Part shown: positions 1 to 64,000 of the stretch, one piece after another
Position numbering within the stretch: the first letter of the stretch is position 1
How the letters are laid out: the number at the start of each line of letters is the position of its first letter
Source of the DNA: Mesodorylaimus sp. YZB2_4
Taxonomy: Eukaryota > Nematoda > Enoplea > Dorylaimida > Dorylaimidae
NCBI GenBank assembly: GCA_030248295.1
Contig: JASANH010001073.1
Location: 124,001 to 188,000, forward strand
Length of the DNA stretch: 64,000 nucleotides
Reading direction: 5' to 3'
Program-made: the position numbers and the translations under genes
The notes under the pieces: generated by a model
What the model was told of the DNA's origin: nothing
Database searches by the model: none
The model's input: only the letters and a program-made list of their open reading frames with translations

Positions 1-1505
1 TCAAGGTGATTCTCTACCCGCTACCAAAAAATCTTGTTGAACTCTAAAAATATGAGGTTTCAGTCAAGTGAGAAATGGAAGCACTAATTTAGGCTTTTCG
101 TTTCTTCTCGAATCAGAAACTCAGTCTTTTGAGCGTTATTTGAATTCATTTCCCTAGCTCTGTCTAAGCTCATATTTCGAGAGTGCTCTCTAAATGTCAC
201 CACAGCTATACATTTTGGGAGAAACGGGCGAAAACAAACGCATTAAAAATATTATAAGCAGATTCCCTTTTTCTAGTGTCCTAGTCAGCCCAAATTGAAT
301 ACCTACTTCTCTACTAGTCTAGTTATTTCACTAAAATTCCCGCCCCCTCCCCTCCCAATATACTTTCCTTAGGTCAGTATGATTCACTCGTCTTTTTGGA
401 GATTATACTCCATGCCCAGCCCCCCATGGCCCGTCATGACACCTTCGACTTGTGAAGTAATTACCCCCCTAGGACCCACTTCAACCCGCCCCACCACGGG
501 TTTGGCACTCCTACACTTTCAGTTTCCCCCTCTTCTGTACATATTGTTCTCTTTTGGGGCCGGCTCTCTATTCCCCTCGAATGCTTTTCCGTAACCACCC
601 TTGTTGATTTTTTTATGGATAGAGCCATAAAAGTAATACATGAATTGTATTATTTGAAACAATTCAATATTTTCTGATCTTCTGACTAGTGACTTGGTTT
701 AATATTCCAGGAGACTTTTTGTTAATCCACCTCAAATAGCTTCCCCGGGGTCGCATAGGAGACCTTACCTTAGTATCAGTACTCTCAGTACCCCATCCGG
801 TTGACACACCGTCAGCACTCTGTGGATGGGGAAAGGGAGATGAAGCGAGAGACAGCTTTTAGAATGAGTTCCGCACAGTTTCTGACAAAGTCCGATGATT
901 CTGAGCACAAAAACGTCATCTTATTTTGATTCTGCAACCTGTTTTTTATTCAGATTTTTCTTCGCAGTTTTCCATGTTAGATATAACATGATTTGTAAAA
1001 ATATTTCTCCAGTTGAGCGCTATCCATGGCAATTCTTGAGGGCTTACTGTATAGTCAAAAACATTGGCCAGTTTTATTTCCCGACTCCTGACTCCCGCTT
1101 CCCAGGTCTCTCGACTCTCTCTCGCTAATAAAGTCGTTGGGATATTACTCTATTTCAGAATAAAAAATCAATGTCTTAGAGTCAGGCATACATTTTGGCA
1201 AAGTTCCAACAAACTTCCACACTTTAAATTTAAAAAACCTACGAAATTGGGACTTTTAATTCGTGATTTTGATTATTTCATAGGCCCGATTTTTGTACAC
1301 TTTAAAATTCGGTCAAATATGTCAGCTGGGTAGTTTTTCTCAAACCAAAATGGTTTGAGCAGCAGACAACAAAATAAATAATTTTAAAATAGCTAACACG
1401 CGCTGACTCGCTAACTCGCTTTCAGACTAAACCAGGTTTAAAAACCGTAAAAAACCTGCAACAATCTCATCCCTGGCCATTTCTACATCTCGAACTGCCA
1501 TTTGA
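1..1505. other. No gene recognised
   Basis: AT-rich non-coding sequence. I see no convincing exon, RNA gene or repeat with a partner elsewhere. It may hold introns or 5' exons of the ETS gene that follows, because that gene has no start codon in the part I can read. Confidence 0.5.
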
Positions 1506-3552
1506 GGTTGTTACGATCAAACCCAAAATCTGCTTCGATCATTTCAAGCTGCACAGACGCCACAGGCTTTTCGCAACCCGTTTTTATCAGTTCCAATCCT
1601 CGCCCAAAGCCTACAACCGTCGTCTCAAATTCCACTCGCCTACCACCCGCTTTCACCGCCGTACATTCCCCCAAATCTGGCCATTTTTGGTAACTACTCG
1701 TCGCCCGCGTCCCTGGATCGCCCACTTCCAAACACGGTAACACCATCGTTTGTCGGATATGGCTTATCGCCGCCCTCCCTTGGCATCAGCAACGCTCTGC
1801 CCACTCCCAGCCGCGAACCCCCTCGCCAAGTACCTCCTTATCGATTTGCCCGTGGCGGTATCTCGCAGCAGCATCAATCGGGGAATCAGGCACGACTCGA
1901 GCCATGCTCGTCAGTCAGGTCGGCTCCTGCTGGTGAAGTGCATGGTGAACTGCAACAGCCGCCAAGATCGAGTTCCCATGCCAGGCGTTCGATAAGCAAG
2001 CAGCAGCCTGGTGAGTTTAGTGCTAGTCTCGGACGATGGGTAGCAGATGCTGCATGAATTGATACAGGAACCAAATCTATGCTCATCTCTTTCTTTAGCT
2101 GCTAGTCCCATTCACCTGTGGAAATTTCTTCTTGAATTATTGATGGATAAAGAGTACAAAGGCATAATCGCGTGGACAGGCCGAGAATGGGAGTTTAGGT
2201 TCATTAACAAACACGAAGTCGCCAGATTATGGGGCATTAGAAGGAATAAACCCATGGTAAGTCAGATCGTGAGAAGTTGCGGTGTTTGTGCGGTATCTTT
2301 TTCAAGCATAAGAAAACCAAGGCACTGACTTTCGGATCACCCTCATCTGATAGTGGTCGTGTTGCCCGTCTGGGCGCTTCCCATCACATTGAAGGAAGAT
2401 TCTCGACAACTTTGTATCCAATTATCGGCGAGGCAGCCAGGTGGGCTTCCAATTTCATTGGATAGGTTACGTCGGATGTGCTTGACGAGGGACGTGCCGC
2501 TGCACCGTTGTAAAATTGTTTAATTACGGAGGCAAAATGTTGCGTCGGGAAGTGACATGGGATGTTATCCAGACAAAATGAGAGGTTGAGTCACGTTCGG
2601 ATGGGAAAGGTGTCCACGTCTGTGTTCGGGTGAAGGTGTGCTGTTGGTGCGGGGACGTTCAGGTCCTGCCAAGGGGCTATGAAAGATCGAGATAGAAATT
2701 CTGAAGGAGAGATAACGTTAAAACACGATTCTGCTAAACTATAGAGGCAATTATTCAGTCTGCAATGCGAGAAGACTAATTAGATGCAGCAGAAGAGCTT
2801 TCAAAACTGTTCTGGGGAGAAGAGTAAGAATATTTATGGCGTACGAAATAAAGTTCACGTACAGATGTCCATCGAGGACCACCTGAAAGATCAGTGAAGG
2901 TTTTTTTGAAGAAATGTTGCGAAAAGTGTAAAAGCACGAGACCAAACCATTATAAAATTCCACAAAATTTTGAATAAAATACGCCTGATAATCGTTGGTT
3001 TTACAGCTTGTAAATGTCCTTTGTTGTCTGACGTGCGATTGGTCGTGTTGTCTGCTGCTAAATATTGACAAAAAGGCGGGAAATTTAAAGTTTGTATCCT
3101 CATATGCAAGTTTTAGAGCTTATCGTTAGATGGACAATCTGAATGCAGCTTTTATGACCAGCAGACACGAACTCAGCGTTAGACTGTGTGAAAATACAGG
3201 GGTGTGGTTGCAGCTGTGCTTCAGAGGAGGCATGTGCAGTACCTACACCATGGTGAGGGCACTGTAAAAGTGCATTATACAAATTTCCAACAAGAAAAAG
3301 TCTAGGAATATCAAAATATCGGGTCTCGCTCACAAAAATACCTTCTCTTTTTAGATGAATTTTGAGAAATTGACGCGTGGAATCCGTTATTACTACGACA
3401 AGAATATTATTCATAAGTCCTTTGATAGGCGATTCGCCTACCGCTTCGTATGCGACATTGGAAGTGTGATCGGCAAGTCATTTGAGCAAGTGCATGCAGA
3501 AATGGGAATCTCACCAGGCGATGGCGATGATGGCGAAACAAGCGGCGATTGA
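1506..3552 (+). CDS. ETS-domain transcription factor, 3' part
   Basis: Sequence-specific DNA-binding factor. Exons: an open exon ending at 2010 (readable from 1506, true acceptor not located), 2099-2256 and 3355-3552; the last two joins keep phase 1 and phase 0. The first exon is rich in Pro, Ser and Gln, like the low-complexity region ahead of an ETS domain. The second encodes the first half of the winged helix (IHLWKFLLELL, then WTGREWEFRF and EVARLWG). The third encodes the recognition helix and wing (MNFEKLTRGIRYYYDKNIIHK, then RFAYRFVCD). The two Arg residues that read GGA in the family are present in RGIRYYY. The protein ends about 29 residues after the ETS domain. The KNIIHK and YRFVCD forms are of the ETS1/2, GABPA or ERG kind, but I cannot choose the subfamily. 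The start codon and N-terminal exons are missing. Confidence 0.88.
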
Positions 3553-5573
3553 AGAGGCACTCATATGACCGGTGAATTTTGAGGGTTGTGGGGCAAAGTT
3601 ATAGCTAACGTAGACAGCTCGCTCTGACCTCTACATTTATCCATAAGTACAGCACGCGACTTCATTTTTGAGAAATAGAAACAAAATATAAAGGATGAGG
3701 CCCGAGTGGGTAGCGAACCCGCACCACTGGGATTCCCGCTAAGCTCATGCTTTTCATTGTTTCTAAATTTCTTGAATTCAGTCTGAGCTATTCTGTCTAC
3801 AATTGTACAAAAATTGCATTATCATCTTGCTTTGATACGCTTGTGTCAGTTTAGTGTCCGAGGTGGCACGCTGGAAAGATTTTTTCAATGATTAAATTGG
3901 TATAGTGCGCAGCCTTCGTTTCAGCACACCCCTTCATGCCGATGTACAGTACTTTAGAGACGGCCTTTTTTAGAAAGAGTTCTGGGAGAAAAAGTCCTTA
4001 ATGGGACCTTTTCCATCGTGGCTAGTCTGGCCTCTGTTTTTCTCTTCGGTACATACTGTAACGTTAAACTGAATGAAAGCTTGGCTGTCACCTAAGTAAA
4101 TGCGCTCTATGACTCATAGTCGAGACGAGATTTCAACGTACCAGCAGTACCGTGTCGGCCCATCTCACTCACCCTCAATTGGGATCACGAACGTTGCGTA
4201 GCTCGCTGGAGACCCCAAGATAAAGGCTGACGGAAGACAAAAAACTTTACGAACGATTAGCGTTGATACTCACGGCCAGCTCGGCTCCGAAAGTTTCGGT
4301 TCGAATCCGCTATCGGTTCGGTTCGATAGCACTGGTTTTTTCTTATGCAATTCAGCCTCAACTTAGACCATTATCCGTGATATTTTGCCTCGACAAAGCA
4401 TGCTGCATGACAAATCGCCATCATATAAAATGAAAGCAAGGCGCATTTTAAGCTGAATAATTATATGAATTATACAAAATGCTGAGTACGTTAGCGCGCA
4501 ATCATACCTTCATTCCCACTAGGCTGGGGTATGACTCAAGCGAGCTAGGTGTTACCAGGTCTGCAACCCAAAAATGCCCCAGGTGCAGGTTCAGATTGCC
4601 CTAAAACTCAACTTCCCAAAAAATGCAAAGAAGGCCCTTTGAAACAAAACTGCTTCCCAGACGCCTAACAATATTCTGTGCAAGCCATGATGGCGCATTT
4701 GAATGCCATATCAGTATTCAAAGGCGCCAAAAACTTCAAATGCTTCGGCGAGCTCCTCACCCAGCTTCTCATCATGGAAAACGCCCTTTGGAGCAACGGC
4801 TGTCGAGACAGCTAACAAGAAGACAAAGTGCCAATATCCGAGGATGCCCTCAAATGCCCTCACTCCACTCACTCGTGCAGCTGGGCCCATCTGCACTCAC
4901 CCTCCTTTTCAGCGCTCTTTCTTGTAGCGGTTCTATGTACTCTTTCAGAGGTGCGTGTCTGGCTATGAAGTACAACAGAGGGACCCTGCGGTGAGAATTC
5001 AAACCTAGTAGGTACGCGTGTGCGTATCACCCGTACAGTAGCAGTGAGGGCATACAAACCATGCGTCACGCGTAGCACCATGAATTCTTATTTTCAATGC
5101 CCTCACCTATTGCCCCCGTCATGTTGACTTGTTGATCACAAAAGTTAATCTTACATCCTAGACGATTCATACATCATAGATTTTCCTGCTATTTATCATT
5201 TTATTTGACTTTCCTATCGTTGCTGTGATATTGGCTGTTTGTACGTGAGGCTGGATACGTTTTCTACTGCAGAACTAAGTACGTTCTGGAGATCTTGCAC
5301 TTCTGTTAGCACACAACATGCATGGTGCTCTCGCCAAAGAAAATGAACCTGCTCAAGTTAAATTAGGCAAATTGAAAATAACAGTACCCGCGTTCTTCTG
5401 CGCGGGTACTCTTATTTCCATAATTTCCACCACCGCGAATGGCGAACAATTCTGGGGAGAAGAGAATCAACATGTCACCTGAACAGGTCAACAAGATGTT
5501 GATGCGTCAATTCGTTCGCTGTGGAATGAAAAGGCGGTCGGCCATGTCAAGACGAATTGTGAATTTCGCGAAA
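3553..5573. other. Intergenic, no gene recognised
   Basis: No exon seen. Around 4262-4315 there is a stretch with a perfect tRNA B-box (GGTTCGAATCC) but no complete tRNA fold, perhaps a decayed SINE. A hairpin at 5383-5410 is listed separately. Confidence 0.45.
5383..5410. repeat. Perfect hairpin upstream of Kunitz gene
   Basis: Ten-base arms AGTACCCGCG and CGCGGGTACT flank an 8-base loop. It lies about 165 bp before the Kunitz start codon. It could be a dyad protein-binding site or a 5' UTR structure; nothing in the sequence decides this. Confidence 0.6.
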
Positions 5574-5993
5574 ATGAGCCTCAAGTTGATTTTTGTTCTT
5601 GTTCTTACTGCAGCTGTCTGCTTTGCAGGTGAGAAAAGCGTTTAAATAGTATTTTTTAAAGATTCTTTGCAAAAAATGTCTATTGTACACAATACTATAG
5701 GTCACCTTGACGTAAGGCAGATGGGCCCGCCTCCCGAGGACCCTCATCCAATGGCCCTTATACCAGACAGGTGTTTATTGCCGAGAGATGACGGCTTTAT
5801 GCCAGCGGCCGTGGGGCCTGTACAGCGTTGGTATTATGACGCCGAACTGAAGCAGTGCTTGGAATTTACATTTATTCCAGTGGGAGGAAATGAAAATAAC
5901 TTTTTAACAAAAGATGAATGCGAAGAAGTGTGCCATGGTCATTTGCAATCATCGACTTATGAGCAGTTTGGCGCGGGTTCCGCATTGGATTGA
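5574..5993 (+). CDS. Secreted single Kunitz-domain protein lacking one disulfide
   Basis: Small secreted protein of about 115 residues. Exons 5574-5628 and 5701-5993, phase 1 join, 72-bp intron. The start at 5574 is chosen because it gives a clean signal peptide (MSLKLIFVLVLTAAVCFA); an in-frame ATG at 5439 would bury it behind 45 polar residues. The mature part has a Pro-rich leader, then a Kunitz fold with RWYYD, the second-half motif GGNENNF and ending DECEEVC. Only four of six cysteines are present: the equivalents of BPTI C5, C30, C51 and C55 remain, while C14 and C38 are both replaced (GFM near P1, PVGGN in place of GCGGN). Family members usually inhibit serine proteases or block channels; loss of the disulfide that holds the binding loop makes classical inhibition uncertain. 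A polyadenylation signal AATAAA lies at 6282. Confidence 0.85.
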
Positions 5994-7561
5994 CTGTTAT
6001 GTTGCCAAAAGCTTTTGTCTTGCTTTCCTTGTTCATCTATGTACACTAACTAAGAGCTACAGTTTTTCATGATTTATTGGTCCTCACTCATCGTCAGACA
6101 CTCACACATGACAAGTAGGACTATGAAACACTCAGCCAATAATTTCTGTCCGGAAACAACAAATCCGAGACCACAAAAATCGCGAATACTGAACGCCTTA
6201 GTGTAGTTGTCAAATAGATACTACTACTGATTGGGTACAACGGAATATGAATTCATTCCACTCTTTCGAAAGCCACCTATGAATAAAAGTTAATGCGACG
6301 TACATCGCGGTCGCTTGACAGTGTCTGCATCCCCAAATCAGTGGTGGCTGTGTCAAGTGATTGCTGGCAGGCAAGGTTTTAGGGCACTTTTGCCCTTTGG
6401 CCCCCCCCCCCCCCCCAATAGGCTTAGGGATAGGCTGGATTTAGGCTTAGTCTTAGCCTTAGGCTTAGGCTAGGATTGACTGACTTAAGAGATTGGGGAA
6501 CAAACTGCAAAAGCGCCGGTTTTAGTCCCTCCATTCAAAGAGTCAATTGTCAAAGAGTCAATTGTCAATTGTGTCATTCAGAAGTACAGTACTCGTCATG
6601 TCCGTCTGCTCATGATAGTGGACATTGCTTGTGAGGCTGTCTTGTTAAGAATGCAGGGTGCTATATGCTGTGTACTGCACTATGGCACTATTGCTATGGC
6701 ACTATGTTGTACTATGTTGTATGCACATACTATGGCACTATTTTAAAAGACCAAGTTACTATGCAAATGAGATCGACCTCGTCTGATGTTAGGCCTCTCT
6801 GGTGATATTTGGGGATTTCTGTGTGTGGAAGTGGTCTCCCTTTGTCTGATGTGTGTTATTTGTTTGTTTTGTGACAGTGCACTCTTGCTCTTTGGGTTGA
6901 TGCTCGTTTTCTAATCAGTGTTCATGCCTGCGTGTATTCGGTGCGATCGAGTAGTAAACCTCTTCCTTTAAGGCCGCGGTCGCACTGGGGCAGAGAATAA
7001 TTCTGAACCTATTTTTCGTTTATTTCTTGCGGTTGCACTTGAGGTAGAAAACAAATCTGCGTTATAGTGCGACCTGGCCGTAAGACACGAGGTCTTATCC
7101 TATGTTGTATGTGCAAACGTTCCATAAACTTTATACGAGTACTGTATACAGTATCATGTACTACCATGCATCATATGGCGGGTTTGGAGTCAATACGCTG
7201 GGTTTCATACCACAGAGAGAGATGAGCGGGCGTACCCTACTGTCCTTAGGGCCAATCTACTTGGCAGCCCTGTTTACTAAGTCATAATGTGACCGGTACA
7301 CTCCCTGTGCTATATGACCTCTGCTGTCATTTTTAGCAAATGAATGCGCAAACGGGCCCTCGCCATTTTGCATGTGCATTGCAGCACTTGTTATGAGGGT
7401 GTTAAACGTGCACTGTACAGTATGTGCGTCAGGCAGACTAGCATCTGTTCCGACTTGTCTGGAAATTGCTTTTATTCTAAGATGGAAAGCATGCTTTTGG
7501 ATGTCACGCGCACGAATTCAAGCAATACTGAGAATAAAGAAAAATGCATGTTCTTGAACGT
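5994..7561. other. Intergenic
   Basis: Holds the Kunitz 3' UTR, a C homopolymer at about 6401-6416 and the telomere-like repeat listed separately. No further gene seen. Confidence 0.5.
6421..6474 (+). repeat. Degenerate TTAGGC repeat
   Basis: Several copies of TTAGGC or near forms (GGCTTAGGG, TTTAGGCTTAG, CCTTAGGCTTAGGC) follow directly after a C homopolymer. TTAGGC is the telomere unit of many nematodes. Here it is short, interstitial and decayed. Confidence 0.55.
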
Positions 7562-8792
7562 TCAGTTGTTGACGCATGGCAAGGGGGTCTTGTCACCCGG
7601 AGGGATCTTTTTGCCCTCGACAGCTCCCGTTTTCGGGTTGGCGCACCAGCTGTAGCCTTCGAAGTGTTGGACTGGAAGGTAGTCGCCTGAAATTGAAAGC
7701 ATGTGCGCACTGGACAGCACTACATACAGCATGCATAGCATCACAGCCATCACAGCAGAGTGCATTGTACTGCGTAGCGGCGATGAGGAGGTAGCGTGTT
7801 GACTAAGCCTTACCATTTTCCATGTTGCATTCAGCCAAGTGGTTACCCATCATTGGTTTGCGAGCGAGCTTCTCCTCGACTTCCTTGAAGCAAGCTCCGC
7901 ACTCGGCTTTCTTTTCGGTCGGGCCACGGCGGGTATTGGGGATCTCTTCACCAGTCATTGGGTTCACGCACCAGGTGTAGCCAGTCGAGCCGTGGTGCTG
8001 TTCAGTGTGGTAGTAACCGTTGTTGGTGCAAGCAGGAGTGTAGAAACCAGGAGTGCCAGCACGGCCGCGTTGTTCCATGATCTTAGCGAAGCACGGGCCT
8101 TTTTCTTCCATCGAAGCGTGCATGCTGACTAAAAGAGCAAACTGTGCCCGCGAGCCAGTAAGTTGTGCGGCAATCACTTACGTCCAACAACGTGCGCTTC
8201 CTTGTCGCAGTCAACCACGCGCTGGGATCCGGGTCCCGTGCGGGTGTTCTCGATTTCCTCGCCAGTGTATTTGTTGACACACCAGCTTTGGCCAACCGAG
8301 CCCCAGTGTTGCTTGGGGGCAAACAGACCATCGTCGTCGCATTCGGGAATGAAGTTGCCGACCATACCCTGAGGACGCAACATTTGGGCACGTTGGATGT
8401 GGCAGACTAAAACGAACCATCTTGAGCCTCTGAGAATGTCTGCTGTTCATGTTTGCCTTACTCGAGCATTCTGGTGGACCAGTGCGGAAGGTTTCACTGC
8501 CAGCTACCGGCTTGCCGCTGTCAGGCACAACGCACCAACATCGGCCAGTCGATCCGTGGCATTGGGTGGGCTCGAAATAACCGAAGTCCGTGCATTGAGG
8601 AATGTACTTGCCGGGCAACGGGTGTCCAGCGTCTTGTCTCGCCTTTGTGCAAGGTCCGACGGGTCCTTCAAAATAAAGGAGAATAGTTCTTTTGATGCAG
8701 TTTCCTACAACTATTTTGGGCTTACCGGTGCTTTGAGAAGCGACCGAAGCAATAATCAAAAAGAGAGAACCAGCCAAAGCCAGAAGCTGCAT
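7562..8792 (-). CDS. Secreted protein with four thyroglobulin type-1 domains
   Basis: About 311 residues. Exons on the minus strand: 8792-8726, 8665-8462, 8406-8182, 8128-7814, 7686-7562; every join is phase 1, the classic symmetric arrangement of shuffled extracellular domains. A signal peptide (MQLLALAGSLFLIIASVAS) is followed by four thyroglobulin type-1 modules. Domain 1 is canonical with six cysteines (QCHGSTGRCWCV). Domains 2, 3 and 4 have WCV or WCA and the outer cysteines, but both cysteines 3 and 4 are replaced (QHWGSVGQSWCV, QHHGSTGYTWCV, QHFEGYSWCA). Thyroglobulin modules can inhibit cysteine proteases of the papain/cathepsin type or mediate binding; which applies here is unknown. 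If the last intron is retained, the protein stops a few residues after NMENG. That intron also holds an in-frame signal-peptide-like stretch for the last exon, see findings. Confidence 0.86.
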
Positions 8793-8854
8793 TGTGTTGC
8801 TGCTGTCTGTACTGACGCGGTGAAAAAGAATGCTTGTCCATCCCTCGCACTCTC

Positions 8855-8862
8855 CTTTTATA
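8855..8862 (-). promoter_or_regulatory. TATA box of thyroglobulin-domain gene
   Basis: On the minus strand this reads TATAAAAG, 63-70 bases upstream of the start codon at 8792, a normal distance for a TATA promoter with a short 5' UTR. Confidence 0.65.
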
Positions 8863-10510
8863 CTTTTCCAAAGCACAAGCAGTCTTTTGCATACGCCGAC
8901 AAAAATATTTTGTCATTTCTTATCAGCAACTGATAAAACGTAAGTCCATCGAATATGGTACCAGGACCGTTTAGACACCGTTTTTGGTTGCAGGTTGCTG
9001 TTGCTAACATGAACTAAAGAAGCTTTAGGGTCAGAAATTGTCTGCGACAGGGGTGGTCCAAGTCAGTAAGCCCGAAAAGCACACACAGGTTCAATCGAGT
9101 ATGAAAGTGATAAGAGAAACTAAATCGGCCTGAGTGCGAATATGTTATCTGTAAAATATGTTCAATGACAAGAAGTATAAAGTAAAAAGGTGGATTTATG
9201 ATGGTTTTGGTAAACAGACGCAGCAGCTACTTGGTGTCAGTTGCGCGCTAAATATGAGCAGCGGAAGCAAAGATGCACGATTTTAGAGTTGAACAATGCC
9301 AGCGCACCACCCAGCCCGATGTAGCTAAAACTCAGGGTCATCTAGAGTACATCACCCTCAAATACAAAGTTTAAAGTTCGCACCAACATTTTGCTCATAA
9401 CAACTTGCCAAGTCGTCGATTTTAATAGGTTTAGTCGGAATTTAACTAATATGCATCTAAGGGGGGGGGGGGGGATAAAGTTTTTATTGGAAATTTAAAT
9501 TTCAAGTTCATTGTGGAGCCGCATCCTGCCAAGGAAACGGTCTTTTTATTCCCAGCATCTACGCGTATGTCGTGAATATTGGAATTCATTCTGAGTTTCT
9601 TTGCGCTCTTTGCTTTATTCTTTATCGAAAGCATCATACTACATACTTCTAATAGTCCACGCGCGTGGACTACTGGAAGTAATATGATGGAAGTAATATG
9701 ACGCGATTTCCATGGTCACTTCCGTCTCCGTGTAACAGTGATTGGGTGGTCGCCTTAGGCCTGACACGACTTCTCTCATTGCGGCCATTAGCAGCATAGT
9801 CAGCCAGCACTGGCCATTTAGCGGGGTCGCACGCAATCCAGTCCGGCAGTGGTGACGAGTCGCGTTTGCGTTGGTACTCGTAGCAGACAACTGGTACCTG
9901 AGCATCCAGCTTGCGGCGAAGTGAAAAGAGATATTGTTTGCTTTGTTTCAGGGGAAGAAACAAATCAGTAGTGGGCGCCTGATCCGTAATGTAATTACGA
10001 ACAAGACTCTGAGCTTTTATTTGTTTTCCACATGGATCAACTACAGTAAAACTTTTTCACCTCGCAGTGCTGACTGATAATATATCGATTGTCTGGTGTG
10101 AGTACCAAAGCGCGATTCTTAAACGATGGATTTCCTGGTTGTCCTTATTTTCTCATAATCAGAGGAGAAAGTGTCCGATTCAGATTAGATCAACAAAACG
10201 TGCTATATTCTACAGTATACACCCAAGAAATTTCGTTATGTTTCTCGTTTCCTGAGTTTAAAAAAAGTGGGGATTTTTCTGAAGGACTTTTCGTCAAAAA
10301 TAAACTCGAACGCCTTCACGCGTATGCCCAACTTGTTATAGGCCAGGGAGTCCACGAAATACTCGCCACGCGCGAACTACCACTAAATTTTTTAAAAGAA
10401 AACCGCACAGAAATGATATTCATTTATAAAATGATATAATTCTCCTTGTGCCCTTTATTAAAGTATTGCCCAATATATCACATCTCTTATCACCACATCA
10501 TCTTGTTTCA
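8863..10510. other. Intergenic
   Basis: No recognised gene. Contains a G homopolymer at about 9462-9473 and a perfect 20-bp palindrome at 9653-9672. A 97-codon minus-strand reading frame at 9670-9963 has no homology that I recognise and no signal or domain. Confidence 0.4.
9653..9672. repeat. Perfect 20-bp palindrome
   Basis: TAGTCCACGC followed directly by GCGTGGACTA, no spacer. Length and symmetry exceed chance for this base composition. It could be a dyad binding site or the end of a small inverted-repeat element. Confidence 0.6.
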
Positions 10511-11513
10511 TCAATTGCTCACGGACAGCATCGGGCCAGGACCAGCATCGCAGTAGGAGGTCATGCTAGGCACGCATCCATTGTTACACCACTCAATCAC
10601 CCTGGCCATGCGATAGCCGACGCATTGGAAGAGGACATTGGGCGCCCAAATGCGAAATCTCATGGCGGTGAACTCGTAGCCACAGTATCGCAACCCAGGC
10701 AAACAAGCGGGCTGTTGATTATTCGATGTCTCCTCACATTTGGAGTCACCGAAGCTATTCACACGGCATCGCCCAGGACATGTCTCAACCTTTGTTACTT
10801 CACTGCCGTTTGATATGCACATATAAAGGCTATGATCGGTGTTGACGGTAATTATTTGGTCGAGAAGACGAGCTTCATAGCCGCAATACTTCAAGCCAGG
10901 TGTGCACGGGCAGTAGGATGCACTACCATGCACCACGCAGTCGGAACTACATGCGCTGAAGAAATATGCATCGCCATCGTCGTCGCATTCATACAACGCA
11001 TTTTCAATGAGATTAGTGAATCCCATTTCCGCGAGCTGGCTGCTGCAGTAGATGCCAAAAGGGCAGTTTTGACCCGATAGCGACACGGCCCTCGATCGCC
11101 TGGCCTTTGATTCCATCTTGCCTTTAGAAGGCAAGCCTCCGCCCAGATGAGTGGCTGCTTGCTCCATTGTCCCATTATTCTCTGATTCTTCAGAATGCAC
11201 GAAATTCATGTTCAAAATCATGGCCTTCTTGCGAGCGATGGGTCTAAAGGAGAAAATATGAGATGGTATGATTGATCTTACTGGAACACGTGCTTATCAC
11301 CTCCGCCCTGCCCACCACGGTCAAAGGGAGTATAGTCCTAGACTCTTGATATGAAGTAGCAGTGAAACATCAACCCGACGGGTTGCGCGCACATAATGTT
11401 TAAGGCTCTACCGCCTCGGCACGGGTTACATACCTTTCCTCCCCAGCTGCATTCACTGGGCGGGTCATCATCGAAGCTAATATGACGTTGAGACAGACAA
11501 TTATAAAAAACAT
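10511..11513 (-). CDS. Secreted protein with three six-cysteine repeats
   Basis: About 270 residues, exons 11513-11434 and 11243-10511, phase 2 join. N-terminal signal peptide (MFFIIVCLNVILASMM), then a basic linker with RKK and KARRSR, a possible furin-type site. The rest is three tandem repeats of about 55 residues, each with six cysteines in the same spacing: C-x5-C, then L-[YF]-x-C, then C-x3-C, then a final C. Repeats 2 and 3 share PGL[KR]YCGYE. I do not recognise the family with certainty. Even cysteine number, signal peptide and repeats support an extracellular disulfide-rich protein. A TATA box lies upstream and AATAAA (10459-10454, minus strand) lies 52 bases after the stop. Confidence 0.75.
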
Positions 11514-11570
11514 TTTCAGTATTGACTGGCGACTATTCGTAACACTGCTGAATGGGAAGTTTTGGTGCTC

Positions 11571-11577
11571 TTATATA
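11571..11577 (-). promoter_or_regulatory. TATA box of six-cysteine-repeat gene
   Basis: Reads TATATAA on the minus strand, about 58 bases upstream of the start codon at 11513. Confidence 0.6.
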
Positions 11578-13025
11578 CTTTAGTTGAGGGCGTGCCTGCA
11601 CAGAGGATCCAGCTTCACACGCCTAATTTGTAATAATCCATATATTTTGAATCGAGTTCATATAACGTACTGCTAATTATGTTATTGTTTACACTTCGAA
11701 TTGTGATTTTGTCCAGTTCATAAACGTCGTTTAAAATATTGTCAACCTGCACTAGTTCCTGGCAACTGGTTTCATACGTATGATTTTAAACTTTTGGTAA
11801 CACTCCGAAAATACAACTAATTTGCTAGAATGATGCTGCTCGATTGCAGTTTCGCTAATTTTTTGGAACATGTTTACAAGGTGCTGTTTTGCTTATGCAT
11901 TCGAAGGAAACTTGTTCGTCCAAATCATCGATGATTTCGAATAATCCTCTCATTTTCATACTGTTCATTCTGGAAAAAAAACATCATGCCTGCGAGGTTT
12001 GTCGCATTTTTTCTGCCATTGTTCCTTTGGTTAGATTGAACAAGTCAGCAGTAGGAACTTTGAGTCGGAAGTGTGACACGCGGTTGAGTGTGGGATGATG
12101 CTGAAGGCGAGTCATATCTGGGACTGAATTACAAAAGCAGTAAGTCGAGCGACTAAAGATATGAAAACGAAGGATTAAAAATGAAAATTACAGCTACAAT
12201 TTGGCACAGAAAACTGCGACTTTTTATTCCCTGGAGTGTGCTAGGTGCGACAAAGAATATGATATTGCCCATGCGGTAACCAAAAATAAAGATAAGCTTA
12301 ATAAGAAATGTGTCACATTCCGCATTAGCGGCAGAAGCGGGCAGCGTTAGCTCACATGGATAACATATAAGATTTCGGGGGATCACCAATCGTGGGCAAG
12401 ACTGACCAGACCAAAAGGGAAGTTGAGCTTCAAAAGGGAAGTTCAAACTCTAGGTGCAAAAATGTGAACACAGGAGAATAACTGATCGGCCCTGGGAACG
12501 AGCAAATAATAAAGGATTGAAAAGGGTTTCTGAGAGACTCGACCCGTATGCAATATGCTTGGCAAGTCGACTTTTTTTGATCCCCTTTTTATGGGCTCTA
12601 TCGAAAGTACTCACAAAGCTGATTGTCTCGGCCGAAGGAAAATTTTTCTAAAATGCCCATATATGGGAATATAGCAGATTATAGGTAAAAAGTGGTCACT
12701 TTTGGTCCAAAACTCATAAGCTGCTTTTCTTGGGCTTAGAACACTTCTAAGCCCAAAAATCACCGCTACATTCTGAGGAATCCGAATCTTTTCATAAAGT
12801 CTAGCTCTAACCGTTCATGAGATATTCAACAAAAACCGTCCGTAATCAGCCGTGATCAGGCACATAATCCATTATTGGCAAATTATTAAAATAGTCCAAA
12901 CCTGTTTTTTTTACTGGAATAGTAGCCTAGGGCCACAATATCACAAAACAGCTTGAAATTTCACGACCATAGATTATTGTGCACATGTGTGGGATAACGC
13001 TTAGTTTAGAAATAAGATCGTGTGG
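11578..13025. other. Intergenic
   Basis: Nothing recognised. AT-rich, with short reading frames only. Confidence 0.4.
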
Positions 13026-15530
13026 GAGGGCCAGATTCATCAAAGAGTAGACCAGTTGGGAGCCCAACAGCTGGTTCCAAACCAGAACTTTCCCAAGTAT
13101 TGTAAGGTAGCGATGACACCAGTCGTCAGCTTGTTTGCGGAGAGCAGCTTTTTTTAATCGAAATTGATTTTATGTATAGCATCCTGATCAGAAGACAACG
13201 TAATACCAAGTAGCCTGAGTTTATCGACGCGGCTAATTCCGTCTGGGGTTTAAATCTGGCCCGGCCTAGGGCCCAAAGGCAAGCACTCAGTTTTCTTTTT
13301 ATTCGATCGCAGACCAGAAACCTGTCCAATTTTCATCCAGGAGACGTAAGGCTGAATCGGTTGACTGACTATCAGCCAGGAACAGTGTCGTATCATCCGC
13401 ACATTGGCTAGAAAAGTTGTCTTGACCACCGACATTCAGTCCACGAACTTCCGGGCGATACTGTAGCGCCGTTGTTAGAAAGTCAATAGCGATAATGAAC
13501 AGGTAAGGTGACGAAGGGCACCCTTGGCTAATGCCCCTGGCTAGCTGAATTCGGTATGCCCCTGGTTAGAAAGAAAGGGGTTATTCCCTACCTCGCTGCA
13601 AGAGTCTTTGTACGGGGTTTGGACTGCTGATATAATGGCCGAGCCAAGATTCTTGTACTTCAGTGCCAAAAATAGGAAATCCCAATTCACTGTATCAAAA
13701 GCTTTCTCAAAGTCCAGCGCTAGCAATAGACCAGACCCCTGCGGGTCTGACTTCGTACACTCGATAATGTCATGGGCCATCCTGACATTTTCTCCAATGT
13801 ACCGACCTGCCATGAAGCCAGTCTGGTTACTGAATCAGTGAAGGCAGGGGCTTCTTCAGCCGGGTTGCCAATGCCTTGGCCAATATTTTGTTGTCGCAAT
13901 TGAGAAGCGTGATCGGACGCCAGCTTCCCAAATCCGTAGGATCCTTTCCAGGTTTCGGCAACAACGAGATGACACCTTATTTTGACTTGGCGCTACTTCG
14001 CCCACTTCCAGCGAAGATTGGATAGACTCGATGCATGGCTTTCGGAGTACTTCCCAGAAACACCTGCACCATTTAACGGGCAGACCATTCCTACCTGGCG
14101 CCTTGCCCATCGCCATTCCCTTTGCTGCATTTTCAAACCCTCAGGACTGCAAGGGTTGATCAAGCTGAGCTTTGGCTTCATCGCTTAATTTACGCTAATC
14201 ATGCTCACAGACCCTCTGTAGCCAATCGTCAACTTCCGAAGCTTCCACTGCGTCTTTAGTGTAAATTTTAGCGTGAAAGTTGTGCCAGGCAGTTTGGATC
14301 TCCGAAGAATCAGTCATCTCCTTGCCCGTTCCATCCACAATCTTTAATACACACTTTCTTACCGCCATCCGCTTTTCAAGACCAAGAAAGTATCTGTTTG
14401 GTTTCTCCCCATACCCTATCCAGCGAACTCGAATACGCAAGATAGCTCGGCAGACGTCGTCCTCTAGGATAGTCTGCAACTCCGACTTCGCGTGCTCCAG
14501 CACAGCTCTCTCATATTGGGACAGTACTGTATTGGCTCCTGAGCGTCAAGGCGATCAATCATTGCTTGCAAGTGCAGCTTATACTGCCCGCCGCGAGTTT
14601 ATTTGAGCACTGTATTGCATTGACACATCGCGAGCAGTCATCTTTAGAAAGTCCCACTTTGACCTGCTATCCCAGTCTGCAGTCTTGTGCATGACCTCAT
14701 GGAGCTTTGCCTCGAGTTGGGCTTTGTATTCCGTGTGTCCCAGGATTGTCGTGTTCAACCTTCATATACCACGCCCCCGTGGGCGGAAACTAGGCCCCTT
14801 GATCTGAAAAACCACGCTTTTGTGATCACTGAAAATTGCATTCCTAATAACACAACTCTCCACTTGATACATCATGGCAGCAGATACCAGCCAATAGTCA
14901 AGACGGCATTTAACAGGAGGATGTCGCTGTTGCCACGTAAATTGCCTGGACAGAGGGTGTCTATCCCGCCAGCGGTCCATCAGATTCCAGTCCCCTTGGA
15001 TATTACGGATAGCTCTGACCGCCGGCACCTTCAAATACGTGTTCCCTCCCGACTTATCCAGGCCCTCATCAAAAACTAAGCTTAGGTCACCACCCAAGAT
15101 CACTGGTAATTGTTGTGTATAAGCGCATTAGTCCATCTCGAACTTGTTAGAAGAACCGCTACCGCCGTTGGACTGTACACATTAGCGAGGACTACCCTCA
15201 GGTCCTTCAACCACACTTCCACCAAGATGCAGCGGCCATCAAGGTCACACCATGTCCGAACTGCTGTCACATCAACCCCACGAGATAAGACTATTGCTAC
15301 TCCACATGTATTTCCTGCGCCATGCGAAAACCAGATACTTTTCGAATGCCCCCACTGCTGTTGCCAAATATGTTCACCACCTGGCTTACTGTGCGTTTCT
15401 TGTAGAAAACTAATGTCGAACTGCATACGCTTCATCCAACTGAAAACCTCTTTCCTCTTCAATTCAGAACCCAGTCCACGAACGTTAGTAGTTGAGATAG
15501 AGCAATTGTACGACATGATTTGGTATGAGA
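13026..15530 (-). mobile_element. Broken LINE retrotransposon: endonuclease and reverse transcriptase
   Basis: Minus-strand remains of a non-LTR retrotransposon ORF2. From 15516 down: an APE-type endonuclease (NVRGLGS, then FLQETHS, the active-site Glu, then VILGGDLSLVFD and FSDHKSVV). From about 14120 down: reverse transcriptase blocks (GKAPGRNGLPV; LALDFEKAFDTVNW; ISQGCPSSPYLFII; an active-site box reading CADDTTLFL). The endonuclease type and the KAPGxDGLP-like motif place it nearest L1/Tx1-like elements. Reading frame is lost several times (near 15105, 14700, 14190, 13850, 13540), so it is inactive. The copy seems cut at its 3' end near 13 kb; no target duplication or A tail was found. 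Confidence 0.88.
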
Positions 15531-16596
15531 TAATACACTACCCCACCACTATCCAACAACTTATTTTACCCCCGATCCCACCAGTTGATTTTACCGGTAA
15601 AATCAACTATGCTAGGTCAACCATAAAAAAAAGAATTAGACCAACATGTAGTGAAAAAGTGAAAAAGTTATGACATGCCTCGACTCTGTATATTGCGATG
15701 AAGCAATAGCGATGAAGAGACAACAGCAAGATCGGCTTAATTCGATAATGATAGCAACACTGATTTTACTTAGCCTAGGCTGACCTTGCTGGACGCGTAT
15801 CGAAACTGAGAATGTACTCATTAATTCCAGTTATTTATAATGACTGAAACTCGACCTGATAAATAGCTTAAGAAAACCCGGATGACTAAAGTGTGCTTTA
15901 GTTAGTGAGCAAAATAGACTCATCTCCTTCGTGTGTGCAAAGAATGAACGACCTCAAACAAAAAATCCCGATCCCGATCGGGCTTGCCCTGTTCCCGATC
16001 CCGGAAAAAAGTGATCCCGGCCTCCCTAGAGGTGACCAGCCCTCACGGCAGGTTCCCTGTGTCTTTACGGAGCACCTCCACACGAGGGCATACTGGGTGA
16101 GAAGGGGTTCAGGCTTAGCTTAGGGACCTTCCCGACTGGTGTTTGAGGACAGTTTCACAATTCTCTGCTCCTTGGGTGGGCGTCCGCCATTTGTCAGTAG
16201 CAGGGTTGTCGCCCAGAGCCAGGTGTCCTAAGCCAGCGACAAGCTACTAAACTGCCGTCCTCTGTCGGAATAGAACCTCGGCCTCGCAGTCAGGGTTGCG
16301 GGCCAGCAAGGCGGATCAACGCCTTAAACCAGCTTAGCCGTCACCTTCCAACTTTTTCCTTTCGGGTCAGATGCCATTCTAGTTGGGAATAAGAGTCCTG
16401 ATGAACCCGAAATTGTATTATCGAGAATGAACGACCAAGTAGAAGAGAAGACAAAAAAGTTTTAAAGGTCATTAAAAGTCATCAAAAGTTTTTCACGCGC
16501 ACTACGGGAAGGAAAAGGGCTTTCTTCAAAAGAAAAAATCCCCCCCCGCCCCCCCCCGAAATCGAACGACAGGGGAAGCATGATGCAATCCAGAAA
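15531..16596. other. Intergenic, repeat-like
   Basis: No gene. A (CCCGAT)-rich stretch lies at about 15967-16020. GC-rich sequence at 16020-16340 looks like an old repeat but I could not match it to another copy. C homopolymers interrupted by a G lie at 16541-16557. Confidence 0.4.
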
Positions 16597-17037
16597 TCAC
16601 ACATCATTGCACAGATCGCCATAGCATGAGCAAACAGCGATAGCCTTTGGGACGGCGGTGCTAAGCTTAACAACATCGCTAATAAAGTAATCACGGCATA
16701 AGTCTCTTCGAAACCATTGATGCTGCCGGACTACCGTTTGATTGAAACCGTCCTTTAGCATAGAATCGAAACATCCGCGAATTGATGAGGTGAAATTCAA
16801 GCCTACAATGCAGCTAGCCAAACAAAGAAAGACAGTAATTCAGGAAACGTCACTCACCACCGGCAGTCAGCTGTTCTTGCATGGTAATGCAAGCAGACTG
16901 GCAAGGAACTGCACCAATGTCGGTCAAAGAATGATCGCATGCAACGCTGAAGTTCAACGGTTTTTTGTAAATTCGTTGCAAGTGAGGCCAGCTGTTCTCG
17001 TACAATTTTGACATGCAGCTGTAGCATCTAATGAGGC
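16597..17037 (-). CDS. ODR-2-like Ly6/uPAR-fold protein, 5' exon missing
   Basis: Two exons, 17037-16858 and 16802-16597, joined in phase 1 across a 55-bp intron. The first opens RCYSCMSKLYENSW, the typical start of a Ly6 three-finger domain, and continues NFSVACD and CQSACITMQ. The second has SIRGCFDSML and ends CSCYGDLCNDV, the C-terminal CxC..DLCN signature of the fold. The pattern CYSC..YE..W..L..Y, NF, C..C and IRGC is what I know from nematode ODR-2/HOT proteins, which are neuronal and GPI-linked. Here translation stops directly after LCNDV, so no GPI hydrophobic tail is encoded in this exon; the form may be secreted, or another 3' exon may exist. A phase-1 signal-peptide exon should lie upstream but I could not place it. 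Confidence 0.78.
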
Positions 17038-19395
17038 CTAAAAGCCAAGCAAGGTCAACTGCTTTTCAGTTTACTCAAGTGCCCTCCGTGGTAGCCGTTG
17101 GGCTCGTGCCTGGGTCAGCAGGCATGACCACCAGGCCCCTATCGCTTGGATGATACTGTAGTTTGGTGAGCTCGAATTTCTACGATATGACCTGATAGAT
17201 GGGAGTGTGCTCCCCTCTATCTTGAACTTCTGCCACTGTATTGTACCAGTCACAATCCTAGACTGATATGATATCAGCTTCTGCCGTAAATTCGCGCTTG
17301 GCGTCCTGATGGTGCGGCCTGAAGTTCAAAGGGCAGATAGAGAGGATTTACAGAAAGCGTCAAAATGCACACCTTTACGTTTTGACTTTTATCATATCAA
17401 AATCCAGCAGGGTTCTGATGATACACCAGCAGTGAGCTCGCAGAAATCGGTGACCAGCAAGAGCAGTCAAAACTCAGTACAGTTGTAAGTACTGTCACAA
17501 CTGCGCGGCGTTTCGATCAGGGTTGGAAGCATAGCACGCGGGCAGGACGTCTTTTAGACAATTTCCTACTCATTGGCAAAACGCCGAGTATATCTGGGTC
17601 TAAGAGGCTAGAGCAAGACAGAGAATAAGGGTGTATTGACGGGACTCATCGAAGCAGACGCAGAAGAAAAACGGCATCTAAACTTTACACAGACTTGCTG
17701 CTTCTGCCATAGTAACTCAAGTTTTCCCAAGTCGACTCTCAAATTTACCTGAAGTCGTAAAATTGTTTGAAGTAGCGCTTCTTTGGCCATGGAAGAAAAC
17801 AAAAATCCACCCAACAAAAATCAAGTAACTGGATAGTCCCGCCATTTTTTCAGACGTGCGTAGAATATGAACACCGATCGTGAGTAAATAACATTCCAGT
17901 CACGAACAATGAAAATGCTTCTTGCTAGCAGTTTTCTGGAGGTTTGTCGCTAGTCTACTTCACTTTAGTGGGAGCGGTAAAAATGGGGACCGAGTGATAA
18001 ATAGGAACAACTGTTTTGCTACCATCACCAATCCGCCACACATAAACACACCTGAAGTTTGAAAAGACTTCTCGCACGTCCACAATCACACAAGCACACC
18101 GAATTGTGAAGGCCTTTTAAAATTAGCAAAGACTACAAGCACTTCCATAAGAAATTACTCATACCACAGAAAGGTTTCCCTTAGCTGGTTTTACGTTCTG
18201 CTACTGTGAGCTTCACAATTAAGCACTGCCATCATTTCGCGCAAACAAAGTAGACTGTGTTTTCTTAGATGGTTGGTAGGAGTGTACAGCAACAAATACC
18301 CACAAACTGCCCTGCTCGACAGCTTATCACTCTGATTTGTGTGCTTCCCTAGCTCGGACACCTGAGCTAGGACTCATTGAATTCGACCTTCCGCCAATAT
18401 CCGTGTCTGCGCACTAAACCGGTGTCCACAAAGCGGGAGAAAATCTGCACGTCACATTTTTGGGACCCGCACCTGAATGGGACAGGACGTGACACGCTCG
18501 TACCTCCTGGCATGACTTGATTGTCGCAGTCCTGCCGATGTGCGTGTCCATCCTACGAAGATATTGTAGCACTCACCTGGCTGCCTTTTCTCTCTCGTCC
18601 CTTTTACCTTTGCCAGTACAGTAACAGCTCTGTAGTCCAGCCGGCATCTTCACACATGTAGCCATGTGTAGACATGGCTCACATATTAGATGATGTCAAC
18701 TGACTATGACTCAATCACATGTACGGATCGGCCCAGCCACATTCAGCGATCCAGGGAGACAGAATTCCCAGCACTCACAGTCAGTTCGGTCAGTCGTGCC
18801 CACCACTGTGTTCATACTATGAAGCACTCCACGAGATATGCCATGTTCACTGTAGTGTTCACCGAGCCTGGTCTGAATGCTTCGTAGAGTTTTCGAACTT
18901 TGACACGATTAGCTGCTGACAATTTCCCTTTGACATTGGCGATACAAACAGGAAATTCTTGATGATCGAGTTACAGAAATGAATATTCCACTCTTTCTTT
19001 TCTTTTCACTCGCATCGCAAGAAAATATACTTCTTACTTGCACAAAACACGAGGGATTACAGAATAATACGGTTGCTGTAAGCCCTTGCGCAAAGCATAG
19101 CCAAAGTGAAATGTGCCTAAATCTCATTCTGACGTCAATGAGAAGCGAAAGGCAAATCCCTAAAGTCTTCCCCTTTTGAACCATTAGAACATTGGTCCGC
19201 ATACTAAAATCGTGCTACAAATGTGAACTCATTTCCACTATTCCGAGAGCTTAGCCTAGATTATGGACGAAATACCCATTTTCTAGACTAACTAACCACG
19301 CGTAAGAAATACTGCAAGAAATACTAAATGCATAGAATATTAGACTGCACATTCATTATCGGCCTGTGATTAACTGTGTTAGAGCTTAGGACTAA
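17038..19395. other. No exon located
   Basis: Should contain the 5' exon and promoter of the Ly6-type gene on the minus strand. No confident signal-peptide exon found. Otherwise unremarkable. Confidence 0.4.
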
Positions 19396-19438
19396 AAAAA
19401 TTCCTCCATGGCGTCAATAGCGCCATGGAGGAATTTTT
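19396..19438. repeat. Perfect 18-bp inverted repeat with 7-base loop
   Basis: Arms AAAAATTCCTCCATGGCG and its exact complement enclose TCAATAG. A third partial copy, TCCATGGCGTCAA, follows at about 19442. A perfect young hairpin of this size suggests a small palindromic element or a transcribed stem-loop. Confidence 0.7.
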
Positions 19439-22400
19439 CCGTCCATGGCGTCAAAATTAAAGACCTTTCCTATGCATTTTGTGCACACGCTATCTTTTTT
19501 ACTGTGAAGAATCACCCCGCTATGCTAGAAAATAGTTTTTTATTTAATCAAAGTATACGCCCTCTGAGCATGAATTTCAGCTTATCATCACTCCTGCATG
19601 CATTGTTATCTTTCTTATCAGGACTTGCAATGCTTGCACTGCAGGTGCAACATCCAGCCAGCATTTCATGTAGACCTATAAATGCCGTTATGTGAAGTGA
19701 TCGACATAATTTTCAATTTTCGAGATACAGTGTGTTGTGCAATATGCATTTGCAAATATGCATTTCCAAGAATGTGATCTATAGCTCTTCAAGAGATAAG
19801 TTGTTGGAATCAAACGGTAGTCATGTTTTTTGGAACATAGTCTACTTGACTGTATTTCTTAAAATTAGGGCTGTTTTCGCTGAACGTTTGAAAGCATAAA
19901 CTATAAAGCCAGACCACGTCAGATGGTATGTTCGACAAACAGAATGCAGGACGTCAACAGTGATAAGGAATGGATTTGACGCGTTTCCGCTTCGATGACG
20001 CCAAAAGCTCAGACAAAGACAGCGTCCTGGATCAAAGTTACCTTCGGCTTTGATAAAATAGGAAAGCAATAGTCTTTGAGCGCAGAGGGTAGTCATTAAA
20101 GCCAGTCGATATCCATTTCACACTGCGATGATGATCATCTGCAAAAAAATTGTTCAGCAGATTAAAGCCGTTAGTCAAATAACAAAATAATAGAGAGCAC
20201 TTGACACAGCTCTCTCAAGTCGATGGCTACGGCGATCAATCAGCAATGCTAGCCTTGTAGACTCAGCGCAGCCAGAAGGACAGAGCTAGCAGGGGGCATG
20301 CCTTATCAATGTTTGCCCGGCTTGTATGACGGGGAGGGGGGAAGGGACAGAGACAGAGTTGGATTGCGAGCCATTCCAAACGTGCACTGCTATCGATTTT
20401 ATAAGGCGACACGGGTTTGAATGTGTCGTGCGTTGCGTAACGGGACGATGCGCGAGAACATAAAGCTGCGAAAGCAGATGGCCTGAACGAAGGTGGAGAC
20501 ACATGCTTGCTAGCTTGTATGTGCGTGTGTGTGTTTTTTTCTCCGATCTCGTAGCTACATAGCTACTGAGCCGGTGGTGAGTGTGAGCGAGACGGGCACA
20601 TTCTCTCCTCCTTCCAAGAAAAAATGTATTCAATCGTTTTATCTATCTCACTTTTTTCTGGTGCCGTCGAGTGCGGATAGACGATTTTGATTAGTTCCGA
20701 CGAGGGTTGTATCGTTTTATGACCATGCCTGAACTTTTCTCCAATACGTTGGCGAGGATGGAGGAAAGAGAAAAGTGGGAATTGGTATTCGAGCACTATT
20801 CGCTTGGACTCGGGGTCAGATGAATGATAAAATACGATTTGGGCCGAGCTCGCACTGGCTCGTAAACATTCGTGATTAGAAGTTCCTTCCTGGTCGTATT
20901 ATGGGGCAGAGTCATTCTCGAATGAGCTGTTCTCCAACGGGTTGCCTCAATGTTTGTGCGAAGCTTTTTAAATCTATCATAAAAATGTCAGCAAGGAAAG
21001 TTCATCCGGCCTCTCTGGGACCTAATGGTTTCGCTGTGGGCTCTCGTCTTCTTACACAATCAGTTTCTATTTCTAGACTGTTTCTCGTACGTGAGAGATT
21101 TTTCTTATCAGTACGAGCAGTGACTCTGTTTGCTTTTCTAAGTTTCAAAGAATCTCTTTTACACATTTCTGCGGGAAATTCGAATTTTTGCAGCTTCGGT
21201 TTGTTTCATTACTGATTCTGAATTGAATTTTTCTGAATAGTGTATATCGCAAAGTCAGATAAATAATTATTATCGCTTATGTTTTCGCGCTTATTCACCA
21301 ATTCGAGTTTACGTAGTACTCGCCCACATTAGCCCCGCCCGCCCCACCCTAGCAAACCAAATTTCTTTGTGTGATGTCACGCCTACCTCTTTTCGAGAAG
21401 TGAAGGGCGGAAAGGGAATGTTTTTCTGATTGAAGCATGCTTATACCGTTTCCCACACCCAGTTTGGCAGTGGGTGGAGCTCCATTCCCGTCCCCCACTG
21501 TAACAGGCCGATACGCTAGTGGGACCGGCGCAGCTAATTTGTTATGTGCCAATAATCGAAGCGAGCACACGCAAATTGTCCGGATGGCTAGGTGGGCAGG
21601 TGAGGGCAGAGCTTGCTCTGCGTCATTATGCTCGCTTTGATAATTATGGGTTGGAGCAGGTCGATCAAAGCCTGGCTAGCCGGAAGCGGTGTGCCCGACT
21701 CGCTCCGCTAGACACTCTCGGTTTGCTGGTAGCGAGGCAGAGCCTACCAACGTTGTCGCTACGCAACAAGGCGGCCCTTCGACCCCGACAGCCCTGCCCC
21801 TATGCAGTACGATTCTAGCTCGTAGATAGTTGGCGCTCGATCAGCCGGAACGACTCGTATTCCTGGCCGGGCAGCGATTATCGACTGATCATTAGGCGTG
21901 CATGTGACGAGTGCTGCATTCTAGGTCTGCATCGATCGACAGAGCCGATAGAATTGCGGCCAAGACAGGGCTGTCATTGTGCGTACACGTCTTAGCTTGG
22001 ATCCGGTGACGGTGCCCGTGTGTACAGAGGAGAAGAACGGGAAAGCTTGGAATCGGAGCCGCCCGCGCGCCAGTGTCTGCTTATAATAGGGCGGGACTAC
22101 ACAGGAGAGCCATAATTGTTTTTTCAAGGCCTCGACTCGGACAAGCTCGACGTGCATGTCCACAGCGGTGCGAGCAAAAACGAAGACGAACGAAGCCTTG
22201 GGCGGCATTACGAGTGAGAGGAGAGAATTTTCATTCGCTTTGTTCGTTTCCTCATCGCCGAGCCTCCTTCCATATAAGCCGAGCCTGAGGGCGCCCGAAG
22301 CTGGAACTAGGACGGCCCGCGCAACAGCCCGGGATCGTCGTTGCTGTCTCTCCGTCCGATTGGTAGATTGAATTGATAAATTGCTTTCAAGGACTTCATT

Positions 22401-22931
22401 CGCCTTCACCCTCCGCTCGCTCTCATTTTCCCGCTACCGTCGCCGCGTTCGGGCCAGCCCTCGCTCGCCACTCTTTTGGAACAAAAGCGGAAAGACGAAT
22501 AGGAAACGGCGTTAATGGCCGTCGTTGGCCTCGCCTAATAATCATGCCTGGCCTATTCTGGAATTAGAACGAATCGCTTTTTCAGCTTTTTTACTGCTAC
22601 CAATTGGCGTTTGGTGCGCGTGTAACATTTCATTCGCATCCTTTATTGCTTCGATCGCTCCTCCAACCCGAACCCTGGCTGGATTGTTTTCCCCAACTAA
22701 GACTAGGATTACTACAAAATGTCGCTGGCATCGACGCAAATCCAACCAGTCGTCAATGCGCAGCGTGGCAACCAGCATTGAGACTGATCACTCACAGACC
22801 ACGTATTGATTGGGCTGCTGATAAGAGTCGATATCAGTCGGCCGATTCCTTCTTGACCAAAAACTCATCGATTTATTCACACTTGACTGATACTTTAAAT
22901 ATTTGATTGGTTCTTTTGTGATTTTGAAACA
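19439..22931. other. Upstream region of PLC-beta gene
   Basis: No coding exon recognised. From about 21.3 to 22.7 kb the sequence is richer in GC and CG dinucleotides than its surroundings, which fits a promoter or 5' UTR region of the PLC-beta gene starting at 22932. This is inference from position and composition. Confidence 0.4.
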
Positions 22932-25900
22932 ATGGCCAGCGCAAAGTGCGGTGTTCACGTGCTTCAATTGAAAGCGGTCGAAGTTCCGGATTTTCTGCAA
23001 CGAGGGCAACGATTTTACAAATTTGATGACGTAAGCTGCATCAAAATGCTTCGGGATAGGTCAATAGTCTTTTAACCTGTTGCTCCGTTGTGAAAACTCA
23101 AGGATACCCAGCGAGGGCAAAAATATTTTCAAAAACTTTTTATAAAGTTTATCTAAATAATTATTCAAACAGTCGAAATTTTTTTACAGCATTATTTTTC
23201 CAAGATTTAGACTAATTTAAGTACTCCTGCAATAGAATTTTGCCAAAGTTTTTTTGGCCTAGCATCATCGCAAAAGAAGGAATTTTTGGGCGAGTGTAAA
23301 CTTTTTCAGATTGAGAGTAAGGAAAGATTTTTGGTCGTGCGGATGCTAGCAGAGGGAGCAAGGGTTTCGATTGCCCTTGATGTATGGCCTGGCCACTTGT
23401 CTTCGCTTCCTCTCTCAATGCCAGATTATCTTATCCATTCAACATCTGGGGCACGAAAAAGAAGACTCGTTCAAAAAAGATCTTTTCACAAGAGCATTTA
23501 TCGATCTGCTGCCATGCACAGTCTACCTCGCATACTCGCACTGTGTGTGTCTACACTGAATTGTGTGAGTGAGTGAACGATGAAAGCTCTTTCTCTCCAA
23601 GGCAAAGCGTTAGGTGGAGCTTTGAGCAGGCAGTGAAAATAAAGTCGGATATATTTTATGGCAGTGGAGCACTTTCTGAATAAGGAAGTAGGTAGTTTTC
23701 TGCCGTCTAATCACCCCAATCACAGGCCGGGTCACTGGCTTCTAATTCAATTTATACCCGGGTTTTGACGCAGGAAAAGCTTTCTTTAGAATCACAGGTT
23801 TTTAGGAAAAGTGCATAAAATTCGAATAGGGGGAAGGATAATTAGCGAATGAGAAATGGTCCAGTGGTCGTCAGTTTGTAATCAAAGTAATGCGAATTGG
23901 AATTTGCCGAAAAGAAATGGTTTTTGTCGTGACTGGTTGAGTGCGTGGGTCGTAGCTGGGAGATAAGTTGATTTGTGCTTTTTCCATTTGCAATTCCTTA
24001 AAAATCCCCCGACTCTTAAAAAGCGTGGGAAACATTCCCTATTGATTCTAGTGGAATTTTTGTTGGCGGAGGGGGGGGGGAGGAAGAGTGACCCAGGACT
24101 TAAGCATAGGAGTGCAATTTTTAAAACCTTTTTCTTTGCGATGCCATTATTTCCTTCTCCACTTTTTGCATTTCGCTTCTTCATTTCCACTCTTCCCATC
24201 TTAGGGCTTCTAGTTTGGAATTTTGCGGCCTGTGAACCTGCTACCTTATTGATCGCAGTGACGGCCTTTGGGTTGCTGCTCGACGGTTTTATAAGGCTTT
24301 ATACTATAATAGGTCATGGGGCCGGGCGAGTGTCGCAGCTGGCGTCGGGCATAAAGGGACCACGTTGCCTAGCCATCCTATTGCCCCATAAATCCGCCTG
24401 TTTTCCTGCTTATCAACTGGAAAATGCGTTGTGTTCGCCAAAGGGGTGGGGCGCTACCCATAAAAGGTCTTCCGTTTCTTTTCCCTTCCATGTCGCTGTC
24501 TGGGTTTGCCCCAGTCGCATTATTATATTGGCCTGGTCTGGCTTGGGCTGATGGAATTATTTCCCTGCTTGGTCTGCCCCTGGTTATTCATGTTGCTTCA
24601 CAAAGTGCCTTCTTTTGTTTTATAGCAGTCTATTAGATGAAAAGGATAGAAATGCTGAAAAAGGACACTGGAAGAAATTGCGTTGCACTCGTAGGAAATA
24701 TGGGCTGTCGCGAGCTAGGTGTGGCCATTCTGTAGGAAAGAGGGGAAGTAGACGGAGGCGGAACGAAACACGATCTGGCACACAATTGATGGCAATGCAC
24801 ACAAGGACTTCTCATTGTCAGTCCCTCTAGCGCACTTTTGAGCCATGGCTGGTCTTTCACCATGGTTGCGCACGCAAGAGTGAAACCCAGTGCAAGCACT
24901 TCCAACAATCGCATGTAATTTCCTGCTTCCGTACAAGGCAGTACCAGATCGAAGCGATGGTCCGTCACATTTCTGATAATATACAGGAATACTTTCCACT
25001 GCAAATCGGACCAACATGAGGTGTCAAACTTGATGATAAAAAGCGAGTTGACCAAAAAACAGATAATTTCCAAAAATTGCACACCACTACCCGCTCATTT
25101 TTTTCAGATCGAGACATCGCTTTCGGGTACATTCGTCATCCTGAGGGTCGATCCAAAAGGTCATGTACTGTACTGGACCAGCACTGCAGCCCAGGTACAT
25201 ATGCATTTGTTTCTTGTTTTGTTTCGTTTTCGAATTCTCTCGATTGCAGAGCACGGATTACATCGATATAATGTACATACTGGATGCCCGATGCGGTCGA
25301 TCAGCCAAGCCACCTAAAGTATGGAAAGAGTGATAGAACAAGAAGTCTTTTTTCTCACCCAACAGGCCGTCCCTAATTGAAGTATATTACTTGCCACAGT
25401 CAGTAATCGCGTGGAATAACCCGAACCTAATTCTTTGTACGAACAGCTTCATTTACTCACTCGTCATCAGTTGCTAGGATTTTCATATAGGAAAAATGAA
25501 TACCTCTTCATAGTATTGAATTTTTTCCTGTTTTCCTAATTTCTCTAGCTGAAGAAAATGGAAAAATCTCGAGTTTCTAACATTGCGAAAGTGTACGATG
25601 AGGTAGCTTGACGGGTTGCATTCAGACTAATCCATGAAAATGTGCGTCAGAAAGACGGAAAAGGGGCTTTAGGAATTGATAATGCCTCGAGAAATTATTG
25701 ATTTCTTCCCCCCCCCCCCCCCCCCCCCCAAAGTGAGGAGGGACAGAGAAAAACTGATTTAAACGAGACGTGTTCCTAGGTTTCCATGAGGAACTAAAAT
25801 GCTGTGCCAGTCACACATTTTTAGGATCTTTAGTTACCGACACTTCGTTCTAGTTTAAATATTTTTGAACCTGTTCCCTCAAAAACCACTCCTGAGCACA

Positions 25901-28900
25901 AAATTTTTCATTTTCTCGCGCTAATTCGACTTTAAAAAACCGCATCAAACTGCAAAGAAGCATAAAAATTACATTGCTAGGAAAAATAACCTACCCGTCT
26001 ACTTTCAGAATGCAGAGAAAGTCAAAGAAAAATTATGTCCATCATTTGTGCCCACCTCGTCGTTCGACAGTTGCATGATGACCATCGTGATTGGTAATAA
26101 TTTTGTGGACTTGAAATTCCTAACCTTCGTCGCCCCTTCGCCACAGGATGCTCAGGTAAAAAAGTCTTATACTTGTCTTAGAAGGACCAACCTAGAAACC
26201 TAAAAATTGAGTTTTGCGGCCCGAGTAGACGTTTTGATATTCAAGCAGTAAATTCTTGCCAACGCCTTTCCTGTTGAAAAATGACAGCACTAAATTGGCA
26301 AAATTCGAATTTCCCGCGCGTTGATAGTCAAGTAAAAGATGCAATAGCGTGCATGATATTATTTCCGTTCGGGCATGTCACCCTGCTGATGTTGATTTGA
26401 GTCGAGACGAACTTTGGTGCAGCCTTTCTAAAGGCACCAATCATCCACTAACAAGATAAAGTGGAAAGCACCGAAGTGATACTGACGTTTCAAATGGAAA
26501 ACGTACATCAATCAATGCCTTGGGAAAACTTAGATTTATTTGACTTTTGGTTTCACCGCAAGCGAGTGTCTTTTTGCTATTCTCAGGAAAGGCCTGCTCG
26601 CTGTTTGCGGAAGCACAGGACGCTGCTGAACAAATCGCGCACTCCTTCTAACTGCTCACATACTTGAGTATCAATGCGCGGGAGGTTCAAATCTTGTGTC
26701 AGAGATCTTGTGTTCTCAAAGACTTTTTCAATTGGGCAAGGATTTTCCTTTCGAATCCGACGCTCTTCTCTGATCTGCCTAGTTTTGGAGCCGCTGAGCT
26801 CGGTTTCAGATTGATCAGTTCTCTTAGTGAGTGGCAAATGAATACTGTCATTGTATTATGTCAGGAATGGTCGGACGCGGTATTCAAGATCGCATCAAAT
26901 CTCTTATCACTCAACGGCAGCGTCATGCACTTTTTGGATAAGGCGTATGCAAAGATTCGTTATGCAATTACAGACAAGGAAATACGCAGTAGGGAAATTA
27001 TCGACATGTTCGCCAGTCAACAAACTGATCGAAGACGGACCGAGAATGCCTTAATTCAAGCTAAATTATCATCGGGAAAAGATGACACACTGGCCGTTGA
27101 CCAATTGACAGAAGAACAGTTTTTTGGGTTTTATCGATTTTTAACTCAAAGAACAGAAGTGGCTAAAATTTTCGAATCAGTGTAAGTAAATATTGTTGGA
27201 AAAAATGTAATCCAATTCTGCAGCTTGTGCTGAGGAATTTATGTATTTTAGTCAAAAAATACCTGCGAGTGGCGAGCTTACGCACAAATGGAAAGAGCCG
27301 GTAATTTTGGTTGACCAACTCGTCAAATTCTTGAATCAAGAGCAACGAGATCCGCGTTTGAACGAAATTTTATACCCCTTTTACACAAAAAGATCAGCCC
27401 TGAAACTGATTCAACAATACGAACCGAATGAGGAATACGCATCCAAAGGTAAGATCGGTGTGACATTTTGTGCCCGGGTCGTGGCCTAGCAGTTGAGGCG
27501 TCTGCCTTTCACCCTGGGTGCGCACTTAGGGGGAGGGTTCGACTCCCGCCTGAGTAAAAAATGATTGTCAAATATGTGTTCTTTAGCCCTCGAGTGCGCT
27601 GTGTGGTGCTTGCTATTGATAAAATTCGACACGACATTGTGCGAGGGCATATCACCCAGCCAACTTGATCTGCGAATGAAAACAGCAGCCTGCGTTGCTT
27701 GATTCGATTTGGTACATCTGGTGCGGCTTGTCTGATGGGCAGGACGAAAAAATATCGCTTGACAGTGTACGCCTAGCTTTCACTGTGGAAGTAATATAGC
27801 GCCATCCGTCAGTCTTCACTGTTGACGCATACGCTCGTTAGAATCCTCTGCACTGATCTTGAGTTGCAGTTGGAAGCACCACCCGTCGGGGCGATGTTTC
27901 ACCCGCGTACCGTCTCTGCGTTTTGGTGCGGGGGAAAAGCTTAGCTGGCTGGTCCCTCTAGTTGTACAACGCTTCGCATCTGCGTCACTTCTTCATTTGA
28001 ACATAAAATCCCAGACTTCTTTTACAAAAACCTTTTCTTCCAGGGGCTATGACAATCGAAGGTTTCTTACGTTTCCTGCTGAGCGACGATAATCAAGTCT
28101 TGGCTGAAGAATATTTCGATTTGCGAACTGACGATATGAACGAACCACTAGCTCATTATTATATCAACTCCTCGCATAATACGTATCTTGTTGGTGAGTT
28201 TTGACCCTCTTACAAAGACTGCAACAAATGTGGGCTAGGGCAAAAGCCAAGGAACAACTTTAGCTTTTTATCGGAATTAGAAACTTTTTTTCTCAGGTAG
28301 GTCACATCCTTTACTTGGTTTCGCGTGCTGAGGAGCCGGAGTAAGGCGTTCCCAGCAGACCAAAGGAAGTCATCTTGAGAGTTTAGTCCTAAAATTGATT
28401 GCTTTTGATTCTTATGTAAATAAGCATCGTCTAAGGGTGAAAAAAATTCAAATCTATCGTTCGATTTTGAGTGTCGATAGTGCTGCCCCTCAGCATTCCT
28501 CTTTGTTTCTGACCCTCCAGCTGACATGCACTATGAGCTATGAGTGACATTTGCGGACCCCAAACCCGCTTTTCCCTGCTTTAGATAGAGAGGCATCAGG
28601 GCGCCCCCGCGACTTACTATTAGGGACATCCTTGCTGGCCCGATTTTGCGTCTTTTCTTATTCTTATAAATGACTTAGTTGATGTCATGGATCGCTCGAT
28701 CTTGCTCACATGAGGGAGTTGCTGACGCAAATACTAGGCCTATTCTCGAGGACTGAGAAATTTTACAGGATGGTAAACACCCGCTGTCGTCAGTGCTTTA
28801 TTTTACCTTCCTGGGGATTCTCATAATGACATTTACTCGGAGCACATGAGTGCAAAGCACCTGGACGTTTCGGCCCTACCTCATGGTCTTTATCACGGAC

Positions 28901-31900
28901 TGGTTCGAGGTGTAGTTTATCATGAGATACTGCATAGTAGTCGTGTAAAAAAGTACTCATAGTCGGAAAACATATTTATAGCGTCAGCATCTTCAGGCCG
29001 AAGCCTTTCAGTGTTATTCGCCAAGTTCCAGAAGCCTTACAAGTTGCAGCGACAAATTTCCCATGTACAAAAATCTGTGATTTAGGTCCACAAATGGGTG
29101 GTCGAAGTTCGGCCGAAATGTATCGTCAAGTACTCTTGGCTGGTTGCCGATCGATCGAGTTGGATTGCTGGGATGGACGAACAGGCAACCTCCTCGGTCA
29201 ACCTGTCATCACACACGGCCCCCAAGCTTTAACTATGGTGCCAGAATTACCATTTAAGGTAATATATTAGTTCAGGTTCATGTTTTACTAAACGCAGGTG
29301 CGCCCGAGAAGGACATGTTTCACAAAATGATTAACCCCGGTAACTGCGCATCTGGCTTAGGAGGCACATCTAGCCCACCAGTCTATCAGTGATGAATGGA
29401 CGAAAGAGGAGCATTGTTTTAGGATGTACTAGAGGCCATTGCTGAAAGTGCATTCAAAACGTCCGAATATCCAGTTATACTCTCGTTGGAGGTTCGATGC
29501 AGGTAAAAAGTTTAATAGTGTATGACTTCTAGCGCGTGCAGGTTTTCTCGAACTCCATACTTTAGCCATTTGAATGTATGTCTGGAATTTCAGTGAAAAG
29601 AATCAAGAGCGAATTGCACTATTATGTCGTGAAGTGTTCAAAGATATGCTGCTCACTGAGCCCCTGCCCAGTCATCCTGTAAGTAAAACTTTGGCAGCTG
29701 TTATTTGATAAAACTAGGCGCTTTTTAGCTCGAGCCCGGTGTCCCTTTGCCCTCGCCCGGCATGCTTAAACGTAAGATATTAATCAAGTGCAAGTGCCGA
29801 AAATCAACCAGTGGGCCTGGATCTCGACAAGCGTCCTGTAAGTTTGAGCAAAACTCACAGTTTTCTAGTTGGAAAAAAAATGTTTGTAGGGAAAATCAAA
29901 CAAGCTTCTAATTTTTACACTGATGCTTCTGGTAATCAAGTTCCAGTGCCCTGTGGTCAATCGGCCGAATCCTCGATCGATGCTGATGGTGGTACTCCTG
30001 GCTTGGCATCTGGTGAACGGTCGTCGAGTATTCCCGATCCGAATTCTGTGACCGACCTCGTCAGGGCTGGTAGCGAAGGACCATCCAGTTATTCGGCGGT
30101 TAATGATGCTTTGAACAACGATGATTCGGGGAGCACGCGACAGGTCGACTCCGATGACGACTCCGAGAGCGACAGCAGCACCGTTCCTGATAGCACTCAA
30201 GTCAGACAACAAAAACAGCAAAAGGTAAGGAGCTCACTTTTCCTGTGTTCCGATTTATCTCGTCTCTTTCACTTGTTCTCGCAGTGTCCTGTTGTGTTTT
30301 GTGGAAAATCGTCAGTGGCTGGCGGAAGCAGGATATTAACCAGAAGAATTTATAGCTATATTAGGCCGCTTTTTTAGGATTAGTCACAAAGAAAGGTTTT
30401 GGCTGCGTCACGTCTGACGCTCTGATTAATATCCTTTTGAGTCAGTGACTGGGAGCACCCAGCCTGCACTATGCGTCAGGGATATGTACAGGTACACCCC
30501 CATCATATGCTTGCATACCCTGACGAAATTGTCTCAGCCACATGTATTCCGGCAGGAAATATCCCCGATAATTAGTTTATACAGCTGCTGCGCTACGTGC
30601 AATTAAAAAAGTCTTACACCTTTTGTGCCCAAAAATGTAAAGAAAAACTTGAATTGTCTTAGCTTTTTCTCCAAACTGCGCCGGAGCTTGAATGCAGGTG
30701 CGCTCATCGCCAGTTCTCGTGTGGCATTTGAATACCAGATCAGATCGGGTTCAACCCGACCCAACCCGACCCGAAAGTCGCTGACCCGATCCGTAGTCTA
30801 GTGGCATAAATTTCGGTATAAATTATGGAAAACTTACCACAAGTTTTCTTGAATTGTTCATCATGTGTGTACATACAGGCTTTCTTGGCAATCGATCCTG
30901 TGCACAGAGCTCTTGGGAACGTCATCCGTCAGGCTGATGTTTTTGCCATGGGAGGTCGAAAGACATGGCTGGCTACCCTGGTTCTTCCGCCGGTCACTCT
31001 CTGCAGTAATACGGACCCGGGCATATTATGTACAGTACATATGCGACAAGAAATTTTGAAACGCGCCAGTACTTGTTGCACCCATAAATTACATTTTTTC
31101 CTCCTCCTATGGCATGAAAATTGAACCTTTCGCACAGTTTCTGTCGACGCATCTGCGCCAGACCGTCTTGAATTTGAACACATAGCCAACACACTGGACA
31201 CTGCATTTTTCGCAGTTTTGGCAGAGCAGTTGCAACTCATTGTCGCTGTTCAGCTAACATAAAAACTCGAACAACATAAATTCACGTAAAAAAAATTCAG
31301 CTAGAATATGCATTTCAGGAACTGTCGCGAGAACTATCGGCTTTAGCAAACTATTGTACTGGAGCCCGCTTTAAAAGCTTTGATGAAGCTGAAAGTAAGT
31401 TGTTTTTCTTGCTTTGAATTTTCTACAAGAAATGAAATTTCAGAGCGAAATATGAGCTTTGAAATTTGTTCATTCAACGAGGCGAACGGGTATGAATTAA
31501 TTCGAAAAAACGTCACTGATTTTGTCAAGTATGTTGTTCATTCATGAATCGGAGTTTTGTTTTGACGACACCATTTTAGTTTTAACAAACGACAAGTCAG
31601 TCGAATCTACCCGCAGGGAGTACGTATAGCGTCGAGCAATTACATGCCAAACGTATTTTGGAGCGCCGGGTGTCAAATGGTCGCGTTGAATTTTCAAACT
31701 TTAGGTGTGATTCGAATTGTTGTTGTATATAAATAAGACAAAATTAAAAAAATATTTTTAGATACTCTTCCAATGCAACTGAATCAAGGACTTTTTGACA
31801 TGAATGGAAAATGCGGCTACGTTTTGAAGCCAGCTTGCATGCGAAGATGGGACAGACATTTCGATCCGTTCGAGAACAATGCCGTCGAAAATGTTGTGGC

Positions 31901-34900
31901 CAACACTGTTCATGTTTTGGTAAGCATCCTGTTTTATGCCATTTTCTGTCATACTAGGGTTGATTTGGTGTTTGATCTACAATGTATTGATTTCAGGTAA
32001 TTTCGGGTCAAATGCTTTCGAAAGCGCGGGTCTCCACTTATGTTGATGTGGAAATGTATGGACTGCCTGCTGATACTGTCAAAAGAAAATTCAAAACGAG
32101 AACAGTTCAATATAATGGAATAAACCCGATTTATTCCGAAGTCGATGGGAGGCCTTTCGAATTCCCCAAAGTAAGTTTGACATACCCGTATAGTATGGTA
32201 TGCGCAACAATAGTATACAGTAGCTTCTGAGGCTGAAACCTTTTCGAATCGAAACTATTTTTCAGGTGATTCTTCCCGACATGGCCTCTATACGTTTCGC
32301 AGTTTATGAAGATGGAAATAAAAATATGCTCGGTCACCGCATTTTGCCAGTCGCAGGATTGAGACCAGGTATTTTATGAAAATGGACAAATTTACAGATT
32401 TTGAAACAAGTCTTTTTAGGGTATCGTCACATTATGCTTCGGAATGCTATTGGTCAGCCGCTCGGACTGGCTGCATTGTTTGTGAAGATCGTTGTCAGAG
32501 ACTTCGTTCCAGACGCGCACATTGGTAAGTGGCAGTGTACTCTGCTGGTGAATTGGGCCGCCTACGATTCGACTTTTCCTTTTCGCATGCTTCTATCATT
32601 TTTGTTTATTTTCGTGGATTATTTCAGTTATGTTTTTTTACTTCTTTTAAGACCTCGTGAATGCCTTGCTCGATCCTATAAAATACACCAGTACCTTTAG
32701 CGCAGTGAATGGTAAGATATTTGATATTATTCTGCGGTTTGGCTCATGTTAACAGAGCGCACTGTAGAGGCCAGATTGGAATCCAAGAAAGGTGTTCATT
32801 CTATGTCTAGCGATAAACACAAATTCCGCATTTTACTCCTTTTCATAAGCGCAGTGTGAAAATGGGGTGTCCCGCGCCCGTAATCTGTATAACAGAGCGC
32901 GCGAATTTTGAACTTTGCTTTTGAAACCCTGACAATAGCAGTTAGCAGAAAGTATGACTACGGGTCTTTCTTGCTTGGTATACTATTGGAAATTTGCTGG
33001 CCTGTCTCATCCTTCTGTCTTTAGGCGTCATTTTCTTACATTGTGTGCAAGAAAAGATGGAAGTCGGTATAGCATAAAACATTTTTTTTGAATTTGAATG
33101 TGGCCGCACGTGCTCCTCATCTTTCTTATGTTTTGCTTGGCTCTTCGGGGCATGGAATTATACACTGTGCAGTATATGCACCAGTTATGGCGGGAAATTC
33201 AAATCGATAGTTGGTCTAAAGCTTTTCTGACACCATCGTCAAGCTCACTCTGGAATTTCTAGTCAGGCGACCCTTAGTATCTTGACGAAGAATCTTGCGT
33301 TTGCATAGGGCTTATCGGCACGTGATCTTGTTTCAGACATTGCCGATGCCCTCGTTAATCCGATCCTTCACACGAAAAAGTTGGAGCAGCGAGATCAAAT
33401 GCTACATAGCATGATGGATGACGAGGCGACAGCAGTGGGAGATGGCCAGTTTGTGGCCGAGAAAGGGAGCATGACTGAAGTGGTGAGTAGTCATGCACTG
33501 ATCCCTGGTATTTATTATGAGCTCAAGTGATCACTGGTTATGCTACCATAAGTCCTCATTGGTATTCCCATTACATAAGACCTGGGTCAGGCCTCTTCGA
33601 CCACCTTGCCAGCTAGCATCGACTGATCCACCAATCCGGCCGAACTGATCCGCCGATCTGAGGGATGGATCAGCCGGATCGGCACCAAAATTTTTCGCGC
33701 TTTATATGCTAAATAAAGATAAGGAGTATGACATACTATAATGAGAAAATTCTGTTCTTCTCTCAAATCAGCTTTTTGACCCGCTGTATGCGCTGGCTAG
33801 CTCTCCTGTGTCCTCCGCAGAGGACTGGCGATGAGAGTGAAACAGAGCAGTTTGGTGAGGACGCAATGCCAAATCAGTCATCCCCACCAATCTGTAATTT
33901 TTTTAAGCAGATCGAATAAATCGGATCGAAATCAGGCCGATCCAGACCCTGGATCCGATCGGAATCGCGATCAGGTCCAGGGTCGGATCGGTCGATGCTG
34001 GCTTGTCAGCCCACCCCCCTCCCCCCCCCCACTAATATCCCTAGTGGCAAAACTGTGTGACTGCATGTGTAGTCCATTTCTGCTGAACCTGTTTGAAAGT
34101 CCTCCCATATAGCCCCAGGTCGAGCGCCTTTGTAATTGTTCAACATCTGGGGTGACAAGTGAAGGTAGTGATGGCCTGATCATACGATCATACAGTACAC
34201 AGCCCCTAAGAAAAATCACATCTTGCTGCAAATAAAAAATAAATTTGCAGGACTTGCATCGACACGCAACACCTCGAGAATTCGTCAATGGCATTATGCC
34301 CACATCGAAATCTGAAGCACATTCGATCGGAAGCAGCTCCAGTCCGAGACCCCAATTGCACAATGTGCCGTCAATTGATACGAATTTGTCAAAAGTCGAT
34401 GGTATGTTCCAAGAATGTATCTTTTTCAATTTCTAACCCTTACTATTTTAGACGCACCCAGTCCGACGGATAAAGGGCGCAAAGTCCTGAATTTGCCCAA
34501 ACAAATGAAATTCGGCCTTCATATCGGAGCAGGACGTAATAGCAGCAGTTGCACAACCGAAACTTACAAGTTCTCCTATCCGTCCATCGAAAGCATCGAA
34601 CGGGATAAGAAAATCGAAAAGTTACAAAAAAAGCATGAAAAAGATTTAGAAGTTCTGAAAAGTAGGCATTCGAAAGTAAGTTTTTTAAATAATTTGCTAT
34701 GATGATAACAAATTACAAAGAACTATTTTTAATTTAGGAAAGGGAAGTTTTGCGAAAGAAACAAAGCCGAAAAATCATCGAATTACAAAATTTGCAAAGC
34801 AAAGCCGTAGAGTTATTGATGCAAGCTAACGAAAAATCGATAAAAAAAACTGACAAAAGCGAATCTGCGTAAGTGCAAAGGTTGCGGTCCCAAATAATCA

Positions 34901-36605
34901 AATCACCCATTGTGTATTTTCTCAGGGTTCTTGAAGATCTAAAAGCGCAAACGGAGTGGAAAAAAGAACATTTGAGACAGGACCAAAATAAAGAAGTGAG
35001 TCTTTTTCTGAAAATCAGACTTTATAGAACAATTGTTGTGTTTTTACTAGAAATTACAATTAAAAGAAAAACATGAAAGAGAATTAAAAGCATTGTGCTC
35101 ACGTCATTGGGCGGAAGAACTAGCCTTGGTTCAAGAAGCCGAAGAGGCAGCCTGTCAGTGTCGACTAGGCATCGTCGATGCTTCTTTCAAACTTAACTTG
35201 AGGACCTTAGAGACCCTTTATCAAAGGTATCATTCATAATTCGGTCAAAGTCCGGACTTGATTCGAAGGAGTTCGCGTTTCAGGGAGACTGATGAAGTAA
35301 AAAAGCGCACAGCCGAAAATCGAAAAATAGAATGCGAAAATTTGCTCAAAGCTGGATTGGACAAAGAGCAGTTTGGCAAGTAAGCCGATCCAAAGTTTTT
35401 AAAACATTCTTAAATTGAATAAAATGAAATATACAAAATTTGAATTTTCGGTGGCTAAATTTTTTTATGTTTAAGACAAAAGCTTGAGATGGAGAAGCGT
35501 ATTATTAGCACGAGTGTAGAGCAGAGAAAGAAGCTGGAAATGATCAAGGACGGGCGAGAGGAAGAAATGTCCAAAGCGTATGAAGATTTGAAAGAATCTA
35601 TTAAACGCAATCGCACAATGGTAAGCCTTGTTTTCTTGCATGACAGATTTTTGCTCCCATTTTTGAAATTTATCGCCTGCAAAGGGAGCGAAATCGAATG
35701 AGGTGCTCATCCCCTGACTGAGATAAAGTGTCGGAATACGTGCACTCATTAAATATCTATGGACTTCAGGGTTTTAGGAGTCTAATTAGGGGACTTGTGA
35801 TTGGGGATAGCGAAGCATTTTAAACAGATTCAGTGTAATCTTTGTTGGCTCCTGTTATGCATTGTACAGTATATTATTTTGGTCAGTACTGCACCTCAAT
35901 CTATCAGCCAGCTTTATTTACAGTTGGTGTCAAAATTTTTTCACCGCTACCTGTTCACCAATTTATTTGAAGATGTACAGGTGACAGACAGGATCAATTT
36001 ATATATTTTGAATATAAAGTGTTCAATAGTGACAAACAGTATGAATATATATACATATATATATTTATATATATGTATATATATATTCAATGAATAAATA
36101 TATATATATATATTTATATATATATTCATACTGTTTCTAACCATATATCCCTGCTATATAACCATATACCTTATATAACCGTATAACCGTACATGCCATA
36201 TATTCTATATACCGTATAAGGTATATAGTTCACGCATATATACAATATATAACATATGTATATGATATGAGTGTACCATATAAGATTATTACTGCAAGAC
36301 AGCTGTGCCTGACGAGTATTCGTATATCGTACCTACACATTACTGTACAGTCTCCTCGAGAGTATCATCGCACTGCTTGTTGACTTTGCTAGAAAGGGGT
36401 AAACAGTTCCCTACCCCTGGGATGACTTGCACGCAGAAGAAGTTCAATTTTTGCAATAAGTTCTGGATTTTCGAAACGAGATACGAAAAGTTTGTGCAAT
36501 TTTTGATCCTTTTTTTAGAAAGTTGACGCTTGCGCAAAATTATATGAAGAGAAAATATTAAAAGGTGAGATTCCGCATGACCGCATGACAGGGATAAAAT
36601 TGTGA
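22932..36605 (+). CDS. Phospholipase C beta
   Basis: Cleaves PIP2 to IP3 and diacylglycerol under Gq control at the plasma membrane. Predicted exons: 22932-23030, 25108-25194, 25250-25318, 26009-26155, 26865-27181, 27252-27448, 28044-28193, 29086-29258, 29423-29502, 29594-29678, 29729-29837, 29890-30224, 31319-31394, 31444-31528, 31580-31704, 31762-31919, 31997-32170, 32266-32368, 32420-32524, 32652-32711, 33337-33482, 34251-34401, 34452-34675, 34738-34868, 34926-34995, 35051-35226, 35284-35379, 35476-35620, 36519-36605. All phases agree, giving about 1319 residues. Domains: PH (1-134), EF hands (135-305), X box with [19 protein letters not shown] and ITHG (catalytic His, Glu, Asp, His), a Ser/Asp-rich linker (504-616), Y box ([27 protein letters not shown]), C2 (to about 890) and a long charged coiled coil typical of beta isoforms. 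Closest in feel to PLCB1/EGL-8 class. The last exon and the Cys-rich end of exon 11 are the least certain. Confidence 0.93.
27474..27640 (+). mobile_element. tRNA-derived SINE, copy 1
   Basis: tRNA-like head with A box (TGGCCTAGCAGTTGAGG) and perfect B box (GGTTCGACTCC at 27536-27546), followed by a unique tail (ATGATTGTCAA.TATGTGTTC, then CTCGAGTGCGC and GGTGCTTG). The same head and tail recur at 59706-59871 on the other strand. It sits in PLC-beta intron 6, just after the donor site. Confidence 0.85.
32652..32711 (+). other. Duplicated 60-nt cassette exon of PLC-beta
   Basis: Enters and leaves in phase 1, so it can be skipped without changing frame. It encodes [20 protein letters not shown], which resembles the start of the next exon (33337 on: [19 protein letters not shown]). 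Listed separately because it looks like a tandem exon duplication. Confidence 0.7.
33610..34002. mobile_element. MITE with GATC-rich inverted ends, copy A
   Basis: Ends read (C)TAGCATCGACTGATCC on the left and, inverted, CCAGCATCGACCGATCC on the right. The interior (TAATGAGAAAATTC, CAGAG.AGTTTGGTGAGGACGCA, CCAAAT.AGTCATCCCCA) matches the element at 56446-56788. No coding capacity. It lies in a PLC-beta intron. Confidence 0.8.
36033..36136. repeat. AT-rich palindrome
   Basis: About 104 bp. Ends AAACAGTATGAATATATAT and its complement enclose alternating TA sequence. It lies in the last PLC-beta intron, within a broader (TA)-rich stretch to about 36265. Confidence 0.7.
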
Positions 36606-38485
36606 ACCTTGGGATTCGACGGGAAACAACAGCTGGCTGTGCAAACATTGATCCAATCGATTGATGACAAGAGAACGACAGTGAATGGAAACTATTTGAG
36701 AACATACCGAGGTTCACGCGCTCTGATCTTTGCGTATTTATTGTGCGTGATATTTTCTGTTTTTTGAATGATCGATGAAAGTATTTGTAGCATTGAGTAT
36801 AAATGCAAGTTTATGAGTGTGTCGTGAAATTATAAATTTCAAAATTGTGCAAGGCCAGTTAGTTTGTAGTAACACACTCAGGGAGTGCGGAAGTCTGGTG
36901 GAATCTGATCCTGAGTTATGGTGACGACAGAATGCGGATCCCGGGATGACTTCCTTCAGGTTTTCTTTCTTTTCCCAACAAAAAGTTGTCAGTTGGTATC
37001 GATGTCAATGATTGACATCACGCCTGGCGGGGGCCAAATTTTTTTGAAGTCAGGGAGGATGTACTATAATGGTTTTAAAGATATTTCTTGCAGTCCACAG
37101 TATGATTCGAGTCTACTTGCATCTGCAGCACTAAATGGTTTCTTGCATTTGAAGAAAAACGTTTAGGGTTAAGATAAATTTCAAAAAACTAGGAGCATTT
37201 TGCACCACTAATCCGCTAGTCAATCTGCCCGCACATGGCACATCTCCAACCACATATTTATTGTCCGTGCCCGCCAAAAACTAGAACTATGTTTGATGCT
37301 CAAACACTTGGGTTTCTGCTCTTTCTAAGCGTATGAGTATTGCTTGTCTATTCTGCTCGATTCCAGCCGAGAGTCATCAGAGTTGGGTCGTTATAAACAG
37401 AAATACACAATGTCAGTCAGTGATTTAGAGTATTCTGTTCCATCGGCAGAGAAGGCGATTACATGACATCGAATCAGATTGGTTCAGCGTCTTGATCACT
37501 AACTGTTTGCAGCCAGCTCATGCAGAGACGACGTTTGACATTTACGATAAGCACTTCCTCCAACTCACCGCAGCTTCAAGAAATACAGGGCCAAAAGTCG
37601 CTTCCACAGCAGGAGAAGAGGAGGCATTAGGACTCTGTCCGAGTTCACCCTATGTTGTTACAGAAATAATGAACAGTCTCTATTGAACATGTTATAAGTC
37701 ACGGCCGGATTGGATTGGATCGGATCCCATCCGTTCGGATCGAATATCCGATCCGATCTGATCTGAAAAATTAAAAATCTGGATCGGATCCTCCGATCTG
37801 AAGTATCCGATCCGACATTCTAAGCCGATGGTGTCTGCAAATACCGGAGGGAAACAACAAACTTGCGCAATTTTTCTCTATCCACTGACCACTCTATAGT
37901 GTAATGAATGAGATGAGATTCTGCCGTTCTGCTCATAATCAGAGTTAAGCTGGAAATACAATTCGATGTGATGCGTCAAATAAGCTTGCGATACGGCGTT
38001 TCAGGCATCTTTTTACATTGTCAGGTCACCCCAAAGTGTCGCATCGCAAGCTTATTTGACGCATCGCATCGAACTAAACTTTGGGCTTTACAAGCCATCT
38101 ACTCATTATTCTTTGAGACCAGAAAAAACATGGATGACTCTCAAGAGAACATCGCCAACCCTTGACTGAGACTTTAAGAAACCAAAACTTGTAATTTGTT
38201 GATTGTTCCTGGGTGTAAAAGAAAGCTTTGCAAAATATCAGAGACGTCTGGCCGAATGATCAGCGATGGCCTAAAGTCCTAAGAATTTTTGAATTTTTGT
38301 ATGGTAAGGAGCCAAAGCGCTGGAAAGAACATGCATGGTTTTTTCCAAATTCAGTTTTCGGGTTTGACTTAACGCTGTGGGCAATGCTTCCACCCTAAAT
38401 TAGCTGAAAGGAGGCACACTATTGAGTATTTTCTTTTTATTTTTTGCTCCATTATCCTTTAGCGTCATGCAATTTTTTGTGCAGC
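36606..38485. other. Intergenic with repeats
   Basis: PLC-beta 3' flank. Contains dense GGATCGGATC/GATCCGATC repeats at 37700-37825 and the hairpin at 37962-38073. A 64-codon frame at 37492 is not recognisable. Confidence 0.45.
37962..38073. repeat. Inverted repeat, about 34-bp arms
   Basis: Arms contain GATGCGTCAAATAAGCTTGC and its complement, with a few mismatches, around a loop of about 45 bases. GCGTCAAATAAG recurs at about 62970, suggesting a dispersed family of palindromic elements. Confidence 0.7.
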
Positions 38486-39081
38486 GATTTTCTGGACCCG
38501 AGCAATTCCGATCCGTCCGAGCCAGTCATCACTGCAAACCTGGAGCTGCCACTCAAGCAGCTACGCACCCACTTTCGGCCAAAGTCGACTGTCATGAGAG
38601 AGCCATTAGAGAGATTAACGAATCGTGACTTCTATTTGGATAATCGAGTGGAATTGATGGAACGACAGCAGTGTGCGTCCTCGGTCGTGGTGTTCAACTT
38701 CCCAGCAGCCGCTTTGGGCCTAATTAAACGTCAAACTAACAAAGGCGCTATCATTCGCAACTTTTTGACGAGGCCAATGGAGATCCCAGAACAACGAGCC
38801 AGTCAAATTTGGTTTTTAGATCTGTCTCCGTGAGTCAGAAGGGCGCAGTCTTCCTGGATTTCATGGACATCGACGATCGGGAGCTTTGCCGAGCCCATGT
38901 CAAGAACCTGATCGAGTATAATAGGAAGCGCCCACCAGACAGGAGGATTATTTTGGAACCAGACCTTACGGCATTGCAAAGGCAACAGCTTGAAGACAAG
39001 GCAAACCCACGTGGGAACAGGTTCTACAATGGAAGGAGCCGAGCAAACGGCGAGGAGGCGATGGAAAAAGGTCATCAGTAA
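38486..39081 (+). pseudogene. Frameshifted mobile-element ORF1-like fragment
   Basis: Reading frame runs from about 38486 to 38833, then shifts by one base into a frame ending at 39081. The two halves read as one protein: SSVVVFNFP in the first, then KGAVFLDFMD in the second, spaced like RNP2 and RNP1 strands of an RRM fold, followed by charged sequence (NRKRPPDRRIILEPDL). RRM-bearing ORF1 proteins of LINEs look like this, so I suggest a LINE ORF1 remnant. It is not on the same strand as the 13-15 kb LINE. Alternative: a decayed host gene. Confidence 0.45.
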
Positions 39082-39752
39082 GTGATAATATTAGCTTGGA
39101 CCTAGGCGAAGGGTCATATGATTATATCAAATAATCATCAAATTAATCGCAAAATGCATTAAAAACGGCGAAAACTTTTTCGTTATGGTGGGTCTGTTCT
39201 AATTTTTTAATTTTTCTTTTCAGTTCTTGGCGCAGAAGATTACTGTAAGATATAATTTTGGGGAAAATTATAATTTAAAATTAAAAAATATATTTGAGGT
39301 TAAGAACATACTTGAAAGGCTAGAAGTAAAAACATTAAATCTAAATTAAAATTCTTTTTAGAACTTCACCAAAGACGTGGTAAAAATAGCTTTTATACTG
39401 ATGTACAGAAAATTATCTGGTATTTTCCGCGGGATGAGTCACTGACGATGACCCCGTTGCCGCAAATCTTGATCGTATCTTGTTAGAAATATGAACGGCT
39501 CCTAGAAGGGGTGTTTATGGGGGTTTCAGCTCGGGAATAAAAAAATAAGACTCTCTTAACTTTGTCATGGAAATTATTATTATGCTCAGAGTTGTCCCAC
39601 GAAGATGGAAGGTTAGAAAACTTGACACAGAGCTAGATTAGTGAGCTGTAGAGACATGCAGCATGCAGAACTAAAGATGGCGAGCGTCCACAAAAAATTT
39701 GCAAGAGCAAAATGCCGAGTTTCAATGATAGAAATAATGTCAGAAAACGGGA
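39082..39752. other. No gene recognised
   Basis: AT-rich. A short motif CCTAGAAGGGGTGTTTATGG at about 39503 recurs almost unchanged at about 40496, in the same orientation. Confidence 0.4.
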
Positions 39753-40325
39753 TCACTCATCGTCTTCAGTGCTCGACTCGGTGAAATCGGTCGTTGGCGA
39801 ACCCTCTTTGTCGTTTCCCATTTTGCTGCCGCCCATAATCGATGCGGCCCGATCAGCTCTCGCCCGATTCGGCGTTGTCCAAATCACTCTCACCAGTTTT
39901 GCAGCCGCCTTAATCGCTGCCGCTGGAGGTACGCCACTCGAATCGCTGCCACTAAGTTTGCTCTCAGCTTTCAACTAAATAAAATACTTACAGCAGTATA
40001 AGATATGCTACCATGTAACCCAGGTTATCTCACAAAGCATTTACACTGTCTTACCATTGAGCGCTGGAGACGGCCATGGCACTTCGTTTTCTTTTTTTCA
40101 TCGACAAAATTCGAATCGCTCTCGCGATTCACACAGCGGAACCCACAACTGCAAAAGTTCGTGCATTCTTTGTCTCTTTTGAAACAGGAACAATGCGCGT
40201 CAACGATAAGTTGCGTTTCTCCGATTTCTCCCCGCATAGACAGCGCCGAATAATTTGAACGCTTACCTCATTCAGTATTAGCTGTTCGACCACCCATGCT
40301 CTGGTCAATGTCGAACTCCGAGCTC
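39753..40325 (-). pseudogene. Cysteine-rich (CXC-like) fragment, probably element-derived
   Basis: On the minus strand, 40237-40068 encodes HCSCFKRDKECTNFCSCGF followed by RCVNR, a spacing like CXC/CRC-type zinc-binding modules, and ends at a donor site. It joins in phase 0 to 39974-39753, an Ala/Lys and acidic tail ending ESSTEDDE. Upstream, about 40325-40265, another frame reads WVVEQLILNE. I could not find a clean splice between these parts or a start. The build resembles Cys-rich tails of DNA-transposon proteins. It may be an intact small gene with exons I missed. Confidence 0.4.
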
Positions 40326-42103
40326 ATTTGACAAAATCAGGCTCATCATTGGAGCGGGTCGGGTCTTTGATAAATAATGTCGAAAATACGCGAAAATAAT
40401 CGGTGATCGTATGCCTGACCAAACAAAAGCAGTGACGAAGACAGGCAAGCTGCCGACCTTTTCAATCAGCAACGTAGGACTGACACGATGGGGGCCCCTA
40501 GAGGGGGTGTTTATGGGGGAACACGTTGTCATATGTGAGCATTGTAACGTTTTAGTTAAGGGGAGAACGCAATTCAATCAATCGGGGACTGAGCGAATAT
40601 CGTTTAACAGGCCATAGGAGCGAATCACGATCGATTGGACTGGACTGGACGACAGGTACATACGCTAATTTTGTTCCTAGTTCGACTAGGCTCGATTGAC
40701 TGCCATTTCAGGTTCGACTTCGGATGCGAGTGACACGTGGCTGAATGATCGGCGCAGAGAAAAGCGATCTAGTCGCATCTCCAACGTGCTGGCCGCCAAT
40801 GAAGGACTCGACAAGGCGAATTGGGTCTCAGCTTTCATTCCCTTCTTGCTTCTTAATCGAGTTTGCTTTTAAGGTGTGAAAGCTGGAGCCATCTCCTATC
40901 CGTCCCTTTTTCAACTTTGTTGGTGTGTCACGAGAAAATAATCGAGCAGTCAAGCAGTGTACGAGTCCGTATGGGAGATGACCGCATTTCGATGGCCAGG
41001 TTGCGAACATGAAAACCCAGACAAGATGAGGCCAGGAAAACAGAAATAAAAATGAGGATAAAGAAACGATTAAAAAATGGACAGATTGATTCAAACTTGG
41101 GGGTTTCGAATTTTTATGTTCAAAAAATTGTAACCCTCATGCCTGGTAGGCCATGGCGAGTGGGAGAGAGTAATCAATACTCTCCCCTGGCTGGGAGACG
41201 TCAACCCCTCGGGTTGATGTTTCAGCCGTAGGTATAGTCGCTAGACTTGCTGACTTCGGTCAGCCACCTCCCTCCTACGCCTACCAGGCTTGGATAACAA
41301 TATGCTTTGTTAAAAACAACAAAAGATGTTGATGTTGCCCGTGTACGTGCCCGTTTGGTGCCTACCAAAAGAGTGGGTCATAAAATAGTTCATTGTTCAT
41401 AATTCAAGACGCGAGTGCTGTAAGCTTAAACCAAAAGCCCCTGACCTGAAAACTGAGTTTGGAAAGAACCCTGAAAAGAGTGGGTCATGAGTGACGAGAA
41501 GAGCGTTGTTCCTCGAGATATGTGTTACCTTGCGGAATGATGATCACGATGCCGTGACATGAAATAGTTCATAGTTCGTAGTTTACTGCAAGCCCGAGCA
41601 AGTATCTAAGTACGTACTGTAGAGCGCACTGACGGAAGGACCTAGGCGGAAAGAAGATGTGCAAAGAGGCGATGTGGGATTCGCAATAAGTAGGTAGCTT
41701 CAGCAGCACGAGAATGAAAACTGCAAGCTCGCCATCTGTAGGGAACCCTAAACGCAGTAAGCAGTTTCTAGGAGCCACCTTTCAGGTGTAACATAGATGA
41801 GGCCAGATGATAGGGTCTTCAGTACTCGTCAACCGTAAAAGTGTGACTCACGTGACCAGGCTTGAAGGATCTTCTTGATCACCTTTTGTCAGCCTGCAGC
41901 ACCCCGCTCATCAAACCATGAGACCTTGCCAGCTTCATTTTATGAATTTTTTCTAATTTTTTCAATACCTGACCACACAACGGTTTCACGCGTCGTGAAC
42001 ACTGCTGAGAATAGATCATCACGTAAAAATCTGTGACATGAGAAATTATTTACACAGAACCCGTCTGATTGCCGAGCATGACCAGCCCGCCCAAAAAATT
42101 CTG
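40326..42103. other. Intergenic with one MITE-like repeat
   Basis: No gene seen. Contains the inverted-repeat element at 41138-41292. Confidence 0.45.
41138..41292. mobile_element. Short inverted-repeat element
   Basis: Ends CATGCCTGGTAGGC and GCCTACCAGGCTTG are near-perfect inverted repeats. The interior holds GACGTCAACCC and GGTTGATGTTTCAGCC; its complement recurs at about 61064-61103, 58856-58895 and, in part, 11361-11393. Confidence 0.65.
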
Positions 42104-42111
42104 TATATATA
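42104..42111 (+). promoter_or_regulatory. TATA box of poly-cysteine gene
   Basis: TATATATA, 62-69 bases upstream of the start codon at 42173; a start of transcription near 42135 would leave a 5' UTR of about 40 bases. Confidence 0.65.
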
Positions 42112-42172
42112 CAGTAGCTGTTCAGGCGGCAGGCATTTAGCAGCAACAGACAACCATCGTCGCAACTTCAAA

Positions 42173-42872
42173 ATGGCATCGGTCAAGATTCTGATCGCCC
42201 TTTTTTGCATGACCATGGCTTCGGTGGCATTGGCCCGACCAACTGAGAAAGATGGTGATAAAAGGCTGATTCGTTGTCAGATCAGTGAAATAACAAGAAA
42301 GTTTTTTAGATGAATCTAAACAGGTCGAAACCAAGGACATGTCCCGCGCCAAGCGATGCAGCTGTGGTGGTGGCGATGACCACCACATGGGCATGGGCGG
42401 AATGGGCGGCGGCTGGGGACGCGTCCAACGCGAAGTCGAATCCGTCCACACGAACAAGCGATGCGGCGGCGGCGGCGGCTGGGGCAAGCGTGAGCTGCAG
42501 TTGGTTGGACGCGCCGACAGCGCCGACTTCGAGCCGAGTACGGACAAGCGCATGGCCCGGACGAAGCGTGGCTGCTGCTGCTGCTGCAAGTGCTGTTGCT
42601 GCTGCTGCTGCTGCTGTTGCTGTTGTTGTTGTTGCTGCTGTTGCTGCTGCTGCTGTTGTTGCAAGTGCTGCTGCTGCTGCGGCAAGCGTGCTCTGGCCGA
42701 GCGTGCCGCCAAGATGGCCAAGCAACAAATGTTCTTCCAACGCGACGCCGAGGTCAGCCGCCAACAACGCTGCATGAACGGACGCAGTGCCGAGAAGAGA
42801 ATGAACAAGCGCTGTGGCGGTGGTGATATGGGAGGACACGGGGGTATGGGTGGTGGATGCAAACGTGCATAA
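42173..42872 (+). CDS. Secreted dibasic-processed preproprotein with Cys24 core
   Basis: About 214 residues. Exons 42173-42254 and 42310-42872, phase 1 join over a 55-bp intron ending TTTTTTAG. A signal peptide (MASVKILIALFCMTMASVALA) is followed by blocks separated by Lys-Arg: a Gly/Met/His-rich block starting CSCGGG and ending GGGWGR; CGGGGGWGKR; an acidic spacer; G-C5-K-C24-K-C5-GKR; a basic Gln/Met spacer; CGGGDMGGHGGMGGGCKRA. Gly before Lys-Arg in two blocks is the amidation signal of neuropeptide precursors. The cysteine run is TGC and TGT mixed (42573-42680), in frame with the signal peptide. I know no family with this run. Possible roles: neuropeptide-like or antimicrobial precursor, metal-binding peptide, or crosslinked structural peptide. 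The poly-Gln frame on the other strand lacks gene structure. Confidence 0.75.
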
Positions 42873-43121
42873 GAATGGGCAGGAGTGTAGGCAATCACTT
42901 CACGCCTAGGTCATCCTTGCAAAGGCGGCATGGTGCTGTGGTTGCTCAATCTCTTCGAGTTGAGCATGCCAATCGGATATCTAAATTTGCGTGGTTTTTT
43001 ATGGTTCTGATCGTGAGAGTATATCTGGATATTTTGTTTGTTGCAATGCCCGTTTGACCTCCATTAGATGTCCTTAGGCTGGAGCTGATTGAAAGCCCAG
43101 AGAGCTTCACAATGCGTGGTT

Positions 43122-44749
43122 CAGAGTCCTGCACGGGTATGAAAATCGTACCCTACCCGTACCCGCTGGACGATCTCTGTACCCGTACCCAAACCCGTAC
43201 CCGGCGTACCGTACCCATACCCATACCCGTACCCGGCTTTTCGATAAATGTTCGAATGGGGTACAAAAACAGAAAAGTAATCAATTCATGAAAATAATCG
43301 CAGAAAACCAGAGTTTTCAAGGAGATTCGACCAGTTTTTATTTAAAAAATTATTCACCATCACAAGATAATAGACTTACAAGACTTAGCAGTAGTCTGAG
43401 CCAAATGCTTTAGCGCTAAAAGCCTGAAATGTCTATTTTGAGTAATGCATTGATTTTCTTGTTCCTCTGGGAATAGACGTCTCAATTAAAACTGAAAAGC
43501 CTGAAGCAACAACAACCTGACAGTGTATAAAACTCTGAATGCATGTTTGAGGAGTAACCAACTTCCACTTGATAAGGAATGAGGAATGAGTCTACCAGAA
43601 ATAAGCAGGTGCCCTATGATACTAAACCTAGATCAGTGACTCTGCTACCAGACGTGATTTTCATTTGAGCGCAAGTGTAGCTTGTATGCAGGAGGTCAAC
43701 AGCAACTACTGCAGATAAAACAAGCTAGTTTGTGTGCGGGAGCCAGTGTCACACTTCGATGAGACGTGTCTGATCGTGAGTCGCAGGACATGCTTACAAG
43801 AAAGTCCTATCCTACATAAAAGCGACATTGCTGTCCTAATCTGAGGGACCTGCTGACCTCAGAGTGAAAGTAAAAGAGTGACCTTGGATCCTGAAAAGAG
43901 TCAAGGTTGCTGCACTGGTGCATATCTGTCATATACAAGTATGGACCTTTTTTCCCTCGGCCCCCTCTTAGAAGCTCAGAAATACTCTTTGACCTGTTCT
44001 TCTACCTTGTTTCAAAGTTTTTTAACTGAAGATGCTCTGTACTGCAGTTTTATTTCCCAGAAATTTTCGCTTTAAATCCAGCTTTTAAGCATCATTTTAT
44101 CCAAGTTTTTTTGAATTTTTCTCGTCGCTGCTTTGATAGGAGCTTAGAAAGATAGACAAGAAGCCAGTCAGTCAGTCGGTTCGTGTGACACCCACCACTT
44201 GTCTTGCCGTCCTTCACGGATGGCGCCTTTTCGGCTTTTTGTCATGAACCAGGTGCTTTTTTGCAAGTAAGCAACCATTTTCGAATCTCAAAAACGCTTA
44301 AATATCCATATCTTTCTATCAGTGTATATCGGTTGTGAAAAGATATAATATATAACCTATTTTCTTTGAGGATTGCACGCCCTTCACGTGCCGCTTGTAC
44401 ATTCCAAAAGAAAACAGATAGTAGATATGGTTTTAAAAAGAGATGAATATGATTTCGATATCGATATGTCAAATGATATCGATATCGATTAGATATAGAT
44501 CAGGGGAATGGATATCAACAGTAGTCACAACTAGCCTCAAAATAGCAGACATCAGAACTGCTTCGCTGAAAACAGTCTCAAAAGGCATAAGATTTAAATT
44601 TACAGCGCTGTCATAAATATGAATTTTAAAAAATTAAACAAGAACAAATACCCGTACCCGTCGCCTCTTACCCAAACCCGTGCCCATACCCGCCGGGTAC
44701 GGGTGGGTGCGGGTACGGGGACGGGTATGGGTACTCATGCAGGACTCCG
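43122..44749. mobile_element. Non-autonomous hAT transposon, 1628 bp
   Basis: Terminal inverted repeats CAGAGTCCTGCACGGGTA (left) and, inverted, CGGAGTCCTGCATGAGTA (right). Each end continues into a sub-terminal array of (A/G)TACCCGTACCC units. The element is flanked by an exact 8-bp duplication GCGTGGTT at 43114-43121 and 44750-44757, the size made by hAT transposases. The GGGTATGAAAA start of the left end also resembles Ac-type termini. No transposase is encoded, so it must be moved in trans. AT-rich interior includes GATATCGATATCGAT repeats near 44455. Confidence 0.9.
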
Positions 44750-44757
44750 GCGTGGTT

Positions 44758-46063
44758 GCGTGGTTGAGTGTCCACGAAATTTCGGACTCTTCGCAGGAAT
44801 AACTGTATTTTCGCGACAAGCCAGGTACCCGTGCTGCTGCATGGTCAAGTCTCTCGGCACGTGTATAAGTGAGGATTTACCAGGGGAGTACGCAAAGCAC
44901 ATGAGACTTACTGTGAAAATAGGATAACAACCTAGGGCAAAACATGCCCCTACTGAGGCGACGGATGAAACCATGTAGCGCAAATTTAGATCTCGATCAA
45001 CCCCGCCCACGCCACGCATCATAATTCCTCGCGACGCCGCTAATATGGGTAGGATTGCAGACTTCCACCCTCCGCGTACAGCAGAAAAGGGTGCTGGTGC
45101 GACCTGTGGTCTGCGAGGGTCCGCTCCCATGTACAGATCGGACACGGTATAGATCAATTCGCCCAGAAAAGTCCATCTCCTAGGCATTTAGGTTTTGAGT
45201 AGTCCATGTGGGTTTTTTAAATTCACTTTCTGTCACGCCCTGTCCGATGACTACATGGCACTGTAAGTCGGTTGCGGCCATATGTTTCATGTGATACGAG
45301 TAGCACAGTGAGAGGGTAGGTCTTCAGAGTGCAGAGATCTAATAAGATGATCAAATTACAGAATCGACAATCATAGACTAAAGATATTTCGATGTTCTTA
45401 TGGTGCCAGTGGTGCGTATGTCCAACAACCTGTCACAGACCCTCCAAGGTACTATTATCTGACTCTACACGCCATGGACATCCTCCGTGGTCCTCCCCTC
45501 TTCCTCATCGCCTTCAGCACGATCCAAGACGGAAATGCAAACGCTCTGCAAACGCTCGCGCATGGGTGTTCCGGACAGTGTGACGTGTTGAAGGGAATGT
45601 CAAATTGCGGAAAGAAGCTTCGGATTTAGGTTTCTGACCACTGCGACTGCTTGTGATTTTGAATGCGATTTTTCAAGTTTTACAGTGTCAGGCTGACAGA
45701 AGTTTTAAATGTGAAAATGGTCAGCATTTGAGCTGACTACAAGCCAGTCCTGTGTATGGCGTAGCTATAGAACCCTGCGTACAGACAAAACTAAAACATT
45801 GACTATATTCGGTTGCTGATCTCACTGTTGAAGTACATTAAGGGTAACATTTTTCGAAAAGTATGCTCACGCAAAAGCAATCAAAATCATATTCGCGCCA
45901 AAATTGCAGTAAGCAAAAGGCAAGAAATTTGGAGTCTGCTACTACCCGCGAAGAGCTAAACTACTGATCGTCGCTGGATCGTGGAGGGAGTTGAGTTGAT
46001 TTGTTGCTGGATTAAGCGACTTTTTATTGTAACCTTATTCCCTTATATTATTGCCATTCAAGA
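44758..46063. other. Intergenic
   Basis: No gene recognised; contains the upstream region of the RPC7 gene. Confidence 0.4.
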
Positions 46064-47710
46064 ATGTCGCGCGGTGGGGGTGGAGGACGAAACATGCGTC
46101 CGACTGGTGTTTCCGTTTTGGCCAATCATTTAGGCATTCAACGTGGAGAAATTATTACGCAATCGATTTCTCAGCCACCCCCTCTGTTTCCAGTAAGTTA
46201 TGGTTGTCTGTTCGGCACCCCCTTCGATACACCCCTGCAGCAATGTATGTTATTGTAATCCCTAGTCAAATTTTTCGATTTCAGCCCTTGGATTACAAAC
46301 CGCTCTCTCTATCCACCAGCGATGATTACAATTATATGGTTGCTTTGAAGAACGAATTCTTGAATCGAATGCGTGAATCTGCCTACTTTTTGAAGGAGCG
46401 AGAACCAAAGAAGGACGTGGATCGGTATTCTGACAAGTATCGTAAAGTGATTGTGGAACCGTGGACCCCGCGTGAGTCCTTCGTGCACACTGTACCAGCA
46501 GGGAACAGACACATCGCACTCTAGTCACCCGCACACAATGAGAGATCACGTTGCAAGGCGATGTGAAATGACGTGATCAAGCTAGATTGGGTATGTTTAG
46601 ATTACAATCGCATTCCCAAGCAATTGTGGCCAAAGCAGATGATATCCGGTGCTTCGAAGGCAGCGAAACGAAGAAAAGTCGATGGCAAGGATGACAGTTT
46701 CGCGAAGACATTTGAGGTGAGTGTTATTTGAATGGTTAAGAAATGGCGGGATGGGTCATGTTTTATGACAGCAGGACAACAGAATTCGATCAAATTATTG
46801 ATAACATATGCTATCGATTTACTTTGATTTGACCAATAATCGATTGTTAATCGATCGAGTTGATCGATTTCGAGTTCGACCGATCGAATTGATCGGAATT
46901 ATTGATCAAATCGATCGATCGATTATCAATTGATTTTTGATCGACCCGATTAAATCTGTCGATTATTGACCAATCCATTCGATCAATTAATAATCGAATT
47001 CGCCAGATCAACTGTTGTTATCGATGTCGATAGCACACGGATAACTGTGAGCAGCGGCTATGGGTCTATAGAATCCACTACCCCACCACAAGCTAAGTTT
47101 TATACTTCTAGACTCTGGAAAAACGTGAACTCGAGCGAAAAAGTTCAACCAAATCGGACGATGCTGAACAAGAATCAAAGAAGAAACGCGGAGAAGACGA
47201 CGAGGAGGAGGAAGGCGAGGCGAAGGATGACGAACATGAATTGTCCGACGATGACTACAGAGAAGAGGTGGGTGTCTCTGAAGTTATGCCGTCAAGTTGG
47301 ACGCCCCACCGAATGTATATGTAGGTTCCGCCTGCATGGCGACCGCTTTCGGTCTGTAGCTGGGTGATAGATTCTAGCTGATCATTATCGATTGGCGATA
47401 CTGATCAGCTAGAATCGTATTGTCGATCAACAATACGAGTTTTTATCGATTGACAGTACCAATCGATAACAATTAGTAACACCGTCGGAATCTCGACTGA
47501 TAATGCTGATTAGCAATATCAATTCGCGGATTAGTGCCGACTTTGATCATTCCCACGTCAGTTTCCTCTCGTCTAGCGACCATATGGGCTTCCCTCAGTG
47601 TTGATCTTCTTTTTTAGGACAACGATTACATTCAGAACTATTTCGATAATGGTGATAATTATTTGGATGAATCCGAGGAAAACTTGGATGAAAACGAAGC
47701 GTATTATTAA
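46064..47710 (+). CDS. RNA polymerase III subunit RPC7 (POLR3G/POLR3GL)
   Basis: Nuclear subunit of Pol III, part of the RPC3-RPC6-RPC7 initiation subcomplex. Exons 46064-46192, 46285-46471, 46601-46716, 47112-47267, 47618-47710, all in phase, giving about 226 residues, the usual family length. Start MSRGGGGGRNMRPTG is a Gly/Arg-rich N-terminus as in vertebrate RPC7. Then PPLFPPLDYKPL, a Leu/Lys helix (ALKNEFLNRMRESAYFL), DYNRIPKQLWP, and the strongly acidic C-terminus (DDEEEEGEAKDDEHELSDDDYREE, ending DENEAYY). No metazoan duplicate is visible in the window, so I leave POLR3G against POLR3GL open. Introns 3 and 4 are packed with ATCGAT-type repeats. The BORCS8 gene converges on it from the other strand, about 100 bp away if the alternative last exon is used. 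Confidence 0.9.
46780..47565. repeat. ATCGAT-rich repeats in RPC7 introns 3 and 4
   Basis: Two blocks, about 46785-47035 and 47365-47540, on either side of exon 4, with many ATCGAT, GATCGATT and TCGATTATC units and short palindromes. Spread over two introns with a coding exon between. Could be parts of one element split around the exon or two insertions; no clear termini found. Confidence 0.55.
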
Positions 47711-47809
47711 TAATTTCCGAATAGTCTAGAAAATATGAGAAGCATAAAGTACAAAGCGAATAGGGAATGCTCTATCAGCACAACATATCCATCACATACA
47801 TGACACACA

Positions 47810-49530
47810 TCAGTGCGGAGTCGAAGTACCAGCTTCATCCTCAATATCATCCATATCCGGACTATCAGCGCCACTTGTCGTCGTGCTTGATCTGAAATGC
47901 AATGCAGCTAAATCAATGTGCAAATATAATTAAAATTTTCCCGCTGTTTTTAAATCAAATTCAAAAGGCTAATAACTCGCAGTTCTCCCGCTACTCTCAA
48001 AAACTTTAAGATTTATCCAGCCAACTACTTTTTGTTCGCCCCAACCATAATATGCCCGTGAAAAATCAGACAACCTTTCGATGCCCCTGGACCCAACTGA
48101 TTTCTACTTTGTAACATCTGACTCTCACTAGCGTCTTAGAGGAAATATTTCTGGCCAATCGGCAGCGAGAACAAAGATCGATAGGATACGACGGGCCAAT
48201 AGTCAGCTTTTACATAAACTACCCCGATGTTTGGCTGCCAATAAATATTCACCCGCGAGATTGCCCCAGTCCAACATTCTCAGCTAGGCAGGGAGGATAA
48301 CAACGGATTTCTCTAATCCCCTACTTTTAAACTTTCACTCCCAAGAACCCATACTTGTCTCCATCTGGCGACTGTGTCGGTGTCATCGTTCCTTTTCGCG
48401 GCCTCAAAAATTCCAAGGCCTCGTCGTCTTCGTCTTCCTCGGCCAGGTCTTCATCAAAATGTCCCACATCTGAGCATAATTCCGAGACTGGTGTCGATGC
48501 TGTACTTCTGCTAACCATCGATCCCTCGGTTACATCGACTGCAGAATTCCTCAAATGTCCCAGTGATTTGGTTTTTCTCAATTCTTGCACAATTGAGTCC
48601 CGGGAACTAATATGCATCATGGTTTTCGATTTATCGTCTCTGAAACGCAGGAAAACGAAATTCATTCAACAGACCCTTACAGGAATGCGTCACTGACAGA
48701 GAGGGCGGGGCCTGAAGGCTGAAAGCGGCCATTGAAAAATTTCCCGCCATTTCAGAATTTGAATTTTTGTTACAAAGATGGATTTCTCGCTGCATAGAAC
48801 AGCGTTAAAAACATTAAATAGCAGTACCCAATTTGTTCGGAAAGATATATTATAGGAAGGAGTATTAAAATCGCATGCCTTGGCGACAGCCTCCTAAGTC
48901 ATATAGCCATAGGAAAACCGGGCACATACTTTCGAGCTCTTTCATAATCCAGCTGTTGTTTATAATACATACTACTTCGCAATAATTCTTGAACATTTTG
49001 GAATGTTGATGCTGACGAACATATCACTTTGACGGCACTGCAATAAAAACCATGCTGGTCACTTTGCACCCTACTCAATTATGTGCATGCCCATACACAG
49101 CGATCACACGCGGATCCCTTGGCACACACCCTTGTCTGTGTGGTGACAGCGGGGAACTCCCATGCAAGGTAGCATTCCAGGCAGTGTAAAGTGATCGATA
49201 CAATTATCGATTCCAGTTCCAGACCTTCAATCCACCCCCGTCTGTGAACCTGCTTAGCATATAAGAGCACAGCCTGGACTCACCCAATGGCATTCTCCAC
49301 GTCAAAACAGCCACCACCAATGGCTTGTTGGAGTCGATGCATTTCGACCTGAACATTTCAGACTGCATTCTCCCTGTGAATCCATACAACATAGTCCTCA
49401 CCCTCTTGCCCACCATGGCTGGTACTGATCGCCGAATGTGTTCCTGTATTCGATAGAGAGCCATCGACGGATCGTGGTTCACAATGTGCATGCTTTCTGA
49501 GAGATCTTGAGCGACTGAAAACATACCCAT
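47810..49530 (-). CDS. BORCS8-like BORC complex subunit
   Basis: BORC recruits ARL8 to lysosomes and drives their transport. Exons on the minus strand: 49530-49402, 49348-49284, 49037-48930, then 48639-48327 as last exon (about 204 residues). Match to BORCS8: SESMHIVNHDPSMALYRIQEHIRRSVP against the human TESVYVLANEPSVALYRLQEHVRRSLP region; then HRLQQAIGGGCFDVENAI and AVKVICSSASTFQNVQELL. Start at 49530 (MGMFSVAQ) or the next Met at 49524. Human BORCS8 is 119 residues; here a further 85-90 residues follow, with Ser-rich and acidic stretches (DEDLAEEDEDDEALEF). An alternative end is possible: a donor at 48354 joins in phase to 47891-47810, ending in TSTPH. Confidence 0.82.
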
Positions 49531-50185
49531 AATCAGCCTAGCGACGCACAACTGGTACGACCCACTGACAGTAGGACCGAGGGTGGAGGTCCACAAGCAA
49601 TAAGCTGTTCCCCACTTCGGAGACTAGACACAAGGGTGCCTGCTCCTCCCACGCAAAAAATTGCGCAATTATTCTGCTAGCTTAATAAAATAATTGTGCA
49701 GGGCTGCTGCGTCCATTTCGATTGCTTTTTCATTCCAGTGGGTGATTTGAAAATTCAGTCAGAAACGCCTGGAGTGTACTTAAATTTGCAGTAAGCATAC
49801 CAAAATAAGTCAGGGACTGTTGGCAGAAGCCTCGAACCTCGACCTCGATAAGTCACCCTCGGCCGAACACTATCTGATAACCAAAGAATAAGTGGACTAC
49901 AATTCAGTAAGTGGACCCCACTCTCAACTGGGACCCCACACGCTTTACATCCCCTCACAAAACAAGCTACTTACATTTGCGACACTTATGTTCCAGGTCC
50001 CTGTCCGCCGTCTCTTGCCGCATCATGTCTGCACACCACCACTCCTCAAAGGCCACAACAATAAGACACATTCCAAAGAGCAAGACCAAATAAGCAGGAA
50101 TGCGTTATACGCACTACGGCCAAATATGGTCAACATGATGACCGTCATTTTTATTGAGCTACATACGGTCACACTAAACTGTCCT
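49531..50185. other. Intergenic between BORCS8 and cyclin K
   Basis: Contains the BORCS8 promoter side and the cyclin K 3' flank, both on the minus strand. No other gene seen. Confidence 0.45.
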
Positions 50186-52313
50186 TCATTGCATTCTCCT
50201 ATGCGGCGGAGGCGGCATCCGATGTTGATGGGGCGGCGGCGGTGCGGCATATCCGGGCGGTGGATGGGCCATGGCGGGATGCGACGGCGGAGGAGGAACG
50301 TTATAAGCGTGCGGGATCGTAGTTGGCGTCCCGTAAGTCGGCTGTGCGACTGATTGACCCGTTCGATAATCGTAATGACCATGCGCTCCGTACCCAGCTG
50401 GTATGGCGTAGGCTGGCGGTGGAATGGACGTGGTCGCTGCGCCCACTGTCATAGGTGGCGGTAAGCCATAGTTGTAAGTGGCGTAGATGGGGGCGCCTGG
50501 TGGGTAGGGAATTGGTGGCATGGTAGGCACACCAGTGGTCGGTGGAACAGGAGGGGGTATGGCCACTGGATACGCGTATGCCGGCGGCTGAGCCATGGTC
50601 GGCGGAGGAGGTGGTGGAATGGACATGGCGTGCGGAAGAACCACTCCAGGTGTCGGGGGCGCTGATGTGGATCCATGTCCAGCCACTGATGACTGCTGTT
50701 GTCCCGGTGTTTTCACTGGAGTATTGATGGACAAAGCGGGCGCTCCCGCAGCATTTGGTGTCGATGGCGCAGTAGCGTTCGGTGTCCAGCCTGCGCCACC
50801 AGGACTCGGGGTCGACGTTGATGAAGCAGCTTGAGCGCCACCTTGGTTTGACGATGTAATCGATTGCTGCGACTTCTCTTTGCCACCAGCATTCGAATAT
50901 AGATCGAGAACTTGATGACAAATATCTGCACGGGACAGAAGACAATCAGCTCAATGACGTTCCGGTCGATCCTCCCTCCAAAGGCTGGCATGTATGTGGC
51001 TCGGCTCCTTACCTTCCAGCAGATCCATACTCATATCCTCCACGAACTGATCCCACCACTTTCCGTTCGGTTTCGCGGGATTGCGTCCTTGCCAATCCTC
51101 GATATTGAATTTCGACAATCGACTGGCCAAGTACATTAAGGCGATAGCAATAACCTCTGGTTCCCATTGCAAACATAGCGGCGTACAAAAACTATCGTTA
51201 ATAAAAGTCCACGCCATTTGCACCATTTTCTGTATGCCTTCTTGGTCACCTGCAAAGAACCAACCGTTTCTCCAATACCGACCCCGATTGATCGTTTACA
51301 GCTTACCCTTCAGAATTTTCGCATATTTGAGTAAATATTGATAAGGATGGTCCACTTGTAAGTCAAATTTTATGGTCTGTAAAAGCACCCGTTCGATGGT
51401 CATGACTTCTTCCTGAAATAGGAGGGAATTTGTGACAAGATCTATCCCCACCAACCAAAAATGTCAGCTTCACAGTCTGTAACGTTTGCATGACGTTTTA
51501 AACCAGACTCCCGCATTCTCAGACTAATTAACCAATCAATGGGCCCCCGAATCGCGTGCTTGGCTTATTCTTATATCCGTTATCAAACCAAAACTATTTA
51601 CGGGCTTCTCATTATCCACCTTCTAAACAACTCCCAACGTTCTACTTACTCTCGCATCTTCTCCTAACGCCGAAAACTGTTCATCATTTAATCGCTGTCG
51701 AGCCGCCCGAATTATATCCCGGCATTTTTTCGGAGTTTCTTCAACTTTTCCAGCCAAAAATAAACAACCCAATGCGGCAACCTGAAAAAATCTGATTCGG
51801 ATTACCGAAGGAAAAACGAACGGGTGACTTACATATCGATTAAAATCTTTAAAGGAATGAAACATAAAAAATCGATGAAAATATACGCATCCAGTTGCAA
51901 CGGTATCGTGTTTTCTGAAAAGACCGTCGAGTTACGACTGAAGTTGAGCCTACCGGACTTCTTTTACTCTAGCTAAAGGGCTCCAGGGAAGTTGGGGGAG
52001 GGGGCTAGAGTACGAGTAACAGCATGATAGTAGCTCGCGAGCTGGACAAAACATTGAGTTCTTTTCTTAAAAATTCTGTCTCACTTATGTTTTTGACTAT
52101 ATCTCGTAAATTTACGGATGCCTTTTGTAAACCACTAAATTTCACTCCATTTTTCCAAGTCTACAGTACTTACAAATTCAGATCGGCTCCGACGTCGCTG
52201 ATAAATCGAGCCCCTTCTTTTCGATATCGTCGTTCCGTTTCATAATCGACACCATCTCGAAGTGACGGGCTTTGTTTTACAAGTTCCTTCTTCTCCCACT
52301 GCCATTCGGGCAT
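50186..52313 (-). CDS. CCNK: Cyclin K
   Basis: Partner cyclin of CDK12/CDK13, which phosphorylate the Pol II C-terminal domain during elongation. Exons: 52313-52174, 51914-51833, 51781-51650, 51412-51307, 51249-51013, 50925-50186; all phases agree, about 478 residues. The N-terminus carries [13 protein letters not shown]. First cyclin fold: [51 protein letters not shown]. Second fold: [52 protein letters not shown]. The C-terminal half is Gly/Ser/Thr then Pro/Tyr/Ala-rich low complexity ending PPPPHRRMQ, as in animal cyclin K. The KVEETPKKC box and WWxQFV separate it from cyclins T and L. Head-to-head with the WDR43-like gene, with a transposon between. Confidence 0.93.
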
Positions 52314-52533
52314 TTTCTCACGCCACCGCAGTCAGTAAGTCAATAAAGTATCGTCGACGCTGACACTCGCTCGATAACCTGCAACTGAAGGCAATAAATT
52401 TTATTTGACCACGTTTTAAAATCGGAAGAAATGAAATAACATATGCTTGCAACTTCCGGCCCGTTGGAGGAGAACGAGAACGCTGTGCTGTGGCTAACAG
52501 AGAAACTACAGCTTCACACACGCAAGTTGCTGT

Positions 52534-55203
52534 CTTTTTTCGGCTCAGACTAAAAGCCGCTCCCGCTCCTACCGCTCCCGCTCCCAAAAACTAAACCCCG
52601 CTCCACCGCACTTCCCCGCTCCCCAGCAGGAGCGGGTTTTAGTGATATAAGCAGTATGTATTGTGCGCGACTACCACATTTGATTGAATGCGTTTGGTAA
52701 AACTCCTGTTTGGGCTTATTGATGATTCAATTGTTTTTGTTGGTTTTTTAAATAGATATTAATGCAGTACTGTATACGAAGCGTAATGTTAGGTAATGTG
52801 CTGTACTGAAACCATAGAAATTCTTAGATTTGCTGTTTCAGAATGCCCGGAGTTGTCGAACGGAGGAGCTGAATGCATTCGCCAGTTTTTCGAAAATTAC
52901 ATACTGGCTGATTTCGTTTCGAATCCTGGTTATTTTGTCATCGCCACTTTATTGGAAGTCTGAAGGTAAAACGCCGCACGTTAGGTGCATTCAGTTTTTG
53001 CAATAGGCTATTGTTCAGTGCTCGATATTTCACCTGCGATTTTGTACAAAGTCAAGAATCGTCATGGGCTCGTCAGAAGAACCGCTCGGCGCCGTGCAAT
53101 ATATGATTTGTCATGCGATGTTGACTTCGAGAGACGCCAATAAAATCTTGAGTGAGTATACTCCTTTGTAGTACGTTTTCAAAAAAACTGCAGTAAGTTT
53201 CTTGTTTTTTAGGTATTGTGGACAGGTCAAAGCTGTCAGTTCGAGCACCATTTCGTCCGTCTGGTGGTCAGATTTTCATATACTCCGCTCAAAATCACAG
53301 TGAGTTTTTGTTTCGAAATATGTGCGGCTTTTTCTACATTATGCTTGCTTATCTAGAAGCCCATGGAGCGGATGGTTATCGTTGGTCGTATGACACCAAT
53401 TTTTGTGGCTATCCGCAACACAAGACCGAATTTACATTAATCGAAAGAAAAACGAAAAGCATCTTGACGAAAGAAGCTCCTTCGAACGGTGATAACCGCT
53501 TTCGGGCCTATTTGTACCGTTTACCAATCGATGGCCCGACCGAATTGTTAGTTCATTATGTTGGGGATGAATCGGTAAGCTATCACTATATATTTGCGTT
53601 ATATTTCAATTTTAAAGCTGTTTTCTTTTTTTAGGTGGCTGAACCGATGCCGCATGGACGAGAACAAAAACGCCTGAATAAGGACTGGTTTGGGACAGCA
53701 GGCGACGTTTTATCCAAAATCAAATCTCAGCCTGGTGCTCGTCCTCAGGCGTTATTCGATGATTTGCAGTCGCGTCCGGAAGCACGTGGACAACCTGCGT
53801 ATGGGCCGAGGGATCTGAAACAGGTACGTTACCTGATTTTTCTCCAGTGTGTCTTACGCCTGATTACATATCCCCTTGTTTCAGATTAAAAATAATCAAT
53901 ACTTGGAGCGGTCCCGGAATTTATTATCGCATGATCATGTTTACGGTCTGCTCTTGCTTAGTCTGCATCTCGAGGACTTCGTCACAGATTATCACGTCTC
54001 CATCAAGTATCGGGACAATCTGGTCTACATGACGAGTGGCCCTTTGCTGAAGAAATTGAATCGCCTTTTAAAGCTTCCTTCGAATGGCCAGACGAAACTG
54101 ATCGACGTGTTCTACGATACCACATTCCAACTCGGTCAATTTTACGTTTAAATACTCTCCTTTCGTCATCCGTTATTGGCCGAACGCCCGGTTATTCCAT
54201 GTGCTTTCCTGTTGCATCAGCGAAAATTTGCGATCGACCACGTTCGATTCGATTAGGTCTGACGGCGCTTTCGATATTGGCAGCTGCTTATCGCAGCTTG
54301 GCTCGCCTTTAGATGGGTCGTGCGATTTGCACATCAAGAAGTAAGACTTCATGCATTTCATTCGCAGTGTTTCCGTAAATCATTTTCTGTTCGGTTCCAG
54401 AGATGGTACACGATGCGTTGGTTATCGAAAAAGCGGCAGTGGTAGTTTTTCATCGAAACACCCTTGGATGTTGCCGATCGATTTGACTCAAATTCGCGAT
54501 CTCAGTAAATTAACTGATCTGCCAGTTTCATTCTCTTTTGATCGAAGACAGTAAGTTTATAGAGTTGGTTCGTCGTCATTACAGTCATTTTACTTTCGTA
54601 CGATTTCAGGTTTATTTTGGGTGGGGTGATCCTGCATGGGTCAGATCATTTCGAAACTCTCGTTTTGAAAAACGGCGAGTGGTTCCACTCAAGCGGATAT
54701 TCTGGATCTCGAATGGTTCCGTTCAATAGTTCAACTTTGGCGAACTTACGGCAACGACTTATTTTTGTCTTGGCGATTTACTTTATCAAGCGAAAATGTC
54801 CATGATCGAAGCGAATTATCTGCATTTTGCATTTTTGTAGTTTTAGAATTTGCTGTTTGCTTTGTTATTGCTGTTGCCTTTGGCAGGGAGTTTGGCAAAA
54901 CCGAGGAGCAAATTTTAGGATACTGTCGGATACTGCTTTTAGGAATGAATCTCGTGCTTGCCTTTTTATCGCTGCCTTTTTTACTCTATAACTCTATGGA
55001 AGGAATGCCTTGTTTCATGTCTCCATGGTGTAATTTCACAAGGAAATAATCTGCTGTTAATTAATTAATTACACAAAGGAGCGGGGTGGTGAGTCTAGGA
55101 GCGGGCCTGTTTAGCACGTAAGTATAGGGAGCGGTGTTTAGCACAAGGAGCGGGAGCGGGGTTTAGTTTTTGGGAGCGGGAGCGGCTTTTAGTCTCTTTT
55201 TTC
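52534..55203. mobile_element. 2.7-kb DNA transposon with long inverted repeats
   Basis: Left end at 52547 (AGACTAAAAGCCGCTCCCGC) and right end at 55195 are inverted copies of about 60 bp made of GCTCCC units plus AAAAACTAAACCCCGC. The same 8 bases, CTTTTTTC, lie at 52534-52541 and 55196-55203 and may be the target duplication, though five extra bases separate it from the left repeat. Within it is an intron-bearing coding region (53064-54800). This spacing of inverted repeats around one gene is best explained by an autonomous or once-autonomous DNA transposon. Confidence 0.75.
53064..54805 (+). pseudogene. Transposon protein with DTTF motif and peptidase-like tail, interrupted
   Basis: Exons 53064-53151, 53213-53574, 53635-53823, 53885-54151 join in phase to about 301 residues ending in FYDTTFQLGQFYV and a TAA at 54149. 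In-frame after that stop, homology-like sequence continues (SFRHPLLAERPVIPCAFLLH), as expected of the DDE-type core in MULE-like transposases, where D-T-T-F carries the first Asp. Later, exons around 54400-54551 and 54609-54805 read FILGGVILHGSDHFETLVL and GEWFHSSGYS, like the His box of C19 (ubiquitin-specific) peptidases carried by some animal transposons. The first part (exon 2) may be a zinc-type DNA-binding region. Because of the stop and later stops near 54257, I treat it as broken. Family assignment is inference. Confidence 0.55.
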
Positions 55204-55516
55204 CCGACAGATTCTGGAATAAAATAGCAAAAATAGTGTTATTGAACGGAGAAAGCTTGTTTTAAAAAGTTTTTGGGCCAGTTTCCCCGGATTTTGCGTC
55301 AGAATACGTCAGTCTTGTTTCATTGACCGCCAGGGAGTCCAGTTTATTCTGTTAGCCGTAATCTTACTTCATTGCCACCTAATTTTTATGGTGTGCGATG
55401 GTCTCCGAATCCAATCCAACTTCTGCCAGCCTACAATTCTATTGCATCCGCGTGCATTCCTTTCGGAAATGAAATAAAAAGAAAAGTTGTTTAAAATTCA
55501 TCCAGAAATTCTAAAG
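55204..55516. promoter_or_regulatory. Probable promoter region of WDR43-like gene
   Basis: 313 bases between the transposon and the start codon. With 52314-52533 it would form a roughly 535-bp bidirectional promoter shared with cyclin K before the transposon inserted. No core motif is clear. Confidence 0.4.
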
Positions 55517-58075
55517 ATGTTTTCGTATATTGACGGGGCAACGGCAGGAGCGACAGCATTTCGGAAACGGAGGAGAAGTCGTTCTCAATCGCAGTCAAAA
55601 ACAAAACATGATGTGAGTGTACGGTGGTTTGACAGCGGATGAAAGCTAGGTAGCATTGATGCTTTTTTGATTATGGGTTGTAGCTTTTAGACGTTTGGTA
55701 TATGAATTTCATAATTAGACTGTCGCGTGCTTATTGTGTGTGATACATCCTGTTGGGCCCATTTTCGGCCCCTCATGAATTTCTGGCGTCGACTTAGAAG
55801 AAGGAAACTTTTTGAGTGTCCAGACGGAGGGCAATTATTGTTCATTTCTGTTCTACGTCCAGCACCTCCTAATCTGCAACCGAAAGGGGGCGAATAGGCA
55901 ACAGTAGACTTCCTATTGTGGCGGTGAAAAAGTTTTCTTGATCGGCTCGGACTGTGGTTCTCCAAAGACAGAATTCTAAATAACATCAAGTTTCCAACCG
56001 GTTTGTTAGGGCATTTCTTTATTTAGGCTCTTGACCAGATTGACGCTAAAATTTTCGCTTCTGAGATTGTTTTTTACCAGTGGGGAAAAGTTGCGGATGG
56101 CTGCCTTGAGAGCCTCTTACTTTCCGGGGCTGAAAATAACGTTTAGGTTTGATCTTGAATAGCTCTGTTTATGTTGTGTAGATTCTTGGTCAGGCTCACA
56201 TGTGGTTTTACGTGAATTTTTCAGGTACCTTTGGAAGATAGACTGAAGGAAGTGCTTGCATCGACTAGTGCATCCACTGGTGATGCATATTTGCCATCGG
56301 AATCGCCTTCGACGGCAAAAGCAGAAGAATTAGTCGTGACATTGATCAAAGGCCTTCATAGCTCCGATAAAAAACTTATCGATGTAAGTTTAAATTTCGA
56401 TTGGGGCTTGCAATGAACTGCGGAAATCCCACTGACCAGTCGCTAGCCAGTATCGACCGATCCGAGAAGTGGATTGGTTCCTGATCTGATCCGAATGCTT
56501 GATCAGCAACTATAATTTTTTGCGGTTTACCTGCAGGGCAATGATACGGTGCGGCGTACTGTAATGAGAAAATCCATTCTCTCTCAAGTCAGCATTTAAT
56601 CGCGCTTTAGGCGCTGCTTAGCTTTCTTTTGTGCTTTGGAGGACACTAATGAAGGACAGCAAAGAAACAGAGCAGGTTGGTGAGGACGCACTGCCAAATA
56701 CGTCATCCCCATCACAATCTTATATTTTTTGAAGCTGCATCCGGATCGGATCAAGATTCGGGTCTAGGGTCTGATCAGTCGATGCTGGGTCGCATGCTCC
56801 AAGTGATAGGGTGTAGGATCAGAGTGTTTGCTCCCAGTGTGCCTGGTTCAGACCAGAATACACTAATCTAATCGCATTTAGTGGTCCGAAACGAAACGCG
56901 GCAAGCAGGAGAACCAAGGCTTTAAACTTGGGGCCTGGGGAAATATTTGGCTGATAGACTCACGGCAGTGTAAAATGGCGCTGATGCTGTATGTAACACT
57001 GGCGGGTGGGTTATGGCTAGTGGGAAGATCTTCCCTAGCGGCCACCCGCTGGCGTAGGATGCCCTCAGGTGAAAAAAAGATGAAAAATCTGATCTTTCCA
57101 GGAGGTGGTGGATACTACAAACTTAGAGATCGTAAAATCAACCGTTCGTCGCCTTCCTGTGCAGTCACTATTGCCTTTGCTACGTGAATTGACCAGTCGG
57201 ATCGGAGTGAAAGCAGAGTAAGGTCTACCCTTTTTAATAAAAATGGCAGAATGACCTTTTTCATTTTAGTATCCGGCCATACATACGATGGTTACACATT
57301 GTCCTGTCGACACATTTGGCTTACTTGGCTTCGGTAAGTAGCTGGAGGTCTCTGTTGATTTTCCTTTCAAGGGATGACAGATGCAGGAAATTTTGGCATA
57401 TCTCTGTTGGCTCGATTTTCCTGGCTTTATGTACTCTTTTTTATTTAGGTTCCGGAAATCGTAGATGAACTCAGTAATCAGCACGAATTCCTCGAATCAC
57501 GTATCGGTATGCTTGACAAGGTGTTACGTCTTCACGGTCGACTTGGTATCATCTTGGATCAATTCGCGGATAAAAGTTTGCCTCAAAATCGGTTGGAATT
57601 GTCAAACAAAGCTGCCAAGGCAGTTTTTGTTGAAGGTAAGCATTTTTAAGATCGGTTTTTTGTACGAAAATACAAAATAATTTTTTTAGAATCGGAACCA
57701 GAAGAAGAACTGGATATGTCACCGCCAGATGAACAAGAAAATTTAAATTTAAGATGGGAAGATCTTGAATGGAGTGACGAGGATGAGACAGCAGCCAATG
57801 CTCAAACTGAAGATAGCAATGAGATGGACGATGATGAGGATCGGGATTCAGAAGAAGGCGAACAGAACGGGGGCAAGCGAATCAAGGAGAATGGTGTTGT
57901 GAATGGCGGGGGAGAGTACAGCGATGATGACGACGAGGAAGAGGAGGATGAAGAAAGCAGCGATCAGGACGATAGTGCAGATGATAACGACGAGTTTTCG
58001 CCATCACGCCTAAAAAGGAAACGAAAATTGGACGTCAATGAAGATGACGTTGACGAAATTGTGGAATTTTCGTGA
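55517..58075 (+). CDS. WDR43/Utp5-type Utp12-domain protein without WD40 repeats
   Basis: Nucleolar factor of the t-UTP/UtpA subcomplex that starts 18S rRNA processing. Exons 55517-55612, 56225-56383, 57102-57217, 57270-57333, 57449-57635, 57690-58075; phases agree, about 335 residues. The Utp12 domain spans about 33-200: VTLIKGLHSSDKKLID, VDTTNLEIVKSTVRRLPVQ, LLPLLRELTSRI, IRPYIRWLHIVLSTHLAYL, LESRIGMLDKVLRLHGRLGII. It then has the acidic tail (WEDLEWSDEDE, long Asp/Glu runs) and ends basic then EIVEFS, as WDR43 does. WDR43 and Utp5 normally carry an N-terminal seven-blade propeller of about 350 residues. Here only 32 Arg/Ser-rich residues precede the Utp12 part, and there is no space upstream for a propeller. 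Intron 2 holds a MITE. Confidence 0.85.
56446..56788. mobile_element. MITE with GATC-rich inverted ends, copy B
   Basis: Second copy of the element at 33610-34002: left CCAGTATCGACCGATCC, right inverted CCAGCATCGACTGATC. Shared interior includes TAATGAGAAAATCC, ACAGAGCAGGTTGGTGAGG and TCATCCCCA. Lies in intron 2 of the WDR43-like gene. Confidence 0.8.
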
Positions 58076-60163
58076 GATGCAAAAATTTGAACTTTTTTCT
58101 TGTTGAAATGTGAAACGGGGTTTGTTACGTGTTTTTCTGAAGTGCGAAGAAGGAGATTTTTAGATTTGGACGGTTTGCCTTGAGATGAAGATCGAGGGGC
58201 GATTGGGGTAGCGAAAGTGGCACTCACTCATTCACTATTTTACTCCTATAAAACGCTCGAGCGTATTTGGACAGAGGGCAGATGGAGAAAAAGAAAGAGA
58301 AGTAACAAGGCAGTTTGTGCGGTGCCGAAACGAACTGTGTTGTTAGTGAGACTGGTTCAGATCTTGGTGAACGGACCAAGTCGTCTTGCTTGCTTGCTAC
58401 AGGGCCTGGCAACTGGTCTGCTGCACTGATGGACTGACTCGGCCTGGGGGGGGGGGCCTGCATGCTACAGTTGCGCTGTGGGGTGATATCGATTCCTAAA
58501 TGCTCTGCTTTAGCGAACTGAGAGTTGGTGATATTACAGATAAGGTACCTACCAGATCCTTGCTTGAACCTGTGAGATCTTCTTGATCCCGTTTAAACTT
58601 GCTAGCTACACGTCTGAAGTGAGTCCATATTGCTAGGGAGCGACGGATGCAGCACCAGGGCAGTCAACTAGTCTTTCGACCTGGTACGGCTGAAGTATCA
58701 CCTTCACTGGTAATGTTCTCAGCTGCCTCCTCCAGCAGCGTGTCTCCTTCAGACAGAGACTCCGTGGTGTCGTACGACTGGGCAAGTACTACTGAGATGA
58801 GTGACCGATGGAGCTTTGGCCCAAGGCAGCGACCCAAGTCTTCCAAACTAGTCTATGGCTAAAACATTACCCTGACGGGTGACGCCCCTAGCTGTCGGCT
58901 CCGTGCATAGGATCGATTGTCGAGCCTCTGCAATGGGCGCACAAAACCCAACCTGTTTCCAATATCGGGCCAATGGAAGAATGAATAAAAAGGGCGATGA
59001 TCGCAGTCTCTAGTTCGACGACAAAGTCAGGAAAAAAATTTGGACTCCCAACCCACACTATACACAGCAAGACACTCTACCACACCACACTGACTCGTCC
59101 CAGTAGTCGATCCATTCTGCAGGGTCGTCATCTGCAGCGGAGCCAACCACGAGTGCAAAGTGCAGAGCAGTGTCATGTCGATTGAAGTGCACCCCAGCCA
59201 GTGTGCAATAGCACTCGAGTCAGAGTTCGTCAGTGCATGTGGTGGAACAGTGTAAAGTGGTGCATAAAACAGATAAAACAAAGTGTACAGTGGCGGTTAG
59301 AACGGTGTAAAGTGAGGCAACTCTTTTGCTCACGTCGATGCCAAAACGACTTGACCATACTGAAAATCTTGTTTGTCCGCTGGGCTACGGGATTTCCTAC
59401 ATAAATTAGAAATCTAACTTCGGGTAAGCATTCATTGTATTGTATGATAAGCAGAGGCACGAGAATATTTTTCAAGTCGCCCGCCAACATCAGTTGCACT
59501 GCACGCACTGTAACGCAAGACCCGGAACTAGGTTACACGGTGTAGCGCGGGAGAGAAGCGAATAGAAATGATGCATGAGCACTCGCAGGGGTGTGACGGT
59601 GCCACACTCACATTCGGGTTCTGACGCGGTAGATCAGAATTCGAGGTGATATATTTCAACACACGGGGACATACTGGCCTTGTTTGTCCATGGACGATCA
59701 ATCATGTCATGTCATACTTTATCCATAGCCAAGCACCATAAGGCGCACTCGAGGACTAAGGAACACATAATTGACAATCATTTTGTACCGAGGCGGCAGT
59801 CGAACCCTGCCCTGTAAGGGCGCACCCAGCGTGAGAGGCAGACGCCTTAACCCGCTAGGCCACGACCCCGGTCAGGCCAGCGGCCCGATCATCCCGAGGC
59901 CAGCATCAGGAAAATGTGCAGGCCTATCCAGCGTGGACCACCTAACTTATGTTACACCATTCACTACAGTTCCTTGTCAGGGCGCACTAGTTGCACTAAT
60001 ATGTACTATGTCATACGTCGGCTCCTTATCAGCTGTTATCTCTGCAAAACACGGTGGGTGCGGTGCGACGCGTGTCCTCGCCTTGTGCTCACCCATCCAT
60101 TATCCACTTTCCATATCACTAGTGCGGGCGCGTTTGTAGAGCGGTTTTACGGCACACTGGAAA
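58076..60163. other. Intergenic with SINE
   Basis: WDR43-like 3' flank, a G homopolymer at about 58447-58455, a dispersed-repeat copy at 58856-58895 and the SINE at 59706-59871. No gene recognised. Confidence 0.45.
59706..59871 (-). mobile_element. tRNA-derived SINE, copy 2
   Basis: Minus-strand copy of the element at 27474-27640: A box TGGCCTAGCGGGTTAAGG, B box GGTTCGACTGC (one change), then GGTACAAAATGATTGTCAA, TATGTGTTCC, CTCGAGTGCGC and GGTGCTTGGC. Head and tail both match, so this is one repeat family rather than two independent tRNA genes. Confidence 0.85.
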
Positions 60164-62702
60164 ATGTCCGTGTTCCATTTCCTCGCGCCATGCTTCACCC
60201 TTCTGCTGCTGCCACTAACATCAGGCAATTGTGAGAACTCGACTTATCAAATCCAATTACACTCTGGGCCTATTCGAGGGCGACTGTTCGAGACTGGCAG
60301 CACCAACGAGGCTGTCATATTCCTGGGCGTGCCATATGCCCAGCCACCTGTGGGTCATCTCAGATTTCGCCCTCCTCGACCACCCTCGCCATGGGTCGAG
60401 GTGCTGGACTGCCAAGAATACAAACCAGCGTGCTGGCAACTACACACTGCCATGGACGGGTTCAAGTACACGGGCATCGAAGACTGCTTATATCTGAATG
60501 TGTTCGCTGGACGAACGTGCGTCGACCACGCTGGGTCCAAGAAGTGTCCAGTCCTCTACTACGTCCATGGCGGGGGATACGATGCTGACACACCAGCCGT
60601 GTTCTCGTCTGAACTGTTAGTGGATAACTTTGCCAGTCAGGGTTTGATTATGGTCACTGTGCAATATCGATTGAATGCATTTGGATTTTGGAGCACTGGA
60701 ACGGACATGGCTAGGGGCAATTATGGCATGCAGGGTAAGTGGTAAGGAGGAGGGAGGGAAAGACTGATCACTGGTCATCGATGTGTGGTGACCACCGATA
60801 ATGACTGACCAGGCCATCAGTCGATGGTCCCTAGTTAACTGTCGACCAATCACTGACCATAATCGATCGGTGGGGAATAGTTCGGATGCAGCTGCCTTTC
60901 CTCTCCTGAGGTAATCAGAACTGATCCGACTGATCATGATGAGTGAAACAGCAAAAAGTGACCACGATTTAGTTTGGCTAAAAATATATGGCTTGCTCCT
61001 AGGTTATACTGGCTCAGTGTCAGCTCAAACATTGCGCGCCCACGCCCTATTCAACCTATGAGACGGCTGAAACATCATCCTGACGGATTACGTCCCCAGC
61101 TGCAGAGGATCATGTGCTAGCGCGTCTCCATACAGCTTGTGTGTTGGTGACTACTGCCATAGGTGGCAGTGACAATCAAACTATGTATGGTTTTGCCTTT
61201 ACACATTCCTCATTTTCAGACATGATCGCCGCTTTACAGTGGATCCAGCTGAATATCGATCGATTCGGTGGTGATCCATCACAAGTGACAATTATGGGTC
61301 ATAGTTCTGGCGCAGCAGCTGTCTCACTCCTGAGTTTATCACCAAAAACTGATAGACTTTTCAATCGACTGATCATGATGAGTGGCAGTGGGGGCACCAG
61401 AGCCTTCCAAAATGACCTCGATTTTTACTGGACATTGGCTCAAGAGTTGAACTGCGCTCCACGAGGGCATCGAAAACTACCGAAAATAAAAGCAGCTATC
61501 GTGGATTGCATGAGACAAGTGCCCGCAGATACTTTGGGCAGGGCGTATTTGCGACTGCAAGGTAAGCGGTTGGAAATCTGAGGACTGATTGAGCTCTCGA
61601 TCAGCAATAGTGGATGCATTCGTGATCGATTGCACCAAAATTCTGACTGACATTAGGAGTCAAGTAAAATTGCGACTGCAAAGTAATCAATTCCGTATTT
61701 TCTATTTCAGATCAGTACAAATTTGCGACGGCACCCCGTAACGATGGTCCCGATGGTCTGTTCCCATCATCTCTCTCGCAACTCTTCTCCACCCGTCGCC
61801 CCTACGATTCCATGATGGGTACCACCATTCGAGAACAGCCCTACAATCCTAGCGAGAACGAGACAGTCAACGCCACCACTGTGGCGGAAAAATGTGCACA
61901 AATAGTTTACACTTTTAAGTACCGCCACCCCGAGTCCATAATCGCCGAGTGCCAACATCATTACACCAACGTGAACTCGAGTGACAACATGACTTCTGAC
62001 TTTTGGATTTCCCAAGTGGAGACATTGGAAAGTGACCATCTCTATCACGCCCCCTGTTTCAAGGAGGCAGATAGTCTTCGATCCCGCGGCTCCACAGTCT
62101 ATTTGTACAGTTTCGACTATTCGAAACAAGGCAAGGAAAGGTCCACTCCATTCCACTCCTTCGACCTAACCTACCTGATCGGCCTCCACCCATTCCCATT
62201 CGACCAACGTGACCAGCGACTACAACACGTCTACGCCCCCTTGTTCGCCAACTTTGCCAAATATGGTACCCCCACGCCGACCACCCCACAACACGACCCC
62301 TCCCACTGGTCACCACTGCGCACTCCACGCGGGTCCGACTACTACAGCGTGGACCTGCCCATCGGAGTCATGAAGTCCCACTACCACACGCAGGCCATCC
62401 TGTTCTGGAACTATCTGGTCTTCGCCTTGGAGAATCGAAATGAGGCCTACTGGGGCGCCAATCGAGGACTCATCTTAGCCACCAACACCAATTCCAGTTC
62501 CCCAGAGGAGAACGCTTCCAGCACAATCTACTTCTGGCGGGTGGCATTCAGCATCACTCTGGTCGTCCTCATCTTGACCCTGCTCGCCCTCGCCATCTTC
62601 ATCATTCGCGAGGCCAGGCTCCACCTGAAACGACGCAGTGCCACAGAAGATCGTGCCTTGATGTCCGAATTTAACGAGCCCACCTATAAAACCTTTAATT
62701 AG
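60164..62702 (+). CDS. Type I transmembrane carboxylesterase/cholinesterase-family protein
   Basis: About 634 residues. Exons 60164-60734, 61220-61561, 61711-62702, both joins phase 1. Signal peptide (MSVFHFLAPCFTLLLLPLTSG), then the alpha/beta-hydrolase carboxylesterase fold: FLGVPYAQPPVGHLRFRPP, EDCLYLNVF, oxyanion-hole YVHGGGY, VTVQYRLNAFGFW, nucleophile elbow GHSSGAAA, then GTTIREQ (candidate catalytic Glu) and PFHSFDL (candidate catalytic His). So the Ser-Glu-His triad looks intact, unlike neuroligins and gliotactin. After the domain comes an Asn/Ser linker with N-glycosylation sites, a hydrophobic helix (VAFSITLVVLILTLLALAIFII) and a short cytoplasmic tail with KRR. Topology matches adhesion members, active site matches enzymes; substrate unknown. 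Could be an ectoenzyme or an adhesion protein that kept its triad. Confidence 0.92.
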
Positions 62703-64000
62703 CCAACAAACTCATCATTTCCTCAACATTCATCGCCCACTGGCACATTCCCTAATCAACAAGCTATACGAGAATTTTCTGCGCCAAAAGTTTAGCCGCA
62801 GGGAACGTATACTGTTTCAACTTTTTTCGTCCACCCGACGATTTCACAACATTTGATATTTTCTCCATGACGATTGGGATATTCGTTTCGTACATGCTGA
62901 AATGTGATGGGCCACATTAGATGATGCCAAACCCCTCCCCCAGAGGCTGCTGTAAAACTGTCATTGCCGCTGCGTCAAATAAGAGGGGCATGCGCACTAT
63001 GCTGTACGCTTATCGTTAGATGCGCACAAGCTCCCGCTGCGCATGCTCAACACCACTTACAATAGCAAAATGAAGGCACCCTTGTTGCACGACATCCACG
63101 ACAGCAGGTGATGATCCGGCGACAATTCATCCAATATCGTTTCCGATAAGGTCTCTAAAAGAGAATTCAGCCTTCGCCCTCATGACATTTTCCTCCCTTA
63201 TTCATACAGTACCATGACCACACTTGAACGACTCAGGTCGATACAGGATCATTTAGCACCAGGTAGGTGCGATCAGGTGCAAGTATGGGCAAGGGGGTGG
63301 GGGCAGGGGTAAACCCCCTGGTGGACCGGCCAGGACACTGAACCCTTCCTCTCAACCCCCCCCCCCCCACTTCAGGTCCAGCAGGAAGAAAGAACTGACC
63401 TGACCTGACCTGACCCGACTGACCAAGCCCTGGCCTTGTCCAACCAGCCTACAGTAAGTATGTGAACAGTCATACAACTGACTCACTCGACTCGACCCAA
63501 ACCTGACCTGTCTCTCACGCAATCAGATCAGGCTTCGGCGATATGATCTGATCGGATCTGATCACTAACTCTAGCCCAGCCGACCTTGCCCATACTTGAT
63601 CTGATGTACATGTGCTTGTGGAATGCCCCAGGTCCCTCAGGTTCAAGCACACGGTACTGCAATCTACAATTCTCATCCATGCCCAGGCGGCCAGGCCACA
63701 CCAGCATCGACTGATCTGAACTTACGCTTGGACCAAGCCGATCCGGATCTCACGTCAGATTCGACCAAACACACGCACAACTGGAGTCACACCCATCTGC
63801 CCACCCCAGAGGAATACAGGGGGACCGACCAGCCATCGGACCTCCATAGCATGACAGCCACAAGGATTTCCAGGCAGACTACGCGCATCAAATTTGAATT
63901 TCCGATCTGGCCGATCCAGCAGTCGGATCAGACCGGCTGCTGCTGGACACCACACATGCGCTCCCAATAGTCAGGTCTAATTGTAAGCCCAATACAAAAC
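62703..64000. other. Intergenic, repeat-rich
   Basis: Esterase 3' flank, a C homopolymer at about 63357-63368, (TGACC)n at about 63396-63424 and GATCTGATC clusters. CCAGCATCGACTGATC at 63701-63716 equals the MITE end found at 33610 and 56446, so a third MITE copy may begin here and run toward or past the window edge. Confidence 0.5.

Follow-up and report, generated by a model that had tools for sequence, protein, structure and literature searches.

The window analysed here, a stretch of 64,000 nucleotides from the nematode Mesodorylaimus sp. YZB2_4, carries a gene for a putative secreted precursor whose central block is almost pure cysteine. Comparison with its paralogs demonstrated that the gene is real, that the family is old and that, in its main branch, selection acts on the cysteine, because the codons of the core, the codon positions at which it varies, the dN/dS of its flanks and the stops in the other frames all agree. 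We consider it somewhat probable that these genes represent a new class of biomaterial or metallopeptide in a nematode lineage, that is, predicted alpha-amidated and nearly homopolymeric cysteine of 24 to 42 residues, encoded by about 27 prohormone-like genes and with the cysteines under strong selection. If this is true, the product would be a selected, secreted poly-cysteine, unusual in itself and made by an ordinary processing plan. Because thiols cause misfolding and cross-linking in the secretory pathway, cells are expected to avoid long cysteine runs; to our knowledge, runs of this length are not known as selected, secreted products. The existence of about 24 conserved genes thus raises the questions of how 34 thiols lying almost side by side are dealt with in the endoplasmic reticulum, what role a poly-cysteine amide might play and whether nature could use it as a metal-thiolate or disulfide polymer.

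The window gene (42173-42872, plus strand) translates into a protein of 214 amino acids, the parts of which are collected in Table 1. Translation bore out the core announced in the preliminary description, Cys5-Lys-Cys24-Lys-Cys5 with 34 cysteines: together with its flanking glycines it covers residues 115-152 (42570-42683), it is followed by KR at 42684-42689 and its cysteines are encoded by 25 TGC and 9 TGT codons. Nine Lys-Arg pairs were counted where at least four had been claimed, and the TATA box and the stop codon closing the frame were found as described. The phase-consistent intron that had also been proposed was the best-scoring choice in a simple home-made score of predicted splicing, which favoured phase 1 in all 23 genes scored, with the splice sites of L002, L003 and L014 possibly off; this scoring left out L012 and L050, the latter being readable straight through without an intron. 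By eye, the hydrophobic leader in its separate exon recurs upstream of exon 2 in the paralogs, and it is followed by Ala-Arg-Pro or Gly-Arg-Pro in 14 of 24 genes. Many paralogs have a shortened form of the block CGGGGGWGKR, such as CMNGKR or CMSGKR. An Rfam scan of the window gave no match, and neither did an exact 23-base pattern built from the GGGGGWG stretch.

Table 1. Parts of the poly-cysteine gene and its putative promoter, in coordinates of the window.
Feature	Position	Strand	Basis
Promoter-like pair, CATGAC (42077-42082) and TATATA (42104-42109)	42077-42109	+	Pattern match in the window
Exon 1: start codon, signal-peptide-like MASVKILIALFCMTMASVALA, start of propeptide	42173-42254	+	Translation; signal peptide by eye
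Putative intron, GT..AG, 55 nt, phase 1	42255-42309	+	Top score among in-frame choices; predicted splicing
Exon 2, stop codon at 42870-42872	42310-42872	+	Translation
Block CSCGGGDDHHMGMGGMGGGWGRVQREVESVHTNKR	42357-42461	+	Translation, block comparison
Block CGGGGGWGKR, amidation-type end	42462-42491	+	Translation, block comparison
Conserved spacer ELQLVGRADSADFEPSTDKR-MARTKR	42492-42569	+	Kept among paralogs
Poly-cysteine core G-C5-K-C24-K-C5-G-KR	42570-42689	+	Translation, codon counts, paralogs
Conserved spacer ALAERAAKMAKQQMFFQRDAEVSRQQRCMNGRSAEKRMNKR	42690-42812	+	Kept among paralogs
Last block CGGGDMGGHGGMGGGCKR-A and stop	42813-42872	+	Translation, paralog comparison
Family spacer segment, sequence ELQLVGRADSADFEPSTDKRMARTKRG			

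Protein searches of the organism's own assembly (145 Mb, 1067 contigs) showed that the window gene belongs to a family of 27 related places on 16 contigs. Twenty-four further places were found at E <= 2.4e-6, with L019 and L020 being two pieces of one gene. Two divergent places lie on contig C2, L061 (C2:1613025-1613732) and L087 (C2:864300-866000), and the latter, whose initial match reached only E 0.31, was confirmed as a true relative on reading. The count of 27 takes in neither L026-L030 (E 0.002 to 0.1, with stops) nor the six weakest matches (E >= 1.5, with stops), and weak matches on C124, C171, C92 and C27 proved on inspection to be unrelated repeats or an unrelated reading. Five members are located on contig C247 and three on C46, and close duplicates are L015/L016 (97%), L018/L019 (92%) and L023-L025. 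C109 and C174 carry one head-to-head pair each, whose arms are 97% and 92% alike within their contig versus 81-84% between contigs; because the arms are more alike within than between contigs, this suggests gene conversion inside each palindrome.

The cores of these genes follow a small number of layouts. Among the 24 genes used for counting, C5KC24KC5 is found in seven, C5KC27 in two, C4KC32KC4 in two and C4KC31KC4 in one, whereas C5KC26KC5, C5KC22KC5, C5KC18KC5, C6KC25KC5, C6KC11KC5 and C5KC17KC5KC5 occur once each. Pure cysteine makes up the core in the form of C36 (three genes), C26 and C41 (one each), and a single gene has (CCDCCK)14CCDCC. Core length ranges from 24 to 42 residues, with 89 in L050 and exactly 36 in 10 of the 24. 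The possibility that K-C24-K forms a transmembrane helix was set aside, with central runs of 11 to 32, five genes without Lys and one that alternates CCDCCK. L012 also has a C5KC24KC5 core, but with one in-frame TGA in exon 2. The two divergent places were read downstream of their first exons. L061 displays many CCG-type blocks and then an end of the form KRCGGG-C31-GKK. L087 shares the block plan of the family, with NKRMARMKR ahead of the cores and GKRAL behind them, and has two cores, both ending in GKR, in which the Cys runs are interrupted by Ser, Gly and His; it may represent either an older state or a branch that binds metal.

The evidence for selection comes from the codons and reading frames of the 24 genes, a set from which L012 had been dropped beforehand for its in-frame TGA and in which L061 and L087 were not included. 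Their cores consist of 572 TGC and 270 TGT codons (842 Cys), 43 AAG, 6 AAA and 15 GAC and of no others, so that 49 Lys and 15 Asp are the sole departures from cysteine. Variable core sites at codon positions 1, 2 and 3 numbered 0, 0 and 15 in the seven C5KC24KC5 genes (108 sites), 0, 0 and 17 in the three C36 genes (L015, L016 and L017), 0, 0 and 19 between L007 and L010 and 0, 0 and 1 between L023 and L024. If each site had a one-third chance of falling at the third position, the probabilities of the first three sets would be 7e-8, 8e-9 and 9e-10, shared ancestry being ignored. A change from G:C to A:T is equally open to codon position 2, where it gives Tyr, and to position 3, where it is silent, and silent changes alone were observed. 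In the eight pairs counted over the whole exon, differences accumulate at the third codon position, for example 12, 7 and 55 between L001 and L009. Pooled pairwise dN/dS was 0.10 before the core and 0.12 after it (dS 0.93 and 0.71) in 18 of the 24 genes, with pairs within the family not being independent; the six genes left out, L021, L022, L023, L024, L025 and L050, had diverged too far for codon alignment. The coding frame contains a stop in none of the 24 genes, versus 21, 24, 10, 21 and 21 of them for the other five frames.

These results bear directly on the reading of the locus as a CTG/CAG-type microsatellite, non-coding and wrongly taken for protein sequence, or as a gene translated in another frame (poly-Ala, poly-Leu or poly-Gln). 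The core is indeed reported by TRF as a period-3 array with 79% matches, and long open reading frames are present on the opposite strand. Nevertheless, the codon positions, the stops and the core codons of the paralogs refute both versions, and the longest unbroken TGC run of the window core is just 6; we give this reading a practically negligible chance. The other-frame reading, which the preliminary description had named in advance as fatal to its claim, is thus contradicted. The content of the core is kept strictly and its length loosely. Against strictness for cysteine itself stand L087, which tolerates Ser, Gly and His, and a core pN of 0.029 over the pooled set of 18 aligned genes, which is due to Cys/Lys swaps between layouts; silent sites of the core are saturated across layouts, and therefore it has no dN/dS ratio.

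The way in which the core would be released can be read from its borders. Gly precedes the core and Gly with KR, RR or RKRRR follows it in all 24 cases, and Gly with basic residues also follows the cores of L061 and L087. KR sites are retained across paralogs, where they bound conserved blocks, and in L023-L025 the sites are mostly single Arg. Kexin-type convertases cut at KR, and Gly followed by basic residues is an amidation signal, so that the product is likely to be a poly-cysteine amide, G-C5-K-C24-K-C5-NH2. The other blocks that begin with Cys are rich in Gly (38%) and also contain Trp, with Met at 9.9%, Cys at 9.4% and His at 3.9% over 63 blocks from 21 genes; this count took none from L023-L025, whose blocks are mostly bounded by single Arg. 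From these features we infer the secretion, cleavage, amidation and function of the precursors, and the claim of a secreted precursor with a nearly pure Cys block has become well supported at the level of sequence by a 27-place family under purifying selection. Matches to Cu2_monooxygen (PHM-type) in the genome numbered 25, of which 21 were over the cut-off by the tool's own marking. Such a presence would be expected of any animal and is not specific to the poly-cysteine family. The matches, of PHM/TBH type, fall in several clusters (G000, C57, C273, C341 and others) and are more than expected for a nematode.

Two alternatives start from the same processing signals. The spacers are strongly conserved as well, which weighs against the release of separate pieces for a material and may indicate that the precursor acts uncut, as a secreted block protein used whole in which the KR pairs are merely charged linkers. 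This is distinctly unlikely, as Gly and basic residues placed directly after the core (24/24, plus L061 and L087) form a precise processing signature. The second alternative is that these are true peptide hormones or neuropeptides. Both the dibasic block boundaries and the Gly donors of amidation before basic residues (24/24) of a prohormone-type plan were found, along with a leader that by eye looks like a signal peptide. We regard this as very improbable in view of the 27 places, the loose core length and a lack of any repeated discrete receptor-like motif, and poly-Cys is implausible as a receptor ligand.

The preliminary description knew of no described family with this layout, and searches led to the same result. 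In a set of 5.8 billion proteins with nematode entries, including those of C. elegans, a first search for the family found no homologue at E <= 10 among 864 candidates, and a profile of ten members found none at E <= 1 among 7994. These negatives are weakened by the low complexity of the sequence and the poor annotation of such genes, and the profile search scored just the candidates with the largest number of shared words, a selection in which words of poly-Cys may displace relatives. No Pfam family matched the window protein or the ten members at the curated cut-off; GRP and YxzE were listed, both below threshold for the window protein, and the nearest was the Gly-rich GRP (26.7 bits, with the cut-off at 30). 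NCBIfam matched neither the window protein nor L021, and its single match to L050 (16.5 bits, with the cut-off at 1700) was taken as chance, as were two matches to a chloride transporter among PDB sequences (E 3.4). Structure prediction on 17 family exons produced no confident fold (mean pLDDT 41.5, pTM 0.13). Residues 114-155 of the exon are modelled as a helix at low confidence, and the prediction would neither support nor refute a role as material. Literature on poly-cysteine and cysteine repeats, mostly from outside subscription journals, reported no secreted poly-cysteine peptide family.

Our preferred reading of the function, a tentative one that falls a little short of probable, is that the genes encode precursors of an extracellular material rich in thiols and joined through disulfides and/or metal-thiolate bonds; metal buffering and defence are its nearest competitors. 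The product would enter the secretory pathway and be cut at its Lys-Arg sites, releasing the core as alpha-amidated G-C5-K-C24-K-C5-NH2 alongside Cys/Gly/Met/His peptides. Within the precursor, the conserved spacers would hold the thiol-rich pieces apart, and core length together with the Lys or Asp interruptions would tune solubility until assembly. After release, the pieces may be locked by disulfides and/or bonds between thiolates and soft metals (Cu, Zn), the metals being suggested by residue make-up only, into an extracellular structure such as cuticle, feeding tooth or stylet, eggshell or a secreted seal. Thiol density seems to matter, because the length of the core is loose and its content is not, which fits a material better than the ligand of a receptor. 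A building material is favoured because content is strict, length loose and genes many, because the promoters have TATA boxes and because the side blocks carry Cys, Met and His, soft-metal ligands set on Gly. Contrary to this, 24 to 41 free cysteines in a run should burden transport through the endoplasmic reticulum. Cnidarian minicollagens offer a parallel as secreted, disulfide-locked capsule material with a cut propeptide, but their Gly-X-Y triplets and CxxxCxxxCxxxCC domains were absent by eye from the family translations. Ultra-high-sulphur keratin-associated proteins share the dense Cys, used there for disulfide cross-linking, and differ in that they are not secreted precursors and that their CC repeats are interrupted by other residues every few positions.

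The same residues could instead serve a secreted metal buffer, in which the core and the Met/His/Cys-Gly peptides would bind Cu, Zn or another soft metal outside the cell for storage or detoxification, like a metallothionein without its fold or spacing. We find this possible but rather doubtful. The side blocks do provide ligand residues, and both the (CCDCCK)14CCDCC core and the Cys/His/Ser/Gly cores of L087 look metal-binding, yet contiguous cysteines make a poor geometry for the usual metal clusters. Metallothioneins are built otherwise: they are cytosolic, lack a signal peptide and have CxC or CC motifs with spacers, so that the family has their extreme Cys content in common but neither their Pfam profile nor the cytosolic CxC pattern. 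A closer case in favour of the buffer may be Ts-PCHTP, whose source belongs to the same wider nematode group as the host of this family. It is a Cys-rich protein with a signal peptide and, in the accessible part of its description, it binds iron, nickel and zinc, is reported to occur in the cuticle and all larval tissues and has about 47 kDa with 36 Cys (8.8%) across two domains and a His tail, the longest Cys run of its consensus being CCC (PMC2954182). The design of Ts-PCHTP/p43, as far as that text gives it, shows no plan of blocks bounded by KR and differs in its spaced Cys, and by eye neither its pcd consensus nor the C-terminal His tail is in the family translations. The His among the Cys of L087 would suit either metal reading, buffer or metal-locked material.

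A defensive function was also considered, in which the genes would be a Dorylaimia counterpart of the C. elegans Gly-rich NLP/CNC antimicrobials of the epidermis, with poly-Cys as an active or anchoring part. The family is clustered and expanded, and its blocks end in GGW-type pieces (CGGGGGWGKR), features that resemble the small secreted precursors, gene clusters and Gly-rich GGW pieces of the nlp-29-type and caenacin (CNC) peptides. We know of no Cys runs and no poly-Cys core in the known NLP/CNC peptides, which gave no sequence match to this family. The homology test, negative at E <= 10 for 864 candidates and E <= 1 for 7994, is weakened by repetitive sequence. Positive selection has been reported for the nlp-29 cluster, against a dN/dS of about 0.1 here, and we judge defence unlikely. 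The poly-cysteine family, with its apparent prohormone-like precursor logic, fits none of the sequence families tested (Pfam, NCBIfam, PDB sequences).

The promoters bear on how the genes may be expressed. By pattern, 24 of 25 promoters have a TATA box 69-109 bases upstream of the start codon, and the TATAAG of L022 lies outside the pattern used. These boxes would fit strong, switched expression. In 19 of the 24 genes, where shuffled sequences would give 3.4, a CATGAC-like site on either strand occurs within 60 bases upstream of the TATA box, usually between -25 and -31; it is absent in L014, L021 and L023-L025. This motif was chosen with the sequences already in view, and it may in part be shared through common descent. 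The combined pattern CATGAC-N19..21-TATAWA, made after inspection of the paralogs, has two matches in the window versus 0.01 expected, the other being at 24288-24318 on the minus strand. Genome-wide, the exact pattern is not enriched, with four matches versus three for the reversed control, and the shared promoter was rejected as a clue to tissue since it indicates no wider gene set. The nematode spliced leader SL1 was detected neither by Rfam, where controls also gave none, nor by a pattern with one mismatch; trans-splicing may occur all the same, and the negative counts neither for nor against a Dorylaimia-type host.

Other features were noted in the neighbourhood of the gene. Downstream of it, a segment of about 1.6 kb (43124-44747) is bounded by inverted repeats, GAGTCCTGCACGGGTA and TACTCATGCAGGACTC, that are 88% complementary and have GTACCC-type repeats just inside; it looks like a non-autonomous DNA transposon. 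On the minus strand, LINE-like endonuclease pieces lie at 14762-15516 (Exo_endo_phos, one over and one under the cut-off) and thyroglobulin type-1 domains in two frames at 7803-8876. Finally, positions 60164-62702 contain a carboxylesterase gene of at least three exons joined by eye, with a hydrophobic stretch near its end; its best named matches are from Trichuris suis, Trichuris trichiura and Romanomermis culicivorax, which makes a Dorylaimia-type nematode the probable host, and the best-scoring match overall is 48% identical.
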